Of a stretch of 64,000 nucleotides of DNA, positions 1-64,000 are shown piece after piece; position 1 is the stretch's first letter, and each line of letters starts with the position of its first letter. The stretch is taken from NCBI RefSeq assembly GCF_000014005.1, contig NC_008009.1:1674001-1738000 (forward strand). The letters are read 5' to 3'. This DNA is from Candidatus Koribacter versatilis Ellin345. Its GTDB lineage: Bacteria; Acidobacteriota; Terriglobia; Terriglobales; Acidobacteriaceae. Both the position numbers and the translations under genes were made by a program. The notes under the pieces were generated by a model. That model was given only the letters and a program-made list of their open reading frames with translations, had not been told where the DNA came from and made no database searches.

Positions 1-29
1 CGTGCCATATCGCTCGCCGATAAGATTAT

Positions 30-524
30 CTAGGCAAGGCCTTGCCGCAGATATCCAGCCACGTCGCTTACGAAGCGATGCACTGACACCTCCGCGATGC
101 GGTATCCGACGATCGCGTTCATGGTCTTGCCCACGGCGCCGAACGGGGGCTCGTAAACTCCGAAAAAATCCAGCTGCGTTTCTGTCGCAGTCAGCGGGTA
201 TGCGGAAAGGGTGCCGTTCATCAGCGGAAATAGTCCCGGCATGCTTGCCGCTTCCCATTCGAGCAGCAATCGCACGCTGGGCGTTGAGTTGGCGTCCCCG
301 GCTTCTTCCTGGATCTCTTTGACGGAAATATGGATGTCGGTCTTTACGCCAATACCGCCAAAATCGACGTGCAGTTCAGCCGCCACTGACTGCGCGCGGG
401 AAGCCGCTGCTTTCGTGGCCGACTGAAAAATCGCTAGCGCGTTCGCCCTCAAGGCATCGCGTACGCTCGCGTAGGGACGGTTCACATAGTCGTAACTGCG
501 AATCTCACGTCCAGTGCTCATCAT
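30..524 (-). CDS. hypothetical SRPBCC/START-like protein, 164 aa
   Basis: I do not recognise the family with certainty. The 164-residue protein has no signal peptide or membrane segment. The middle reads as alternating beta strands (around residues 45-135), and the last 30 residues look like a long C-terminal helix. That pattern fits an SRPBCC/START-like ligand-binding fold, an inference from secondary-structure feel only. Two tandem ATG codons (524 and 521) lie behind a purine-rich GGGTGGA stretch, so either may be the start. It is divergent from the succinate dehydrogenase operon, with about 180 bp between them that must hold both promoters. Confidence 0.6.
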   Translation of the reverse strand: MMSTGREIRSYDYVNRPYASVRDALRANALAIFQSATKAAASRAQSVAAELHVDFGGIGVKTDIHISVKEIQEEAGDANSTPSVRLLLEWEAASMPGLFPLMNGTLSAYPLTATETQLDFFGVYEPPFGAVGKTMNAIVGYRIAEVSVHRFVSDVAGYLRQGLA

Positions 525-706
525 TCCACCCAGCCCGACCTCCAGCCTTCAGACCGGTGGTCGCGAAAACTGTACCATAGCCCACTCCTCCTGAAGTTCG
601 ATTGCGCGGGAGTTTCCCTGTATTATGGCTACCGCTCAAATGCAACGCGACCAGGCTCGTCGTGGATGGCCGATGCCCGGGTCGCACGCACGCGTGGGGA
701 GGCGTG

Positions 707-1486
707 ATGTCTCAGATTGACGTGCCGTTGGTGCGCGGAGGTTTTGGACAAACTCAGCGCGCCGACAATTGGTGGTTCCAGCCACTCGTTGTCTTTCTTG
801 GGTTGTCGACATTCATCGTTTACTCGACTTGGGCCGCGTTGCAAGGGAACCATTTCACCTACGGGCCATACCTATCGCCGTTTTATTCGCCCATCTTGTT
901 CGGCCCCGAGCACCAGGCTTGGTTTGGAGTGAGCCCAACCTGGATACCCGCCTGGGTCACCGGCGCCATGCTGATTCTGTGGGCTCCCGGCGGATTTCGC
1001 TTCACCTGCTATTACTATCGCGGCGCCTATTACAAGTCTTTCTGGGCCGATCCGCCTTCCTGCACTGTGGGTGAACCGCGCAAGACATATCTCGGCGAAC
1101 GAACGTTCCCGCTGATCATTCAGAATATCCACCGCTATTTTCTTTATCTCGCTCTCATCTTTCTCGTAATCCTCGCCCGCGACGTGTGGGATGCGCTCTG
1201 GTTCAACGGCCACTTCGGCATCGGCGTGGGCACACTTGTGTTGCTCGCGAACCTCGTGCTGCTGAGCTCCTACACCTTCGGATGTCATTCTTTGCGCCAC
1301 ATCGTCGGTGGGTTTCGCGATCGGCTGGCAGGTGCGCCGGTTCGCAAGCGCGCCTATGACTGCGTGAGCTGCCTGAATCGCAGACACATGTTGTTCGCCT
1401 GGTGCAGTCTCTTCACGGTCGGATTTTCCGATCTGTATATCCGGATGTGCTCCATGGGGATCTGGACGGATTGGAGGATCCTCTAG
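707..1486 (+). CDS. sdhC: succinate dehydrogenase membrane anchor / cytochrome b subunit
   Basis: Membrane subunit that anchors succinate dehydrogenase and passes electrons to quinone. The 259-residue protein has five hydrophobic spans at about residues 25-45, 78-98, 143-161, 171-191 and 227-247, as in the single long anchor subunits that replace separate SdhC and SdhD. His142, His194 and His198 lie at membrane edges and are candidate heme ligands. The ATG at 707 is chosen over an upstream in-frame start at 602 because GGGGAGG lies just before it. The stop TAG overlaps the GTG start of sdhA (TAGTG), which implies translational coupling. The role rests on the operon context as much as on the sequence. 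Confidence 0.82.
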   Translation: MSQIDVPLVRGGFGQTQRADNWWFQPLVVFLGLSTFIVYSTWAALQGNHFTYGPYLSPFYSPILFGPEHQAWFGVSPTWIPAWVTGAMLILWAPGGFRFTCYYYRGAYYKSFWADPPSCTVGEPRKTYLGERTFPLIIQNIHRYFLYLALIFLVILARDVWDALWFNGHFGIGVGTLVLLANLVLLSSYTFGCHSLRHIVGGFRDRLAGAPVRKRAYDCVSCLNRRHMLFAWCSLFTVGFSDLYIRMCSMGIWTDWRIL

Positions 1487-3297
1487 TGAGCGAGTACATC
1501 ACGCATGAGCACGATGTCCTGATCATCGGAGCCGGGGGCGCCGGTCTGCGCGCCGCCGTTGAAGTATCAGCCGCGGGCGCAAAGGTCGCGGTCATTTCGA
1601 AATCGCTTCTCGGCAAGGCCCACACCGTCATGGCCGAAGGCGGCGTCGCTGCTGCGATGGGCAACGTAGACGACCGCGACAGTTGGCGCGTTCACTTTGC
1701 CGACACCATGCGCGGCGGCCAATATCTGAACAATTGGCGCATGGCAGAACTGCACGCCAGGGAAGCTCCCGAGCGCGTGCGGGAACTAGAAGCCTGGGGC
1801 GCGCTCTTCGATCGCACCAGCGACGGTCGCATCCTCCAGCGAAACTTCGGAGGCCATCGCTATCCTCGGCTCGCCCATGTCGGCGACCGCACCGGCCTCG
1901 AGATGATCCGCACGCTTCAGGACCACGGAATCCACCTCGGGCTTGACGTCTTCATGGAGCACACCGTCGTCACGCTCCTGAAGGACGGCGCACGCATTGC
2001 CGGGGCGTTTGGATACGATCGCGAGCGCGGCCGCTTCCACCTGTTTCGCGCTAAGGCCGTAGTGCTGGCGACGGGAGGAATCGGGCGCGCCTTCAAGATC
2101 ACCAGCAATAGTTGGGAATATACGGGCGACGGACATTCGCTCGCCTACCATGCCGGTGCATCGCTCATGGACATGGAATTCGTCCAATTCCATCCCACGG
2201 GAATGATCTGGCCGCCCAGCGTGCGCGGGATTCTCGTCACGGAAGGAGTTCGCGGCGAGGGCGGAGTGCTGCGCAATCGCGACGGCGAACGGTTCATGTT
2301 CAAAGACATCCCGCCGCTCTACGCCGCTCAAACCGCCGACACCCCAGAAGAAGGCTGGCGCTACACGCAAGGCGACAAGAATGCGCGGCGTCCACCCGAG
2401 CTGCTCACCCGTGACCACGTGGCCCGCTGTATCCGGCGTGAAGTTCGAGAGGGAAGAGGCAGCCCCCACGGTGGCGTGTTCCTCGACATCGCGTGGATCA
2501 AGGAGAAGCTCCCGCACGCGCCGGAGCATATAAAGAAGAAGCTGCCCAGCATGTATCACCAGTTCAAGCAGCTTGCCGACATCGACATTACCCAGGAGCC
2601 CATGGAAGTCGGTCCCACCACGCACTACATGATGGGTGGCGTCAAGGTGGACGCCGATTCCCAAATGTCAGACGTCCCCGGGCTGTATGCGGCGGGCGAA
2701 TGTGCGGCCGGCTTGCATGGCGCCAACCGGCTGGGCGGGAATTCGCTCTCCGATTTATTAGTGTTCGGCAAGCGCGCCGGCGAGCACGCCGCAACCTATT
2801 CGAAGCAGAACTCGCTGGGTGCAATCAGTCCGGAGCAACTCGCATCCACGGAAAAATGGGCGCTCGCGGCCTTCGAACGCAAAGCCTCCGAGAACCCCTA
2901 CTCCGTGCAACATACCTTGCAGGACGTGATGCAGGACCTGGTAGGAATCGTGCGCCATGAAGCGGAGATGCAGCAAGCTCTCGAACGCATTCGAGAGCTG
3001 AAAGCCGCCAGCCAACGTGTCGGGGTTGACGGTCACCGCGAATACAACGCCGGTTGGCACACCGCTCTCGATTTGCAGAACCTGTTGACCGTGTCGGAAA
3101 TGGTCGCCCGGTCCGCGCTGGAGCGTAAAGAGAGTCGCGGCGCGCACTTCCGCGATGATTTCCCCGAGAAGGAAAAGGAATACGCTGGGTTCAACATCGT
3201 GGTGCGAATGGGCGCCGGCGGAGAAATGCAACTCACGCGCGAGCCGATCCCGCCCATGCGCGAGGAACTGAAACAAATCATCGAGGAGATGAAGTAA
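1486..3297 (+). CDS. sdhA: succinate dehydrogenase flavoprotein subunit
   Basis: Catalytic FAD subunit oxidising succinate to fumarate in the TCA cycle and feeding electrons to SdhB. The 603-residue protein has the N-terminal dinucleotide motif GAGGAG (residues 15-20), the AHTVMAEGG segment with His46 as the expected covalent FAD attachment site, the substrate motif HPTG, THYMMGGV, and the C-terminal GLYAAGECA/LHGANRLGGN block. The GTG at 1486 is preferred because GGAGG sits about 8 bases upstream and it overlaps the sdhC stop. An in-frame ATG at 1402 would add 28 residues read out of frame from the end of sdhC. Length fits the family. Confidence 0.96.
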   Translation: MSEYITHEHDVLIIGAGGAGLRAAVEVSAAGAKVAVISKSLLGKAHTVMAEGGVAAAMGNVDDRDSWRVHFADTMRGGQYLNNWRMAELHAREAPERVRELEAWGALFDRTSDGRILQRNFGGHRYPRLAHVGDRTGLEMIRTLQDHGIHLGLDVFMEHTVVTLLKDGARIAGAFGYDRERGRFHLFRAKAVVLATGGIGRAFKITSNSWEYTGDGHSLAYHAGASLMDMEFVQFHPTGMIWPPSVRGILVTEGVRGEGGVLRNRDGERFMFKDIPPLYAAQTADTPEEGWRYTQGDKNARRPPELLTRDHVARCIRREVREGRGSPHGGVFLDIAWIKEKLPHAPEHIKKKLPSMYHQFKQLADIDITQEPMEVGPTTHYMMGGVKVDADSQMSDVPGLYAAGECAAGLHGANRLGGNSLSDLLVFGKRAGEHAATYSKQNSLGAISPEQLASTEKWALAAFERKASENPYSVQHTLQDVMQDLVGIVRHEAEMQQALERIRELKAASQRVGVDGHREYNAGWHTALDLQNLLTVSEMVARSALERKESRGAHFRDDFPEKEKEYAGFNIVVRMGAGGEMQLTREPIPPMREELKQIIEEMK

Positions 3298-4046
3298 TGG
3301 CGACCGCTACCTTTCGAATATGGCGCGGCGAAAAAGGCCAGGGCCAATTCCAGGATTACACGACGGAAGTCTCCGCAGGCATGGTGGTCCTCGACGCCGT
3401 GCATCAAATTCAAGCGGAGCAGGCCGGCGATATGGCGGTACGCTGGAACTGCAAAGCTGGTAAATGCGGCTCGTGCTCGGCCGAGATCAACGGCATGCCG
3501 AAGCTGATGTGCATGACGCGCCTGAACACGATCCCGCTCGATAAGCCCGTAACCGTTGAACCCATGAAGGCGTTCCCGCACATGAGGGACCTCGTCACCG
3601 ACGTTTCCTGGAATTACGAGGTCAAAAAGCGCATCCCGAAATTCCAGCCGCGTAAGCCCGACGCTCCCGATGGCACCTGGCGCATCGCCCCCGAAGATGT
3701 CGACCGCGTCCAGGAATTCCGAAAATGTATCGAGTGCTTTCTCTGCCAGGATGTCTGCCACGTTCTGCGCGACCACCACATGCACGACCAATTCATCGGG
3801 CCGCGATTCCTGGTATACACCGCAGCACTTGAAATGCATCCCTTAGATGTAGGAGATCGCGCCGAACTGTTGCGCAAGGACTTCGGCGTGGGCCTCTGCA
3901 ACATCACTAAGTGCTGTACGAAAGTTTGTCCTGAAAACATCACCATCACTGACAACGCGATCATCCCGCTCAAAGAACGCGTGGTCGATCGCTTCTTCGA
4001 TCCGCTGTCGAAGCTTTTCCGCATGTTCAGCAATTCGAAGACCTAG
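3297..4046 (+). CDS. sdhB: succinate dehydrogenase iron-sulfur subunit
   Basis: Iron-sulfur subunit carrying electrons from SdhA to the membrane quinone site. In 249 residues all three cluster sites are visible: a plant-type 2Fe-2S site (Cys52, Cys57, Cys60, Cys72), a CxxCxxCxxxC block CIECFLCQDVC (Cys144, 147, 150, 154), and CNITKCCTKVCPE (from Cys201 to Cys211) for the 3Fe-4S/4Fe-4S pair. The ATG overlaps the sdhA stop (TAATG), so sdhC, sdhA and sdhB form one tightly coupled operon. Confidence 0.95.
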   Translation: MATATFRIWRGEKGQGQFQDYTTEVSAGMVVLDAVHQIQAEQAGDMAVRWNCKAGKCGSCSAEINGMPKLMCMTRLNTIPLDKPVTVEPMKAFPHMRDLVTDVSWNYEVKKRIPKFQPRKPDAPDGTWRIAPEDVDRVQEFRKCIECFLCQDVCHVLRDHHMHDQFIGPRFLVYTAALEMHPLDVGDRAELLRKDFGVGLCNITKCCTKVCPENITITDNAIIPLKERVVDRFFDPLSKLFRMFSNSKT

Positions 4047-4055
4047 GAGGCACCC

Positions 4056-4586
4056 ATGCATTTCGAATTGAAGCCCATTTCTGCGCAAGGTATTCCTGAA
4101 GCTCTGGCAAAGGTCGAGCGCTACCGGCTGTTGAATGAACCCAGCCTGGCGGAAAGCATTTGCCTCGACATCCTGGCCATCGTGCCTGACCACCAGGAGG
4201 CCCTGATCTCTCTGCTCCTGGCGCGGACCGACCAATTCGATTCTCACGCGAACGTGAAACGCGCCCGCGAGGTCCTCGCACAAATTCAAGGCGGTTACGA
4301 GCAAGCCTACTACGAGGGCATCATCTGGGAACGTTTGGGCAATGCGCGCATTCATCACGGCGGTAATGCCTCCGGCCCATCCGCCTATCACGCGCTGCGC
4401 GGAGCAATGGACCAATACGAGAAGGCCATGAAACTTGCGCCATCTGGAAACGACGATGCCATTCTCCGCTGGAACACCTGCGCGCGCCTGATCATGCAGA
4501 ATCCCCAGATCCATCCCGATCCTGAAACCGAGCCAGAAGAGATGTGGCAACACGACGAAGCCGGCTCCAGAATCGCCGACGCGTAG
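4056..4586 (+). CDS. TPR-like hypothetical protein downstream of sdhB
   Basis: A 176-residue soluble protein, largely helical, with two or three degenerate tetratricopeptide-like helix pairs: AEALAKVERYRLLNEP-like segments around residues 15-45, a second pair at 50-95, and a third near 110-145 ending in MDQYEKAMKLAPSGN. It has no signal peptide. It begins 9 bases after the sdhB stop behind a strong AGGAGG, so it is probably co-transcribed with sdhCAB. An assembly or scaffolding role for the complex is possible from context only. The C-terminus is acidic and disordered. Confidence 0.7.
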   Translation: MHFELKPISAQGIPEALAKVERYRLLNEPSLAESICLDILAIVPDHQEALISLLLARTDQFDSHANVKRAREVLAQIQGGYEQAYYEGIIWERLGNARIHHGGNASGPSAYHALRGAMDQYEKAMKLAPSGNDDAILRWNTCARLIMQNPQIHPDPETEPEEMWQHDEAGSRIADA

Positions 4587-4691
4587 CATCAGACGCTGCG
4601 ACATCAGCGCATGAGTTACGTCGCATAAGAATGACCGCGATTTCGAAATGCGGGGGCGGCCGCCCCTCGGTCTCAGCGCATTTCCCGCAAC

Positions 4692-7600
4692 TTATTTTTG
4701 AGGCGCCGCTGGTACCGCCGTTAGTCCGACCCCAGCGGACGTTCCTTGCCGATAATTCGTATCGCCCGGGAAATACCCCTTGATCTGATGTGTTCCGGTA
4801 CCCGTGACGATTACGTTGTTTGCGGTGGCAGTGGCGTTGCGCCCCCAATAGTTCAAGAAGACGGAGAGCCGTTCAGGGCCTGTCCCGGCGCCCTGGTAAT
4901 TCACCACTGCGATATCAGGCTTGCCGTCACCATTCATGTCGGTGAGCGCAGTGAAGATGGAATTGCCCCCCGCATTAATGGTTTGTTGAGGCTGGAACGT
5001 GCCGTTGCCATTTCCCAAAAGGATGGAAACGGTGCCGTGGTAGTTGTCATTGGTCACGATCAGGTCGGGCTTCCCATCCTGGTTCAAGTCCGCGATCGTG
5101 ACGTGCTCAGGATTCAAGCCGACGGCGTAGGGCACCGCCGTCTGGAAGGTACCGTCGCCATTTCCGAGGGAGACGGAAACGGTGTTCGCAATGGAATCCG
5201 TGACGACGAGGTCGGCATGGCCATCGCCATTGAGATCGGCGGTGGCGACCCATCCGGCACCGTTGCCCACCGCGAGACTCTGCGGCCGCGAGTAAGTGCC
5301 GTCCCCATTTCCGAATAGGACGCAGCCGGGTTGCGGAGAAGATGGGTTGGCTACAGGAACAAGGACGAGATCAGGCACACCGTCTTCATTGAAGTCGTTG
5401 CTGGCGATCGAATTCTGGTAAGGCGTCCCGCAGAGACCTGCATCCACTGGGGCACTGCCGGTGATGAACGTACCATCGCCATTGCCCAATAGAATTAGGA
5501 TCGGCGACGTAGCGCCGCCGATGAGCACCAGATCGGGTTTGCCATCGCCGTTTACATCGGCCGAAATCATCTGCGACGTCCCGCCAGGCAGATTGGTGGT
5601 CAGTGGCGATTGAAAGGTTCCATCACCGTTCCCGAGGAAGACTGCAAGTTTGCCGTAGCGATTGGTTACAGCAACATCGATGTTTCCGTCGCCGTTCAAG
5701 TCAGCAACAACGAGTGGATGATTACGGAAATCGGGGCCAGAAAGAGTTACGAGTGGCAAGCTCGGTTTCACGGTGAAGGTTCCATCGCCATTGCCGAGGA
5801 GGACCCAGAGGTTGTTGTCCCACCCACTGATGGCCATATCAGGAATGCCGTCGTGGTTGAAGTCGCCAAACGCCATGGTGTCGGGGTTAGTCCCGATGGT
5901 GGGCTGGAAAACATTCTTCAGGGTGAGTGCAGGCGCCGAAGCGGCGACGAGAGAGCCGGTCGCGACCACCGCGTTGCTATTGCTTGCGTCAAGGAAAGAG
6001 ACGGAGCCAGCGGGCGCCGCGGGTGTGCTCGAGTTCATGAGGCCGTCCAGCGTCACCGAAAGATCGTAGCTTCCGGAAAGTGTACCTGTGGAGGCCGTGA
6101 TCCATAACATAGCGGCCCCGGTCTTCCAGCTTTGGTGGAACACGACCACCGACGAAGAAGACGAGGCGTAATTGCGCTGGCCAACAAAAGCGGCTTGAAG
6201 GTTGTGAACGCCAAAGCCGAGACGCGTGGTCAATTGCGCCGTGCCGTTCGACAGAAGCTGGGCGATCCCGAGAAACGCGTTCCCACTACAGGATGCATTG
6301 ATCGACGCGTCGCAGAACTTAACTTGTCCGGGAGAGAGCGGGGCACTCGATGCCGTGACGGTTGCACTCAGAACCACGGTTGCAGGCGTGCTCAACCGAG
6401 GCGGCGAAACATGCAGCACGGTAGTCGTGGAGGCTGGCGGGTTTACGGTGACCGAAACGGTATTAGAGGTTCGATTACCGTAATTAGCATCGCCGGGGTA
6501 AGAAGCGGTAAGCGAATCGGTGCCGGCTACGAGCGCAGCGGTTGATAGGGTCGCCACTCCTGAACTCAGCGCGGAGCTGCCGAGGATATTTCCGTTGCTA
6601 AAAAATGTAATTCTCTCTCCGTCTGTGCCGGAGCTTGGAGAGATGGTTGCGGTAAGGGTCACGAGATGACCGTGATCCACCGGTTTTGGATTAGCACCGA
6701 GGGTAAGGGCGGGTGCAGTCCCTAACACGGTTTCCGAAACAGTACTGGAGCTTTCGATGTCGTGGGTGGTATCGCCGGGGTAAGCAGCCCACAGCGAGTG
6801 GTCGCCGACCCCGAGGGCGGAGGTAGATAGGGTGGCGACACCAGAAGCCAGCGTGGCGGTTCCAATGAAAATTCTCGCGGAGAAAGAGGGGGAAACCTGT
6901 TCGTAGAAGGAGATCTGTTCGCCATCCGTGCCAGCGCTTGGGGTGAGGGTTGCCTTGAGGGAGACAGGGCTCCCGTAGGACGCAGGGTTGGGCCTGGCGC
7001 CTAAGCTCAGTGTCGTCTCGATTCCGCGCACCGTCTCGTCGACGGGATCGGAGACGGAACTGGAGTAGTTCACGTTGCCCGCGTAAGAGGCAGTGAGCAA
7101 ATTAAGACCGGCCGCGAGTGTGGAGGTGGAAAGGGTGGCGACGCCAGAGCTCAGCGTTGCCGTGCCCAAGTGACTTCCGTTCGTGAAGAATGAGATGATC
7201 TCGCCGTCTGTACCGGAATTCGGCGTTAGGGTTGCTGTGAGGGTGACTGTGCCACCGTAAGGCACGGGTTCGGGATAAAGACTCATGTTTAAGGTTGTTG
7301 CGCCAATACCCACGAGAGGCAACAGACGAGAAACACCCGCGGAGTAGTTGGCATCTCCCGGGTACGAGGCCTGCAGTACGTGGACTCCGGATGCCAAGAG
7401 GCTGGTGACATCGAAGCTCACGGTCGCGGAGGCGGCGTCCGAGGCATTCAGCATGATACTTGCTTGCGGGGGTAGTGGTTTCAGGGTGTTCGACGCGGGG
7501 TTAGAGGTGCTGGCGATGTCGGGCTTGCCGTCGCCATTCAGGTCTGCCACATTGAGGCCATAGTTCAAAGAAGGAAGCGTGATTTGCGGAAGGAATGTAC

Positions 7601-9164
7601 CGTCGCCTTTCCCGAGCAGGACCGAGAGGGTGGAGTCGTAGGAATTTAGAATTACCAGGTCAGGTATGTGATCTCCATTGAAGTCGGTGGTGGCAATCTT
7701 AAGTCCTACCTGACCTATGCCGTAGCTCGCCGGCGTTTTGAACGTACCATCTCCCTTGCTGAGCAGTACGTGCACAACCTGTTCGTCGGCTCCGATAACC
7801 GCAATATCCGGGACACCGTCCCCGTCGAAATCTCCGGCGACGATTGGTGATTCCACTTCGGAGGCTGTGGTAACGGTTACGCTGTAGGGCGTTTGGAAGG
7901 TACCGTCGCCATTGCCGATGAACACCCAGATCAGGTTTGAGCACTCGTCATCGTTCATCACCAAATCGACGTTGCCATCGCCGTTGAGATCGCCGCCAAC
8001 CAGGTAGTGTTCGCTGACGCCGCTGCAGGAACCGGTGAAGTTGTAACGGACCGGGGTATGGAAGGTGCCGTCGCCATTGCCAATGAGGACGACCATGATG
8101 GAGTTCGCGAGATTGCCTGAGGTGGCGGCGGCGATATCAAGGTTGCCATCATGATTGAAGTCGCCGGCCACGAGCCGAAGTGGATGGGGGTCGCCGTCGT
8201 CTCCATGGTGTTCCACTTCCACGTAGACTGGCGCGTTCAGCGTGCCGTCGCCATTTCCAGGGAATATCCAGATAAGAGTCCCACCGTCAGAGCCAACGGC
8301 GACATCGGGGATGCCATCGTTATTGAAATCCGCTACCAGAAGTCCCTGGGCATCCTTGTCAATAGCATAGGAAGCCAGCGGAGGTTGAAAGGTTCCATCT
8401 CCATTTCCGAGCCAGATCGAGAGATGGCCTGTGACGTTATACGCAGAATTCACCAAGATCAGATCGGGTATCCCGTCGCCGTTGAGATCGGTGAACAGCG
8501 TCTCTCGCGGATTATTGCCGTCGTGATCATCGAATAGAGTTTGCGATGGAAAGAAACTGACAGTCCCATCTCCGAGGCTGCCGGCAGTGAGAGATCCTGT
8601 TCCGACAACCGCATTGCCATGGCTCGTGTCGAGGAGCGTGACGGTTCCGCTGGGAGAGGTGGTAACAGTGGATGGCGGAAAACCTGCGACCGTCGCGGAT
8701 ACCGACGTTGAGCCACTAACCCAGGATAACGTGGTGAGGGTTGGAGATTTTCCACCCGAGACGGTGAGGGAGGAAGTACTCGAGGCGGAGGCGGAGTAGG
8801 TAAGGGTCCCGTCAAACTTCGCCTGAATGGAGTGTGTCGCTACACCGAGGCGTAGCTTGATGCTCGCAGAACCGTCGGAGAGTAATTGTGCCGTGCCGAG
8901 CAAAGCACCGTCCAGACAATGAGAATTCACCGAGGTATCACAGAACCGCACGGTGCCCGGGAGCACCGCGGTAGAACCCGCTTTGACCAGCGCATTGAGT
9001 GCGACAACAGTGCCCGGCGTAACACTCGATACAGAAGAGCCACCACTGGTGATCGTCAGCGTCGTGGTGGTCGAGGTGCCGGCTATCGCGATTGGCGGAA
9101 CGAAAAGAAGAACGCTGGCAAGCAGGAGAGGAACGGCAAGCAAACGAATGCGAGAGTTCTTCAC
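4692..9164 (-). CDS. giant secreted FG-GAP (VCBS) / bacterial Ig-like repeat protein
   Basis: A 1490-residue exported protein. Residues 1-28 form a signal peptide (ISRIRLLA-type basic start, hydrophobic core, cut near AIAG). An Ig-like group-3 module follows, then a first FG-GAP block at about residues 220-555, with repeated calcium-binding cores such as DLNGDGIPD and GNGDGTF. Next come three to four tandem Ig-like repeats at about 560-1020, each holding SGTDGE and SGVATLST. A second FG-GAP block spans about 1095-1410, and the end is Thr/Gly-rich. The DxDxDG loops predict calcium-stabilised beta-propellers. No LPXTG, PEP-CTERM or transmembrane anchor is visible at the C-terminus. The role is probably surface adhesion or matrix binding. 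The start has no strong Shine-Dalgarno sequence. Confidence 0.85.
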   Translation of the reverse strand: MKNSRIRLLAVPLLLASVLLFVPPIAIAGTSTTTTLTITSGGSSVSSVTPGTVVALNALVKAGSTAVLPGTVRFCDTSVNSHCLDGALLGTAQLLSDGSASIKLRLGVATHSIQAKFDGTLTYSASASSTSSLTVSGGKSPTLTTLSWVSGSTSVSATVAGFPPSTVTTSPSGTVTLLDTSHGNAVVGTGSLTAGSLGDGTVSFFPSQTLFDDHDGNNPRETLFTDLNGDGIPDLILVNSAYNVTGHLSIWLGNGDGTFQPPLASYAIDKDAQGLLVADFNNDGIPDVAVGSDGGTLIWIFPGNGDGTLNAPVYVEVEHHGDDGDPHPLRLVAGDFNHDGNLDIAAATSGNLANSIMVVLIGNGDGTFHTPVRYNFTGSCSGVSEHYLVGGDLNGDGNVDLVMNDDECSNLIWVFIGNGDGTFQTPYSVTVTTASEVESPIVAGDFDGDGVPDIAVIGADEQVVHVLLSKGDGTFKTPASYGIGQVGLKIATTDFNGDHIPDLVILNSYDSTLSVLLGKGDGTFLPQITLPSLNYGLNVADLNGDGKPDIASTSNPASNTLKPLPPQASIMLNASDAASATVSFDVTSLLASGVHVLQASYPGDANYSAGVSRLLPLVGIGATTLNMSLYPEPVPYGGTVTLTATLTPNSGTDGEIISFFTNGSHLGTATLSSGVATLSTSTLAAGLNLLTASYAGNVNYSSSVSDPVDETVRGIETTLSLGARPNPASYGSPVSLKATLTPSAGTDGEQISFYEQVSPSFSARIFIGTATLASGVATLSTSALGVGDHSLWAAYPGDTTHDIESSSTVSETVLGTAPALTLGANPKPVDHGHLVTLTATISPSSGTDGERITFFSNGNILGSSALSSGVATLSTAALVAGTDSLTASYPGDANYGNRTSNTVSVTVNPPASTTTVLHVSPPRLSTPATVVLSATVTASSAPLSPGQVKFCDASINASCSGNAFLGIAQLLSNGTAQLTTRLGFGVHNLQAAFVGQRNYASSSSSVVVFHQSWKTGAAMLWITASTGTLSGSYDLSVTLDGLMNSSTPAAPAGSVSFLDASNSNAVVATGSLVAASAPALTLKNVFQPTIGTNPDTMAFGDFNHDGIPDMAISGWDNNLWVLLGNGDGTFTVKPSLPLVTLSGPDFRNHPLVVADLNGDGNIDVAVTNRYGKLAVFLGNGDGTFQSPLTTNLPGGTSQMISADVNGDGKPDLVLIGGATSPILILLGNGDGTFITGSAPVDAGLCGTPYQNSIASNDFNEDGVPDLVLVPVANPSSPQPGCVLFGNGDGTYSRPQSLAVGNGAGWVATADLNGDGHADLVVTDSIANTVSVSLGNGDGTFQTAVPYAVGLNPEHVTIADLNQDGKPDLIVTNDNYHGTVSILLGNGNGTFQPQQTINAGGNSIFTALTDMNGDGKPDIAVVNYQGAGTGPERLSVFLNYWGRNATATANNVIVTGTGTHQIKGYFPGDTNYRQGTSAGVGLTAVPAAPQK

Positions 9165-9677
9165 GGTACCCTCAGTTCTCGCCGACAGAAGAAAACCACG
9201 GGCGCAGGATGGCTTCCGCAGTCAGCAAATCGAGCAATAGAACGAGGACAAGTTTGGCGGCATCCTACGTTTGCTCGCGAAACGAGTCAATGACCAAGTG
9301 GAATGGATCGCCCACAATGCGCGTAAAAGTTGGCAGTCAGCACAGAAGTGTGGGTTCGGTGCGCGAAGATTTCGCGGATGCCGGACGCTATTTACTTTCT
9401 GCTAAACAAAATCTTCCAATTTCCCTGTACCACCTTTGCGGTAGATTTGCGCGCAATTCGCAAATTAGAAGAATTTCCGCGCTCAGGATCACTTTTTATG
9501 GGGTTCTGGGAAAAAAATCACGGTGCAAAATCGGCGACTTTTCAACCGCGTCCGGACCGGGTATTTGTAAATACCCGCCAAATAAGCACTTAAAAAAAGT
9601 TGTTAACCAACTTCTAACTTCGGGTTTTACGGGGAGTTTTCCTGGTTTCTTCCCGGTAACTTCGTATGCAGAGTCCG
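9165..9677. other. 513-bp intergenic region containing dispersed repeat copy 1
   Basis: No convincing gene. Bases 9165-9388 are the 5' leader side of the FG-GAP gene and look unstructured to me. Bases 9389-9664 hold a repeat also found at 44026-44285. The short open frames through the region have no credible start sites. Confidence 0.6.
9389..9664. repeat. dispersed intergenic element, copy 1
   Basis: Matches 44026-44285 in the same orientation across its whole length, with well-kept islands: CCCTGTACCACCTTTGCGG near 9425-9443, AAATAAGCACTTA near 9580, and TCTAACTTCGGGTTTTAC plus TTCTTCCCGGTAACTT near 9614-9663. It lies between the pilR stop codon and the start of the FG-GAP gene. The relationship is read directly from the bases. 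The function is unknown. Confidence 0.8.
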
Positions 9678-11069
9678 CTAGAGCTCGTACTTTTTCATCA
9701 AATGCCGGAACGAGCGATACGAAAGCTTGAGCAAATCAGCGGCTTTCGTCTGCACACCATTCGCCTGCTTCAGCGCCTGCTGCAAGAGCGAGCGCTCGAT
9801 GTTCGCAACGTACGCTTCCATATCGATTCCATCGGCGTTGATCGCAACCTGCCCGTTGCCGCTGAAACCCGCGACAGCAGCGGCTGCTGCAGGTTTGTTC
9901 TTCTGCCGCTCCGTGGGAATTTCGACGTGTAGTACGTCGCTCATCTCCAGCGCAACCGCGCGCTCGATGGTGTTCTCAAGTTGCCGCACATTGCCCGGCC
10001 AATCGTACTCGCGCAAATCGCCGAGCGATTCCACACGGATGGCGCGAATGCTTTTGCCCGCGGCCGGCGCGTATTTCTTGAGGAAATGGTTCGCGAGCAA
10101 TTCAATATCATCCACCCGTTCCCGCAGCGGTGGCACCTGCACTGGAATCACGCTGAGTCTGTAGTAGAGATCTTCGCGAAACACGCCGTCGGCAACCTGT
10201 GCGTCGAGGTTCTTGTTCGTCGCGGCGATCACGCGCACATCCACTGGAATCTCGCTGGTGCCGCCAACCGGACGAATGCAGCGCTCCTGCAACACGCGTA
10301 GCAGTTTCACCTGCATGGTGAGCGTCATCTCGCTGATTTCATCGAGGAAAATCGTGCCGCCGGTAGAGACTTCGAAGAGGCCGCGCTTGTTCTGCACCGC
10401 GCCGGTGAACGCGCCCTTGACGTAGCCGAAGAGTTCGCTTTCGAGCAGCGTTTCTGGAAACGCGCCGCAGTTGATCGAGGTGAACGGTTCGCCCGCGCGC
10501 GGCGAACACGTATGCACTGCGCGTGCAACGAGCTCTTTGCCGGTGCCGCTCTCGCCGTGGATGAGCACCGTTGATCCAGTAGATGCGACCATGCGGATGG
10601 TGTTCTTGAGCTTGCCCATCGCGGGGCTGGTGCCCACGATGTTGTCGAGCGAATTGCGGCCCGCGGCGTCGCGCTTGTACGCGAGGTTCTGGCGCTTCAG
10701 GGATCCGCGCTCAACGGCGTTGCCGATCGCCACACGAATATCGTCAATGAGCGATGGGCTCTTGCGAATGTAGTCGGCAGCGCCTCCGGCCTTCACGGCG
10801 GCGACGGCGGCCTCGATGTCATCAACGGCGGTGATGAGCACCACGGCGGTGTCGGGCGAAATCTGGTGGGCGTGGCGTAGGACTTCGATGCCGTTGGTTT
10901 GCGGCATGCGGATATCGGTGACGACGACGTCGAAGAGAGCGGAGTCGAGTTTACGCTTGGCCGCTTCGCCGCTGGTCACGGTTTCCACCTTGTGACCTTC
11001 CTTGCGGAGGGCGATCTCCAGCATTTCGCAGATCGAACGTTCGTCGTCGCAGACAAGTATGTTGCTCAT
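9678..11069 (-). CDS. pilR: sigma54-dependent response regulator PilR
   Basis: Response regulator expected to activate sigma54 promoters for pilus genes. In 463 residues: a receiver domain (1-120) with the acidic pocket DD at 8-9 and phosphoacceptor Asp52; an AAA+ domain with Walker A GESGTGKE (172-179), an intact GAFTGA sigma54 loop (219-224) and Walker B GGTIFLDE; and a Fis-type helix-turn-helix at the C-terminus. It ends the pilB-T-C-S-R set and is separated from pilS by about 100 bp holding a dispersed repeat. The name PilR rests on its position next to the pilus motor genes and a PilS-like kinase. Confidence 0.9.
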   Translation of the reverse strand: MSNILVCDDERSICEMLEIALRKEGHKVETVTSGEAAKRKLDSALFDVVVTDIRMPQTNGIEVLRHAHQISPDTAVVLITAVDDIEAAVAAVKAGGAADYIRKSPSLIDDIRVAIGNAVERGSLKRQNLAYKRDAAGRNSLDNIVGTSPAMGKLKNTIRMVASTGSTVLIHGESGTGKELVARAVHTCSPRAGEPFTSINCGAFPETLLESELFGYVKGAFTGAVQNKRGLFEVSTGGTIFLDEISEMTLTMQVKLLRVLQERCIRPVGGTSEIPVDVRVIAATNKNLDAQVADGVFREDLYYRLSVIPVQVPPLRERVDDIELLANHFLKKYAPAAGKSIRAIRVESLGDLREYDWPGNVRQLENTIERAVALEMSDVLHVEIPTERQKNKPAAAAAVAGFSGNGQVAINADGIDMEAYVANIERSLLQQALKQANGVQTKAADLLKLSYRSFRHLMKKYEL

Positions 11070-11105
11070 TGGAATGATCCTACTTGAGTCCGCAAGATTG
11101 CGTGA

Positions 11106-11160
11106 ACGATAGGGGTCCTTCGACTCCGCGCGCTTTGCGATCTCCGCTCAGGATGACAGA
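11106..11160. repeat. 55-bp dispersed repeat, copy A
   Basis: Reverse complement of this stretch nearly matches 43934-43990: TCTGTCATCCTGAGCGGAGA at one end and GTCGAAGGACCCCTATCGT at the other, with a variable GC-rich centre. It fills the gap between pilS and pilR. Similar words are common between genes in Acidobacteriota in my general knowledge, so this is likely a REP-like element. Confidence 0.8.
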
Positions 11161-11169
11161 ACCTGAAAT

Positions 11170-12822
11170 TCATCGGACGTCCTTTGAAGCCGCGGCGGAG
11201 ACGGGTTCGGTTTCGGCCAGCAACGATTGTTTTGTAGGGCGTTTCAGTTGGAGCATGAATTCGGTGCCGCGTCCGGGCGCGGAGCGGACCGAGATCTTGC
11301 CCTCGTGGCCTTGCACAATTTGATAGACGATGGCGAGGCCGAGGCCGGTGCCGCCGTAGAACTCAGTTTGAAAGGGTTCGAAGATCTTTTCGAGTTGCGG
11401 TCCGGTCATGCCGGGGCCAGTGTCGCCGAAGTGCACCCGCCAGACTTCATGGTCGGGGCGAACCGTGACGGTGAGCGTGCCTCCGTCGGGCATGGCGCGG
11501 CATGCGTTGTCGCTGAGGTTCCAAAAGACTTGTTTGAGCTTGTCGCCGTCGGCCATGCAGAGAGCTTTGTCGGCTTCGAAGCGGCGCTCGATGGCGACGT
11601 TCATGCCGGGCCGGTGTTGCAACAGTACCAGGGTGTCATTCAGCACCGGGATGACGTCAATCTCACGGAGCTCGAATTTCTTGTCACGTGCGTAGAAGAG
11701 GAAGTCGGTGATGATCGAGTTCAAGCGATCGGATTCTCGCGTCACGATATTCGCGAGTGTCTGTTGCTCTTCGTTGAGGTCCGACATGCTGGCGAGCATC
11801 TTGGTCGATCCGGCGATCGAGGTCAGCGGATTGCGGATTTCGTGGGCGATGCCGGCGGCCATGCGTCCAACAGCAGAGAGGCGGTCGCGGAGGCGCACTT
11901 CGCGTTCGAGGCGGCGCAGTTCTGTCAGATCGTCGAAGGTGTAGATATAGCCGACGGCGCCGCGCTCCGGCACCACCAGTGCCGAACCAATCATGCTGAA
12001 AGTCTTCTGGCGCCCCGTAGGTGTCTTCATGCGAATTTCGGCATGCACCGGCGCAGAAGCGACGATCGGCAACGGGTCGAGAAAGTGGTCGCTGATGGAA
12101 GTGCCGATGAGTTCGTTTTCGTCGCGCTCGGTAAAACGTGAAGCGGCTTTGTTGACGACGTGAATCAGTCCGTCGTTGCCGGTGGTGATAAGCCCCGCGC
12201 TGATGGACTGGATGATGTTGGTATGCAGCGCCTGGAGGTTAAGGAGTTCACCGCTCTTGTCGGCGAGTTCGACGCCGATTTGGCGAAGGCGTCCAGCGAG
12301 GCGGCCGGCAAGATACGCGACCGCGATGAACGCGAACCAGTTGACGAGGATGACGATGTTGAGGCTGCGCGAATCGGTGTGCTGCAAGCCGTAGGAAGGG
12401 ATGGTGCCCCAGTATCCCAATTGCAGCACGAGCGTAAAAGCGATCGCCGAGAGGACCGCGGTGATGTAAGTCCAGGTCTGCGTGAGCAGCACGCTGGCCA
12501 TGATGATGACCAGCGGATAGAGGAAGTTAAAGGAGGTGTCGACGCCACCGGTCGCGAAGATGACCGCGGTGACGAAGAAAAGGTCTGTGAAAACCTGGAG
12601 ATGAGACTGGACGCGGGTTTCGCGCCAAATGGCAGCGAGAAGAATAAGGAAGGCGGCCACCGTGTACCAGAGCACGATGACGCTGACGAAGAGCCTGGTG
12701 GAAACTGAACTCGGCGTGATGTTGGTGATCGCGAGTTCAATTCCAAGCAGGAAGGTGATGATGATGATACGTACCTTGACCAGCCACTGAAGCCAGGTAC
12801 GTTCGTGGATCTCAGCCCTCAT
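11170..12822 (-). CDS. pilS: PilS-like membrane sensor histidine kinase
   Basis: Sensor kinase paired with PilR. The 550-residue protein starts with about six hydrophobic helices (residues 15-185), as in the PilS membrane module. A short linker and a PAS domain (about 200-310) follow, then the dimerisation/phosphoacceptor block AAGIAHEIRNPLTS with His327. The C-terminal ATPase has an N box, GDTGPGM and GGTGLGLAIV. The ATG at 12822 gives an N-terminus typical of the family. Expected partner: PilR, about 100 bp downstream. The signal sensed (classically membrane pilin level) is inferred from the family. Confidence 0.88.
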   Translation of the reverse strand: MRAEIHERTWLQWLVKVRIIIITFLLGIELAITNITPSSVSTRLFVSVIVLWYTVAAFLILLAAIWRETRVQSHLQVFTDLFFVTAVIFATGGVDTSFNFLYPLVIIMASVLLTQTWTYITAVLSAIAFTLVLQLGYWGTIPSYGLQHTDSRSLNIVILVNWFAFIAVAYLAGRLAGRLRQIGVELADKSGELLNLQALHTNIIQSISAGLITTGNDGLIHVVNKAASRFTERDENELIGTSISDHFLDPLPIVASAPVHAEIRMKTPTGRQKTFSMIGSALVVPERGAVGYIYTFDDLTELRRLEREVRLRDRLSAVGRMAAGIAHEIRNPLTSIAGSTKMLASMSDLNEEQQTLANIVTRESDRLNSIITDFLFYARDKKFELREIDVIPVLNDTLVLLQHRPGMNVAIERRFEADKALCMADGDKLKQVFWNLSDNACRAMPDGGTLTVTVRPDHEVWRVHFGDTGPGMTGPQLEKIFEPFQTEFYGGTGLGLAIVYQIVQGHEGKISVRSAPGRGTEFMLQLKRPTKQSLLAETEPVSAAASKDVR

Positions 12823-12865
12823 TCATCTTCCGATATCACGCTGGAAATTCCGCGTTAAGTAAGTT

Positions 12866-12888
12866 GGGGACGCCATGAAGGCGTCCCC
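12866..12888 (-). terminator. hairpin after pilC
   Basis: GGGGACGCC and GGCGTCCCC arms around ATGAA form a strong stem 37 bases past the pilC stop. The T tract is poor, so it may be a weak terminator or an RNA-stabilising hairpin separating pilBTC from pilSR. Confidence 0.55.
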
Positions 12889-12924
12889 GTGAGGTTAGGA
12901 GCGGGGGATGACCGCTCGTTCGGT

Positions 12925-14139
12925 TTAACCGCCGCCGGAGAGCTTCGCCACCATCGAGAAGAGCGGCAGGTACAACGAAACGACTACGCCGCCGATCATG
13001 ATGCCGAGCAACACGATCATGATGGGTTCGAGCAACGTCAGCAAGTCCTTGGTCGCGGCGTCCACTTCGTCTTCGTAGAAGTCCGCGATCTTCTGGAGCA
13101 TGGCATCCATTGCACCGGTGGCCTCACCGACGCCGATCATCTGCGTAACCATGTTGGGGAAGACAGCGGATTCGCGAAGCGGATCGACGATGGTGCGGCC
13201 TTCTTCGATCGACTTGCGGACCTTGTAGAGCGCTTCTTCCACCACGCGGTTACCGGAGGTGCGGGCGGTGATGTTCAAGCCTTCGAGAATCGGAACGCCG
13301 GAGGTGATCAGCGTGCCCAGGGTACGGGTGAAGCGGGCGACGGCGATCTTACGCAGCAGCATGCCGATAATCGGAATGTGGAGCAGAAAATTGTCGGTCA
13401 AGTAGCGGCCACGCGGGTCGGAGCGCAATGCACGGACTCCGAAGAACACGGCAGCTACCATGATCGGCACCATCCACCAGAAACTTCCGAGGAAGTTACT
13501 GATGCCGATGACGATTCGCGTAGGCAGGGGAAGGGGAGCACCGAGGCCAACGAAGAGGTTGGCGAAAATCGGGACGACCTTCCACAGCAGCAGGCCGACG
13601 ATCAAAACCGCAATCGTGATGACCGAGACCGGGTAGATCAACGCCGAGCGGACGGCCGCCTTCAGTTTCACGGCCTTTTCTACATAGGTCGCGAGACGCT
13701 GAAGAATGGTGTCGAGAATACCGCCGGTTTCGCCGGCGTCCACCATGTTGACCATAAGGTCGTCGAAAATCTTGGGGTAGCCACGCATGGCGTTGCCCAG
13801 GGTCGAGCCGCCTTCCACAGTTGTCCGGACGCCGTTAAGCGCCTTCTGGAAGGCTTGAGATTCCTGGTTGCCCGCGAGAATCTCAAGACACTGCACCAGC
13901 GGGAGGCCGGCATCAATCATGACCGAGAACTGCCGGAAGAAAATGGCGATGTCCTTGGTCTTGACGCTGCCGCCGCCAAATGTCGGCATGACGAATTCTT
14001 TGCCCTTCTCCTTGATGGTGACGGGCTGGATTCGTTCACGCCGCAGATTGCTGGCCAGGGCCTGCTTGTTTTCGGCGACACGCTCGCCGGTGACTTTCTC
14101 GCCGGTGGCGTTCTTGCCAGTGAATGTAAATACAGGCAT
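12925..14139 (-). CDS. pilC: type IV pilus inner-membrane platform protein
   Basis: Inner-membrane platform that couples the PilB/PilT motors to pilin polymerisation. The 404-residue protein shows the GspF/PilC plan: a basic N-terminal cytoplasmic segment, two homologous helical domains (about 70-195 and 275-400), and three membrane spans near residues 170-190, 215-240 and 375-400. FFRQFSVMIDAGLPL and the second-copy equivalent ARFTRTLGTLITSGVPI are typical. AGGAG lies just upstream of the ATG. It follows pilT by 47 bp on the same strand. Confidence 0.95.
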   Translation of the reverse strand: MPVFTFTGKNATGEKVTGERVAENKQALASNLRRERIQPVTIKEKGKEFVMPTFGGGSVKTKDIAIFFRQFSVMIDAGLPLVQCLEILAGNQESQAFQKALNGVRTTVEGGSTLGNAMRGYPKIFDDLMVNMVDAGETGGILDTILQRLATYVEKAVKLKAAVRSALIYPVSVITIAVLIVGLLLWKVVPIFANLFVGLGAPLPLPTRIVIGISNFLGSFWWMVPIMVAAVFFGVRALRSDPRGRYLTDNFLLHIPIIGMLLRKIAVARFTRTLGTLITSGVPILEGLNITARTSGNRVVEEALYKVRKSIEEGRTIVDPLRESAVFPNMVTQMIGVGEATGAMDAMLQKIADFYEDEVDAATKDLLTLLEPIMIVLLGIMIGGVVVSLYLPLFSMVAKLSGGG

Positions 14140-14186
14140 ACGTTTCTCCTGTCACGGAACAGCTTAGCCCGTGACGTTCCCGAGTG

Positions 14187-15314
14187 CTATCTCCGCGTTG
14201 GTGCGGCGGCATTAACGGCTGTGGTGCCCCCTCGACCTTGCAGGGTGTGTCCACGGGCGATCATGTCCTGCAACTCTTCCGGCATCGACGAGCGCTGCAC
14301 GGCGAGTTCCATCGTGATCTGTTTCTGGGCGACCAGCGTTGCCAGCGCCTGGTTGAAGGTCTGCATGCCGAACTTGTCCTGGCCGGTCTGCATCGACGAA
14401 TAGATCTGGTGGATCTTGTCTTCGCGGATGAGGTTGCGGACAGCGGCGTTCGGAACCAGGATCTCCATGGCCATGGCGCGACCGTTACCGCCGACCTTCG
14501 GCAACAACGATTGGCACATGATGCCTTCCAGCACCAGCGAGAGCTGCGCGCGAATCTGCGACTGCTGGTGCGAAGGGAAGACGTCAATAATACGGTTGAT
14601 GGTGGAGCTTGCCGAGTTGGTATGCAGGGTAGCCAGCGTCAAGTGGCCGGTTTCTGCAATACGTAACGCGGATTCAATCGTCTCCAAATCGCGCATTTCG
14701 CCGATCAGGACCACGTCGGGGTCTTCACGGAGAGCGGCGCGGAGCGCCTGCGAGAAGCCCTTGGTATCGGAGTGGACTTCGCGCTGGTTGATCAGGCAGT
14801 TCTTGTGCTGGTGCACGAACTCGATCGGATCTTCGATGGTGATGATGTGCTCGTGACGGTCAATATTGATCTTGTCGATCATGGCCGCGAGCGTGGTGGA
14901 CTTACCGGAACCGGTCGGGCCAGTGATGAGGATCAGGCCGCGCGGACGATCGCAGAGCTTGGAAACGACTGCGGGCAGTCCGAGCTGGTCGAAGTTCTTG
15001 ATCTCGAATGGAATGACGCGGTAAACGGAGCCGCACGCGCCGCGCTGGTTGAAGCAGTTGGCGCGGAAACGGGCGAGTCCCTTCAATCCGAACGAGAAAT
15101 CTAGCTCGAGGTCCTCTTCGAAACGGTGCTTCTGGGCGTCAGTCATGACGCTATAGGCCAGCTGCTTCGTTTCGGCAGGAGTTAGCGGCGCCAGGTCGAG
15201 GGGAACCAGTTTGCCGTGAACCCGCACTTGCGGCGGCGAGTTCGTGGTGATGTGCAGGTCAGAGCCCTGCATCTCCAACATCTTTTTCAACAGATCGCTA
15301 AGAGTAACGGCCAT
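14187..15314 (-). CDS. pilT: type IV pilus retraction ATPase
   Basis: Hexameric ATPase that depolymerises the pilus for retraction and twitching. In 375 residues: Walker A GPTGSGKST (132-140), Asp box TIEDPIEFVH, Walker B DVVLIGEMRD, His box HLTLATLHTNSA, and the PilT-specific AVRNLIRE motif near residue 290. The N-terminal PAS-like domain is short, as expected for PilT rather than PilB. It lies between pilB and pilC with 59-bp and 47-bp gaps. Confidence 0.96.
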   Translation of the reverse strand: MAVTLSDLLKKMLEMQGSDLHITTNSPPQVRVHGKLVPLDLAPLTPAETKQLAYSVMTDAQKHRFEEDLELDFSFGLKGLARFRANCFNQRGACGSVYRVIPFEIKNFDQLGLPAVVSKLCDRPRGLILITGPTGSGKSTTLAAMIDKINIDRHEHIITIEDPIEFVHQHKNCLINQREVHSDTKGFSQALRAALREDPDVVLIGEMRDLETIESALRIAETGHLTLATLHTNSASSTINRIIDVFPSHQQSQIRAQLSLVLEGIMCQSLLPKVGGNGRAMAMEILVPNAAVRNLIREDKIHQIYSSMQTGQDKFGMQTFNQALATLVAQKQITMELAVQRSSMPEELQDMIARGHTLQGRGGTTAVNAAAPTRR

Positions 15315-15373
15315 GGTATCGCCTCATGCTTGCGGAAGTGGCATCCGCAAAGTTCTGGTGTTACAAGAATCGT

Positions 15374-17089
15374 TTAGTGCACGGTTTCACGTGCGACTTC
15401 TTCCAACGTCGTGATCCCCAGTGAAACTTTGATCAAGCCGCTGCGACGCAGCGTGATCATGCCTTTCTCGATCGCTTTCTTCTTCAACTCCAGCGCCGAA
15501 GCGCCGACCAGGATCAATTCCCGGATTTCGTCGTCAATCTCCATTACTTCATAAAGGCCGGTACGGCCCTTATATCCCGTGTTGTTGCAGTTGCTGCAAC
15601 CGCGGCCCTTGCTGATCTTCACCGTCTTGGACTCGGCCGGCGAATAGCCGGCTTCGATCAACGCTTGCGGCGGCAGGTCGAGGACTTCGGCGCAGTTGCT
15701 GCAAATGCGGCGGATCAAGCGCTGCGCAGCAATCAGGTGCACTGAAGTCGCGACAAGAAATGGTTCGATACCCATGTTCATCAAGCGGCTGATGGTTTCG
15801 GGCGCGCCGTTGGTGTGCAGCGTCGACAAAACCAAGTGGCCGGTCAATGCGGCCTTGATCGCAATTTCCGCGGTTTCAAAGTCGCGGATCTCACCGACGA
15901 GAATGATGTTGGGGTCCTGACGCAGGAAGGAGCGCAAGGCCGCCGCGAAGTTCAAGCCGATCTGTTCCTTCATCTGCACCTGGTTCACACCGTGCAACTG
16001 GAACTCGACCGGATCTTCAGCGGTCATGATGTTGGTGTCGGGCTTGTTGAGCTGCGAAATCGAGGAGTACAGCGTGTTCGTCTTACCGGATCCCGTGGGA
16101 CCGGTGACCAGCACCATCCCGTACGGCTTGAAGATAGCTTTGGTGAACTTGTCGAGCGATTCCTGCTCCATGCCGAGCTTGGTCATGTCGAGACGCAGGC
16201 TCTCTTTGTCGAGCAGTCGGAGAACGACTTTTTCGCCCCACAGGGTAGGCAGGGTGCTGACGCGATAGTCGAGCACTTTCTTCTTTCCCTGGAGGTTCAT
16301 CTTCAGCATGATGCGGCCGTCTTGCGGCAGGCGCTTTTCGCTGATGTCGAGCTTTGCCATGATCTTCACGCGCGAGATGATCGCGTCGCGAAGTTTCATC
16401 GGCGGATTCATCATCGTCTGGAGAATGCCGTCAATCCGGAAGCGTACGCGATATTCCTTTTCGTAGGGCTCCATGTGGATGTCGCTGGCGCCCTTCTTCA
16501 CGGCTTCCGTGAGGATCATGTTCACCAGCTTGACGATCGGAGCTTCTTCGGCGGCGCGCTCGAGGTCGGCGGAGTCAGCCTCTTCCATGTCCGCCTGGAC
16601 TTCAATATCGGAGGCCTCACCCTCACCCATCGAGGCCATCACCGACTCAAGATCTTCTTCCGGAGCGGTGTTGTAGGCCTTCTCGATGCCTTCGAGGATC
16701 GCGCTTTCGCTGGCAACCACCGGCTCAATGTTGAAGCCGGTCATGAACTTGATGTCGTCCATTGCGAAGACGTTGGTGGGATCCACCATGGCGATGGTCA
16801 GCGAGGCGCCGACGCGGCTCAAGGGAAGGATCTGGTAACGCTTCGCAGTGTCGTAAGGAATGAGTTTTACGACGGAAGGATCGATCTCGAAATAGTTGAG
16901 GTTGATGGCGGGTACGCCATACTGACGGGAGAGGAAGTTGGTGACGTCATCGTCCGAGAGAAAACCAAGCTTCACCAGGGCCGCACCAAGACGCGTGCCG
17001 CTGGAGCCTTGTTCCCTGAGTGCTTGTTCCAACTGCTCGGCGGTGATGACCTTCTCGCGAACAAGAAGATCGCCCAACCTCTGAGACAT
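15374..17089 (-). CDS. pilB: type IV pilus assembly ATPase
   Basis: Hexameric ATPase driving pilus extension. The 571-residue protein has an N-terminal MshEN/GspE_N-type domain (about 1-150; MshEN domains can bind c-di-GMP), and the GspE catalytic domain with GPTGSGKT near residue 330, Asp box AEDPVEFQL, Walker B IILVGEIRD and His box HLVLSTLHTNGA. A zinc-binding cysteine tetrad (CSNC and CSNCNNTGYKGRTG) lies at about 463-500. First gene of the minus-strand pil cluster, with GGGAG before its ATG and a sigma70-like promoter about 150 bp upstream. Confidence 0.96.
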   Translation of the reverse strand: MSQRLGDLLVREKVITAEQLEQALREQGSSGTRLGAALVKLGFLSDDDVTNFLSRQYGVPAINLNYFEIDPSVVKLIPYDTAKRYQILPLSRVGASLTIAMVDPTNVFAMDDIKFMTGFNIEPVVASESAILEGIEKAYNTAPEEDLESVMASMGEGEASDIEVQADMEEADSADLERAAEEAPIVKLVNMILTEAVKKGASDIHMEPYEKEYRVRFRIDGILQTMMNPPMKLRDAIISRVKIMAKLDISEKRLPQDGRIMLKMNLQGKKKVLDYRVSTLPTLWGEKVVLRLLDKESLRLDMTKLGMEQESLDKFTKAIFKPYGMVLVTGPTGSGKTNTLYSSISQLNKPDTNIMTAEDPVEFQLHGVNQVQMKEQIGLNFAAALRSFLRQDPNIILVGEIRDFETAEIAIKAALTGHLVLSTLHTNGAPETISRLMNMGIEPFLVATSVHLIAAQRLIRRICSNCAEVLDLPPQALIEAGYSPAESKTVKISKGRGCSNCNNTGYKGRTGLYEVMEIDDEIRELILVGASALELKKKAIEKGMITLRRSGLIKVSLGITTLEEVARETVH

Positions 17090-17584
17090 GCCTAACTCCC
17101 CTGACCAACCTGCCCACTCGTAAACGTAGCGGCAGGGACCCCGGATTTAACTTTTCGAGCCTTGGGAAGGGAGCTATCCCCTACCCGCATTTTCAACAAC
17201 TTTTGGGGGAAACTTAAACGTTTGTAGTGACGCGAATCCTATGCGGTATGACACTAATTGTCAATCCAGAATAGTTGCTGGAAAGTTACCCTTTTCCCAG
17301 TCGTCCGTCACCTTAAATTTCATTTTGTCCTGCGCCTACTAGCAGACCCGCTGAGAGATCCCAAGAAAAATACCTGAGTTCCCGGATGCAGACATTAACC
17401 CGCTCGCGATCCGCTGTAAGGACCGCCCGCGAGTACATGAAACAGCTGGGGTAACTCTCTGAAGCTCGGTACACAATCCGGCAACAAAGCGGGGGAGGTC
17501 AAGTTACTTTGGGGGCAAGACCGGAAGGGGGCGGTTTCCCGAAGGATGGTTGACTCTGCGGGGCGCCGATTCTAAGGTTGCGGC
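17090..17584. other. 495-bp divergent intergenic region between pilB and the pilin-like gene
   Basis: No gene seen. It contains the pilB promoter (17236-17264) and the unassigned promoter of the rightward pilin-like gene. I find no clear sigma54 (GG-N10-GC) element by eye, which is notable beside a PilR-type activator. Confidence 0.5.
17236..17264 (-). promoter_or_regulatory. sigma70-type promoter for pilB
   Basis: On the minus strand TTGACA (17264-17259) and TAGGAT (17241-17236) are separated by exactly 17 bases. The spacing and perfect -35 box support a housekeeping promoter, leaving a leader of roughly 140 nt before the pilB ATG. Confidence 0.6.
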
Positions 17585-18103
17585 ATGGAACTGGCGAAGC
17601 CAATCGCCGTCGGAGTCATACGGCCGTGGGAGAGACGGCTTGGAGTTACGGTCGGGATCGTGGCTTTCATTCTCCTGCTGGCGGTCGTCGCCATACCTTC
17701 GTTTGATGGGCCCTATATGCGCCAAGCCGCGAACGAGGCAAGCACGGTTGGAGCGGTCCGAACTTTGACGACGTTTCAACAAAGGTATGCGGCAACTTTT
17801 GCATCGCGAGGCTATGCTTGCGAATTTCCAAAACTGCATCCGATTGGGCCCCAAGCCGTTGAACTGGACGAGTGGTGGTATCTCTCAGAGTCCGTCCCCC
17901 AGCGCTCTGGTTACAGGCTCTCAATTAGAGATTGCGTAGCCGACTCGGATGGCCATGTAAGACACTACGCGCTCGTCGCAGTGCCGGTGATTCCCGGAAA
18001 GTCCGGGTTTCGCGCCTTCTGTTCCGACGAAAGTGGCGTCATCTATTACGACAAATCCGGCTCCGCCGCCGACTGTCTCACCCGAAAAAACCCATTGAAT
18101 TAA
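17585..18103 (+). CDS. pilin-like protein without prepilin cleavage motif
   Basis: A 172-residue protein whose N-terminus (residues 19-40) is one hydrophobic helix ending AVVAIPSF. It is followed by QAANEASTVGAVRTLTTF and then a Cys-bearing globular part. This order strongly resembles acidobacterial type IV pilins, where a GFTLIE-type cleavage site is followed by an AIAIPNL-type end, ANEAS and a GAVRT-like helix. Here the cleavage region reads RRLGVTVGIVAF: the Glu5 equivalent is missing and the helix is about four residues short. Four cysteines, spread over the C-terminal half, could form disulfides. It probably sits in the inner membrane uncleaved. It is divergent from pilB. Confidence 0.65.
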   Translation: MELAKPIAVGVIRPWERRLGVTVGIVAFILLLAVVAIPSFDGPYMRQAANEASTVGAVRTLTTFQQRYAATFASRGYACEFPKLHPIGPQAVELDEWWYLSESVPQRSGYRLSIRDCVADSDGHVRHYALVAVPVIPGKSGFRAFCSDESGVIYYDKSGSAADCLTRKNPLN

Positions 18104-18148
18104 CCAACATACCGAATCTTTTTCCGGCGAAATGCGTTCTATAATCGT

Positions 18149-20431
18149 GTGACCCCCAAGGTGGCTGCGCCGGAACCAATTCGTCCCCCCGACACTCGTC
18201 GCAAGCGGACGATTATTGCCATCGTCCTTGCTGTCCTCATCTTCGTCCTTTTCACCATCATCTTCTCGCAGGCGGCCTTCAACCTTACCTTCCTGCATCC
18301 CGATACTTCCCAGCAAACTCTCATCTTTGCGGCACTTTCAGCGCTGATTTTCCTGCTCTTCGTGGCGCTGGTGTTTGTGCTGCTGCGGAACCTGGTGAAG
18401 CTGTATTTCGACAGCCAGAGCCGGGTGTTTGGCTCGCGCTTCCGTACCAAGATGGTGCTTGGCGCCCTCGGGATTTCGCTCGGGCCGGTCATCATCATGT
18501 TCATCTTTGCCTATGGGCTGATGAACCGCTCGATTGACCGCTGGTTCTCCAAGCCGATTGAAGAGGTAAGAGCGCGCGCCGAGGGCGTGGCGTCGCTGCT
18601 GGCGAACTACGCGATTGCGAATGCGAATGCCGAAGCCCTGAGCATTGCGGAGGGCGTCGAGGTAGACAAGGCCTACCAAACCGGCAACTTTTCCAAGGTC
18701 GTAGAAGAGATGCGCCGTCACGAGGCGACGCTGCAGGGCGGCTTTTCCGTGGCTCTGCAAGACGACAACGCCGAGGCCGAGTTCCACGCTCCGCAGCCGT
18801 GGCGTCAGTTGCGGGCGCAGACGCCGGGAATTCTTGCGCCGCAACCGCCCGATCATCCGCACTCGATACAGATTGGCCAACGCGACTTCATGGTGGGTGT
18901 AGCGCCCATCGGCAAGAACGGCCGCATCCTGGTGGCGATTCCGCTGCCTGCAAATTACTCGCAGCAGTTGAAAGACATTGAGTTCAGCCAACAGCAGTAT
19001 TGGGAACTGCACCAGCAGCGCAAACTCATTCGCCGCACCTACATGGGGTTCCTGCTGCTGCTGACAGCGCTGGTATTGTTCGCCTCCACGTGGGTGGCGT
19101 TCTATTTGTCGAAGCTGGTGACGCGTCCGCTGGTGGCCTTGGCCGAAGCGACGCGCGAAATGGCGATGGGACGACTGGATTACCGCGTGGATGTGGCGGC
19201 GCAGGACGAACTCGGGGAGTTGGTGAAGTCGTTCAACAGCATGGCGGCGCAGATGGAGAGCAGCCGCGAAAAGATCGATGCTTCCACCCGAGAGCTTGCG
19301 ATGGCGAACGTCGAAATCGAGGAACGGCGTCGGTATCTTGAGACCATCCTCGAAACCATCCCGACCGGCGTGCTTTCACTGGATGCCCAGCGCCACGTTA
19401 CCCGCGTGAATACGGCATTCCGGCGGCTGGCGAGACTGTCAGAAGGCTATACGGCGAATCCAGGCACTACGCTGACAGACATTTTCCCCGAAGATGTGGT
19501 GCACGATCTGGAACACATGCTGCGTCGCGCCGATCGCATGGGCACGACCACCAGCCAGATGGAAGTCTCGACGCCACGTGTGCAGTTGAATGTGGCCATG
19601 ACGGTGTCGTCGCTGGACCCGCGGCCTCGAAATTCGGCATTCCGCCTCGGCTATGTGATCGTCGTGGAAGATCTTTCAGACTTGCTGAAGGCGCAAAAGC
19701 AGGCCGCATGGCGCGAAGTTGCGCGGCGCGTAGCGCATGAGATCAAGAACCCGCTGACGCCGATTGCGCTGGCCGCAGAACGCATTCGTCGGCATCTCGA
19801 CCGCGGGTTGCAGCCGGACGCAAATTCGCTGGCGGTGATCCACAGTTGCTCAGACACGATTGCAAGCTCTGTCGAAACGCTGCGCAACCTGGTGGACCAG
19901 TTCTCGGCGCTGGCGCGGTTCCCGGCATCGCAGCCGCAGGCGTCGGACATCAACGAGGTAGTGCAGAGTGCGCTGCTGATGTTTGAAGGAAGGCTGGAAG
20001 GGATTCGGGTCACAACCTTCCTCGCGCCCGATTTGCCGAAGGTGATGGCCGATCCCGCGGCGGTGAAGCGCGCCGTCGCAAACCTGGTGGACAATGCAGC
20101 CGAAGCACTGAACTCCTCCATGCTCCGCGAGATCCAGATCGCGACAAACCTCACGGGCAGCCGCGATATGGTGGAGATCGTCGTCGCCGACACTGGCCAC
20201 GGCGTGACCAGCGAGGTCAAAGAGAAGCTTTTCCTGCCGTATTTTTCGACGAAGCAGCGTGGAACCGGGCTGGGGCTTGCTATCGTGAGCCGCATCATCG
20301 AAGATCATCACGGAACGATTCGCGTGGAAGAGAACTCTCCTGTCGGCACCCGATTTATCGTGGAGTTGCCGGTAGCGCCGGAGAGCGCGATCGCGACAGC
20401 AGCCGAGCATGCACAACATTCTGATCGTTGA
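18149..20431 (+). CDS. NtrY-type sensor histidine kinase
   Basis: A 760-residue membrane kinase resembling NtrY. It has three N-terminal membrane spans (about 24-46, 55-85, 100-125), a long extracytoplasmic stretch, a fourth span (about 297-325), then HAMP, PAS (about 390-500) and HisKA with VARRVAHEIKNPLTPI (phosphoacceptor His530). The ATPase ends in GTGLGLAIVSRIIEDH. The start is a GTG at 18149; an alternative is the in-frame GTG four codons later. Its 3' end overlaps the following response regulator by 23 bases, so the two are a cognate pair. The signal is unknown. Confidence 0.88.
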   Translation: MTPKVAAPEPIRPPDTRRKRTIIAIVLAVLIFVLFTIIFSQAAFNLTFLHPDTSQQTLIFAALSALIFLLFVALVFVLLRNLVKLYFDSQSRVFGSRFRTKMVLGALGISLGPVIIMFIFAYGLMNRSIDRWFSKPIEEVRARAEGVASLLANYAIANANAEALSIAEGVEVDKAYQTGNFSKVVEEMRRHEATLQGGFSVALQDDNAEAEFHAPQPWRQLRAQTPGILAPQPPDHPHSIQIGQRDFMVGVAPIGKNGRILVAIPLPANYSQQLKDIEFSQQQYWELHQQRKLIRRTYMGFLLLLTALVLFASTWVAFYLSKLVTRPLVALAEATREMAMGRLDYRVDVAAQDELGELVKSFNSMAAQMESSREKIDASTRELAMANVEIEERRRYLETILETIPTGVLSLDAQRHVTRVNTAFRRLARLSEGYTANPGTTLTDIFPEDVVHDLEHMLRRADRMGTTTSQMEVSTPRVQLNVAMTVSSLDPRPRNSAFRLGYVIVVEDLSDLLKAQKQAAWREVARRVAHEIKNPLTPIALAAERIRRHLDRGLQPDANSLAVIHSCSDTIASSVETLRNLVDQFSALARFPASQPQASDINEVVQSALLMFEGRLEGIRVTTFLAPDLPKVMADPAAVKRAVANLVDNAAEALNSSMLREIQIATNLTGSRDMVEIVVADTGHGVTSEVKEKLFLPYFSTKQRGTGLGLAIVSRIIEDHHGTIRVEENSPVGTRFIVELPVAPESAIATAAEHAQHSDR

Positions 20432-21761
20432 TGACGAAGCCGCAATCCGCGAGACGCTGAAAGGCGTCCTTGAGGACGAGGGCTACAGCATTGCTACGGC
20501 TGAGACCGCCGAGCAGTGCCTGGACGGCCTGCGCCGCAAACCCTACGACGTGGTCCTGCTCGACATCTGGCTGCCCGGCATGGACGGCCTCGATGCACTG
20601 GAGAAGATCCAGGAAATCGAGGACCATCCCGAGGTCATCATGATCTCCGGCCACGGCACCATCGAAACCGCGGTGCGCGCAACGAAACTCGGTGCGTTCG
20701 ATTTCCTCGAGAAGCCGCTCTCGATTGATAAGACGCTGATCGTCATCAAGAACGCGCTCGACTCCAAGCGCATGCGCAGCGAGAACCTCGAACTTAAACG
20801 CCAGCTGCAATCGAAGAGCGTGATCGTCGGTGATTCGATCCCGATGAAAGCTTTGCGCCAGCAAATCGGCCTGATGGCCCCGACCAACGGACGCGTACTG
20901 ATCTACGGCGAGAGTGGCACGGGCAAAGAGCTGGCGGCGCGCGCCATCCACGCGCAGAGTTTGCGCAAGGACGCGATGTTCGTCGAAGTCAACTGCGCGG
21001 CAATTCCAGAAGACCTGATCGAGAGCGAACTCTTTGGGCACCGCAAGGGATCCTTCGCCGGCGCGACCACCGACAAGGAAGGGAAGTTCTTCAAGTCCGA
21101 CGGCGGCACGCTCTTTCTCGACGAAGTGGGCGACATGAGCCTGAAGACGCAGTCGAAGGTCCTCCGGACGTTGGACGAAGGCAAGTTCGAACCCGTCGGC
21201 AGCGATGAGCCGGTGCGGGTGGATGCGCGCGTGATCGCCGCTACCAATAAAGATCTGGAAGACGAAATCAACAAGGGCAATTTCCGCGAAGATCTTTTCT
21301 ATCGACTGAACGTCATTCCGTTCTACGTGCCCCCGTTGCGCGATCGTAAGGAAGACATCCCGCTCCTGGTGCGGCACTTCCTGCGCGAGATTTCGTCGCA
21401 GTACAACCGCCGTCCGAAAGAAATTACCGACGACGCAATCGATACCCTCATGCGCTACTCGTGGCCCGGCAATGTGCGCGAGTTGCGCAACGTGATCGAG
21501 CGCGTGGTCATCATGAATCCCACGGTGAGCAAGCTCGACCGCAAGCACCTGCCGCCGCTCGTCTATCGCGAGGGCTCGCGGCGCGGCTTTGGCGAGTTCA
21601 GCACTCTGCACCAGGCGCGCGCCGCCTACGAGCGCGACTACATCCTGAAAAAGCTCGATGAGAACCACGGCAACATCAGCCGCACCGCCGAGGTGCTCGG
21701 CCTTGAGCGCAGCCACATGTATCGCAAGATGAAGGCGCTCGGCATCGCGGTGAAGGAATAG
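20409..21761 (+). CDS. NtrX-like AAA+ response regulator with GSFAGA loop
   Basis: A 450-residue response regulator: receiver domain with Asp52 as phosphoacceptor, an AAA+ domain with Walker A GESGTGKE and Walker B GGTLFLDE, an arginine-finger region, and a Fis-type HTH (RTAEVLGLERSHMYRKMK). The sigma54-contact loop, normally GAFTGA, is GSFAGA here (residues 214-219, bases 21048-21065), so the key Thr is Ala. In characterised activators this Thr is needed for sigma54 remodelling; NtrX family members often have altered loops. It overlaps the kinase gene and is followed after 1 bp by a permease gene. Confidence 0.9.
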   Translation: MHNILIVDDEAAIRETLKGVLEDEGYSIATAETAEQCLDGLRRKPYDVVLLDIWLPGMDGLDALEKIQEIEDHPEVIMISGHGTIETAVRATKLGAFDFLEKPLSIDKTLIVIKNALDSKRMRSENLELKRQLQSKSVIVGDSIPMKALRQQIGLMAPTNGRVLIYGESGTGKELAARAIHAQSLRKDAMFVEVNCAAIPEDLIESELFGHRKGSFAGATTDKEGKFFKSDGGTLFLDEVGDMSLKTQSKVLRTLDEGKFEPVGSDEPVRVDARVIAATNKDLEDEINKGNFREDLFYRLNVIPFYVPPLRDRKEDIPLLVRHFLREISSQYNRRPKEITDDAIDTLMRYSWPGNVRELRNVIERVVIMNPTVSKLDRKHLPPLVYREGSRRGFGEFSTLHQARAAYERDYILKKLDENHGNISRTAEVLGLERSHMYRKMKALGIAVKE

Positions 21762-21762
21762 A

Positions 21763-22629
21763 GTGGCAACGCTCGCAACTCCAATGCCCGCGTGGCGCCG
21801 CGCCGCCGGCTACAACCCGCTCGCAACCGCAGGAGTCATCCTCGTCATATTCTTCGTCCTCTGTGCAATCTTCGCGCCGCTTCTCGCGCCCTACGATCCC
21901 GCACAGCTCAGCCTTCCCGCGCGATTGCAGACACCATCGCACGCACATTGGTTCGGAACGGATGAACTTGGCCGCGACCTACTCTCGCGTGTGATCTACG
22001 GCTCGCGCATCTCCATGCTCGTGGGAAGCTGCGTGGTCGCAGGATCGCTGTCCCTCGGCATCCTCTTCGGGTCGCTCGCGGGCTACTACGGCGGAAAGTT
22101 CGATCGCTTCTTCAACATCGTAGTGATGAACGCGTTCCTCTCGTTCCCGGGAATCCTGCTGGCAATCGCGTTCGTAGCGTTTCTCGGCCCTGGGATCTGG
22201 AACCTCATCTTCGCCCTCATCATCGGTGGCTGGGTGGGCTATGCGCGATTAGTACGCGCGCAAGTTCTCGCCGTGCGCGATCGCGAATACGTGGAAGCCG
22301 CGCGGGCACTCGGTGCAAGCGACTTCCGCATCATCACGCGTCACATCCTGCCCAACATTATTCAACCGGTGATTGTGCAGGCGGCAATCGGCATGGCCGG
22401 CGCAATTCTCGCCGAAGCCACGATGAGTTTCCTCGGCCTCGGCGTTCCGCCGCCGACAGCAAGCTGGGGCACCATGCTCAACGACGCCCGCTCGCATCTC
22501 TTCGACGCGCCGCACATCGTCATCTTTCCCGCACTCGCAGTAATGCTCGCGGTGCTCTCGTTCAACTTCATTGGCGACGCCCTGCGCGACTACCTTGATC
22601 CGCGCTCGCGGATGGAAGTGGGAATGTAA
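21763..22629 (+). CDS. ABC transporter permease, DppC/OppC family
   Basis: A 288-residue inner-membrane permease of the dipeptide/oligopeptide importer class. It has one N-terminal span (25-47), an OppC-type N segment ending HWFGTDELGRDLLSR, then five spans of the binding-protein-dependent transport domain with the EAA-like loop VEAARALGASDFRIITRHILPN. The GTG start lies one base after the upstream stop. No DppB partner, ATPase or substrate-binding protein is nearby, so it must pair with components encoded elsewhere. Its link to the two-component pair is unusual. Confidence 0.88.
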   Translation: MATLATPMPAWRRAAGYNPLATAGVILVIFFVLCAIFAPLLAPYDPAQLSLPARLQTPSHAHWFGTDELGRDLLSRVIYGSRISMLVGSCVVAGSLSLGILFGSLAGYYGGKFDRFFNIVVMNAFLSFPGILLAIAFVAFLGPGIWNLIFALIIGGWVGYARLVRAQVLAVRDREYVEAARALGASDFRIITRHILPNIIQPVIVQAAIGMAGAILAEATMSFLGLGVPPPTASWGTMLNDARSHLFDAPHIVIFPALAVMLAVLSFNFIGDALRDYLDPRSRMEVGM

Positions 22630-22779
22630 TTCTTCGTATCTACCCGATGAACGAAGTGTCATCGCAATCTCCCACCTTTGCGGTACCTAGAGTCGCGACA
22701 ATCGCAAGCTCCTCGTGTTTCCTCAACTGACACAAGAGACGGCCAACTCAACTAGGTCGACCGCTCAAGGGAGGAAGTT

Positions 22780-23112
22780 ATGAAGAGCAAAATCATCATC
22801 GGATTGGCAACCCTGGCGAGCCTGGCTATCCCATCGTTCGCGCAGCAAACCTACTGCCGACTGGATGGAGACGGTGACCGTCAGATCTGCACCACGCAGG
22901 GCTACGACGCCAACGGCAACTATTACCAGCGGAGTTTCTCGCAGCGGGTGACCAACGGCTACTACGGCAACGCGTACGAGCCGGGGTACTACAACGGCCG
23001 CTACTACGATCGCGATGCACGTAACCGTCGCGAGCTTGAGGAGCGCGAGCGACGAGAGCATGAGCGGCACGAGCGACGCGAACACCGCGGAGACCGCGAC
23101 GATTATCGCTAG
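22780..23112 (+). CDS. small secreted Tyr/Arg-rich protein
   Basis: A 110-residue protein with a clear signal peptide (MKSKIIIGLATLASLA, cut near SFA-Q). The mature part has two cysteines (in TYCR and QICT) suited to a disulfide, a Tyr/Gly/Asn-rich middle, and a highly charged tail of Arg, Glu and His repeats (residues 85-110). GGGAGG stands before the ATG, and a strong terminator follows. No family recognised. Periplasmic or extracellular. Confidence 0.75.
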   Translation: MKSKIIIGLATLASLAIPSFAQQTYCRLDGDGDRQICTTQGYDANGNYYQRSFSQRVTNGYYGNAYEPGYYNGRYYDRDARNRRELEERERREHERHERREHRGDRDDYR

Positions 23113-23136
23113 CTGAAATTTCAACGCTGGCGACGA

Positions 23137-23160
23137 GGCCCCACCGGGGAGGGTGGGGCC
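23137..23160 (+). terminator. rho-independent-like hairpin
   Basis: GGCCCCACC and GGTGGGGCC arms around GGGGAG, followed by TTGGTGTTT. It lies 25 bases after the small secreted protein gene and converges on the toxin gene, so it may serve both strands. Confidence 0.7.
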
Positions 23161-23167
23161 TTGGTGT

Positions 23168-23581
23168 TTACCCCTGCCACGGGTCAACGATGGCAACGCC
23201 CAGAGGCTGAAAGTGCTTCACGTTACGGGTCGCGACCGCCATGCCATGAACCAGCGCAGTGGCGGCAATGATCGCATCGCGATCTGACTGCGGATTTGGC
23301 ACGTGGAGTGCGGCGCATCGTTGAGCCACTTCAGTGTCCATTGCCAGGATGCGACCGTCAAACGCGGGCAAAACATGCTTGTTCATCCAACTTCGAAGTA
23401 CCGCACCTTGCTTCGGATCGCGCCGCTCAACCAGCAGAATGCCGAGTTCCAATTCCAATATTGAAATCGCTGACAGAAATAAGCTGGCAGCCGGGAGTGC
23501 CTGTGCCCACGTTCTCACGTTGCGATTTGCTTTCGTACCTTTTCTTAACTCAGAAACCACATTGGTATCGAGGATGTGCAT
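23168..23581 (-). CDS. vapC: PIN-domain toxin, VapC family
   Basis: Predicted Mg-dependent ribonuclease toxin. In 137 residues the PIN-domain acidic residues are in place: LDTNVVSE at the N-terminus (Asp5), a central Glu in SILELELG, and the C-terminal SDRDAIIAATA block with paired Asp, followed by VATRNVKHF. Its ATG overlaps the antitoxin stop (ATGA), the usual arrangement. VapC toxins typically cleave tRNA or rRNA; the target here is unknown. Confidence 0.9.
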   Translation of the reverse strand: MHILDTNVVSELRKGTKANRNVRTWAQALPAASLFLSAISILELELGILLVERRDPKQGAVLRSWMNKHVLPAFDGRILAMDTEVAQRCAALHVPNPQSDRDAIIAATALVHGMAVATRNVKHFQPLGVAIVDPWQG

Positions 23582-23838
23582 CAGTCGAGATCCACCGGTT
23601 TGTGAAGGTCGCCACGCAGGCGAGGTGGCTCGAATTCAATTGCTGCGGCCTCCGGCATCGCCAGCAGCTCCGCGACGCTCTGTTGTGTCCCCGTGATTCG
23701 TTCGTATTCCTCCGCCGTGAGCAGTACGTGCGACGGCCGCCCGCGATCAGTAATGAAGACGGGTCCCTTCTTCGCCGCTCGCTTCGCCTTGCCGGTGTCC
23801 TGGTTGAACTCTCGGCTGGATAGTTTTGTGATGGCCAT
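23581..23838 (-). CDS. Phd/YefM-family antitoxin
   Basis: An 85-residue antitoxin partner of the PIN toxin. The N-terminus (SSREFNQDTGKAKRAAKKGP, then VFITDRGRPSHVLLTAEEYE) is the classic Phd/YefM DNA-binding fold. The Pro-rich acidic tail probably wraps the toxin. The ATG at 23838 is chosen over one 8 codons upstream because it gives the canonical MAITKLSSREF start. It is translationally coupled to the toxin. A 16-bp palindrome directly upstream is the probable autoregulatory operator. Confidence 0.88.
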   Translation of the reverse strand: MAITKLSSREFNQDTGKAKRAAKKGPVFITDRGRPSHVLLTAEEYERITGTQQSVAELLAMPEAAAIEFEPPRLRGDLHKPVDLD

Positions 23839-23855
23839 AATGCCGCAGCTCCAAC

Positions 23856-23871
23856 GTAGCAACGTTACTAC
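23856..23871. promoter_or_regulatory. palindromic operator of the toxin-antitoxin operon
   Basis: GTAGCAACGTTACTAC is a 16-bp near-perfect palindrome (one mismatched pair) located 18-33 bases before the antitoxin ATG. A minus-strand TAGAAT, a fair -10 box, abuts it at 23877-23872. The position fits antitoxin autorepression; the -35 box is poor. Confidence 0.5.
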
Positions 23872-23951
23872 ATTCTATCGCAAACAGCGATCTCGAGGGA
23901 CGCCATCGTCGAAAAACCCGGAAATCATTGATCCTACGCCAAATACACTCC

Positions 23952-23980
23952 TTGACAATCGCAGATTGCAATATTAATAT
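23952..23980 (+). promoter_or_regulatory. strong sigma70 promoter of the XRE gene with repeat operator
   Basis: TTGACA (23952-23957) and TAATAT (23975-23980) are 17 bases apart. ATCGCA words at 23958 and 23979, 21 bp (two helical turns) apart, flank the -10 box, and GATTGC/GCAAATC half-sites form an imperfect palindrome. This suggests repression by the encoded regulator. Confidence 0.65.
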
Positions 23981-24004
23981 CGCAAATCGTAATAGAGAAC
24001 TTCT

Positions 24005-24508
24005 ATGAGACTTGGAGAAAAAATCCGCTACCTCCGCGAGGTCGAAGGCACCCTTCGCGGCATGGATCGTGAAATGACCCAGCAGGAACTGGCCAAAGCG
24101 ATCCGTGAAGAAGCCGGGCAGTCGATCAGCCAGTCGTATTTGTCGCAGATCGAGAGTGGCGCGCGGCCGCACCTCACCAACCAGACGCGACTCTTGCTGG
24201 CGCGCTTCTTCAAGGTGCACCCCGGCTACCTTGTGGACGACCCCGAGGGATACCACGAGTTCCTCATGTCCGACATGCGCGTGATGGAGGACCAGTTGGA
24301 TCTCTGGCTGATCAGCGGGGCGGAGAAGTTTCGTCGAGATCCGAAGACGGCGCACGCGTTGTTGCAGTTGGCGAAGCATCCGGACTCGCGGCGATGCCTG
24401 GTGCTGTTGAGTCACATTCTCGAGACTCCGGATTTGGTGGAACGGCTGTTGGAAGTTTTGCAGAGCAATCCGCGCAAGCCGGAAACCGGGTTGGCAACGT
24501 TTGGGTAG
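24005..24508 (+). CDS. XRE-family transcriptional regulator
   Basis: A 167-residue regulator. Residues 1-75 form a helix-turn-helix of the XRE type: EMTQQELAKAI, then SQSYLSQIESGARPHLT as recognition helix and following turn. An insertion (GTLRGMDR and EEAGQS) makes it slightly longer than the lambda-repressor type. Residues 80-160 are helical and probably mediate dimerisation or ligand sensing. It sits just before the NfeD/flotillin/PspA genes, with only 15 bp to the next start, so it is likely co-transcribed with them and may regulate them. Confidence 0.85.
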   Translation: MRLGEKIRYLREVEGTLRGMDREMTQQELAKAIREEAGQSISQSYLSQIESGARPHLTNQTRLLLARFFKVHPGYLVDDPEGYHEFLMSDMRVMEDQLDLWLISGAEKFRRDPKTAHALLQLAKHPDSRRCLVLLSHILETPDLVERLLEVLQSNPRKPETGLATFG

Positions 24509-24523
24509 TGCTGGAGCGCACGT

Positions 24524-25138
24524 ATGAGTTGGGCAGCGTTTTATCTCGTCTGTTTTCTCGTCGGGCTGGTCATGAGCGTGTTTGCCGTGGTGTCGGGAAG
24601 CGTGCATATGCCGCACGGACACTTCCACTTTGGGCACGGTGGATTTCATGCGCATGGCCACGCGGGCGGCGGAGGAGCGAAGGGTGGCGTTTCGGTCTTC
24701 AACTTCGCGACGCTCATGGCCTTCCTGGCGTGGTTCGGTGGCGCGGGGTATCTGCTGACGGTGCATGAGCAGACGCTCGGATCGTGGATCGTGCTGCTCG
24801 CGACCGTCGCGGGCCTACTCGGCGGCTCGCTGGTGTTCCTGTTCATGGCCAAGGTGCTGATGAAAGACAGCGGCGACCTCGATCCGGCCGACTACGAAAA
24901 GATTGGCGTCCTCGGACAGCTCTCGAATCCGATTCGCGAAGGCGGCACCGGCGAGTTGGTCTTTGTGCAGGAAGGCGTGCGCCAGGTATGCGGAGCGCGC
25001 AGCGAGACCGGCGAAGCGATTCCGAAGGGAACCGAAGTTGTGGTGACGAAGTATGAAAGCGGAATTGCCTATGTGCGCCGATGGGATGAGTTGGAAGCCT
25101 CGTTGACGCAGTCGTCGCAGTCGCAGGACGGAAAGTAA
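24524..25138 (+). CDS. NfeD-like membrane protein
   Basis: A 204-residue membrane protein. The first span is residues 3-25, followed by a His/Gly-rich loop (about 28-50, six His), then two spans (about 62-80 and 86-112). A C-terminal soluble domain (about 120-195) resembles the OB-fold of NfeD proteins (GVLGQLSNPIREGGTGELVF, KGTEVVVTKYESGIAYV). NfeD proteins are usual partners of flotillins, and a flotillin is encoded 1 kb downstream. The His-rich loop may bind metal. Confidence 0.72.
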   Translation: MSWAAFYLVCFLVGLVMSVFAVVSGSVHMPHGHFHFGHGGFHAHGHAGGGGAKGGVSVFNFATLMAFLAWFGGAGYLLTVHEQTLGSWIVLLATVAGLLGGSLVFLFMAKVLMKDSGDLDPADYEKIGVLGQLSNPIREGGTGELVFVQEGVRQVCGARSETGEAIPKGTEVVVTKYESGIAYVRRWDELEASLTQSSQSQDGK

Positions 25139-25149
25139 GCGGAGAAATT

Positions 25150-26061
25150 ATGAGTAAGGGTTGGAAAATCGCGTTGCTGGTGCCCTGGCTGGGGCTGGTC
25201 GCGATGGTCTACGAGATCTGGAGCGTCTACGACCGTCTGCCGGCGGTGATCGCCTCGCACTTCAACGCGGCGGGCGTGCCCAACGGATGGGCGCCCAAGG
25301 GACAGTTCTTCACCGTCATCGTGCCGATCGCGTTTGGCTTGCTGTGCCTGTTCACCTTTCTTGCTAGCCGCTTCGATCAGAAGAGCGGGCTCGCGTGGGC
25401 CTGCCTCACCTTCGAGTACTGGGGCATTGGGCTGTTCGTGATGCTGACGCATGCGACCTTGAAGGTCGCGCTGAAAGAAGCGACGACACTCGATTTCCCG
25501 ATTGGCATCTGGAGCATTCTCTTCGGCGTGGTGCTGGTGGTTGGCGAAGTCGTGCGAATCCAGGGCGTGAAGAAACGTGCTGACGCGGATGGCGGGCAGC
25601 TTATTGCGGAATTTGTGCACAACTCGAGCACGCTGGGCGGAGTTTTCAGCGTGGTTGCGCTGGCCATGATTGGCGGTGGGTTCCTTCTGCCGGCGGTCGG
25701 GCCGGCGCGGGGAGTTCTAGCGACAGTAGGCGTGATCCTCCTGGCGTGTGCCATCTGGGCTTGGACAGGATTTCAATATCGCATCACGACCGCCGGTGTG
25801 GAGATACGTTCGCTCGGCATGCCGTTCCGGTTTATCCCGGCAACGGACATCCAGACATTTGAAGCGCGCGCCTGCAATCCGCTGACAGATTTTGGTGGAT
25901 GGGGAATTCGCGGCATCGGCAAGATGCGCGCCTATATCTGGGGCGGCAATCGTTGCGTGCACATTCGCACCCACGCTGGTGATGAGATTTATCTCGGCCT
26001 GGCAGAAGCCGACCGCATGGTCCGCGAACTCGAGCCGATGGTGCCGGTAGTGAGGCATTGA
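25150..26061 (+). CDS. DUF1648-like multi-span membrane protein
   Basis: A 303-residue membrane protein. The first span (7-25) is followed by LPAVIASHFNAAGVPNGW, the hallmark of DUF1648. Further spans lie at about 55-75, 85-105, 120-140, 165-190 and 195-215. The C-terminal 85 residues are soluble and beta-rich (PH-like, RITTAGVEIRSLG). It sits between the NfeD-like and flotillin genes on the same strand. The role is unknown; context suggests membrane-stress or microdomain function. Confidence 0.72.
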   Translation: MSKGWKIALLVPWLGLVAMVYEIWSVYDRLPAVIASHFNAAGVPNGWAPKGQFFTVIVPIAFGLLCLFTFLASRFDQKSGLAWACLTFEYWGIGLFVMLTHATLKVALKEATTLDFPIGIWSILFGVVLVVGEVVRIQGVKKRADADGGQLIAEFVHNSSTLGGVFSVVALAMIGGGFLLPAVGPARGVLATVGVILLACAIWAWTGFQYRITTAGVEIRSLGMPFRFIPATDIQTFEARACNPLTDFGGWGIRGIGKMRAYIWGGNRCVHIRTHAGDEIYLGLAEADRMVRELEPMVPVVRH

Positions 26062-26124
26062 AAAGTTTCGGCGGGCGCTTGCAGGCCCGTGTTGTAGAGA
26101 CGTGATATTCGCCGAAGGGGGCGT

Positions 26125-27594
26125 ATGAATTTACTTTCGAAAATTCCTGGAGACGTGGTGGTGATCACCGGCCTGATCGTAGTCGTCGTCATGTTTCTCA
26201 TGATGATGATGGCGCGCTTGTACCGCAAAGCGGGCCCGCATGAGGCGCTCGTGGTGTACGGATTCCGCGGGACGCGCATCATCAAGGGCAAGGGCACCGT
26301 CATCTTCCCAATGGTCGAAAACTGCTTGCAGCTTTCACTCGAACTGATGTCGTTCGATGTGGCGCCGCAGCAGGACCTCTATACCAAGCAGGGCGTCGCG
26401 GTAACGGTCGAAGCGGTGGCGCAGATCAAGGTGAAGTCCGACCCGATCTCGATCCAGACGGCGTCTGAACAGTTCCTCACCAAGACGCCGCAACAGCGCG
26501 AAGGCCTGATCCGCCTGGTGATGGAAGGCCACCTGCGCGGCATCATCGGCCAGCTCACGGTGGAAGAAATCGTGAAGCAGCCCGAGATGGTAGGCGATCG
26601 CATGCGCGCGACTTGCGCCGACGACATGAGCAAGATGGGCCTTGAAGTCATCAGTTTCACCATCAAGGAAGTTCGCGACAAGAACCAGTACATCACCAAC
26701 ATGGGCCGACCGGATGTAGCGCGCATTAAGCGCGATGCCGACATCGCAACCGCTGAAGCCGAGCGCGATACCGCCATCAAGCAAGCGGCCGCACAGCGCG
26801 AAGCTGCGGTTGCCCGCGCACAAGCCGACCAGGAAAGAGTCGCTGCCGAGACGGCTTCGCAGGCGAAGCAGGCGGAAGCGCAGCGCGATCTGGAGGTCAA
26901 GCGAGCCGCTTACCAGGAAATGGTGAAGAAGCAGCAGGCGCAGGCCGACAAGGCTTACGAAATCCAGACCAACGTCATGCAGCAGCAGGTGATCGCTGAA
27001 AGCGTGAAGGTGCAGCAGATCGAGAAGCAGGAACAGGTGAAAGTGCAGGAAGCGGAAATCCTGCGCCACGAGAAGGAACTGATCGCCACCGTGCTGAAGG
27101 GCGCGGAAATCGAAAAGGCCCGCATCGAGACGCTCGCCTCCGCCGAACGCCAGCGCCTGATGATGGAAGCCGAAGGCCGTTCGAGTTCCATTCGCGCTCA
27201 GGGCGAAGCCGAAGCCGAGATCATCTTCAAAAAAGGTGAAGCCGAGGCGAAGGCGATGAACGTGAAGGCCGAGGCCTTCCAGGAGTACAACCAGGCCGCG
27301 GTCATCGACAAACTCCTCAGCAACATGCCCGAGATCGTTCGCGCTCTGGCCACCCCGCTCAGCCAGGTGGACAAGATCACGATCGTTTCCACCGGCAACG
27401 GTTCGTCGGCTGGGGCGCACAAGATCACCGGCGATATCGCGGAAATGGCCGCGCAGGTACCGGCGCTGTTCGAGGCACTGAGCGGCATGAAGATGGCAGA
27501 CCTGCTGTCGAGGGTACGCACCATTGGCGACAAGGCACCGAAGCCAGATGTGCTGCCTCCGGACGACGGCAGGGCAAAAGGGGCAGGGGCGTAA
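26125..27594 (+). CDS. flotillin-like SPFH-domain protein
   Basis: A 489-residue scaffold of membrane microdomains. One N-terminal membrane anchor (about 8-32) is followed by an SPFH/band-7 domain (about 40-200, with GVAVTVEAVAQIKV and GHLRGIIGQLTVEEI). A long Ala/Glu/Gln-rich coiled coil (about 205-370) contains the flotillin EA repeats, and a hydrophobic C-terminal segment (about 385-465) follows. Length and order match FloT/YuaG. With an NfeD-like gene upstream and pspA downstream, it probably organises membrane stress repair. Confidence 0.92.
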   Translation: MNLLSKIPGDVVVITGLIVVVVMFLMMMMARLYRKAGPHEALVVYGFRGTRIIKGKGTVIFPMVENCLQLSLELMSFDVAPQQDLYTKQGVAVTVEAVAQIKVKSDPISIQTASEQFLTKTPQQREGLIRLVMEGHLRGIIGQLTVEEIVKQPEMVGDRMRATCADDMSKMGLEVISFTIKEVRDKNQYITNMGRPDVARIKRDADIATAEAERDTAIKQAAAQREAAVARAQADQERVAAETASQAKQAEAQRDLEVKRAAYQEMVKKQQAQADKAYEIQTNVMQQQVIAESVKVQQIEKQEQVKVQEAEILRHEKELIATVLKGAEIEKARIETLASAERQRLMMEAEGRSSSIRAQGEAEAEIIFKKGEAEAKAMNVKAEAFQEYNQAAVIDKLLSNMPEIVRALATPLSQVDKITIVSTGNGSSAGAHKITGDIAEMAAQVPALFEALSGMKMADLLSRVRTIGDKAPKPDVLPPDDGRAKGAGA

Positions 27595-27604
27595 CGAACA
27601 CACG

Positions 27605-27628
27605 CGCGGAGGTGCGAGCCTCCGCGCA
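27605..27628 (+). terminator. hairpin after flotillin gene
   Basis: GCGCGGAGG and CCTCCGCGC arms around TGCGAG form a strong stem 11 bases after the flotillin stop. There is no T tract; the right arm runs into the 17-bp repeat array. It could attenuate or stabilise the transcript before pspA. Confidence 0.5.
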
Positions 27629-27790
27629 GCTTTGCAGAAGCCGCAGATTTGTAGAACCAGCAGCTTTGCAGAACCAGCAGATTTGTAGAACCAGCAGCTT
27701 TGCAGAAGCCGCAGATTTGTAGAAGCAGCAGATTTGTAGAAGCCGCAGATTTGCAGAAGCCGCAGATTTGCAGAAGCCGCAGATTTGTAT
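27627..27790. repeat. 17-bp tandem repeat array, about 9.5 units
   Basis: Units alternate between GCCGCAGATTTGTAGAA, CCAGCAGCTTTGCAGAA and close variants. Differences concentrate at three positions (GC/CA, A/C and T/C), so the array looks like expanded and diverged copies. There is no reading frame or spacer structure, so it is not a CRISPR array. Confidence 0.9.
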
Positions 27791-27793
27791 CAG

Positions 27794-27813
27794 GGCAGCG
27801 CTTCAGCGCTGCC
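27794..27813. terminator. perfect 8-bp hairpin before pspA
   Basis: GGCAGCGC and GCGCTGCC flank TTCA. A smaller GGGGC/GCCCC hairpin follows at 27834-27847. No T tract follows, so these may be REP-like palindromes rather than terminators. Confidence 0.45.
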
Positions 27814-27863
27814 GATGAGAACTTAGAGAATCGGGGGCTTTAGCCCCTGGGTAGGAGATCGTC

Positions 27864-28532
27864 ATGGCACTGTTGGAACGTGTCGCAACCCTTATCCGGG
27901 CAAACCTGAACGACATGGTGGACCGGGCGGAAAATCCCGAGAAGCTGCTCAAGCAGATCATTCTCGACATGCAGAACCAGTTCCTGCAGGTGAAGACCCA
28001 GGTGGCCATCGCCATCGCCGACCTCCACTTGCTCGAGAAGAAGAAGAAAGAGAACGTGGACAAGGAGGCCGAGTGGATGCGCAAAGCCGAACTCGCCGTC
28101 GATAAGAAACAGGACGACCTGGCGCGCGCAGCGCTCGATCGCGCCCTCGGCTACAAGCAATTCACCGCCAGCTTCGACGAGCAAATCGCCGATCAGCGGG
28201 CGCAGGTCGAGATCCTGAAGCAGTCGCTGCAGAAGCTCGATGCGAAGCTCGCCGAGGCTCACGCCAAGGCCGACCTGCTGATTGCACAATCTCGCCGCGC
28301 GCGATCGATGGACAAAGCCACCACTGCGCAGCTCGCCGCCGACGATCGCAACAAGGTCGCGACTCTGGAGCGCATGAAGACGCGCATCCAGCGCGACGAA
28401 GCGATCGGACAGGCCAAGGTCGAGGTCATCGCGGGCGACGACATCGAGCACCGCTTGAACATGCTCGAGAAAGACGACCAGATCGACAAGATGCTGACCG
28501 AGCTGAAAGAGCGGAAAGCGCTGAAAGCGTAG
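27864..28532 (+). CDS. pspA: PspA/IM30 (Vipp1) family protein
   Basis: Peripheral membrane protein of the ESCRT-III-like PspA family that stabilises damaged inner membranes. The 222-residue protein starts MALLERVATLIRANLNDMVD, the typical amphipathic helix, followed by NPEKLLKQIILDMQNQ. The rest is nearly all coiled coil (about residues 25-205). No C-terminal Vipp1 extension is apparent. It lies downstream of flotillin but is separated by 270 bp of repeats and hairpins, so it may have its own promoter. Confidence 0.92.
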   Translation: MALLERVATLIRANLNDMVDRAENPEKLLKQIILDMQNQFLQVKTQVAIAIADLHLLEKKKKENVDKEAEWMRKAELAVDKKQDDLARAALDRALGYKQFTASFDEQIADQRAQVEILKQSLQKLDAKLAEAHAKADLLIAQSRRARSMDKATTAQLAADDRNKVATLERMKTRIQRDEAIGQAKVEVIAGDDIEHRLNMLEKDDQIDKMLTELKERKALKA

Positions 28533-28539
28533 ATCAACA

Positions 28540-28573
28540 CCCCACCCTGTCCGCCATCGGATAAGGGTGGGGC
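28540..28573 (+). terminator. hairpin after pspA
   Basis: CCCCACCCT and AGGGTGGGG arms, separated by about 15 bases, lie just past the pspA stop. It has the same arm sequence as the hairpins at 23137 and 35077. Confidence 0.6.
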
Positions 28574-28614
28574 ACCACTCTGTTGACGCCAATGGTGCCG
28601 AACGAATCGCAACC

Positions 28615-29067
28615 ATGCAACTGCGCTATGCTCGATTCGTGAAGCGAGCTTGGCTCACGTGCGCGTTGCTGTTCTTCGCAGTCTCCTGCCGGCGGCACGG
28701 CCCGGAACTCCCGGTGCGCGTGCTCTACTCCTCGCAAATTCCCGCCATTGCCAAGCTGCGCCAGTCGGAACGCGATTTCTCTTTCACCGACCCACGCCTC
28801 CGCAGCGGACGCGCATTCGTTGTGCGGTCTATCGCGGACAACGATCCGATCCACGCCCTTGCTGACAAGGGCAAAGCTCCACAATTTGAACTCTATATTT
28901 TGAAATCGGCGGCCGAGATTCCCGACATCCCAGAGATCCGCAAAGCGATGGGCGATTCCTTCACCGTATGCGGACAGGCCGTGGCATACATCCCCGAGTG
29001 GACAAGTGAAGAGCGCCGCGAAGGTGCGGCGCGTTTCATCCAATACCTCTCAACTCACTGCCGATAA
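28615..29067 (+). CDS. predicted lipoprotein, solute-binding-like
   Basis: A 150-residue protein with a lipoprotein signal: KRAWLTCALLFFAVSC gives a lipobox with the lipidated Cys near residue 25. The remainder is a compact domain ending GAARFIQYLSTHC, reminiscent of the C-terminal part of periplasmic molybdate-type binding proteins (VAYIPEW, then ARRFxxFL-like), but it is much shorter than a full one. The ATG at 28615 is preferred to one at 28567 because the latter lies inside the pspA terminator region. Function unknown. Confidence 0.6.
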   Translation: MQLRYARFVKRAWLTCALLFFAVSCRRHGPELPVRVLYSSQIPAIAKLRQSERDFSFTDPRLRSGRAFVVRSIADNDPIHALADKGKAPQFELYILKSAAEIPDIPEIRKAMGDSFTVCGQAVAYIPEWTSEERREGAARFIQYLSTHCR

Positions 29068-29070
29068 AAC

Positions 29071-29991
29071 TTACTTCGCTTTCGGCTTGCAGACCCGGAT
29101 CGCGTAGGCAGCCGCCGGATTGTGTCCCGTAGCGGTAGCGGCCTTCTTGTAAAACTCCTGCGCGTGCGCAGCGTCTCCGAGCCGATCGTAGGTCTGACCA
29201 ATCATGCACTGGATATACGAATCGTTCTGGTTCCCTTGTTGGAAATTCTCCAGCGCCTTCTTGTAATCGCCCTGGTAATACGCCACGTACGCGACAAGGT
29301 AAGGGAAGAACGGCTTCTGCTGCTCGATATTGCCTTTGTCGAGAATCGCCTTGGCCGCAGTGACGTGCTGCCATGGATCGTCGCCTTCGTTAATGCGCAC
29401 CGCCAGCCGTGCTTCCGCGTGTGCCATGCGGAAATTCCACAGGTCCTTCTGCGCGTCGGTCAGGTTCGGCTGGCTCAGTGCGAGTTTGTGGCCTTCCTCG
29501 TACCAAACGCCGGCGGTCTCGATGTCGCCGCTATCAATGCAGGCGCGCGCTTCTTCGTTGGCGATCTCAGCAGCACGATTCAGGTCGTTCTTCGCCTTCG
29601 CGATGTCGAGCACTTTCTGCTGGTAGAGCACCGTCTGCGGACAATTGCCCTCGAACGCCCACGACATCGCCATCGCGCGATTGGCGTTCGACTTGTCGTC
29701 ATCGCTCTTGGCAGTCGCGATCGCATGCTCGAAATATTTGCGAGCTTCCGGACCGCGCTGCATCACATCGAGCAGCGCACCGGCGCCGATGTTGGCATCC
29801 TGCGAGTCGGGGTCCGACTTTAAGACGTTCTCGTAAACTGCCAGGCCGTCGGATACCTTGCCGTCTTTCAAAAGTTCGCGAACCTGTTTCACGAACGCTG
29901 GAGCGTTGTCCGGTGGCTGCTGGGGCGCAGGCGTTTGCGCGAACAGGGTAGAGGAGAGCAGCAGAAGAATCGCAGAATTAAAACGTTTCAT
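29071..29991 (-). CDS. exported TPR-repeat protein
   Basis: A 306-residue exported protein. The signal peptide (MKRFNSAILLLLSSTLFAQ) is followed by a Pro/Gln-rich linker, then a helical array of tetratricopeptide repeats from about residue 25 to 300. Clear ones are around EVYENVLKSDPDSQDANIG-like, YYQGDYKKALENFQQG and RLGDAAHAQEFYKKA. The ATG at 29991 gives a clean signal peptide; an upstream in-frame ATG at 30012 is less likely. It converges on the lipoprotein gene with only 3 bp between stops. It is probably a periplasmic interaction scaffold. Confidence 0.75.
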   Translation of the reverse strand: MKRFNSAILLLLSSTLFAQTPAPQQPPDNAPAFVKQVRELLKDGKVSDGLAVYENVLKSDPDSQDANIGAGALLDVMQRGPEARKYFEHAIATAKSDDDKSNANRAMAMSWAFEGNCPQTVLYQQKVLDIAKAKNDLNRAAEIANEEARACIDSGDIETAGVWYEEGHKLALSQPNLTDAQKDLWNFRMAHAEARLAVRINEGDDPWQHVTAAKAILDKGNIEQQKPFFPYLVAYVAYYQGDYKKALENFQQGNQNDSYIQCMIGQTYDRLGDAAHAQEFYKKAATATGHNPAAAYAIRVCKPKAK

Positions 29992-30033
29992 GGCGGCGAA
30001 ATTATCGCACACGCACTGCGCACTTTCGAGTTT

Positions 30034-31413
30034 TCAGACGCCGGCCTTATCCACAAGCGGAAGTTGTTCGGCTTCCTGGGTCCAATCGCCTGCCTGAAGT
30101 TTCTTCGTGGTGGGCTCAATCTGTTCGATCTGCGGGATCTCTTCTTTGATTTGTATGGCGAGGTCGGGAAACTTGCGCGCCTTCGAAAGTACACGCGATT
30201 CCAGCGACGACACAGCTTTGTTGTATGCCTTCACCGCGCCATCCAGTTTGCCGCCCACGTCTTCGAAGTAGCCCACCATCGTGCACAACCGTTCGTAGAG
30301 ATCTTTGCCAAGTTGGCTGACCTCGACCGCATTGCGCGCGATCTCCTGCTGCTGCCATCCGTAATGGACAGCGCGGAGCAGCGCGATCAGCGTAGTCGGC
30401 GACGCGATGATGACCTTGTCGGCAACGCCCGCTTCGATCAGCGTCGGATCTTCGGCAAGCGCAGCGCTGAAGAACGCTTCGTTCGGCAGGAACATCACGA
30501 CCATCTCAGGAGCATTTTCAAACTGCTCCCAGTAGCTCTTCGCTCCCAATTTCTTGATGTGCACCCGAACCTGCGCCGCGTGCTGCCGCAGAAACTCAGC
30601 GCGCTCGGTATCGCTCGTCGCTTCGAGCGCGCTCAAATAAGCCGCAAGCGGAGTCTTCGCGTCAACGACCACGGTCTTGCCGCCGGGCAGCTTCACGACC
30701 ATATCCGGACGCAGACCGCCGTCTTCCGTAGAGAGGTGTTCCTGCTCGAGGAAGTCGCAGCGATTGATCATCCCCGCCATCTCGGCAACACGACGCAACT
30801 GGATTTCCCCCCAACGTCCGCGCCCCTGTGGCGCGCGCAGCGCGGTAACCAGCGCTCCGGTCTGCACCCGCAGCTGGTCATTCGACTGCGTCAGCGTCTG
30901 CAGTTGGTTCAGCAGCGATCCATATGCCTCGTTGCGCGATTTTTCAATCTGCTGGATCTGTCCGTCGAATTTCGTCAGGCTCTCGTGGATCGGCTTAACC
31001 AGGTTCTCAATGGCTTGCTGCCGTTCGTTGAGATCGCCCTTGGCCTGGTTCTGGAAATCGGTAAGCTTGGTCTGCGCCAAATCAAGGAATGACCGGCTAT
31101 TGGCTTGAAGCGTGGATGCGGCAAGCGCCTCGAACTGTGCCTTCATGTCGTCGCGTGCCTGGAGGACCGCGGCAAGTTTTTCGTCAGCAGCCTTCTTTTC
31201 AGCGTCCAAAGTAGCGCGCAGCCCAGCGAGTTCGCGGTCGAGTTGCGAAGCCTGCGAGCTTTTATTCGCTGCTTCCATGCGTGCGGTTACCAGTTCGCGC
31301 TCGGCGACCGAAAGCCGTGCCACGGCCGCGGCGGACTGCGAGCGAAGAGCGAAGTAGGTGATTGCGAAAGCAACCACTGCGCTGACGCTGGCCGCAAAAA
31401 TAAGGGAGCCCAT
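30034..31413 (-). CDS. rmuC: DNA recombination protein RmuC homologue
   Basis: RmuC is a membrane-anchored, predicted nuclease-like protein that limits inversions at short inverted repeats. The 459-residue protein has an N-terminal membrane anchor (about 3-20), a coiled coil (25-190), and the RmuC core at about 200-400 with GRWGEIQLRRVAEMAGM, RPDMVVKLPGGKTVVVDAK (PD-D/ExK-like) and VVMFLPNEAFFSAAL. The ATG at 31413 places the anchor at the N-terminus; 38 extra residues upstream look non-coding. Confidence 0.92.
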   Translation of the reverse strand: MGSLIFAASVSAVVAFAITYFALRSQSAAAVARLSVAERELVTARMEAANKSSQASQLDRELAGLRATLDAEKKAADEKLAAVLQARDDMKAQFEALAASTLQANSRSFLDLAQTKLTDFQNQAKGDLNERQQAIENLVKPIHESLTKFDGQIQQIEKSRNEAYGSLLNQLQTLTQSNDQLRVQTGALVTALRAPQGRGRWGEIQLRRVAEMAGMINRCDFLEQEHLSTEDGGLRPDMVVKLPGGKTVVVDAKTPLAAYLSALEATSDTERAEFLRQHAAQVRVHIKKLGAKSYWEQFENAPEMVVMFLPNEAFFSAALAEDPTLIEAGVADKVIIASPTTLIALLRAVHYGWQQQEIARNAVEVSQLGKDLYERLCTMVGYFEDVGGKLDGAVKAYNKAVSSLESRVLSKARKFPDLAIQIKEEIPQIEQIEPTTKKLQAGDWTQEAEQLPLVDKAGV

Positions 31414-31543
31414 AGGGAGACACCTGTTGTTCTGGTGATTGTAAGTGGGGCGAAGAAAAAGCGGAAGCGGAACTTTTCCACTGCTCGCGGTGTTTATATC
31501 TATACCGTCCCCCTCGCACGGTCCCATTTATGATTCCTTTGGA

Positions 31544-32353
31544 TTGATTCCATTGTTCAAACGTCTTTTGATTCTTTGTCTTCTGAGCGCTCCGCTGTTC
31601 GCAGCCGGCCAGCGCGCTAGCGATTTCGACCCCAAGGCCGAGGACGAAATCATCGCTCTTATCAACCAGGAACGGACCCAGCGTGGCCTCGCGCCGCTGA
31701 TTAAAGATGATCGTCTAACTCGCGCCGCTCGCGTGCATACCCAATTAATGGTCGAGAAGCACGAACTCAGCCATCGCCTGGCGGAAGAACCTGCGTTGCG
31801 CGAACGGGTTTCCGTGACCGGCATCAGCTTCAATGCTGCCGGAGAAAACGTCGCCTACGACGCCAACGTCCAGCACGCACACGTTGAGTTCATGCACTCG
31901 CCGGGCCATCGCGCGAACATCCTCGGCGCCAAGTTCAATTCCGTTGGCGTGGGCGTTCTTCGCAGCGGCAACCTGGTCTGGGTCACCGAAGACTTTGCCG
32001 AGCGCATAGGTGTCACTTCGGCTTCGGAAGCCGCAGGCATTGTGATAAACAAATTCGCCGCCATGCGTCGCGCCGCCGGATCACCACCAGCCACGGAACA
32101 TGCGCTCCCGGAACTCGGCAAGATGGCGTGCGACATGGCGCATAAGGACCATCTCGACAGCCATGAAGCGAAAAATCTGCCGAACGTTCACGAAGTGATG
32201 GTGTGGGCCACGCCGAACCCAGCTGAGCTTCCCTCGAAACTGAAGAACCTCGCGGACGATCGCAATTCCACGACCTATTCTCTCGGCGTGTGCTTCGCAG
32301 CCAGCCCAACCTATCCGAGCAAAGTCTTCTGGATGGTGATGACGCTCTACTGA
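31544..32353 (+). CDS. CAP-domain (SCP/PR-1-like) secreted protein
   Basis: The frame stays open to 31445, but the real start is probably a TTG at 31544 or 31553, giving a signal peptide (LFKRLLILCLLSAPLFAAG). The nearby ATG at 31528 is out of frame. The CAP domain covers about residues 25-150, with LINQERTQRGLAPL, HTQLMVEKHELSH, AGENVAY and MHSPGHRANILGAKFNSVGVG, holding the conserved His and Glu residues. A C-terminal extension of about 110 residues has no clear match. Bacterial CAP proteins are secreted; their activity is mostly unproven. Confidence 0.82.
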   Translation: MIPLFKRLLILCLLSAPLFAAGQRASDFDPKAEDEIIALINQERTQRGLAPLIKDDRLTRAARVHTQLMVEKHELSHRLAEEPALRERVSVTGISFNAAGENVAYDANVQHAHVEFMHSPGHRANILGAKFNSVGVGVLRSGNLVWVTEDFAERIGVTSASEAAGIVINKFAAMRRAAGSPPATEHALPELGKMACDMAHKDHLDSHEAKNLPNVHEVMVWATPNPAELPSKLKNLADDRNSTTYSLGVCFAASPTYPSKVFWMVMTLY

Positions 32354-32359
32354 AAAAGA

Positions 32360-32384
32360 GAGGGACGCAGAAGATGCGTCCCTC
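32360..32384 (+). terminator. hairpin after CAP gene
   Basis: A perfect 10-bp stem GAGGGACGCA/TGCGTCCCTC with loop GAAGA lies 7 bases past the stop. The T tract is weak. Confidence 0.6.
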
Positions 32385-32526
32385 GTGCATTTGATTATCC
32401 AGGCGCCGGATCCTTCGTTATCAGGAGCACCGGTCGGGTATGAATGCAACTTCAGTACGTCTACTTCAGGCCGAAGGGTTTCTCGATCCCACGGCATTGG
32501 CCCTATAGGGGAGGGTCAAAACTTGT

Positions 32527-32802
32527 TTAATTAACCATCCGTGCGACTTCTGTTTCGCGGATGCTTTGCACCGGCATACGCGGGTTGATGTTGGCCTTGA
32601 TGAACTCTTCGCCCGCCCGCATCATGTGCATCCACATCTCGTAAGCTTGGCCGTTTTCGTTCAGGAAATTCGCAGCCTGCTGCAATGAAATCTCGCCGCC
32701 TGTTTCACGCGCGAACTCCACCAGGTGCGCTACTGTGATTTCCGCCGTTACCCGCTCGCGCCAGCACTTCTTGCTGGTTACATCCTGGATCTTTTTCATC
32801 AT
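32527..32802 (-). CDS. small conserved-looking hypothetical protein, 91 aa
   Basis: A 91-residue soluble, helical protein. The sequence TAEITVAHLVEFARETGG, then QQAANFLNENGQAYEMWMHMM, reads like a compact winged-helix or helical bundle. It has no signal peptide or membrane span. Tandem ATG codons at 32802 and 32799 follow a purine-rich GGGAAGCA stretch. It stands alone on the minus strand between CAP and thioesterase genes. No family recognised. Confidence 0.6.
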   Translation of the reverse strand: MMKKIQDVTSKKCWRERVTAEITVAHLVEFARETGGEISLQQAANFLNENGQAYEMWMHMMRAGEEFIKANINPRMPVQSIRETEVARMVN

Positions 32803-33036
32803 TGCTTCCCGGCAAATGTGAATTTGTTGTCTTGCTGAAGGGAAGATACGTCGCGAGACGACTCTGCCCTATGGCATCCGTCACGAGGGCCTGTGATTTA
32901 CGTCACAAAATGAGGAACACGCAGGAATGACGCGGGTCCGAGAGGCGTCCCACAGGGGTGGGAACGGACGAGGAGTCGCGTGCTGTGCTAGCCTCAAGGG
33001 GCAATCTTCTACTCAGGAAAGGCCTGTTTTCCTCCC

Positions 33037-33486
33037 GTGAGTTCCGCAACCGTCCTCGATACTCGCCTGCGCGTGCGCTATGCCGAAACCGACCAGATGA
33101 ACGTGGTGTATCACTCGAACTACATCATCTGGTTTGAGGTGGGCCGGGTGGAGTTCATGCGGCAACTTGGCTTCACCTATCGCGAGATGGAACAGCAGGA
33201 GCAATTGCATCTTCCCGTCGTCGAGGTACGCTGCCGCTACAAGGCGTCGGCGCGGTATGACGATGAGATTACGATCCGCACTCACATCGCGCGACTGCGC
33301 TCCTCGCTGATTCAGTTTGCCTACGAGATATTGCGGGTCGAAGACGGCCTGCTGCTCGCAGAAGGCGAGAGCACGCACGTCGTGGTGAATGCCGAGATGC
33401 AGAAGGTCCCGTTTCCCGAGAAATATATGAGCGTTTTCCGGCAGGCCGCAGGCCGCGCGGTTGAGACGCAAGCTGAGGCTGAATGA
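33037..33486 (+). CDS. acyl-CoA thioesterase, YbgC/4HBT family
   Basis: A 149-residue hotdog-fold thioesterase. The N-terminal signature VRYAETDQMNVVYHSNYIIWF carries the catalytic Asp and the HSNY motif of the YbgC/FadM class; the rest (ARYDDEITIRTHIARLRSS, FAYEILR) matches the family. The start is GTG at 33037. It overlaps the next gene by four bases (ATGA). Such enzymes hydrolyse short-chain or aromatic acyl-CoA esters. A role with the lyase downstream would be an inference from the overlap. Confidence 0.88.
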   Translation: MSSATVLDTRLRVRYAETDQMNVVYHSNYIIWFEVGRVEFMRQLGFTYREMEQQEQLHLPVVEVRCRYKASARYDDEITIRTHIARLRSSLIQFAYEILRVEDGLLLAEGESTHVVVNAEMQKVPFPEKYMSVFRQAAGRAVETQAEAE

Positions 33487-35033
33487 AAGCTCTTCATCTT
33501 ACTGGCAATACTCTTACCCTCGACGAAGTGCGCGAGGTCGTTTACGAACAACGTCCTGTGTTGCTGGATTCCGATGCGCGCGCCGCGGTAGATCGCGCTC
33601 GCGCTGTGATCGAAGATGTCGTCGCCAACGATCGCCTCGCGTATGCAGTGACGACGGGTGTCGGCAAGTTGAGCGATGTCCGCATTCCTCCCGCAGAAAA
33701 TCGCACCCTGCAACTCAACTTGATGCGCTCCCATGCCGTGGGTGTGGGCGATCCACTCAGCGAGCAGGTCAGCCGCGCCATGATGCTGCTGCGCGCCAAC
33801 TCGCTTTGCAAAGGATGGTCAGGCGTACGTGGCCTGGTAATTGACACGCTCTGCGAGATGCTCAACCGCGGGGTGCATCCTGTGATTCCATCGCAGGGAA
33901 GCGTCGGCGCCAGCGGCGATCTCGCTCCTCTCGCGCACCAGGGGCTGGTGCTAATCGGCGAAGGCGAAGCCTTCTATCAAGGCAAACGTGTCAGCGGCGC
34001 AGAAGCGCTGCGCGCAGCAGGGATTAAGCCGATCACCCTCGAAGCCAAGGAAACGATCTCGCTGATCAACGGCACCCAGGCGATGCTTGCAGTCGGCCTG
34101 CTAGCAGTGCTCGACGCCGAAATTCTTGCCGAGACCGCCGATGCAGTCGGCGCGCTTGCCCTCGATGTACTGCAGGGAACTGACGCTGCGTTCGACGAGC
34201 GCATCCATAAAGCTCGCCCGCACTCCGGACAGATCCAAGTCGCGGCGAACCTGCGCCGCCTGCTCGCCGGCAGCCAGATTCACGAATCGCACAAAGACTG
34301 TGCCCGCGTGCAGGATGCCTACTCGCTGCGCTGCATGCCGCAAGTGCACGGCGCCGTGCGCGACACCATCCACTATTGCCGCTCCGTCTTCGAAGTCGAG
34401 ATGAACTCCGCGGTGGACAATCCTCTGGTATTTCCAGAGCCGAAGAAGGTCGGCGAGCGCTCCGACGCGCCCGTCCATGGCGACATCATTTCCGGCGGCA
34501 ACTTCCACGGTGAGCCGGTAGCGTTCGCGCTCGATTTCCTCGCGATCGCCTTGAGCGCGCTTGCCGGAATCTCCGAGCGCCGCATCGAGCGCCTGGTGAA
34601 CCCGGCGCTGAGTGAAGGGCTGCCCGCCTTCCTCGCTCCCGGCGCAGGACTCAATTCCGGCTTCATGATGCCGCAGGTCACGGCCGCCGCTCTGGTCAGC
34701 GAGAACAAGGTGCTCTCACATCCGGCGTCGGTGGACTCGATCACCACTTCGGGCAATAAAGAAGATTTCGTCTCGATGGGAATGACGGCTGCGCTGAAAC
34801 TGCAGCGCATCGTCCAGAACACGCGCAATGTTATGGCGATCGAAGCGCTAGCGGCCGCGCAGGCGCTCGACTTCAAAGCCCCGCTGAAAACAACGAAGCT
34901 CCTGCAGAAGGTTCATGCTGCGGTTCGCGCGGTTTCACCGCAGATCACCGAAGACCGCATTCTCACGGCGGATTTCGCAGCGGCGGAAGCGCTGATCCGA
35001 AGTGGAAAGCTCGCAGCGGCGGCGCGCAATTAG
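33483..35033 (+). CDS. hutH: histidine ammonia-lyase
   Basis: Deaminates L-histidine to urocanate, the first step of histidine breakdown. The 516-residue protein has the cyclising Ala143-Ser144-Gly145 triad in GSVGASGDLAPL that forms the MIO cofactor. MRSHAVGVG (with SH typical of histidine rather than phenylalanine lyases), QDAYSLRCMPQVHG and DNPLVF are also present. Length fits HutH. No hutU, hutI or hutG is in the window. The start overlaps the thioesterase stop. Confidence 0.92.
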   Translation: MKALHLTGNTLTLDEVREVVYEQRPVLLDSDARAAVDRARAVIEDVVANDRLAYAVTTGVGKLSDVRIPPAENRTLQLNLMRSHAVGVGDPLSEQVSRAMMLLRANSLCKGWSGVRGLVIDTLCEMLNRGVHPVIPSQGSVGASGDLAPLAHQGLVLIGEGEAFYQGKRVSGAEALRAAGIKPITLEAKETISLINGTQAMLAVGLLAVLDAEILAETADAVGALALDVLQGTDAAFDERIHKARPHSGQIQVAANLRRLLAGSQIHESHKDCARVQDAYSLRCMPQVHGAVRDTIHYCRSVFEVEMNSAVDNPLVFPEPKKVGERSDAPVHGDIISGGNFHGEPVAFALDFLAIALSALAGISERRIERLVNPALSEGLPAFLAPGAGLNSGFMMPQVTAAALVSENKVLSHPASVDSITTSGNKEDFVSMGMTAALKLQRIVQNTRNVMAIEALAAAQALDFKAPLKTTKLLQKVHAAVRAVSPQITEDRILTADFAAAEALIRSGKLAAAARN

Positions 35034-35076
35034 TTCGCGATGTCCCATCACTGTGGGTGCCCCAAACTGTGGGTGC

Positions 35077-35107
35077 CCCACCCTGCCGGCTTCAGCCGGA
35101 GGGTGGG
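35077..35107 (+). terminator. hairpin downstream of hutH
   Basis: CCCACCCT-CCGGC and GCCGG-AGGGTGGG arms around TTCA form a long stem about 45 bases after hutH. It is preceded by a 15-bp direct repeat (CTGTGGGTGCCCCA twice from 35051). Confidence 0.6.
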
Positions 35108-35261
35108 CGAGCGAGGCAGCGTCGGCACCGGTTGTTCAGTAGCCATTCGGGACTTTCGTGACGTGCCTTCACTGTTAATACACGTGTTAAATGAGGACAG
35201 CCACTTTTTGGTGGGAGGGTAGTAGTATCTCGAAAAATGTTCCCCAGGAGGGTCCCAAGGT

Positions 35262-36152
35262 ATGTTGAGGGCAGCAGCGGGCCTTGTCGCACTTGCTTCC
35301 ATTTTGCCGGTCCCGGCACTCGCAGCAAGTAAATGCGGCCCCGCGATGGTGCAACTCGTCGTTCTCGACCCGGGCGGTTCCTCGCTCTCCGGGCTCGATC
35401 CGAGCGACTTTAAGGTGCGCATCAAGGGCCAAAACGCTACCGTAAAGGCAATGGACTACGGGCTGTTTCCCCACAGCACGTTGTTGCTCGTCTCGCGCGA
35501 CAACAGCATGGGGCAATCCATCAAGATCGACTTGGCGCGACAGCTTGCGAACAGTGTCGTCAACAGCGCGCCGGGTCCGGCGATGAACGGCAGTTTTGCG
35601 GGTGAAGTTTCCGGTATAGCCGACGCGCGCTCGCAGCCAGTTACCGCCGCACTCCAAGCCGCTTCCGACAATCGCAACGCGATGTACGACGCGATCGTCG
35701 CCGGCATGTCCACCATGAACCTGCATCGTGGCGATTCCGTCGTGGTGCTGGCGGATTCTCCCGACAATGGCAGCAAAACCACGGCAACCGAGTTACAACA
35801 GCAGCTCTTGAACCATGGCGCACGCTTGTTCGTGATCGCGCTGCCTCCGGCCAACGGCTCAGGCACAATGCAGAGCCTCTCCGATCTGGCCGACGCCACC
35901 GGCGGAGCCGTGATCGTGCCGCTCCGGCTAGATGAATCCACCAAGGGCGTAGTCATCACGCCCTCCCAGGTTGACGGAGCTGTCACCACGTTCTCGCACA
36001 CCTTCAGTCAGTACAACAACATTTATCAGTTGGAAACCGATCTCGACGGCCAGGAGAAGCCGCAGCCGCTGAAGGTCGACGTGAATCGCAGCAAGATGGG
36101 CTCGGGAAAAGTCGTGGCCCCCACCATGCTAGCGCCCTGTACCGCGATCTAG
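35262..36152 (+). CDS. exported VWFA-related domain protein
   Basis: A 296-residue exported protein typical of Acidobacteriota. The signal peptide (residues 1-22, ALA-A) is followed by a beta-rich segment with LVVLDPGGSSLSGLDPSDFKV. A von Willebrand A-like domain (about 60-250) follows, whose metal site is degenerate: the usual DxSxS appears as SRDNSMGQS. AMYDAIVAGMSTMNLHRGDSVVV and a late LSDLADATGG helix fit the family. Two cysteines near the ends could pair. No binding partner is suggested by neighbours. A purine-rich CAGGAGGG precedes the ATG. Confidence 0.75.
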   Translation: MLRAAAGLVALASILPVPALAASKCGPAMVQLVVLDPGGSSLSGLDPSDFKVRIKGQNATVKAMDYGLFPHSTLLLVSRDNSMGQSIKIDLARQLANSVVNSAPGPAMNGSFAGEVSGIADARSQPVTAALQAASDNRNAMYDAIVAGMSTMNLHRGDSVVVLADSPDNGSKTTATELQQQLLNHGARLFVIALPPANGSGTMQSLSDLADATGGAVIVPLRLDESTKGVVITPSQVDGAVTTFSHTFSQYNNIYQLETDLDGQEKPQPLKVDVNRSKMGSGKVVAPTMLAPCTAI

Positions 36153-36173
36153 ATTCACCACCACTCGAGAATC

Positions 36174-36196
36174 AGGCCGGAGCAATCCGGCCTTTT
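36174..36196 (+). terminator. rho-independent terminator
   Basis: AGGCCGG and CCGGCCT arms around AGCAAT, then TTTTCTTA, end the VWFA-related gene. It converges on the HD-domain gene, so it may act on both. Confidence 0.8.
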
Positions 36197-36197
36197 C

Positions 36198-36773
36198 TTA
36201 TGCCTGCGGCTGCACGCCTTCGAGGCCAAGTTCCTTCGCGATCCCCTTCATCGCCTCGATGCAGAACCCAATGTGTTCTTCGAGCTCAACGCCCAACTCC
36301 GCCGCGCCATTGACGATGTCATCGCGATTCACGCTGCGCGCAAAGGCCTTGTCCTTCATCTTCTTTCGGACGCCCTTGGCTTCCACCTCGGCAAGCGACT
36401 TGTTCGGTTTGACCAGCGCGGTGGCGGTAATGAACCCTGCCAGTTCATCGCAAGCGAACAGTGTTTTCTCCAGTTGCGACTCGCGCTTCACGCCGGAGTA
36501 CTCGGCATGCGACATAATCGCCCGGCGCACATCTTCCGGCCACCCGCGTTCCGCCAGAATCGCGTTGCCCTTGAACGGATGCTCCTCCGCGGTCGGATAT
36601 TTCTCGTAATCAAAATCGTGGATAAGCCCCACGATCCCCCACTTGTTTTCGTCCTCCCCAAACTTGCGCGCATAAGCGCGAACGCAAGATTCCACGGCGA
36701 GCGCGTGCTTGCGCAGGCTCTCCGATTGCGTGAACTCGGTCAACAATTCCCAGGCAGATTCGCGTGTCATCAT
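36198..36773 (-). CDS. HD-domain phosphohydrolase
   Basis: A 191-residue soluble HD-superfamily protein. Metal-binding residues are visible: LRKHALAVE (His), GLIHDFDYEKYP (the HD pair), HPFKGNAIL and IMSHAEYSG. This matches the small HDIG-related hydrolases acting on nucleotides or phosphate esters. Tandem ATG codons at 36773 and 36770 are the likely starts; an upstream in-frame ATG at 36842 adds low-complexity sequence. The substrate is unknown. Confidence 0.85.
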   Translation of the reverse strand: MMTRESAWELLTEFTQSESLRKHALAVESCVRAYARKFGEDENKWGIVGLIHDFDYEKYPTAEEHPFKGNAILAERGWPEDVRRAIMSHAEYSGVKRESQLEKTLFACDELAGFITATALVKPNKSLAEVEAKGVRKKMKDKAFARSVNRDDIVNGAAELGVELEEHIGFCIEAMKGIAKELGLEGVQPQA

Positions 36774-37067
36774 CGCCAACCAATATAAGCGATGCCGTCG
36801 CCTTCCAGCTGCTCCGCCAGAAGCACTGCCACCGCTCTCCAAAACTTTGGTGGCGGCGAAACTTTTCCTCGGACGGTGGGTTCATGCCAATAGAATCCGT
36901 GACGATCGCACGGCCTGCCTACGTGAAATTCCCCCCAATTTCGCCGTGGAACTATGCCTATTGGCAGGTTCCGTTGGTCCGAAACGGAGCTAAAATCTGC
37001 AATACAAAGTGTTGGTGCGCGAATGGGGCAGCAGTGCTCCGGGTCACCCGCGCTGCAGGAGGCGCAG

Positions 37068-37970
37068 ATGAACGGCCTTAAATTTCTTCGTGTTCTTCTG
37101 ATTGCTCTAGTGAGCTTGAGCGTGAGTACCGCGTTGGCCTACGGCCAGCACGGTGGCGGACATGGCGGTGGTGGTGGCGGCGGTTTCCACGGCGGCGGTG
37201 GAGGGGGCTTCCACGGCGGCGGCGGTGGTGGTGGCTTCCACGGTGGTGGAGGCGGCTTCCATGGAGGAGGCGGCGGTTACCACGGTGGAGGCGGTGCCTA
37301 TCACGGAGGCGGCTATGGCGGTGGATACCATGGCGCTGGCGCCTATCACGGTGGCTACGGCGGCGGATACCACGGCGGCCACGGCGGCTGGTACGGTGGC
37401 GGTCACTCTCACGGCGGCTATTACGGCCATTCTCACGGCGGATATTGGGGCTATCCCTACTATGGATGGGGCTTCGGTATCGGCTTCGGCTGGGGCTACC
37501 CGTATTACGGCTACGGATACCCATACGGCTATGGCTATCCCTATGGCTACGGCTACTCGTCCTATCCCTATCAACCGTACGGCTACTACGGTTCAGCTGG
37601 CGCGTCTGACGATTCGGATCCGTCGTATCAGGACGATCAGAATTCCTCGCCCGACGGCTCATATATCCCGAATGCGGGCGTAGCGCCGCCGCGTTACTCC
37701 ACGCCTTATCCGCGATCGAACCCGACCACAATGCGCGAATCCGCGTACAACGCTCCGGCGAACCAGCGGATGGTCGGCTACAGCTCCGCGAAGGTAGACC
37801 GGCAGATGGCATCGGCGCGACCGGGCGTGCGCAACGTGGTAAATGCCTTGCAGAACATGCCGCCTCAGGCACGGCAACAGCAACTCGCGTCTGGACGCTA
37901 TAACAACCTGTCGGCTTCGGAGATGAAAGTGGTCCGGGTCGCGGCAGGAGTGCCTCCGCACGGTAAATAG
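37068..37970 (+). CDS. secreted Gly/His/Tyr-rich low-complexity protein
   Basis: A 300-residue exported protein. The signal peptide (residues 1-24) is followed by about 150 residues of Gly-rich repeats, first GGGGFHGG-type, then GGGYHGG, then YGYGYPYGYG. The C-terminal 100 residues are ordinary sequence (NQRMVGYSSAKVDRQM, ALQNMPPQARQQQL). A clear GGAGG precedes the ATG at 37068; 38 codons of open frame further upstream lack one. The His and Tyr richness suggests metal binding or a structural surface role. No family recognised. Confidence 0.75.
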   Translation: MNGLKFLRVLLIALVSLSVSTALAYGQHGGGHGGGGGGGFHGGGGGGFHGGGGGGGFHGGGGGFHGGGGGYHGGGGAYHGGGYGGGYHGAGAYHGGYGGGYHGGHGGWYGGGHSHGGYYGHSHGGYWGYPYYGWGFGIGFGWGYPYYGYGYPYGYGYPYGYGYSSYPYQPYGYYGSAGASDDSDPSYQDDQNSSPDGSYIPNAGVAPPRYSTPYPRSNPTTMRESAYNAPANQRMVGYSSAKVDRQMASARPGVRNVVNALQNMPPQARQQQLASGRYNNLSASEMKVVRVAAGVPPHGK

Positions 37971-37994
37971 GCACTCAAAACACGGTGCATTCCC

Positions 37995-38025
37995 AAACGG
38001 CGCTAGCACGATCTGGCGCCGTTTT
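37995..38025 (+). terminator. rho-independent terminator
   Basis: AAACGGCGC and GCGCCGTTTT arms form a stem ending in a T run, 25 bases after the Gly-rich gene. Confidence 0.75.
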
Positions 38026-38182
38026 CTTGTGATATTCAGGTCAGAGGAATCGAATTAGTAACTCCTAGTACTTGTTACGGAAATGTACCGATTTTCTCCC
38101 GGTTTTCGCCGGAAATCTTAGGAAGTTCTTGCGTTCCCGCCTGTCCTTTCCCGCTGGATTCGGTTTTTCCCGGCGAAAGGTC

Positions 38183-38245
38183 TTGACACAAAAGGTACCC
38201 CTCTTGCAAAGTACGCAAAGCTACTTCACGAAATCGTGAGTAGCT
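38183..38245 (+). promoter_or_regulatory. promoter and inverted-repeat operator of the zinc-ribbon XRE gene
   Basis: TTGACA at 38183-38188 is followed 18 bases later by a weak -10 (CAAAGT). A 27-bp inverted repeat at 38219-38245 has 12-bp arms AGCTACT-CACGA/TCGTGAGTAGCT with one bulged T. It sits just past the expected start of transcription, 37 bases before the ATG, where a repressor would block the promoter. Confidence 0.55.
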
Positions 38246-38281
38246 GGAGATGTTCCCAGCTCTGGCATCTTCCACAACCTG

Positions 38282-38821
38282 ATGGCCACCACGCTCGCAC
38301 CTGTTGACTCCAGGGAAGTGGTTCGATGCGATAAATGCACACTCGTCCAGTTCCGTACTACCAACAATCTCTGCCGAAAATGCCGCCAATCGCTTGATCC
38401 GGAAGAACCGGAACAGGTCATAGCGCCGCCGCAACCCGCAGTCCACGTACCGTCCCACAGTTCCCATTCGCAGTTGCAGATTGCCCAATCCATCCGCAAC
38501 CTGCGTCAACGTGCCGGACTCAGCCAGCGCCAACTCGCCCTGCGCATGCAGGTGCCGCGTACGTACGTCTCGAAGATCGAGAACGAAAAGGCCACGCCGA
38601 CACTTTCATCGCTCGAGCGCCTTGCCAAAGCACTGCAGGTGACCCTGCCCGATCTATTGACGGGCGGCCAGCCGAGCCGTGAAGAGCAGGTGCGCGACCT
38701 GATGAGCGATTCGTTCCTCGCCGAACTCATGCCGATTTGCCAGCAGTTGAACGGCCTGCAACTCAACAGCATTCTGAACCAGGTGCGCGAAATCACCATG
38801 CGGCCCAGAAGGACCGCGTAG
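38282..38821 (+). CDS. zinc-ribbon plus XRE-type regulator
   Basis: A 179-residue two-domain regulator. Residues 14-36 hold two CxxC knuckles (VRCDKC and NLCRKC), a small zinc ribbon. A Pro-rich linker leads to an XRE helix-turn-helix at about 66-125 (LRQRAGLSQRQLALRM, PRTYVSKIENEKATPTLSSL), followed by a helical tail (about 130-179). DNA binding is secure; the zinc ribbon could sense metal or redox state. It is preceded by a long inverted repeat and followed by a terminator, so it looks monocistronic and probably autoregulated. Confidence 0.85.
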   Translation: MATTLAPVDSREVVRCDKCTLVQFRTTNNLCRKCRQSLDPEEPEQVIAPPQPAVHVPSHSSHSQLQIAQSIRNLRQRAGLSQRQLALRMQVPRTYVSKIENEKATPTLSSLERLAKALQVTLPDLLTGGQPSREEQVRDLMSDSFLAELMPICQQLNGLQLNSILNQVREITMRPRRTA

Positions 38822-38860
38822 AAGTTCTCGTAAGACGACCTACCCAATAGTCCACGAGAA

Positions 38861-38886
38861 AAGCCAAGGCGACGGCCTTGGCTTTT
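38861..38886 (+). terminator. rho-independent terminator
   Basis: AAGCCAAGG and CCTTGGCTT arms around CGACGG, then TTACTTTT, end the zinc-ribbon XRE gene. Confidence 0.8.
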
Positions 38887-38903
38887 ACTTTTGGAAATCA
38901 AAT

Positions 38904-38993
38904 CCTTTTCACCACGAAGGGCACGAAGTTCCACGAAGGAAATTAAGAACTCAAAAAACCTTCGTGTCCCTTCGTGTCCTTCGTGGTAAAGGC
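38904..38993. repeat. long imperfect inverted repeat between convergent genes
   Basis: Arms 38904-38940 and 38959-38993 pair over about 35 bases. Each arm is itself built from CACGAAGG words. It lies between the XRE gene and the oppositely oriented TonB receptor gene, so it may act as a two-way terminator. The same CACGAAGG word recurs at 49821, 58537 and 61054. Confidence 0.65.
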
Positions 38994-39001
38994 TTTTGAA
39001 G

Positions 39002-41635
39002 TTAGAAGTGCCAGCTCACCTGTCCCGTGTACGACCGCGGCGGGATGAAGTGTGTCCCGCTGAATGTGGACAGGAAGTTGTACAGCCCGTCTTTGTTCGT
39101 CAGGTTCGCAACGGTGAAACTGACCGCAGTTTTATAACGGTCGGCGTGGAAGATATTGTCCCAGCCAATCCCCATGTCGAGGACGTTGCGCGATGCGATG
39201 CGCGCCGGGTTCTTGTCCGCGTCATAGGTTCCAGCCGCCGGAATCACCACCCGCGTTGCGCCGATGCCCGCAGCGCACGAACGAATCGGCGCTCCCGGAG
39301 CCGCAAAGACGTCGCCACAGAAGAGCCCCATCTGCGCCTGCTCGTCGCCGGTAAGCGTCAGTGCGGTCGCGAAATCCGGAATCGCACCCGCAACCTCGCC
39401 ACTGTCATAGCGCCAGGTGAAGGAGATCCACGGCGCGTCTTTTTTCGGCTGGTATTGAACGTTGGTTGAAGCGCCGAACGCCTGGTCGTGGTCAATCCGG
39501 AACGGCGTGGTGCTCAGATCGGAATTGAAGATCAAGCCGCCGTTCTCCGGCGGGAAGAATCGCGCCCGGGTGTGGCTGAGCACGGTGTACGCGGTCACGC
39601 CTTTGTACGTCGGGAAGGTGACGCGCGCGGAGAAGCCGTCAATCTTCGCCTGCTTCCACTCGATCGGGAACGCCAGCGGCGTGTTGAAGAGCGTGTCGAA
39701 GTCGTAGGCGTTCTTGGTGAACTTCCAGAAGTACTCCGCGTCCACCACGGCCCACTTGCCGATTGCCTGTTGCAATCCAGCGTCGTATTGCGTGCGATGG
39801 CCTGGCTGGATCGGAATCGCTTCGCCGCCTTGTGCAAGGCCGCCCGCCCCGGTTGCGCTGCTCAGCACCAGATTCTCGTTGTAGGGCGTTTCAAAGAAGC
39901 GCCCAAACGATGCCCGCAAAACGGTGTGCGTCTTGTTGACGTTGTACGCGACGCCGAGTCGCGGCTGCAGCAAGTGGCCCGACGAAATGCCGTTGTAGTT
40001 GTCGCCGCGAACGCCGAGGTTCAGCACCCACTTGCCAAGCGTGATGGCGTCCTGCGCGTAGATGGACTCTTCCTTCACATCGGCGTGTCCGACGAAGTTA
40101 AACAGCATTCCGCTGCGCGTCAGATCATAGGGAAGCAAGTTCGGATCGAAGCCAGGATTCGGAGCGTAGCCGGTCGAGAAGCCCGCGCACGCCCCCGGAT
40201 TCATGACTCCCGCTGCCACCACCGGCAAGCCTGACGAATCCACGCAAAGCGCGTTGTAAAGCGGATCGGTCAAACCAAAGCCGAAGCTCTCACCGAGAAT
40301 CGTGTGCTCGAACTGCACCCCAGCTTTGAAGTTGTGAATGCCCTTCACATACGAAACATCGGTTTTGATGCCGGTATTCGTCAGCCGTCGCGACTGGCTC
40401 AGCGTTGCCGGCTGATCCGCGAGGATATCGTCGCTCGGGTAGTAGCCAACCTGGTCCTGGCGGAACCATGCCGTGGTCGCGAGCAATGTGTTGTTGTTGA
40501 AAGTGTGGGTCCAGCCCGGAGAAACGTTCAGGCTCTTGATCTCCTGGCGCTGGTCCTGCGGCGTCTCCTGCGCGAACTGCTGATCGTAGCTGTTCGGGAT
40601 CTGGAACCACGAGCGCGTGAAGCCAAGATTCAGATGCAGCACATCTGCGGTGCCTGCCTGCCAATCGGCGCGATCGAAACCACTCTGCGAATTCCCGCGC
40701 GCGTGCAGCGGCATGAATTCCGGCGTGTCGAGAAAGCGTCCGCTGTTGAGTCCGCTAACAGAGAAGAAGTTTCCAAGCTTGTCGTTGCCTTGCAGGATAT
40801 TGAACGAGGTGGTGCTGGTTCCGAACGAACCATACGTGGTCGAGATCGAACCCGTCGGCTGCTTCAGGCCAAGACCCGAGCGCGTAGCGACGCGCACGAC
40901 GAGCGAATTCTTATCGCCGAATTCTGCCGGAGCTACACCCGAAATTACTTCCATGGACTGAATCGCATCGGTCGAAATCTGGTTAGAGAAGACCTTGCTC
41001 TGCTGGTCCGTCATCGGCTGGTTGTCGAGCGAGAACGAGGTGTCTGCGTGCTCGCCCAGCGGATGGAACTGGCCGTTCGAGTCGGCAGTAATGCCCGGCG
41101 TAGACAGCGTGATGACCGAGCTGAGCTGTGACGACGAGCCTTCTACCGGCAACTTGTCGATCAGTCCGCGATCGACATCGGTGTGCGAGACAGGATCGGT
41201 CTCAACCAGGTCACCGGCATCGCCCTGCACGTCGACCGTCGTGGCCGCCGCAGCGATCGGCAACGTCAGATTCATCGCAAACGGTACGCCGGAGCGAACC
41301 TCCGCGTCGGCAACAGCCGCGGTGAATCCCTTCGCCTCGGCAGTCACGTGGTAGTTGTTGAACGGCACGTTGCGGAAAATGTAGCTGCCGTCATTGCCGG
41401 TCGCCGCCTTGGCCGTGTAGCCGGTCACCGGGTTTTTGATCGTGACCGTGGCGTTCGGAATGACGGCGCCGGTAGGATCGGCAACCGTGCCCTCGATCGC
41501 TCCGGTATTTCCGCCGGACGATTGTGGATCGCCGGGCGCAGAATCACCGGCAAGCAGGGCAGTTGAGGCGAGGAATAAAGCAGAAATAAATAGGCAACGA
41601 ACTATGAGTAGACGCACTCTCGTGGACCTCCACAT
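39002..41635 (-). CDS. TonB-dependent receptor with N-terminal carboxypeptidase-regulatory domain
   Basis: An 877-residue outer-membrane receptor. Residues 1-30 are a signal peptide. A carboxypeptidase-regulatory-like domain (about 42-120) contains GAIEGTVADPTGAVIPNATV. A plug domain (about 150-260) holds FSLDNQPMTDQ and MEVISGVAPAEFGDKNSLVV. The rest is a beta-barrel ending in a terminal Phe (GQVSWHF), as outer-membrane proteins do. No TonB box is obvious. It follows, by 38 bp, a small exported CPIC-motif gene, so the two are probably co-transcribed. The ligand is unknown; metal is a guess from the partner. Confidence 0.88.
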   Translation of the reverse strand: MWRSTRVRLLIVRCLFISALFLASTALLAGDSAPGDPQSSGGNTGAIEGTVADPTGAVIPNATVTIKNPVTGYTAKAATGNDGSYIFRNVPFNNYHVTAEAKGFTAAVADAEVRSGVPFAMNLTLPIAAAATTVDVQGDAGDLVETDPVSHTDVDRGLIDKLPVEGSSSQLSSVITLSTPGITADSNGQFHPLGEHADTSFSLDNQPMTDQQSKVFSNQISTDAIQSMEVISGVAPAEFGDKNSLVVRVATRSGLGLKQPTGSISTTYGSFGTSTTSFNILQGNDKLGNFFSVSGLNSGRFLDTPEFMPLHARGNSQSGFDRADWQAGTADVLHLNLGFTRSWFQIPNSYDQQFAQETPQDQRQEIKSLNVSPGWTHTFNNNTLLATTAWFRQDQVGYYPSDDILADQPATLSQSRRLTNTGIKTDVSYVKGIHNFKAGVQFEHTILGESFGFGLTDPLYNALCVDSSGLPVVAAGVMNPGACAGFSTGYAPNPGFDPNLLPYDLTRSGMLFNFVGHADVKEESIYAQDAITLGKWVLNLGVRGDNYNGISSGHLLQPRLGVAYNVNKTHTVLRASFGRFFETPYNENLVLSSATGAGGLAQGGEAIPIQPGHRTQYDAGLQQAIGKWAVVDAEYFWKFTKNAYDFDTLFNTPLAFPIEWKQAKIDGFSARVTFPTYKGVTAYTVLSHTRARFFPPENGGLIFNSDLSTTPFRIDHDQAFGASTNVQYQPKKDAPWISFTWRYDSGEVAGAIPDFATALTLTGDEQAQMGLFCGDVFAAPGAPIRSCAAGIGATRVVIPAAGTYDADKNPARIASRNVLDMGIGWDNIFHADRYKTAVSFTVANLTNKDGLYNFLSTFSGTHFIPPRSYTGQVSWHF

Positions 41636-41673
41636 CCATTAGCTTTTGTTGGAAACGCACCGCTCGCGAGGAA

Positions 41674-41988
41674 CTACGCGAGAGCGGGCGGAGGCCGGAT
41701 GTGGAGATGAAAATCAGGTTGGATCCCGTCGCTCAGCGCGGCGACTGAGAAAACTTGCGCCTGGCCTTCAAAACAAACGGGAGCGGATGTGGTCGGAGCG
41801 GCGCCGTGTCCTACCGGCGTCGAACTACAGATGGGGCAGAGTCCGTCGGCGTTCTGGGAGATTCTGAACCCCGCCTGCCCGACGTTCCGCTCGTTGTCCC
41901 AGTGCGCAATCTGGATGCCCGCCAGCGTGAAAACGGCGAGCGCCAGGATGAGCGCAAGACAACGGCGAAATGAGGACCCACTCTGCAT
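41674..41988 (-). CDS. small exported CPIC-motif protein upstream of TonB receptor
   Basis: A 104-residue protein. Residues 8-26 form a signal or anchor helix (RRCLALILALAVFTLAGI). The mature part carries DGLCPICSS, a CxxC that could bind metal or undergo redox change, and a His-bearing tail (DFHLHIRPPPA). The layout resembles DUF2946-like proteins that accompany metal-related TonB receptors, but I am not sure of the family. Co-directional with the receptor gene, 38 bp upstream of it. Confidence 0.62.
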   Translation of the reverse strand: MQSGSSFRRCLALILALAVFTLAGIQIAHWDNERNVGQAGFRISQNADGLCPICSSTPVGHGAAPTTSAPVCFEGQAQVFSVAALSDGIQPDFHLHIRPPPALA

Positions 41989-42194
41989 TGCTTTTACTTA
42001 GATGGACGAAGCCCAAAAAGGTTCGGTGACTTGCGACGTATTCCGATTATACGGATCGGAATGCGACCCGGTTCTCCACCTTCGTCGCACCCGCAAGTGT
42101 CCCAAGATGAATGCTTTGTCACCAGCAGCAGCACTACCGTTCTTTGCATCTTGTTATACGCTATGTTAGGGTCAATCTTTCCCTCGAGGTAGGC

Positions 42195-42998
42195 GTGCGA
42201 GCATCCATTCCTGCCGGGCTGAGCCACAAGGAAGCGGAGCTTTATTCCCGCCTTGATCCAGCTAGGTTCCCCCGGCACATCGCGATCATCATGGACGGTA
42301 ACGGCCGCTGGGCCAAGCGCCGACATTTGCCGCGCATCGCCGGGCACCGCTCGGGTGTCTTCGCCGTCCGCAACACGGTGCAGTGCGCGTCGCGCATCGG
42401 CATCCCCGCAATGACCTTGTATGCCTTCTCGGTCGAGAACTGGCTGCGCCGCCCCAAGACCGAAGTCTCGTTCCTGATGGGCCTGCTGCGCCGTTATCTC
42501 AAGATTGAAATGTCGTCGTTCCACGAGAACAACGTCCGCGTGCAGTTCATTGGACGCTGGCGCGAATTGCCCGTCGAAGTGCAGGAGCGCATGGACTGGG
42601 CGATCGAGGAGACCGCGAACAACACCGGCCTCACCCTGACCTTCGCCATCAACTACGGCGGCCGCTCCGAAATTGTGGATGCCGTGAAGTCGATGATCAA
42701 CGCCGCGCGTCGCAACGGCGGGTTGAACCACCTCGACATCAACGAAGAGTCCATCGACCAGCACATGTACACCAGCCAGTTGCCGGAACTCGACCTCCTC
42801 ATTCGCACCAGCGGCGAAATGCGCTTGAGCAACTTCCTGCTCTGGCAAGCCGCGTACTCCGAAATCTACGTCACTGAAACCCTCTGGCCCGACTTCAGCG
42901 GCGTCAAGCTGCTAGAAGCCATCGCCGAGTTCCAGAAACGCGAACGCCGCTTCGGCGGCATCGAAAGCATCCATCCCGCGACGGTCCACTCCGCGTAA
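42195..42998 (+). CDS. uppS: isoprenyl transferase (undecaprenyl diphosphate synthase)
   Basis: Cis-prenyltransferase making the C55 lipid carrier for peptidoglycan and O-antigen. The 267-residue protein contains IIMDGNGRWAKRR with catalytic Asp34, the isopentenyl-binding FSVENWLRP-like motif, INYGGRSEIVDAV, and RTSGEMRLSNFLLWQAAYSE near the end. The GTG at 42195 is chosen because GAGGT lies 4-8 bases before it and the length then fits the family. The frame also stays open to 42111. It heads the run uppS-cdsA-dxr-rseP, a common order. Essential. Confidence 0.94.
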   Translation: MRASIPAGLSHKEAELYSRLDPARFPRHIAIIMDGNGRWAKRRHLPRIAGHRSGVFAVRNTVQCASRIGIPAMTLYAFSVENWLRRPKTEVSFLMGLLRRYLKIEMSSFHENNVRVQFIGRWRELPVEVQERMDWAIEETANNTGLTLTFAINYGGRSEIVDAVKSMINAARRNGGLNHLDINEESIDQHMYTSQLPELDLLIRTSGEMRLSNFLLWQAAYSEIYVTETLWPDFSGVKLLEAIAEFQKRERRFGGIESIHPATVHSA

Positions 42999-43001
42999 GC
43001 G

Positions 43002-43925
43002 ATGAAGCGCATCGTCACCGCTCTCGTCCTGATCCCGTTAGTTCTGCTCGCCGTCTTCAAAGCTCCAAGCTGGCTGTTCACGCTGCTCGTCTGTGCGGTA
43101 GCGCTGCTGGCGCTCAAAGAGTATTTAGATTTGGTGGAAGCGTATGGGGTTAAGCCGATACGCTGGCTTACGTATTTCTACGTGGTCATGCTGTTCATCG
43201 CGTCTATTTTGGCGACGTTCCCGTTCACTCACTACGATTCAATCGACACGCCGTTGCTTGCAGTTCGAGTTCCGGCAATGTTTGCGACCCTTCTGTATCT
43301 CTTCTCGCCATTCTTCTTCATGGCCTTCGCCATGCGGCAGGAGCCATTGTCGAAGGCATTTCCCAGTGCGGCAATGTCAAGCATAGGACCGCTATACGTG
43401 GGCTTGCCGATGTTCGCGCTTACACTGTTGCAGGACCTTGGCTGGTACCCCGTCATTTTCACTTTCTTTGCGGTTTGGGCCGGCGATACAGTCGCAATGT
43501 ACACGGGGAAGGCGATCGGAAAACACAAGATGTCGCCCCGCATCAGCCCCAACAAGACATGGGAGGGTGCAGTCGGCTCGGTTGTCGGAAGTGTGCTCGC
43601 GTGTTGGGTGCTGACAACCTTCGCACCTGGGATCAATCACGCATTGCATCTCCAAGGCGGAATGACGTTCTACACGCCGCTTAGCGCTGACGAACTGCAA
43701 CGTTACGTGCCCGGTTTATTGCACGGTTGGAAAATTCCTGTCGTTGCTGTGGTCCTCAACATCGCCGCTCAACTCGGCGATCTAGTGGAGTCGCTAATCA
43801 AGCGCGGCGCAAACGTGAAAGACTCCGGCACCATGCTCCCCGGTCACGGCGGCATCCTCGATCGCATCGACGCCCTCCTCTTCGCCGCCCCCGTCGCCCT
43901 GGTGCTCTTCGAATTCGTCCGCTAA
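43002..43925 (+). CDS. cdsA: phosphatidate cytidylyltransferase
   Basis: Makes CDP-diacylglycerol from phosphatidate and CTP for phospholipid synthesis. The 307-residue membrane protein has about eight hydrophobic spans. The C-terminal signature is SLIKRGANVKDSGTMLPGHG followed by GGILDRIDALLF. ISPNKTWEGAVGSVVGS is also typical. It starts three bases after the uppS stop, so the two are co-transcribed. Confidence 0.94.
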   Translation: MKRIVTALVLIPLVLLAVFKAPSWLFTLLVCAVALLALKEYLDLVEAYGVKPIRWLTYFYVVMLFIASILATFPFTHYDSIDTPLLAVRVPAMFATLLYLFSPFFFMAFAMRQEPLSKAFPSAAMSSIGPLYVGLPMFALTLLQDLGWYPVIFTFFAVWAGDTVAMYTGKAIGKHKMSPRISPNKTWEGAVGSVVGSVLACWVLTTFAPGINHALHLQGGMTFYTPLSADELQRYVPGLLHGWKIPVVAVVLNIAAQLGDLVESLIKRGANVKDSGTMLPGHGGILDRIDALLFAAPVALVLFEFVR

Positions 43926-43933
43926 TCTCAACC

Positions 43934-43990
43934 TCTGTCATCCTGAGCGGAGAGCGCACAGCGCTCGAAGTCGAAGGACCCCTATCGTCA
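43934..43990. repeat. 57-bp dispersed repeat, copy B
   Basis: Nearly identical to the reverse complement of 11106-11160. It starts 9 bases after the cdsA stop. The centre carries a GCGC-ACA-GCGC mini-hairpin. Confidence 0.8.
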
Positions 43991-44025
43991 CACTGCTCTG
44001 TCCCTCGCGCTCTCCCCACGAGCTA

Positions 44026-44285
44026 TTACCCATCAGTAAACAAAATTTTTCACTCGCCCTGTACCACCTTTGCGGCAAATTCGACGACAAGCAAAATTCC
44101 AGGGTTTACCACCGCTTTCTATGGCGTTTCAGGAAAGAAATCACGGGGCAAAACCGTCAATTTTGTGCCCCGCGAAAATACTGCCTCCGCAAACCACCAG
44201 TAAATAAGCACTTATAAAACCATGTTAACCAGAATCTAACTTCGGGTTTTACCGTAAGTTTTCCTCGTTTCTTCCCGGTAACTTG
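44026..44285. repeat. dispersed intergenic element, copy 2
   Basis: Same element as 9389-9664, same orientation. On the plus strand a GGGGCAAAA/TTTT-GTGCCCC hairpin near 44142-44172 is stronger than its counterpart in copy 1, where only the GGT/ACC and A/T parts pair. Confidence 0.8.
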
Positions 44286-44293
44286 GAAAAAGG

Positions 44294-44521
44294 TTAGCCC
44301 ACTCCACCCGCCTCTCGAATCAATTTCATCGCTTCCCGGTTCACCCAATCCTGATCGTGAAACTGCTCTCCCCACGAAATCGGCGTGACGTTTTTGGGAG
44401 CGGAGACGAATGTTCGAGTTTCGTTGCGCAAGCGTGGAAGACGAAACGGAAGCACGAATACTCCTGAAATGCCGACGGAGCGCTTACCACTGCGCGCGTG
44501 ATGCTGGCCATGGTTCGCCAC
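44294..44521 (-). pseudogene. possible gene remnant or small ORF, 75 aa
   Basis: Minus-strand open frame starting at GTG. The last 40 residues (RTFVSAPKNVTPISWGEQF, then NREAMKLIREAGG) read like true protein sequence, while the first 30 do not. No good ribosome binding site is seen. It could be a remnant of a larger gene. Its stop lies 8 bases from repeat copy 2. Confidence 0.3.
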
Positions 44522-44575
44522 CTTTGGTCACGTTTCCCGACGCGCCTCAACTGCGATATCCTAGAGGTTCCCTTG

Positions 44576-45766
44576 ATGCTGAAGCGTGTCGCCATCCTCG
44601 GTTCGACCGGCTCCATCGGTACGAGCACCCTCAAGATCGTCGAAGCTTATCCAGAGCTTTTCGAAGTCGTGTCTCTGGCAGCTGGAAGCAATCTTGATCT
44701 TGTCACCGAACAGACGGTTCGCTGGCATCCGAAGGTCGTGTCGGTCGCCACAGAAGAAGTTGCTGAAACTTTGCGCGAGCGGCTGAAGCATGCCGGCGTG
44801 AAGGGAACGAGAGTTATCTCTGGCGAGGCCGGCACTGTCGAATGTGCGACTCTGCCGGAAGTGGATTTCGTGGTCAGTGCAATCGTCGGCGTCGGCGGAC
44901 TCAAAGCGACCTACGAGGCGGTGAAGGCAGGGAAGTCCATCGGCCTCGCGAACAAAGAGACCATGGTGGCTGCCGGCGAATTGATCACTGCTGAGGCGCG
45001 CAAGCAGGGCAAGCCGATCCTTCCGATAGACAGCGAGCACAACGCGATCCACCAGGCGATGCGCGGCGGACGACTGAAGGAAGTCGAGAGGGTCTGGTTG
45101 ACCGCTTCCGGTGGGCCGTTTCTGCATACGCCGAAAGCCGACTTCGAGCACATCACGGTCGAACAGGCGTTGAACCATCCCACGTGGAAGATGGGACGCC
45201 GCATCACGATCGATTCTGCGACGTTGATGAATAAGGGCTTCGAGGTGATCGAGGCGTGCCGACTGTTCGATTTACCAGCCAGCCGGGTCGAGGTCATCGT
45301 GCACCCGCAGAGCACGATTCACTCAATGGTGGAGTTTGTGGACGGTTCGTTACTTGCGCAACTTTCGGTAACGGACATGCGGTTACCGATCCTGTATGCG
45401 ATGACATTTCCAGATCGGATTCCGTCTAATCTCAAGTTTCCCGTCCTGGAATTGAAGCATTTGGACTTCTATCCTCCCGATCCAGAGAAGTTTCCGTGTC
45501 TGCAATTGGCCTACGAAGCCGCGGAAAAAGGTGGGACAAAGAGCATTGCGCTCAATGCTGCGGACGAGGTTGCGGTAGCTGCGTTCCTAGAGGGTGGGAT
45601 ACCATTTAACGATATTCCGGCTACGATTCGGCACGTATTAGATGAAACGCCGGAGGCACATCCGGAATCTATAGATCAGGTCCTTTCGGCGGATGCGGCG
45701 GCGCGTGAAATTGCCCGCAAGCACATCCAGGAATTGCGTTCCTCTGTTGTCGGTCTACATTCCTGA
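44576..45766 (+). CDS. dxr: 1-deoxy-D-xylulose 5-phosphate reductoisomerase
   Basis: Second enzyme of the MEP isoprenoid pathway, converting DXP to MEP with NADPH. The 396-residue protein shows the NADPH motif GSTGSIGTST (about 8-17), the metal-binding PIDSEHNAIHQAM, the flexible-loop region with ASGGPF, and NHPTWKMGRRITIDSATLMNKG. The ATG at 44576 follows AGAGGT; earlier in-frame starts add non-family sequence. It lies with rseP downstream. ispG of the same pathway is 2.8 kb away. Confidence 0.95.
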   Translation: MLKRVAILGSTGSIGTSTLKIVEAYPELFEVVSLAAGSNLDLVTEQTVRWHPKVVSVATEEVAETLRERLKHAGVKGTRVISGEAGTVECATLPEVDFVVSAIVGVGGLKATYEAVKAGKSIGLANKETMVAAGELITAEARKQGKPILPIDSEHNAIHQAMRGGRLKEVERVWLTASGGPFLHTPKADFEHITVEQALNHPTWKMGRRITIDSATLMNKGFEVIEACRLFDLPASRVEVIVHPQSTIHSMVEFVDGSLLAQLSVTDMRLPILYAMTFPDRIPSNLKFPVLELKHLDFYPPDPEKFPCLQLAYEAAEKGGTKSIALNAADEVAVAAFLEGGIPFNDIPATIRHVLDETPEAHPESIDQVLSADAAAREIARKHIQELRSSVVGLHS

Positions 45767-45788
45767 CGAAGTTCTAAGTTGAGGTTGG

Positions 45789-47129
45789 ATGGAAGGTTTT
45801 CTCATAGCGATTGTGTCGATCGTGTTCGTACTCGGGGTGTTGGTTCTCGTTCACGAATTCGGTCATTTTGCCGCTGCCAAATTGTTTGGCGTTCGCGTGG
45901 AGACATTCTCCATCGGGTTCGGAAAGCGGCTCGTCGGTTTCCGGCGCGGTGAGACCGATTACCGCATCAGCGCTCTCCCGCTCGGCGGGTACGTGAAGAT
46001 GACTGGCGAAACTCCCCTGGACAGCCGTACCGGCGCGCCCGAGGAGTTCATGTCTCATCCGCGATGGCAGCGGATCATCATCGCCCTCGCCGGCCCGTTC
46101 ATGAATATCGCGCTCGCCATCGGACTGCTGACCGTGGTCTACATGGTGCACGACGAAGAACCGGCATTCTGGGGAGAAAAAGCGACGGTGGGGTTCGTTG
46201 CTCCGGGTAGCACCGCGGACAAGGTCGGCGTGAAAGCCGGCGACACGATCGTAAAAATCGCCAACGTCGATAATCCGACTTGGGAAGACGTTTATCTCCA
46301 GACCTCCACGAGTCCGGGAGCGGCGGTACGGCTCGATCTCCTGCGCGACCGGCAGGTGATTGCGACTTCGGTTGTCCCCGAGAAGGGGTCTGAAGAGCAG
46401 GGCAGCAATCCAGGTTGGACTCCGTACAATCCGAACACCGTTGCCAGTCTTGAAGCGGAGATGCCTGCTGCGAAGGCTGGCATCAAAGTCGGCGATTCGA
46501 TTACGGCGATCGATGGCGCACCGATCTACTCGACAGAGTCGATGATCGCCATGCTGCAACAGACAAAGGAAAAGCCGGTCGAGCTGACTGTGCAGCGTGA
46601 CGGCAAGGAATTTAAGGTTACTGTGACGCCGCAGCTGACCAACGACAAGGGCGAGAGCCGATATCGCATCGGCATGGTATCGGAGCCGAAGTACATCTCG
46701 CTTCACTTGCCGTTCAAGGCTGCGCTGTCGAAATCTCTCGACGAAAACCGGAAGTTCTCATTCCTCGTCGTTGACCTGGTCAAAAAGCTGGCGCGGGGCG
46801 CAGTTTCGATTAAGACGATGTCGAGCCCGATCGGCATGGCGAAGGCATCCGGCGAAGCAGCTCGGCAGCCCGGTTGGTCGCCATTGATGCGGATGATGGC
46901 GCTCTTCAGCTTGCAGCTTGGGATCTTCAACTTGTTCCCGATCCCCATCCTCGATGGCGGCATGATCCTGATGCTATTGATCGAAGGCCTTATGCGCCGC
47001 GACATCAGCATGCGAATCAAGGAACGCGCCTATCAAGTCGCGTTTGTCTTCCTGATGCTGTTCGCAGCCGTGGTCATCTTCAACGACATTGTGAAGACGG
47101 TTCCCGGGCTACACCAGCACTTGCCGTAA
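45789..47129 (+). CDS. rseP: site-2 intramembrane metalloprotease RseP
   Basis: Zinc metalloprotease that cuts anti-sigma factors and signal-peptide remnants within the membrane. The 446-residue protein has the zinc motif HEFGH (residues 23-27) in the first span, two tandem PDZ domains (about 130-205 and 215-300), and the second metal motif FPIPILDGG near residue 385, followed by the last span. It starts 22 bases after dxr, the common dxr-rseP order. The likely role is in envelope-stress signalling. Confidence 0.94.
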   Translation: MEGFLIAIVSIVFVLGVLVLVHEFGHFAAAKLFGVRVETFSIGFGKRLVGFRRGETDYRISALPLGGYVKMTGETPLDSRTGAPEEFMSHPRWQRIIIALAGPFMNIALAIGLLTVVYMVHDEEPAFWGEKATVGFVAPGSTADKVGVKAGDTIVKIANVDNPTWEDVYLQTSTSPGAAVRLDLLRDRQVIATSVVPEKGSEEQGSNPGWTPYNPNTVASLEAEMPAAKAGIKVGDSITAIDGAPIYSTESMIAMLQQTKEKPVELTVQRDGKEFKVTVTPQLTNDKGESRYRIGMVSEPKYISLHLPFKAALSKSLDENRKFSFLVVDLVKKLARGAVSIKTMSSPIGMAKASGEAARQPGWSPLMRMMALFSLQLGIFNLFPIPILDGGMILMLLIEGLMRRDISMRIKERAYQVAFVFLMLFAAVVIFNDIVKTVPGLHQHLP

Positions 47130-47151
47130 AGAATTTCCAGCGCAGAAAACG

Positions 47152-47178
47152 AAGGGCACGGCTTTGGCCGTGCCCTTC
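47152..47178 (+). terminator. rho-independent terminator
   Basis: AAGGGCACGGC and GCCGTGCCCTT arms around TTTG, then CTTAC, 22 bases after rseP. It ends the isoprenoid/envelope run. Confidence 0.8.
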
Positions 47179-47227
47179 TTACATGGAGGAGTCTTGGAAT
47201 GGGAACCAAGTACCCGGGGAAATTTGC

Positions 47228-47665
47228 CTAGTCCAGCGTGTTACTGACGAACTGCTCTCCTGCTAGAGCCGCACGAACGGCCCGCAGAAAATCCGAGTGA
47301 GCGTTTTGCTTCACCACGTATGCCATCGCTCCTGTTTCCATCGCTGCAGCGATTACTTCCGGCGTTGACATTTGCGTCAAGAACACGATCCGCGTTTGCG
47401 GAGCGCTCTTTCTCACAACGTGGGCCACATCAATTCCACAAAGATCGGGCAGTCCTATGTCCAGCACCACTAGATCTGGCATGTGTGCACACACGGCTTC
47501 GATCCCTTCCCGGCCGCTGGCGGCCTGGGCCACAACTTCAATCTCTGCTTCGGCGCTGAGGGCGCCTGCCGCGAAGTCGCGGAAGGCTTTGAAGTCGTCC
47601 ACAAGTACAACGCGGATCTTTCGTCCGCTTGCTGCGTTTTGTTGATCGTTGGTCCGGTTACACAC
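47228..47665 (-). CDS. stand-alone response regulator receiver protein
   Basis: A 145-residue protein made of a single receiver domain. It has the acidic pair in VLVDDFKAF, the phosphoacceptor Asp in LVVLDIGLPD, the Thr of FLTQMS and the Lys in YVVKQNAH. NarL-type receivers normally continue into a LuxR HTH; here the chain stops after the receiver, with no HTH remnant before the next features. It probably relays phosphate or allosterically controls a partner. The paired kinase is not nearby. Confidence 0.85.
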   Translation of the reverse strand: MCNRTNDQQNAASGRKIRVVLVDDFKAFRDFAAGALSAEAEIEVVAQAASGREGIEAVCAHMPDLVVLDIGLPDLCGIDVAHVVRKSAPQTRIVFLTQMSTPEVIAAAMETGAMAYVVKQNAHSDFLRAVRAALAGEQFVSNTLD

Positions 47666-47718
47666 AGTAAGGATTGTGACAGCAACGTGAATCGCTGTCG
47701 TTGCGCGGTCGCAAGCCC

Positions 47719-48435
47719 CTAGTTGTTATCGGGCAAATGCGAGCGCAATGAGATGTAGCGCGGGTCGGCGGCCTCGTGTTGCATGTGTTCGAGGGAGCGC
47801 AGGATCAAGCGCCCACGGGTTTTCGAGAGCACATGGGCCCGTTTCCATCGGCCGAGAATGCGGCTTGCGGTAAACATCGTCACGTTCGCACCGCTTGCGA
47901 GATCTTCGTTGGTTATATCAAGCAGGATGCCGTCTTTGGTCTGTTCTCCGATGCTAACCGCGAGGGTTGCAATCTCACGTGCGAGGCGTTGCTTTGCAGA
48001 TTGGTTGGTGAAACCGCGCAAGAAGTGGGCAACATAGTCCGACGCGATGAGAAGGGTGTTTTCGAACAGCAACGGATGGCGCTGCATCAATTCGCGGATC
48101 ACATCGCGCTTCCAGGCCGCGATGGTGCTCGGAATCACGGTCTCTGTGCTGACGATGTAATTGCGCGGGTGCGAGAGGACGGCCGCGGCGCCGAACAGCG
48201 AGCCACGCGGCAGCCACATGAGAATCGACATCCTGCCATTCGGTTGTACGAGGAAGTGACGTCCACATCCCTCCAACAGCAGGTACATGCAGTCGGCGGT
48301 ACTGTTTTGATGGGTCACGATAGTGCGGGCCATTAACTTGTGCACAGTGGCCGCGGAGAGCACTTCAAGGCGATCGGCGGGAGACATTCCTTCGAAGAGT
48401 GGGGACTCGAGTTGCAGCGCTGCCTGCGTGGCCAA
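47719..48435 (-). CDS. Crp/Fnr-family transcriptional regulator
   Basis: A 238-residue regulator. The cyclic-nucleotide-binding-like domain spans about 15-130 (LLLEGCGRHFLVQPNGRMS, LPRGSLFGAAAVL); the phosphate-binding pocket residues typical of true cAMP binders are not clear. A long dimer helix leads to a winged HTH (about 165-222, with ITNEDLASGANVTMFTASRI). There is no Fnr cysteine cluster. It is divergent from ispG, and the 139-bp region between them has an 18-bp palindrome that may be its operator. Confidence 0.85.
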   Translation of the reverse strand: MATQAALQLESPLFEGMSPADRLEVLSAATVHKLMARTIVTHQNSTADCMYLLLEGCGRHFLVQPNGRMSILMWLPRGSLFGAAAVLSHPRNYIVSTETVIPSTIAAWKRDVIRELMQRHPLLFENTLLIASDYVAHFLRGFTNQSAKQRLAREIATLAVSIGEQTKDGILLDITNEDLASGANVTMFTASRILGRWKRAHVLSKTRGRLILRSLEHMQHEAADPRYISLRSHLPDNN

Positions 48436-48484
48436 GGTACACCTCTCAATTTGTGCATCGTAACTGTACTTCCAATACTCTGAT

Positions 48485-48502
48485 ACTGCTAGAGTTAGCA
48501 GT
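48485..48502. promoter_or_regulatory. palindromic site between Crp/Fnr gene and ispG
   Basis: ACTGCTA-GAGT-TAGCAGT is a perfect 7-bp inverted repeat with a 4-bp spacer. The layout is close to Crp/Fnr-type operators (two half-sites, 4-6 bp apart), 50 bp before the regulator ATG and 73 bp before ispG. Confidence 0.5.
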
Positions 48503-48574
48503 TACGGGCAGATGAATTAGCCCTGCTTGAGGCGGTTTTTGGGACATCCTAAGCTGCTAAAATAAACCTAAGCT

Positions 48575-49816
48575 ATGCCTACGATTTACCGCCGTAAAAC
48601 TCCTGTTGTTCGCATTGGAGACGTCTGGGTCGGCAGCGACGCGCCGGTTGTGGTGCAGTCGATGACCAACACCGACACCGCCGATGTGGACTCGACGATT
48701 AAGCAGTGTATCGCGCTTGCCCGCGCCGGGTCTGAGCTCATCCGCGTCACCGTGAACAACGATGACGCCGCCAAGGGCGTGCCGCATCTCGTTGACGGCC
48801 TGGCCAAGATCGGCATCCATACGCCGATCATCGGCGATTTCCACTACAACGGCCACATCCTGCTGAAGAAATATCCCGACTGCGCGAAGGCGTTGGCGAA
48901 GTACCGCATCAATCCCGGCAATGTGTCGATCGGTCGCAAGGACGACGACAACTTCAAGGCCATGGTGGACGTTGCGGTTGAGAACCAGAAGCCCGTCCGC
49001 ATTGGCGTGAACTGGGGCTCGCTCGACCAGCAGCTTCTCGCGAAGATGATGGACCAGAACGCGAAGCTCGCTGAGCCGAAAGAAGCCCGTGACGTGATGA
49101 TGGAAGCGATGATTGTCTCCGCGCTGAATTCCGCGGCAATCGCCGAACGTTACGGCCTGCGTAAAGATCAGATCATCCTCAGCGCAAAGGTGAGCGGCGT
49201 ACAGGATTTGATCGACGTTTATCGCGATCTCGCCAAGCGTTGCGACTACGTGCTGCACCTCGGATTGACCGAAGCAGGTATGGGAGCGAAGGGCGTCGTG
49301 GCATCGACGGCCGGTTTGTCAGTTCTTCTGCTCGAAGGCATTGGCGACACAATTCGCGTCTCGCTTACGCCGAAGCCGAATGGCGATCGCACCGAAGAAG
49401 TTCTGGTCGCGCAGCAGATTTTGCAATCGATGGCGATCCGCAGTTTCACACCGCAGGTGACAGCCTGCCCGGGTTGCGGACGAACCACTAGTACCTTCTT
49501 CCAGGAACTCGCCGAGCGCATCCAGAACTACATTCGCGAACAGATGCCGCAGTGGAAGACCCGCTACACCGGCGTGGAAGAGATGAAGGTCGCGGTGATG
49601 GGCTGCGTGGTGAATGGCCCCGGCGAATCGAAGCACGCTAACATCGGCATCTCGCTGCCGGGCACATTTGAGGAGCCGAAGGCGCCCGTGTACGTAGACG
49701 GCCGCCTGATGACGACGCTCAAGGGCGACAAGATCGTCGAGGAGTTTACGACGATTCTCAACGAGTACGTAGACAACCGATACGCAAAGAAGGCCGAAGA
49801 AGCGGTCGGCGTTTAA
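48575..49816 (+). CDS. ispG: 4-hydroxy-3-methylbut-2-enyl diphosphate synthase
   Basis: Iron-sulfur enzyme of the MEP pathway, converting MEcPP to HMBPP. The 413-residue protein begins [15 protein letters not shown] and [10 protein letters not shown], and has [13 protein letters not shown] and IGDFHYNGH. Late cysteine motifs CPGCGRTT and [10 protein letters not shown] hold the 4Fe-4S ligands. Length and order fit the bacterial single-chain form. It lies divergent from a Crp/Fnr gene and is followed by a strong terminator. Confidence 0.95.
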
Positions 49817-49820
49817 GTTC

Positions 49821-49857
49821 CACGAAGGCGCAGAGAAACGAATCTCTGCGCCTTCGT
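49821..49857 (+). terminator. rho-independent terminator
   Basis: A 16-bp perfect stem, CACGAAGGCGCAGAGA and its complement, around AACGAA, followed by TTTCTG. It converges on the VOC gene, so it may serve both strands. Confidence 0.85.
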
Positions 49858-49869
49858 GTTTCTGCCGAT

Positions 49870-50337
49870 CTATGCAGGTTTCATCTGTTCCTTCATGCGC
49901 CGATCCATCTCTTCCGGCGAGACATCTTCGACGTGGGTTGATACATACCACACATAGCCGAACGGGTCTTTCAAGCCGCCACTCCGGTCGCCATAGAACT
50001 GCGTCGTCAGCGGACGTTCCACGCTGCCGCCAGCTTCCACAGCGCGGTTGAAGACCGCGTCGCAGTCGTCGACGTAGAGCACCATGCTCACCGCCGAGCC
50101 GCCCAGGGTAATTGGGCTCTTGTGTGCGAGCTCCACTTTTTCCTCGGCAAGCATGACCATCGAATTGCCGATCTTTATCTCTGCGTGGGCGACGTTGCCC
50201 TTGTCATCGAGCATTTTGTAGACTTCCTGCGCGCCGAAAGCCTTGGTGTAATACTCCATTGCTTGCTTCGCGCCCTTGATCACCAGGTAGGGTGTGACGG
50301 AGTGGTACCCGTCGGGAATCGGTTTTACCTTCGACAT
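49870..50337 (-). CDS. VOC-superfamily protein, PhnB/glyoxalase-like
   Basis: A 155-residue protein of the vicinal-oxygen-chelate fold. VTPYLVIKGAKQAMEYYTKA and the ending DPFGYVWYVSTH are the PhnB-like signature, with two beta-alpha-beta-beta-beta modules. The ATG at 50337 is preferred because GGAGA lies about 8 bases upstream; an ATG two codons earlier is too close. It follows an AraC regulator on the same strand. Substrate unknown. Confidence 0.85.
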   Translation of the reverse strand: MSKVKPIPDGYHSVTPYLVIKGAKQAMEYYTKAFGAQEVYKMLDDKGNVAHAEIKIGNSMVMLAEEKVELAHKSPITLGGSAVSMVLYVDDCDAVFNRAVEAGGSVERPLTTQFYGDRSGGLKDPFGYVWYVSTHVEDVSPEEMDRRMKEQMKPA

Positions 50338-50490
50338 TGCCATATCTCCAAATGAATTGAAGCGGACCAGCACTCCCGCGCACCGCAGCCTGATCCCAAA
50401 TACTCGTCCGGCCGCCATGCGTTGAGTCGCCATCCTCCTATGGGTATGAGTCTGGCGGATTGCGCTCGCCGCGTATTGTAAAAAATTGAC

Positions 50491-51306
50491 CTAGTCGGCC
50501 AGAGGCACGTGATTGAGGTGCACGGTGCGGCTGGCAAGATATTCCGTCGGGCTAATACCGGAAAACGCTTTGAAATCGTGGACGAAGTGCGCCTGGTCGA
50601 AATAGCCACAATGCAGCGCAATGTCGGCAAGGTCTACATCCCTCTTCCCGCCGATACCGTGCACGACTTCCTGGAAGCGCAGAACGCGGCAGAAGAGCTT
50701 CGGCGTAAGTCCGACTTGCTCGCTGAACAATTGGATGAACCGCCGCGAACTGATGCCGATTTTCTCCACCAGCTCGGCCATGCTTTGTGCCTGTCGCGAA
50801 TGCATCTCGTGGAGGGCGAAGAGGACTGCCTTGTGGTGTTCGAAGGCCATCATCTTTTCCATGAGCGCGGCTTCGAGCAGGTCGAATTTTGCCTCAACGC
50901 TGGGGAGCGCTAGGAGTCGCTCGCGCAAGGTGTTCGCAGAAGGCCCCCAAGCATCCTCGAGAGAAAGATGCTGGTCTTTGAACTCGCTGAGCGGGAGATC
51001 GAAAAACGGAAATGCGCCACCAGGAGCGAAGTGCATGCCCATTACGTGCATCTGCTCATCGGTATCGATCACCGTGTATTCCGTGAGCATGCCGGAGATC
51101 AACGCGCCGCGATGCGTAAGGCATTCGTTGTTCTTGCGCGGGTCGTACACGCGCGTGATGTCTTCCTTGAGATTGAAAACGACTTCAATGGTGCCGGTGG
51201 GTAGGATCCGCTCTTTTTTGTGCGCTGTCTCGTAGCCCTCATAGAACCAGAGCACGCGTACGAAACGCGACAGCGGCGGCTTGGGGATTCGGTGCAGGAA
51301 CTTCAT
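50491..51306 (-). CDS. AraC-family transcriptional regulator
   Basis: A 271-residue regulator. The N-terminal domain (1-150) is a cupin-like sensing domain (ILPTGTIEVVFNLKED, MGMHFAPGGAFPFF) of the type seen in DUF6597 regulators. The C-terminal AraC HTH pair (about 165-260) holds MAELVEKIGISSRRFIQLFS and LADIALHCGYFDQAHFVHDF, ending GISPTEYL. The inducer is unknown. It is 153 bp upstream of the VOC gene, a possible target. Confidence 0.88.
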   Translation of the reverse strand: MKFLHRIPKPPLSRFVRVLWFYEGYETAHKKERILPTGTIEVVFNLKEDITRVYDPRKNNECLTHRGALISGMLTEYTVIDTDEQMHVMGMHFAPGGAFPFFDLPLSEFKDQHLSLEDAWGPSANTLRERLLALPSVEAKFDLLEAALMEKMMAFEHHKAVLFALHEMHSRQAQSMAELVEKIGISSRRFIQLFSEQVGLTPKLFCRVLRFQEVVHGIGGKRDVDLADIALHCGYFDQAHFVHDFKAFSGISPTEYLASRTVHLNHVPLAD

Positions 51307-51439
51307 GGAAAGCGCCCCACGCGCTTCGGGAAAGTTTAGCCCCGCCCCGCAAACGATTCAACTCACAAGCAAAAGGCGCGGCAGGTTCGCCGCGCTTCTG
51401 CTGCGTCGCTTCGTTGTCACCGCTAAACTCTTCACACTG

Positions 51440-51562
51440 TTATTGGCGCGCTGCGAATTCCATGATCGCTACCGCCGCCGCAAGCCATACACCGAACGCT
51501 ACGAGGTTTGCCGTCACTCGCACCGTAAAACTATCGATTGCCCAGTTCCATTTTGCGCTCAT
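51440..51562 (-). CDS. 40-residue single-span membrane protein
   Basis: A very short gene with a good GGAGG 6 bases before its ATG at 51562. The product is MSAKWNWAIDSFTVR, then a hydrophobic helix (about 16-35, VTANLVAFGVWLAAAVAIM), ending EFAARQ. The membrane span and strong ribosome binding site argue that it is real. It lies downstream of the enoyl-CoA hydratase gene (51657-52439) on the same strand and may be its last cistron. Function unknown. Confidence 0.5.
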   Translation of the reverse strand: MSAKWNWAIDSFTVRVTANLVAFGVWLAAAVAIMEFAARQ

Positions 51563-51656
51563 CTTGTGCCTCCACGGGACCCTTATGTAGAGAAGTACGC
51601 ACGAGCGGGGGAAAAGTTCGCAAACGTTGCAACGGTTGATGGGATGAAGGGTGGGA

Positions 51657-52439
51657 TTAACGGCCACTCCATTGCGGTTTGCGCTTTTCGAGGAATGCCG
51701 TGACCCCCTCGCGGAAGTCAGCTGTAGTGCGGATTTCGGCATTGGCGCGCATGGAGGAGGGGATGTGCCGGTCTAGCTCGTCGGCGCTGAAGCTGTTGAT
51801 GAGGCGCTTTGTTGCAACCAGCGAAGCGGGGCTGTTTTGCAGGAGTGTTTCGCAGAGTTGTTGCACGCGTTCGTTCAGTTTTTCCGGCGGTACGACTTCG
51901 GTGATGAGACCGATGCGGAAGGCTTCGTCGGCGCTGAGAATGCGGCCGGTTAGCAGGAGGTCGCGCGCTTGCTTCTCGCCGATCTGGCGCACCAGGAACG
52001 AAGACACGATCGCCGGCGTGAATCCGATACGGACTTCCGTGTAGCCGAACTTTGCTTCCGATGAGGCGATGGTGAAATCGCAGAGCGTCGCGAGACCTGT
52101 GCCGCCGGCGATCGCAGCGCCGTTTACCGCAGCAATTGTGATCTTCGGGAAGTCGTAGAGGGTACGGAACAGGCGCGCTACGGTCTCGGTGTCTTTCAGG
52201 TTCTGTTCAGTGCTGTTGCCGGTGATCTGGCGCAGGTTCTCGAGGTCCATGCCGGAGCAAAAGGCGTTGCCGGCGCCCGTCAGAACGAGGAGTTGCGCGG
52301 GACTGTTCTCGACTTCGGCCATGGCGGTCAGGAGCTCATCAATCAGCTCGTAGCTCATGGCATTACGCTTTTCAGGGCGGTTGATGGTGATCGTGGCGAC
52401 GGCACCTTCGGTATGACAAAGCAGCGTTTTATAGCCCAT
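51657..52439 (-). CDS. enoyl-CoA hydratase/isomerase
   Basis: A 260-residue crotonase. INRPEKRNAMSYELID near the N-terminus, LVLTGAGNAFCSGMDLENL (oxyanion hole), AAINGAAIAGG-like AAVNGAAIAGGTGLAT, and TEVRIGFTPAIVSSF are family marks. The hydratase Glu pair is not both evident: position Glu in YTEVRIG is present. Substrate unclear; context suggests branched-chain acyl-CoA breakdown, as in methylglutaconyl-CoA hydration. The ATG at 52439 is preferred since GAGAGG precedes it. Confidence 0.88.
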   Translation of the reverse strand: MGYKTLLCHTEGAVATITINRPEKRNAMSYELIDELLTAMAEVENSPAQLLVLTGAGNAFCSGMDLENLRQITGNSTEQNLKDTETVARLFRTLYDFPKITIAAVNGAAIAGGTGLATLCDFTIASSEAKFGYTEVRIGFTPAIVSSFLVRQIGEKQARDLLLTGRILSADEAFRIGLITEVVPPEKLNERVQQLCETLLQNSPASLVATKRLINSFSADELDRHIPSSMRANAEIRTTADFREGVTAFLEKRKPQWSGR

Positions 52440-52623
52440 TAAGCCCTCTCGACTGCGGAATTGGCGCTGTGCCCCAACCCGGGGAGACATCCCCAAAAAG
52501 CGGTATCTACAGTTACTGCCGTACTATGGCGCGAAATGTGTTCCAGGCGGAAACTCTTACTGAAAATTGGTTCCCGCAAGCGACTGTAGTCGGCGGAACC
52601 GTGGCAAGGCAAGGACGTACGAT

Positions 52624-52821
52624 ATGCAGTCTCCATTAACGCTAAGCGCGATCATGATTTTCGCAGCGACGCTTTTACAGTTTCCGGGGCGCAGCCATGA
52701 CGCTCGCGTCACCAGACATTCGGAACGCGAACGCGCATTCGATTTTGAACAGTTTCTGGAAAACTCGCCAGCGCCGCAACATTCCTTGGCTTCCGATATC
52801 TCGGCCCTGTTTTTCTCCTGA
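52624..52821 (+). CDS. candidate small exported protein, 65 aa
   Basis: Plus-strand open frame in the gap between two minus-strand genes. MQSPLTLSAIMIFAATLLQF resembles a signal peptide; the rest is charged and then ends SDISALFFS. AAGGA lies 8 bases upstream and a terminator follows at 52843. It could equally be a chance frame. Confidence 0.35.
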   Translation: MQSPLTLSAIMIFAATLLQFPGRSHDARVTRHSERERAFDFEQFLENSPAPQHSLASDISALFFS

Positions 52822-52842
52822 TTGGTCAACGTGGTGACAGGG

Positions 52843-52866
52843 AAGCGGCCTAACCGGGCCGCTTTT
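52843..52866. terminator. bidirectional terminator
   Basis: AAGCGGCC and GGCCGCTT arms around TAACC, then TTCTATT on the plus strand. It sits right at the stop of the HMG-CoA-lyase-like gene and after the small plus-strand frame. Confidence 0.75.
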
Positions 52867-53739
52867 CTATTGCGGGGAACCACCAAAGCGCAGCGCGAAG
52901 TCACTGCTCATTTGTAACAGGGTGTCGATCGGTTTGCGGACCGGCGGTTCGACTTTGCGTTCTTTCAGAGCGGTGAACACCGCTTCCGTTGGTAGGTTGC
53001 CGACCAAGGTGTTCTGCGCGAACGGACAGCCGCCCAGACCTCCGAGCGCAGCATCAAAGCGGCGGATACCGGCGTCGTAGGCGGCGAGGACCTTTTCCTT
53101 TGCGTCGGTGTGGGTGCCGTGGAGATGAACGCCGACTTCTAGGTAATCGAATTTTTCTACGATTGGGCCGCAGAGGTCGGCGATCTGCTGTGGCGTTGCG
53201 AGACCTACTGTATCGGCAAGCGAGATTTGCTGGATGCCGTCGTCGGCGAGGATGCCGATTCCTTCGAGAACCTCATCAACAGACCAGAGATCGCCGTAGG
53301 GGTTGCCGAACGCCATCGAGATGTATACGACGAGATCCATGTCGGCACTGCGCTGCTTCTCAACGACCTTCTCCAGAACTTCTGCGTTTTCTTCGAGCGT
53401 CTGGTTCTGATTGTTCTTTAGAAATGTGGGCGAGAACGAGTACGGGAAACCAAGGGTTCGGACGGCTTCGGTCGCGATCGCTCGGTCGGCGCCCTTTTCG
53501 TTGACCACGATGCCGATGATTTCGACATCATCGGGGGGATCGAGCTCTTTTAACACCTCTTCGGAGTCCGCCATTTGCGGGACCGCGCGGGGTGAGACGA
53601 ACGAGACGGCGTCAATGTGCTTGAAGCCGGCGCTGACCAACTCTTGGAGGTATTTGACCTTGAGCTCAGTCGGGATCTGGCCCTTCAAGCCCTGCCATGC
53701 GTCGCGAGGGCACTCGATGATTTTGACCGTATCTGCCAT
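52867..53739 (-). CDS. hydroxymethylglutaryl-CoA lyase-like enzyme
   Basis: A 290-residue TIM-barrel lyase of the HMGL/DRE-TIM family. The N-terminal motif reads VKIIECPRDAWQGL instead of the usual VGPRDGLQ, keeping the catalytic Arg-Asp. AGFKHIDAVSFVSPRAVPQMAD, LADTVGLATP, HLHGTHTDAKEK (metal His) and GLGGCPFA (catalytic Cys) follow. It is translationally coupled to the carboxyltransferase gene (TAATG), the arrangement of leucine-degradation genes. The altered N-terminal loop may mean a different substrate. Confidence 0.85.
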   Translation of the reverse strand: MADTVKIIECPRDAWQGLKGQIPTELKVKYLQELVSAGFKHIDAVSFVSPRAVPQMADSEEVLKELDPPDDVEIIGIVVNEKGADRAIATEAVRTLGFPYSFSPTFLKNNQNQTLEENAEVLEKVVEKQRSADMDLVVYISMAFGNPYGDLWSVDEVLEGIGILADDGIQQISLADTVGLATPQQIADLCGPIVEKFDYLEVGVHLHGTHTDAKEKVLAAYDAGIRRFDAALGGLGGCPFAQNTLVGNLPTEAVFTALKERKVEPPVRKPIDTLLQMSSDFALRFGGSPQ

Positions 53740-55424
53740 TACGTTTGCAGCACTCCCACTTTGAATTCCTTCACATCCGGGTTCAGCGCACACGCTTCGA
53801 GCGCCTCAATGAGTGCTGCGCGGGTGTCGAGCGGGTCGATAATCTTGTCAATCCACAGGCGCGCTGCGCCGTAACGCGGATCCATCTGCTCGTCATAGGT
53901 GGCCTTCACGCTGTCGAAGAGCTCTTTCTTCTCTTCGTCGCTGAGTTTCTTGCCGCCGCGCTCGAGTTGTTTCACTTTAATTTCGACCAGTGTGCCTGCT
54001 GCTGCGCCGCCGCTCATCACTGCGTATTTCGCGGAGGGCCACGCGAACACGAAGCGCGGATCGTAGGCCTTGCCGCACATGGCATAGTGGCCGGCACCGA
54101 ATGAGCCACCGACGATTACGCTGATCTTCGGCACCACGGAATTGGACACGGCGTTGACCATCTTCGCACCGGCGCGGATGATGCCGCTCCACTCTGCGTC
54201 GCGACCTACCATGAAGCCATTGACGTCGTGCAGGAACACGAGCGGCACGAGGTTCTGGTTGCAGTCCATGATGAAGCGCGCGGCTTTCTCCGCGCTCTCG
54301 GTGTAGATTACGCCGCCGAATTCAACGCGCTTGTTGCCGTTGTGGTCGGTCTGGTGCTGGTGCGTTTTCTGGTTTGCGACAATTCCCACGGCGAAACCGC
54401 CGACGCGCGCGTAACCGCAGAGGACGGTCTCGCCATACTCAGCTTTGTACTCGTCGAAGCGGCTGCCGTCCACAATGCGCGCGATGATCTCTTTCATGTC
54501 GTACTGCTTCGCCGCGTCCCCGTCGTAGACGCCGTAAAGCTCCTCGGCAGCGAATTTCGGGGGCTCGCTCTCAACGCGGCTGAAGACACTCTTCGACCGC
54601 TGGCCCATCTTCGACACCAGCGAGCGGATGCGCGCAATGCAGAGGTGATCGTTGGGCTCTCGGAAATCCACCGTGCCGCTGATCTGCGAGTGCATCTCGG
54701 CGCCGCCGAGTTCTTCCGCGGAATACTTCGCCCCAATAGCAGCCTGTACCAACGCCGGGCCGGCAAGGAACAGGCCCGAGCCCTCGGTCATCAGGATGTG
54801 GTCGCACATTACCGGCAGATACGCGCCGCCTGCGACGCACATGCCCATGATCGCCGTGATCTGCGGGATACCCATGGCGCTCATCACCGCGTTATTGCGG
54901 AAGACGCGGCCGAAGTCATCCTGGTCGGGAAAGACATCTTCCTGGAGGGGCAGGAACACGCCGGCGGAGTCCACGAGGTAAATCGTCGGGATGTGGTTCT
55001 CGATGGCGATGTTCTGCGCACGGATGACCTTCTTCGCGGTCATGGGGAAGAACGCCCCGGCTTTCACGGTAGCGTCGTTGACGATGAGCATGAACTTGCG
55101 CCCGTGGACCTCGCCGATGCCGGTGACGACGCCTGCGCAGGGCGCGCCGCCCCATTCTTCGTACATGCCATGGGCGACGAACTCGCCTAACTCGAAGAGG
55201 CCGGTGGCGGGATCGAGAAGCATGTCGATGCGTTCGCGGGCGGTCTTGCGGTTCTTCTTGTGCTGGTTCTCGATAGCCTTATCGCCACCGCCCTGGAAAA
55301 TGACATTTTCCTGGTTGCGGAGCTCGGTAACCAACTTCGCCATGGCGTGCTGATTATGCGAAAAGCGTGCGGTGGTGGTGTCTACCTTGGTCGGCAGGAT
55401 GTTGTTGGGTTCTTGGCTGGACAT
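53739..55424 (-). CDS. acyl-CoA carboxylase carboxyltransferase subunit
   Basis: Beta (carboxyltransferase) subunit of a biotin-dependent acyl-CoA carboxylase, most like methylcrotonyl-CoA carboxylase. The 561-residue protein has TARERIDMLLDPATG near the start, the GFPMTAKK-like FFPMTAKK, IMGMCVAGGAYLPVM, the AMCGKAYDPRFVFAWP block, and MDPRYGAARLWIDKIIDP near the end. The start is placed at MSSQEP. No biotin carboxylase or biotin-carrier subunit is in the window, so its partner is elsewhere. Coupled to the lyase gene downstream. Confidence 0.88.
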   Translation of the reverse strand: MSSQEPNNILPTKVDTTTARFSHNQHAMAKLVTELRNQENVIFQGGGDKAIENQHKKNRKTARERIDMLLDPATGLFELGEFVAHGMYEEWGGAPCAGVVTGIGEVHGRKFMLIVNDATVKAGAFFPMTAKKVIRAQNIAIENHIPTIYLVDSAGVFLPLQEDVFPDQDDFGRVFRNNAVMSAMGIPQITAIMGMCVAGGAYLPVMCDHILMTEGSGLFLAGPALVQAAIGAKYSAEELGGAEMHSQISGTVDFREPNDHLCIARIRSLVSKMGQRSKSVFSRVESEPPKFAAEELYGVYDGDAAKQYDMKEIIARIVDGSRFDEYKAEYGETVLCGYARVGGFAVGIVANQKTHQHQTDHNGNKRVEFGGVIYTESAEKAARFIMDCNQNLVPLVFLHDVNGFMVGRDAEWSGIIRAGAKMVNAVSNSVVPKISVIVGGSFGAGHYAMCGKAYDPRFVFAWPSAKYAVMSGGAAAGTLVEIKVKQLERGGKKLSDEEKKELFDSVKATYDEQMDPRYGAARLWIDKIIDPLDTRAALIEALEACALNPDVKEFKVGVLQT

Positions 55425-55504
55425 TCCGGTTCCGTTGCCCCACGTTCGGCGAACCATCAAGGGTACGACAAGGGTGCGCGGGATGTCATCTTGGGGCTCC
55501 GTCG

Positions 55505-56038
55505 CTACCGGCGGAAGAAATCTATCCAGAATTTATCGCCAAGGAAACCCGACAGCAAACCAAAGATAACCACCTCGGCCAACCCCACTAGAATCGCAAG
55601 CGGAATCGATTCGACGACGCCTCTCGCGATTGCATTGAATCCACAGAGGAGGCCGAAGATCGCACCGAAGAAAAACCGAACCCAAAACCCAAAAAGATCC
55701 AGCTTAGGTGGTGGCGCGTCGCGATCATGCCGGAAGATGATTGGTCGTGGTGGCTGAACATAAGGCTGGCGAACGCGTTCTGCTTCGGGAGCGGCGACGC
55801 GGGGATCGCAGTCATTAAGCGGAGCACCCGAGACGAAGTCGTAGGCGTCGTTGATGACCTTCATCATCAGAGTGGCTTCTTTTTGCTCGAACGATCCTGG
55901 AGAATAGAGGTCCGGATGCCAACGCTTAGTCAGTTTCCGATAGGCCTGCTTTACTTGCTGGGCGGAAGCGGTTTGTGGCAGGCCGAGCACTTCGTAGGCC
56001 CGCTGTAGCCGCGCAAGTTGTTCCGGATCGAGAGCCAT
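55505..56038 (-). CDS. J-domain membrane protein
   Basis: A 177-residue protein with an N-terminal J domain (about 8-75). The HPD triplet stands in RWHPDLYSP after AYEVLGLPQTASAQQVKQAY. A Pro-rich linker follows, then one or two membrane spans at the C-terminus (about 115-170), a membrane J protein that would recruit DnaK. It is encoded between the carboxyltransferase and a crotonase, which is unusual. The start is placed at MALDPEQ; 8 codons earlier there is another ATG. Confidence 0.85.
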   Translation of the reverse strand: MALDPEQLARLQRAYEVLGLPQTASAQQVKQAYRKLTKRWHPDLYSPGSFEQKEATLMMKVINDAYDFVSGAPLNDCDPRVAAPEAERVRQPYVQPPRPIIFRHDRDAPPPKLDLFGFWVRFFFGAIFGLLCGFNAIARGVVESIPLAILVGLAEVVIFGLLSGFLGDKFWIDFFRR

Positions 56039-56069
56039 ACCGCAAACGAATCCTACTACCAAGTTTCGA

Positions 56070-56645
56070 TTACGAAGCAGTAATAAACCTTGTGGCTGAG
56101 GCGTACGGTTCCGCGCTCACGACGTCCACGATTCCGAGCTCCAGTGCGCGTTGTGCGTGAATCTTTTCTGCCGTTAGAAAAATCTCCATCGCCTGTGCGC
56201 AGCCGACCAAGCGTGGGAGACGCTGGGTGCCGCCCCAGCCTGTCATAAGGCCCAACGCGGCGCCACGGTGTCCGAAGACGGCGTGCGGCGAAGCGATGCG
56301 GAAGCGGCAGGAGAGCGCGAGGTCGAAGCCACCTCCCATGCACCAGCCTTCCACCACAGCGCAGGTGAGCGCGGGGAAGTCCGCGACGGTCTGCATGAGG
56401 CGTTGGCCCATCATGGCGAAGTCTAAGGCGTCGTGGCCCCGCAGGGCATTGATCTCGTCGAGGTCGGCACCGACGGAGAAGAACTTGGGATTACCGCAAA
56501 TCATCAGCGGCTGCCGCGGAAGGCCCAGCAGGGTTTCCGTCAGGTCTTGTACGCGTGCGCGTGAAAGTTTGTTGGTGCCGTCGTCGGATACCAGGCGAAG
56601 CAGCGTACAGCCTTCGAATGGTTCCGTCGTGCAATAGGTACTCAA
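56070..56645 (-). CDS. short enoyl-CoA hydratase/isomerase-like protein
   Basis: A 191-residue crotonase-fold protein. The oxyanion-hole region (GNPKFFSVGADLDEIN), CAVVEGWCMGGGFDLALSC and GWGGTQRLPRLVG are present. It is about 70 residues shorter than the 260-residue norm; the C-terminal helical region that supports trimer assembly is reduced, ending ATRFITAS. It overlaps the upstream hypothetical gene by four bases (ATGA). It may be a fast-evolving or shortened paralogue. Confidence 0.82.
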   Translation of the reverse strand: MSTYCTTEPFEGCTLLRLVSDDGTNKLSRARVQDLTETLLGLPRQPLMICGNPKFFSVGADLDEINALRGHDALDFAMMGQRLMQTVADFPALTCAVVEGWCMGGGFDLALSCRFRIASPHAVFGHRGAALGLMTGWGGTQRLPRLVGCAQAMEIFLTAEKIHAQRALELGIVDVVSAEPYASATRFITAS

Positions 56646-57373
56646 GCCAGCTCGAAGCGTTCGGCGAGGCCGGTGCCGTCTTCAGTGAGTTCGAAGCCGC
56701 CAATACGGACGCCTTCGCCGACCAGGCGATGGGTTTCCGGATCGCGCGTGATCCGGCTGATCCACTGGTAGCCGATGTCGAAGTTGGTTGCCGTGAACCA
56801 GCGTTGTGGCAGGACCTCAACCAAGCCCGCGTGCGGATAGACGACATAAACCGCGGCGTGGGGATCTTCTTTTGCCTTCGCCGGATACGAGCTCACGAGG
56901 TGCATCTCCTTCACCTCGTGAAGCTCCGCAGGAAACTCGATACTGTGGGTGCCTTGCGGGAGCATGCCATCGAACTCGAAGTCGGCCACCGGTTCGGTGG
57001 CGGAGTAGATGCGTTCCGTGGACTGCTTGAACCAACCGGCAACGTTCTGGAAGTCGAAAGGCTTGAGCTTCTCGGCGTCGAACACAGCGATGCGGATGTA
57101 TTTCCCTTGCGGGCACCATACGCCGAAGCGCGAGCCTTCGAGAGCGAACGGGCGTCCGTAGGTGTTGAGCGCCAAACGCGGTACGTCAGGCTCAGTAGAG
57201 AGCGTTAAAGAGACGAGGTAAGCGAGGGCACCTTCAGAGCCATGGAAATTCCAAACAAAAGTCTGGCCGGCAGCGCCGTGGAGGGCGGGGAAGGTTTCCC
57301 AGTACCAAGGCGCCGGGCCAACGGTTTGCTGCAGCAGGGAGCGCCGCCGCTGAATGTTTTCGTCCTCTGCCAT
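56642..57373 (-). CDS. hypothetical protein in acyl-CoA operon, 243 aa
   Basis: A 243-residue soluble protein with no family I recognise. It is beta-rich through most of its length (WNFHGSEGALAYLVSLTL, YIRIAVFDAEKLKPFDF, THSIEFPAELHEVKEMHLV) and ends GIRIGGFELTEDGT-like. There is no signal peptide. It overlaps the crotonase gene by four bases and lies 6 bp after the B12-binding subunit gene, so it is co-translated with catabolic enzymes. It may be a lipid-binding or assembly factor; function unknown. Confidence 0.65.
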   Translation of the reverse strand: MAEDENIQRRRSLLQQTVGPAPWYWETFPALHGAAGQTFVWNFHGSEGALAYLVSLTLSTEPDVPRLALNTYGRPFALEGSRFGVWCPQGKYIRIAVFDAEKLKPFDFQNVAGWFKQSTERIYSATEPVADFEFDGMLPQGTHSIEFPAELHEVKEMHLVSSYPAKAKEDPHAAVYVVYPHAGLVEVLPQRWFTATNFDIGYQWISRITRDPETHRLVGEGVRIGGFELTEDGTGLAERFELA

Positions 57374-57379
57374 GGAGAA

Positions 57380-57802
57380 TTAGGCTGCCGGAACTCCGCG
57401 CGGGCGAACGTTGGATTGGATGAACTTGATGATGTCGTCCATCGGCGTGCCCGGCTGGAAAACCGCCGAGACGCCTATCTTCTTCAGGTTCTCGACATCA
57501 ACGTCGGGGATGATGCCGCCGACAAGTAGCAGAACATCGTCCACTTTGTGCTGCTTGAGGAGGTCGTTTACGCGCGGCACGATTGCGTTGTGCGCGCCGC
57601 TCAGGATGGAGAGACCGATTACATCCACGTCCTCCTGCAACGCTGCGGTGACGATCATTTCCGGAGTCTGGCGCAGGCCAGTGTAGATGACTTCCATACC
57701 GGCGTCGCGGAGGGCGCGGGCGATGACTTTGGCGCCGCGGTCATGACCATCGAGGCCGGGTTTTGCTACTAAGACTCGAATCTTATGCTCAGCATCAGCC
57801 AT
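57380..57802 (-). CDS. methylmalonyl-CoA mutase B12-binding subunit
   Basis: A 140-residue stand-alone cobalamin-binding domain, as in split methylmalonyl-CoA mutases. The DxHxxG motif is DGHDRG in [30 protein letters not shown] and [19 protein letters not shown] also fit. The catalytic large subunit is not in the window. As first gene of the minus-strand acyl-CoA cluster, it links propionate/branched-chain oxidation to the succinyl-CoA pool. Related isobutyryl-CoA-type mutases cannot be ruled out. Confidence 0.9.
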
Positions 57803-57937
57803 AGAATTGCCTTAAAAAGTGCGTATTCAAAGCATGAAACAACGACAGCACTCATGATACGCGCATGAGACAAGGAACGGCAGTGCACGTTGTGGGGAAC
57901 GCGCAGATGCGGGGGCCAATTCAGTACGAGGCCCAAA

Positions 57938-58417
57938 TTAATGCATGTCGGTACACGTGATGATGCCTTGCCAGTTGTGGCGAACCTGTTTGGGATCGAC
58001 GCAGGCGACCGGAGTTGGATCGGGGGCTTTGAAAATCGCTGTCGTCAAGTTGCCGGGATCCCAGGTGTACTCGGTATATACGCCGTCCTTGCCACGAACG
58101 AGGCCGCGGTAGGTTCTCGTTCCGTCGCCGGTATCAATCTCGAAAGTGGCATAGAAGGGTTTATCCGACGAGGAGGCCCCGTCGGCGCAGGAATTGCTGA
58201 TGACGACTTTGGATAGCACATGCTGCCGCGGACAGACGGTGGCGTCGGGGTCGGCAACCTTGTTCTTTAACGTGCGATCAAGCTTGTCGCCGAACTGCTC
58301 GGTGTACATCTCTCCGAGGCGTTCGTCCGCGTGATAGTACTTGAAACTGAAGATGAGGCCGACAATTCCAATACCGAACAACCAAAACGCGAGCTTTCGC
58401 TTTGCAGCCAGTGTCAT
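57938..58417 (-). CDS. hypothetical single-span membrane protein, 159 aa
   Basis: A 159-residue protein anchored by one N-terminal helix (about 8-27, KLAFWLFGIGIVGLIFSF), with an extracytoplasmic rest that has four cysteines (suited to two disulfides), GDGTRTYRGLVRGKDG, and CTDMH at the end. No family recognised. An upstream TTG at 58474 would add 19 residues; the ATG at 58417 is preferred although its Shine-Dalgarno is weak. Confidence 0.65.
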   Translation of the reverse strand: MTLAAKRKLAFWLFGIGIVGLIFSFKYYHADERLGEMYTEQFGDKLDRTLKNKVADPDATVCPRQHVLSKVVISNSCADGASSSDKPFYATFEIDTGDGTRTYRGLVRGKDGVYTEYTWDPGNLTTAIFKAPDPTPVACVDPKQVRHNWQGIITCTDMH

Positions 58418-58580
58418 AGGAGGGTTCCAGGCAATGAGTGTCTCTGGCGGACGAATGGTAACGCACTGAGTCAAGTGGGGCTAGCAGAATGTGCAGGTTG
58501 CCCCGGTCGGCGAGGGACGCCCGACAACCTTTGAACACGAAGGGCACCATCACGAAGGAATTGAGGACGAAAACCACAAA

Positions 58581-58598
58581 CGCGGCCCGCAGGCCGCG
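58581..58598 (-). terminator. rho-independent terminator
   Basis: CGCGGCC and GGCCGCG arms around a 4-base loop, followed on the minus strand by TTTGTGGTTTT. It terminates the peptidoglycan-binding gene. Confidence 0.8.
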
Positions 58599-58619
58599 TT
58601 TTCCCTTTGCAGAAATGGA

Positions 58620-59075
58620 TTAGTTGCTGGCAGAGCCGCCGGGTTGTGGCTTTTCTGCGCCCAGTTCGTGCGGGCTGATGGCGGCGGTGTCGGGATTCAA
58701 GAGACCTTCGCGGCTGGGGCCGAGGCCGAGCTTAATCAGGGCGCGAGAGTCGGGAACCAGCTTCGTTTGCCAGCCGTTGTCGGCCTGGAACTTGGTCAGG
58801 GCATCGCGGGTCTGGTTGTCCCAGGATCCGGTGGGCTCTCCGCTCATGTAGTGCTCGCGGATGAGAGCAGTCTGGATCTCGCGGGTGCGGTCGCTATTGG
58901 GAGCGGCCTGGCCACGGGACTTACTGGACGTTTTCTTTGAAGAAGCTTTGCCGGATGTTTTGTGATGCGACGACCCGCCGCTTGACGAGGCGGTATTCTT
59001 CGTCGTTTTCGCTTCGGCTGCGCTTAGGCATCCGAACATAAGTGCTGTTATTAGGAGCGCGTTAGTGAGACGCAA
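58620..59075 (-). CDS. exported peptidoglycan-binding-like protein
   Basis: A 151-residue exported protein. The signal peptide (1-22) is followed by a Ser/Lys/Thr-rich linker (25-58). A peptidoglycan-binding type-1 fold (about 62-118) contains IQTALIREHYMSGEPTG and TRDALTKFQADNGW. The final 30 residues are disordered. It probably binds cell wall in the periplasm. It is followed by a terminator and stands about 270 bp from degP on the same strand. Confidence 0.82.
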   Translation of the reverse strand: MRLTNALLITALMFGCLSAAEAKTTKNTASSSGGSSHHKTSGKASSKKTSSKSRGQAAPNSDRTREIQTALIREHYMSGEPTGSWDNQTRDALTKFQADNGWQTKLVPDSRALIKLGLGPSREGLLNPDTAAISPHELGAEKPQPGGSASN

Positions 59076-59301
59076 TCAGTAGTCCTCAGTTTTCGGGCCC
59101 GTTCACGGAACTGCAATCGAATGGGTCATTCTAAATGACGGAGCAAGCCTGAAGGCAAGGGCGAATTCCCAAAAAAGTGACGAAATGCAATCCAAACGGG
59201 AATCAACCTGCTGCAATCATCGCAAAGTGGGATGAGGGAAGCCTAGGGGAAAGGTTGCCGCGGTTCGTTACCTTAGGACGTTGACCGGCCAGTAAACGAA
59301 A

Positions 59302-59325
59302 CGGCCCGCACCGAAATGCGGGCCG
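59302..59325 (-). terminator. rho-independent terminator of the DegP gene
   Basis: CGGCCCGCA and TGCGGGCCG arms around TTTCGG, followed on the minus strand by TTTCGTTT, 24 bases past the stop. Confidence 0.8.
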
Positions 59326-59348
59326 CTTGATGGTAAGCAAGGTTAGGT

Positions 59349-60986
59349 TTACGGCAAGGTTCCGGCCATGAAAATGGTTCCGTTATCGCGTCCGCGAGGA
59401 CGGACGAGGAAGACGACGTCAGCACCGCTCTTGAGGCTGCCCTGAATGCGGCGGAAATCGTCTTCGTTGGTGACGGGCTGTTTGTTGATCTCGAGGATCA
59501 CGTCGCCGCGGCCAAGGCCGACAGACTCCGCAAAGCTGTCCTGCTTCACGTTGCTGACCACAACGCCCTTGGTGTTGGGCAGCTTCAACTGCTGCGCCAT
59601 CTCAGGCGTAATGTTCTGCACGGTCGCACCGAACTTGCTGGGCTGGGGCTGGCCTTCGCCGCCTTCACCCTGCTCTTCGCCACCGCCGCCAAGACGCGCG
59701 GCGTAGAGCTTGGAGCGATCCGCGATCGTGACGCTTGCAGACTGTTCCTTGCCGTTGCGAACGAAGCCGACCTTCGCGGTCGAGCCCGGCTTGCGCGCAG
59801 AGATGTCAGCGACGAGTTCATCGCCATTCTTTACGGGCTTGCCATCCACAGAAACGATGGTGTCGCCCGTCTGGATGCCGGCCTTTTGTGCCGGTCCATT
59901 GGGAGTGACGTTGGCTACCGTAACGCCCGTGGTGACGCCGTAAACACGCGCTACCGCGGGATTCGCTACCGCGTTGAATTCCACGCCGATGGAGCCGCGC
60001 GAGACCTTGTGATCGGGCGCGATGAGCTGGTTATAAACCTGTATGACCGTGTTGGAGGGTAGCGCAAAGCCAACACCCTGGTAGCCGCCGCCGGTGGTGA
60101 AGATCGCGGTGTTGATGCCGATGACCTCACCGGCCATGTCCACGAGCGGACCGCCGGAGTTGCCGGGGTTGATGGCGGCGTCGGTCTGGATGAACTGCTG
60201 GAACTGGCGCTGCGGGACGATGTTGCGGCCCTTGGCGGAGACGATTCCGGCAGTCATGGTCGAGTTAAGACCGAAGGGGCTGCCGAGGGCAAGAACCCAG
60301 TCACCGACCTGTACGCCCTCGGAGTTGCCGAGCTTCGCGTAAGGAAGATCGTGCTTCACGTTGATCTTGATGACGGCGAGATCGGTTTCCTTGTCCACGC
60401 CGATGACCGTAGCGTCGTAGCTGACGGTCTCAGGGTCGCCCATGAGGTTGACCTTGATCTTGTCGGCTTTATCAACCACGTGATCGTTGGTGATGATGTA
60501 GCCCTTCGGGTCAATGATGATGCCGGAGCCAAGGGCGCGCTGACGGAGGTCCTGCTGGGGCATTTGCCCGCCGCCACCCTGGCCACCGAAGAAGCGATCG
60601 AAGAAGTCCTGGAAGGGGCTGTCCTGCCCGCCGCCCGGGCCTTGGTCCTGATCGTCCTGATTATCCTCGTCGTCATCGGGAGGCGTTTGCTGGCCGCGTC
60701 GTCCCTTGATGGAAGGGTGCTTCATGGTGGACTCGGTGTTGATGTTGACCACCGCCGGTTCGAGCTGTTTCGCAATCTGCGCGAACTGGTTGGAAAGCTG
60801 CTTGGGCTCAGGGATCTGCAGCGGAGTTGCGTCCGAGCTGCTGACCTGTTTTTCGTTGCCCTTCACAGTCGAAGAGATCACGGTTCCGATCAGAATGCCG
60901 AGCGAGAGAGTGGCCAGGATCACAAGAACAGAAGCGAACCGATTGGCTCTCAGGCGCTGCCAGGAACCGCTGGTGGGCGGTGTCAT
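59349..60986 (-). CDS. DegP/HtrA-family periplasmic serine protease
   Basis: Envelope protease/chaperone that removes misfolded periplasmic proteins. The 545-residue protein has an N-terminal membrane anchor or signal (about 12-38), a Gln/Asp/Gly-rich linker, a trypsin-like domain with His in ITNDHVVDK, Asp in DKETDLAVIKI and Ser in INPGNSGGPLVD, and two PDZ domains (about 335-430 and 460-545). The ATG at 60986 is preferred because GGAGG precedes it. Likely part of the envelope-stress response. Confidence 0.93.
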   Translation of the reverse strand: MTPPTSGSWQRLRANRFASVLVILATLSLGILIGTVISSTVKGNEKQVSSSDATPLQIPEPKQLSNQFAQIAKQLEPAVVNINTESTMKHPSIKGRRGQQTPPDDDEDNQDDQDQGPGGGQDSPFQDFFDRFFGGQGGGGQMPQQDLRQRALGSGIIIDPKGYIITNDHVVDKADKIKVNLMGDPETVSYDATVIGVDKETDLAVIKINVKHDLPYAKLGNSEGVQVGDWVLALGSPFGLNSTMTAGIVSAKGRNIVPQRQFQQFIQTDAAINPGNSGGPLVDMAGEVIGINTAIFTTGGGYQGVGFALPSNTVIQVYNQLIAPDHKVSRGSIGVEFNAVANPAVARVYGVTTGVTVANVTPNGPAQKAGIQTGDTIVSVDGKPVKNGDELVADISARKPGSTAKVGFVRNGKEQSASVTIADRSKLYAARLGGGGEEQGEGGEGQPQPSKFGATVQNITPEMAQQLKLPNTKGVVVSNVKQDSFAESVGLGRGDVILEINKQPVTNEDDFRRIQGSLKSGADVVFLVRPRGRDNGTIFMAGTLP

Positions 60987-61245
60987 AAGTCGTCCTCCGG
61001 CAAATAATGCCAAACGAAAATTATACCTATTGCGAAGAAGTTCGCCCCAGAGCACGAAGGCGCAGGGGACGAGCACCGCTGTTGCACAGACTCGCGTTGT
61101 TGTCGTTCATCGGAAAGACGCTGCGAAATTGGGAAGCGGGAACTCTGTACAAAGCGGCTGCTCTTAATCCTTTAGTTAGACGCACTCCCTGGCGGTTTGG
61201 TAACAGAAAGTTGGGGATGCGAGGTACGGGTGACCATTCTTTACC

Positions 61246-62151
61246 CTATGAGACCCTGATCTCCTCCGAGGGGTGGTCTTGGCTGCCCAACAATTCCGAG
61301 AGAACCACGCCAACGAGGATCAACACAGCCCCAAGCGAGGAGCGAGAGTTGAGGCGTTCGTGGAGGATGACGAACGAAGTGGCCCAAGCAAAAACCGGCT
61401 CCAAGAGAAAAATTAACGCGGTATTCGTCGCCGGCATGAACTGCTGCGCCCAGGCTTGCACCGTGAATGCTGCCGCGGTGCCGAGAAGGCCAGTGACAAG
61501 GATCGCCCAGATGACGGTGGAACTCCATGTCACGTGGGCGTGTTCGGCGATGGGAACCGTCGCAAACATCAGGACGGCGGCACCGGCGACTTGCAGGAAG
61601 GCGATCGGTTCGAAGCCGTGACGTTCGCTAGCGCGTCCGACGAGGATGATTTGAAATGCGAAACAGACGGCGCAACCCATGCTGAGCAGATCGCCGAGAT
61701 TCATTTCAGTTAAAGAGAAGCCACGGCTCGTGCCGGCTGGAACGGTGAGGAGGAAGAGACCGACGCAGGCGATCAGGACGCCGAAAATGGTCCACTTGCT
61801 GACGTGTTTGCGCCATCCGAAGTGGAGGATCAGCGGCACGAGGACGACGGACATGCCAGTGAGAAGCGCGGACTTCGAGGGCGTGGTCAACTTTAAGCCA
61901 GAGGTCTGGAATTCATAGCCGAAGTACATCATGAGCGCGACGAGCATACCGTCGATGAACTCGGCGCGATTCATCTTGCGCAAAGCTTTCCAGTAGACGA
62001 GGCCGAGGGCGAGGCCGGCGAGCGTCATGCGGACTGCGTTGAAGAGCAGCGGTGTGACGTCGGCGAGCGCGGCCTTGATCAGAACGAAGGTCGAGCCCCA
62101 AACGAAGGTGACGGCGATCAGAAGGATGTGGGCTTTGAGGGAGCGCGACAA
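61246..62151 (-). CDS. EamA/DMT-superfamily transporter
   Basis: A 301-residue inner-membrane exporter with ten hydrophobic helices. The protein is two tandem EamA repeats (about 5-140 and 150-290); VTFVWGSTFVLIKAAL and the second-half PVFAWATSFVILHERL are typical. Drug/metabolite transporters usually export amino acids, sugars or nucleotides; the substrate here is unknown. Neighbours give no clue. Confidence 0.9.
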   Translation of the reverse strand: MSRSLKAHILLIAVTFVWGSTFVLIKAALADVTPLLFNAVRMTLAGLALGLVYWKALRKMNRAEFIDGMLVALMMYFGYEFQTSGLKLTTPSKSALLTGMSVVLVPLILHFGWRKHVSKWTIFGVLIACVGLFLLTVPAGTSRGFSLTEMNLGDLLSMGCAVCFAFQIILVGRASERHGFEPIAFLQVAGAAVLMFATVPIAEHAHVTWSSTVIWAILVTGLLGTAAAFTVQAWAQQFMPATNTALIFLLEPVFAWATSFVILHERLNSRSSLGAVLILVGVVLSELLGSQDHPSEEIRVS

Positions 62152-62271
62152 TTCGAACTAGTCCTTGACGATAGTTTCCTGAGAGGCGATCAGAACCCAG
62201 CTATTGTCGCGGCTCTGCCATAGATCTGTCACGCGAGTTCGCAGGACCGTAATGAGGGCAGATTTCCGGAG

Positions 62272-63060
62272 CTATCCCTTTTGTCGTCGAGATAGAAAGA
62301 GCCAGTAAGCGATCACGGTGAACGCGACCGCGTAGATCCCCGACACCCAGAGAGGATCGAGTGCGGGAGGAACACTGCGTTTTCTTGCGTCGTGCTCGAG
62401 GTACACGAGAATGGTGAGGGAATGGGGAATGAGGAACACCCAACGCGAAGACAGTGCCGCCAATGCCGCGACCCAGGCCATGAATCCGACGCCGACCGAG
62501 ACGAGAAAGTTCTTGAACCGCAGGCTAAGGAGATACTGAACCGCCACGATGGGAAGACAAGCGAGGAAATATCGCAGTGTGCCAGCGGCGAAAGTAGTTG
62601 CGGGAAGGCGCGATTGCGGAAGCGGAACTCCGGGCAACAACAGACAAGGGCCGACTCCGGAGACGTAGATCCCAAGGTCGAAGAGTACGAGGAACTCCAG
62701 CACGAGGAGAACGATCACGGCCAACTTGGAGGAGAAGATCGTCAGCGGATGAAGCGGGAGCGTGAGTACCTGTTTCCATGAGTTGTTGCGGAATTCAATC
62801 TGGGTGACGAGAGCCGTGATGAGGATCGCAGCCATGGGCAGAAAGAACACTGCCATGGATTCCCAGGAACTCGCCCAGAGTGACTCCCAGAAGCCGGCGG
62901 CGGCGCTGAGCTTGAGTAATTGTTGTCGATGAAACAGCCGTGAGGCGAAGACAATCGCTGGCGTGAAGAGAGCGCCGATCACGATCAACACAGAGCTGAG
63001 GCTACGTTTGCGCTTGAGCCATTCGCAGGAAAACGAAATGAAGAAGTCGGCGGCCATCAT
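62272..63060 (-). CDS. ABC-2-type transporter permease
   Basis: A 262-residue membrane protein with six predicted spans (about 20-40, 60-85, 110-135, 160-180, 190-210, 230-252). The EFRNNSWKQVLTLPL loop between early spans is typical of ABC-2 permeases of lantibiotic-type (BcrB/SpaE-like) exporters. The ATG at 63060 overlaps the stop of the ATPase gene (ATGA). It forms an exporter with the ATPase. Substrate unknown; self-protection or antibiotic efflux is a possibility only. Confidence 0.85.
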   Translation of the reverse strand: MMAADFFISFSCEWLKRKRSLSSVLIVIGALFTPAIVFASRLFHRQQLLKLSAAAGFWESLWASSWESMAVFFLPMAAILITALVTQIEFRNNSWKQVLTLPLHPLTIFSSKLAVIVLLVLEFLVLFDLGIYVSGVGPCLLLPGVPLPQSRLPATTFAAGTLRYFLACLPIVAVQYLLSLRFKNFLVSVGVGFMAWVAALAALSSRWVFLIPHSLTILVYLEHDARKRSVPPALDPLWVSGIYAVAFTVIAYWLFLSRRQKG

Positions 63061-63989
63061 GAGTGGGACACCATTTCCATGAAGATGTTTTCGAGATCGT
63101 CGCCGGAGGGAGTGAGGCCGTAAACGTCGATCCCCTGCTGCACGAGCAGACGATTGATGCGCGCCAGATTCTCGGGCGAAACCGACGGCACGCAAATGCG
63201 ACCGTCGGCGAAGTGGGCGTCGGGATGATGCGGATGAATCACCTTCAACGCCTGGAGATTGTCGCTTGTGCAAACGGTGGCGGTGCCAGTTGCGAGGGCA
63301 GTCTCGCGGAGCTCCGCCAAAGTTCCCTGGAACATCAGTCGGCCGCGATGAATGACACCGACGTGGGTAGCGATCTTCTCGATCTCGCCGAGCAGATGAC
63401 TTGAGATGAGGATGGTGACGCCGTCTTCGCGGTTGAGTTTCTTGAGCAACTCGCGGATTTCAATAATGCCGCTGGGGTCGAGGCCATTCGTGGGTTCGTC
63501 GAGGATGAGAAGGGAAGGGCGATGAAGAAGCGCGATGGCGATGCTGAGCCGCTGCTTCATGCCGAGAGAATATTGCCCAGCTTTCTTGTGACGCGCGGAG
63601 AAGAGCCCGAGGGGGGAGAGCACTTCATCGATACGTGTTGCGGGAGCGCGGTGAATTCGCTGCATGATTTGCAGGTTCTCGACCGCGGTGAGGTGCTCAT
63701 ACAGAGACGGCGTCTCGATCAATGAGCCAACGTGCTTGAGGACCTCGATGCGATGAGAATCCAAGTCTCTCTGCAAGATTGAGATCGTGCCCTGCTGTTT
63801 TTGGAGCAGTCCAAGGACGAGACGGAGCGTCGTGGTTTTACCGGCGCCGTTTGGTCCTAGAAATCCGTAGATGCTGCCCTCTGCGACCTTGAGATTGACG
63901 TCGGTGAGAACAGGAGCCTCATGTCCGGCATAACGGTGGGTGAGGTCTTGGGTCGAGAGGCAAAGGGTTGGCGTTACGTCAGCAGGCAT
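63057..63989 (-). CDS. ABC transporter ATP-binding protein
   Basis: A 310-residue ATPase with Walker A GPNGAGKTTT, signature YSLGMKQRLS, Walker B LLILDEPTNGLDP and switch His in ISSHLLGEI. The C-terminal 85-residue extension is typical of CcmA/BcrA-type exporters. The start lies 12 bases from the window edge, so its promoter is not seen. It pairs with the overlapping permease gene. Confidence 0.92.
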   Translation of the reverse strand: MPADVTPTLCLSTQDLTHRYAGHEAPVLTDVNLKVAEGSIYGFLGPNGAGKTTTLRLVLGLLQKQQGTISILQRDLDSHRIEVLKHVGSLIETPSLYEHLTAVENLQIMQRIHRAPATRIDEVLSPLGLFSARHKKAGQYSLGMKQRLSIAIALLHRPSLLILDEPTNGLDPSGIIEIRELLKKLNREDGVTILISSHLLGEIEKIATHVGVIHRGRLMFQGTLAELRETALATGTATVCTSDNLQALKVIHPHHPDAHFADGRICVPSVSPENLARINRLLVQQGIDVYGLTPSGDDLENIFMEMVSHS

Positions 63990-64000
63990 TGGAAAGATGT

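Follow-up and report, generated by a model that had tools for sequence, protein, structure and literature searches.

The window analysed here, a stretch of 64,000 nucleotides from the chromosome of Candidatus Koribacter versatilis Ellin345, contains two similar intergenic stretches of no obvious identity, and the question that they raise is what kind of element they represent, and at what level (DNA, RNA or protein) their conserved parts are constrained. The observation from which the initial annotation started, that the two stretches can be aligned over their whole length and share strongly conserved islands, was confirmed by alignment and by a search of the organism's own genome. Its further proposals, a small mobile element, an RNA or a regulatory repeat, are taken up below at the points where the evidence bears on them.

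Extent and edges of the repeat family

The own-genome search with copy 1 gave 35 matches, which merge by position into 25 distinct copies; copy 2 was recovered by this query at E 2.3e-27 with 70% identity. A sequence-only model (R1) built from the 25 copies scores them at 164-207 bits and adds one eroded relative (L056) at 32 bits, while three further matches at 15.5-17 bits (within L057-L060) were excluded from membership. Both of the copies first noticed are therefore real, but their number was too low, since the 5,650,368-base chromosome holds 25 full-length copies and one eroded partial copy, distributed over both strands.

The edges of the unit were set by anchoring the 25 copies on two invariant motifs. 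In the resulting alignment the unit is 269-292 bp long and sharply bounded: conservation begins at the C of CTRTTTAC and stops about 49 bases past CTTCGGGTTTT, and the pairwise identity outside it has a mean of 0.24-0.28 on the left and falls to the same level within about 10 bases on the right. By these edges, copy 1 occupies positions 9388-9677 of the window on the plus strand (290 bp; model match 9387-9666, 194.6 bits) and copy 2 occupies positions 44023-44299, also on the plus strand (model match 44024-44288, 187.6 bits); the edge analysis placed the start of copy 2 at 44022, and it was moved by one base to 44023 after the sequence was read. The limits proposed earlier, 9389-9664 and 44026-44285, thus identified the right loci but not their exact ends.

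Conserved islands and their spacing

The mean pairwise identity among the 25 copies is 67% (range 50-86%), and the 36% of the 254 alignment columns that are at least 90% conserved are grouped in islands. In copy 1, column counts place the left islands at 9388-9443 on the plus strand, where they comprise the CTATTTAC end, AAACAAAATC and the core CCACCTTTGCGG, and the right island at 9580-9677 on the same strand, where it runs from AAATAAGCACTT through AACTTCGGGTTTTAC and AGTTTTCC to the end of the unit. With at most one mismatch allowed, the left core has 26 occurrences in the genome, 24 of them within family copies; the right 27-base core, with up to three mismatches, has 22, all within family copies. 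The motif CAGTAAAYAA is present twice in direct orientation, both in the consensus and in copy 2, where its two occurrences (repeat family D2, located by consensus columns) are CCATCAGTAAACAA at 44030-44043 and CCACCAGTAAATAA at 44194-44207, both on the plus strand. A 15-base piece of the unit had also been reported to recur near 22670; what lies there, at 22672-22685, is a run of 14 bases of the left core of copy 1, CCACCTTTGCGGTA, and not CCCACCTTTGCGGTAC. No such match is expected in shuffles of the window, and the family model finds no further similarity at this place.

The spacing between the islands is constant to about 1 base, except at two places at which copies differ by 9-10 bp. In copy 1 these places are occupied by an optional 10-bp segment at 9450-9459 (plus strand), which is present in 4 of the 25 copies, and by a second optional segment of 9-10 bp at 9540-9549 (plus strand), which is present in 12 of them. 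The distances between the outer anchors fall into classes of 207-210 (13 copies), 216-219 (8 copies) and 228-230 (4 copies), which are 9-11 bp apart. A step of 9-10 bp matches approximately one turn of the DNA helix, but this is suggestive only: as judged by eye, some three changes on the tree of copies would account for the spacing classes, and with so few independent events the match may be due to chance. A scan for A/T periodicity has peaks at 11.0 and 13.75 bases, from which nothing is drawn here because the copies are homologous rather than independent.

Genomic setting

Judged from the open frames, the units are intergenic and their neighbours are arranged in tandem, divergently and convergently, with the neighbours of L003, L012, L019 and L030 doubtful on one side. 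The proteins that adjoin the copies look mutually unrelated by eye. A family search, made for five genes of the window, identified a sigma-54 response regulator, a sensor kinase and a large FG-GAP/Ig-like repeat protein near copy 1, and CdsA and Dxr around copy 2. By plain count, 9 of the 25 copies have the stop codon of a stop-free frame (197 to 501 codons) that runs against them between -23 and +11 bases from the right edge, so that this end of the unit often meets a gene at its 3' end or overlaps it slightly. The statement that both window copies sit just past the stop of a minus-strand frame applies to copy 1, where the stop of the sigma-54 response regulator at 9678 touches the edge of the unit, but not to copy 2, which lies between the plus-strand genes cdsA and dxr.

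Several features were observed in or beside individual copies. In L001 a stop codon touches the edge of the unit. A hairpin with a T run, resembling an intrinsic terminator, adjoins the right end of L009 (at its right edge), L021 and L056 by eye, and is absent from the other copies. A REP-like repeat (GGGTCCTTCGACTCCGC ... CTCAGGATGACA) lies in the window at 11113-11129 and 43965-43981, with one occurrence about 40 bases to the left of copy 2, and a stretch of about 53 bases that holds this repeat has many matches in the congener G001. The minus strand of L003 has at 547-664 (approximately G000:C1:3458686-3458803) a sub-threshold match to the Y-RNA-like YrlA family (41.1 bits against a cut-off of 69, E 4.8e-6), which overlaps a weak tRNA match.

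Distribution in other genomes

The family model gave no match at E up to 0.01 among the best candidates, at most 32 per genome, from 60 relatives (1 congener, 35 genomes from the same family, 14 from the order and 10 from the class), and none at E up to 0.001 among the best five candidates per genome from 395 other genomes of the phylum, which partly overlap the 60. In a DNA search with copy L020 against 398 other genomes of the class, considering the best two candidates in each, the one match was partial, covering 36 bases (E 2.7e-4), and came from a genome of a different family. The exact pattern of the right island has no match in 84,980 species genomes, among which the organism's own genome is perhaps not included, or in viral contigs. 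The left-core pattern is likewise absent from viral contigs; it matches once, in a Fibrobacteria genome, with no wider similarity around the match (15.5 bits). Copy 1 has no match among plasmids or phages. The dispersed repeat is so far seen in one genome only, among those searched.

At both window loci the congener G001 is without the unit, although neither place is a clean empty site. The regulator next to copy 1 has a homologue there with 81% identity as far as the stop codon, past which there is no similarity, nor is there any for the next gene of the window, and the congener's cdsA-dxr gap is filled by about 1.1 kb of other, apparently coding sequence; by eye, this gap (L141, G001:C31) resembles a nucleotidyltransferase/HEPN-type pair. 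The family is not described in the available parts of PMC3733652, PMC3174227, PMC5900883 and PMC10969869, and a mention of it in print is possible.

Spread of the unit and possible maintenance of the resident copies

The reading proposed here, which is put forward tentatively and with something short of an even chance of being right, is that the family consists of an old, non-autonomous, non-coding unit that would have been copied whole and whose islands would be binding sites for DNA-binding proteins. The spread of the sequence as a unit is supported by its dispersal, its sharp ends and its absence from the congener, and to this extent the earlier suggestion of a small mobile element is sustained. 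The alternative that competes most directly with the binding-site reading, doubtful though deserving of serious consideration, is that the unit is purely selfish: a miniature mobile element, now inactive, whose resident copies have no function, whose islands persisted solely because the source copies required them for movement, and whose autonomous partner has been lost. The discrete and dispersed form of the unit, its restriction to one lineage, and its mean G+C content of 44.5%, as against 56.8% in the left flanks, are all in keeping with such an element.

The marks of a mobile element were, however, absent at the points where they were sought. There are no terminal inverted repeats (comparing the left end with the inverted right end, the best of 20 averages 9.24 over the 25 copies, against 9.25 for random pairs). 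No target duplication appears at a shared offset with repeated words outside the unit, and the difference obtained with free offsets (matched 3.76, unmatched 3.34, p 0.023) was judged weak. Nor was a larger or autonomous element sharing the ends of the unit found in the organism's own genome, in which searches with the model and with the motifs gave the family copies, the eroded copy and stray low-scoring matches. It also counts against a selfish element that there is no recent pair, the closest two copies being 86% identical, and that L056 is the single eroded copy found.

Whether the islands have continued to be constrained in the resident copies can be approached by comparing the terminal and internal branches of the tree of copies. 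The changes per column on terminal branches are 1.53 in islands and 3.30 in other columns, and on internal branches 0.43 and 1.64, which corresponds to an odds ratio (terminal versus internal) of 1.76 for island constraint. This slightly weaker constraint on the terminal branches is in the direction that functionless copies would produce, but the odds ratio lies between the values simulated under the two models and decides nothing by itself: constant constraint gives 1.27 (sd 0.27), with 5% of runs reaching 1.76, while full relaxation after insertion gives 2.38 (sd 0.46), with 6% of runs falling below 1.76, and a half-relaxed model gives 2.28. The count of island changes on terminal branches fits constant constraint better than relaxation, since the simulations give 1.53 under constant constraint and 2.45-3.50 under relaxation (3.50 when it is full), so that the observed change is well below that of simulated decay. 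The test is partly circular because the islands are themselves defined by the conservation of neighbouring columns, and its results favour maintained copies without proving that they are maintained.

A more specific form of maintenance may be considered, though it is unlikely: that the units are species-specific chromosome-organising or insulating sites, in which several proteins would occupy helically phased sites on an element of 270-290 bp that was duplicated to 25 gene boundaries and is kept at each by selection. We know of no nucleoid-site or insulator sequence that is related to the unit.

Constraint on RNA, protein or DNA

If the units were small RNA genes, or repeated insertions of a single RNA domain, their free-standing intergenic placement in every orientation would be accounted for, but this reading is improbable. 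In the RNAalifold prediction over the 25 copies there are no predicted pairs with a compensatory (double) change on either strand; the absence of covariation is the one outcome found among those that the initial annotation had named as telling against its element (a match to an IS end, or a lack of both further copies and covariation), and 23 further copies were found. The folding of single copies is close to that of shuffled sequence (mean z of -0.5 on the plus strand and -1.1 on the minus strand, 25 shuffles each); 4 of the 25 copies have a z below -2 on the plus strand and 5 on the minus strand. The exception is the consensus fold of the minus strand, which at -34.8 is better than all of 15 column shuffles (mean -24.5, sd 4.1, lowest -33.9), while that of the plus strand is no better than its column shuffles. 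The hairpin noted at 44142-44172 does exist in copy 2 (pair I3, 13 nt, 85% complementary) but is absent from the prediction over the 25 copies. No Rfam family reaches threshold in the window, and the only match inside any of the 25 units at permissive limits is mir-644 in L009, with 26.7 bits against a cut-off of 96. A scan for sigma-70-like promoters found none in either window copy, and terminator-like sites number two in the region of copy 1, against 0.8 expected, and none in copy 2. The RNA interpretation is accordingly disfavoured.

Two further candidates were considered and set aside. A minus-strand sigma-54 promoter (TGGTAC) was dismissed by eye, its second box being missing. A closing helix formed by the two flanks, left and right, seemed persuasive on inspection of several copies by eye, and was dropped because matched flanks pair no better than unmatched ones (p 0.74 on the plus strand, p 0.84 on the minus strand).

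Movement of the unit in trans through one of the genome's own single-strand (Y1, REP-associated) transposases is very unlikely. The genome has four Y1 and eight IS110-type transposase matches, and two of the four Y1 matches, at G000:C1:4101916-4102599 (L158) and 3290225-3290977 (L159), stand at 0.8 and 2.3 kb from one of the unit's copies; Y1-type movement leaves no target duplication, which would agree with the flanks of the unit. This proximity was, however, spotted after the fact, and when the surroundings of the four Y1 genes were compared with one another, and by eye with the unit, the nearest of these genes (4101916-4102599) was seen to lie within a 64-bp palindromic pair of its own, which does not resemble the ends of the unit. 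Y1 elements moreover need hairpins near their ends, and none is conserved over the copies. Around another Y1 match (L160, G000:C1:1899850-1901700) there are many similar direct and inverted repeats, of up to 606 bp and 87% identity.

A decayed protein-coding family, read in the GKK-GKL-VKPEVR frame, is scarcely credible despite short open frames across the copies (in copy 1 they reach 96 codons) and one plus frame of the left island that has a stop in just 3 of 25 copies, for it is refuted in the main by stops in the right island in 15 to 25 of the 25 copies in each of the six frames, and it is opposed by indels of 1 or 9-10 bases and by variable sites that are spread over the codon positions (minority sums 9.1, 6.0 and 7.6) rather than concentrated on one. 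For the right island this upholds the earlier suspicion that conservation acts on nucleotides and not on codons. The lack of compensatory pairs, together with the stops in every frame of the right island, places the constraint on DNA, and by exclusion it most likely acts on the double-stranded form.

Proposed explanation

The conserved parts of the unit are best read as DNA sites for proteins, and what function these might serve we infer from the sequence. On the binding-site reading, a non-coding unit of 269-292 bp would have been copied whole to at least 25 intergenic places on one chromosome, and the direct pair of CAGTAAAYAA, the CCACCTTTGCGG core, the AACTTCGGGTTTTAC block and the two ends would together make up a fixed array of protein-binding sites on double-stranded DNA. 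The islands may be read, in one phased complex, by a single DNA-binding protein of the species or by several; such a complex would have taken part in copying the unit and may now act for the resident copies, for example as local chromosome-organising or insulating sites. This reading is suggested by the occurrence of 25 full-length copies whose edges are sharp and whose flanks are unrelated, by islands that are nearly invariant at a mean pairwise identity of 67%, by a spacing that is constant except for changes of 9-10 bp and by a motif in direct repeat, and by a terminal island change of 1.53 that equals the value simulated under constant constraint.

Comparison with known repeats and elements

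As they are described in the available part of PMC10969869, MITEs resemble the unit in being short, non-coding, multicopy and intergenic and in lacking a transposase gene, but the unit has no terminal inverted repeats, no shared target duplication and no autonomous partner with its ends found in its own genome. The unit is therefore of a known kind as a dispersed intergenic repeat, but it fails those tests made that define a MITE. The available part of PMC3733652 names three TIRYT-type tyrosine transposase genes in K. versatilis and describes REPs as palindromes of 20-40 bp; the REP and TIRYT palindromes are likewise dispersed intergenic repeats of this organism, whereas the unit is 270-290 bp long and not palindromic. 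No palindrome of the REP kind is present in either window copy.

ERIC, BOX and Correia-type repeats, set beside the unit by description, share its size class and its intergenic dispersion, but these repeats form hairpins or have inverted ends and the unit does neither. In multi-site nucleoprotein elements such as phage attP or Tn7 ends, a number of short sites are spaced at fixed distances within 200-300 bp, and by description this arrangement is like that of the unit, which differs from them in having no recombinase or transposase gene or edge duplication and in being present in 25 dispersed copies in one genome. Small dispersed repeats of bacteria usually reveal their movement by inverted ends or hairpins, neither of which is present here, and yet the 25 copies hold the same islands at the same spacing at an average identity of only 67%. 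If the resident copies are under selection, then this genome would possess, at gene boundaries scattered along it, its own set of similar DNA platforms.
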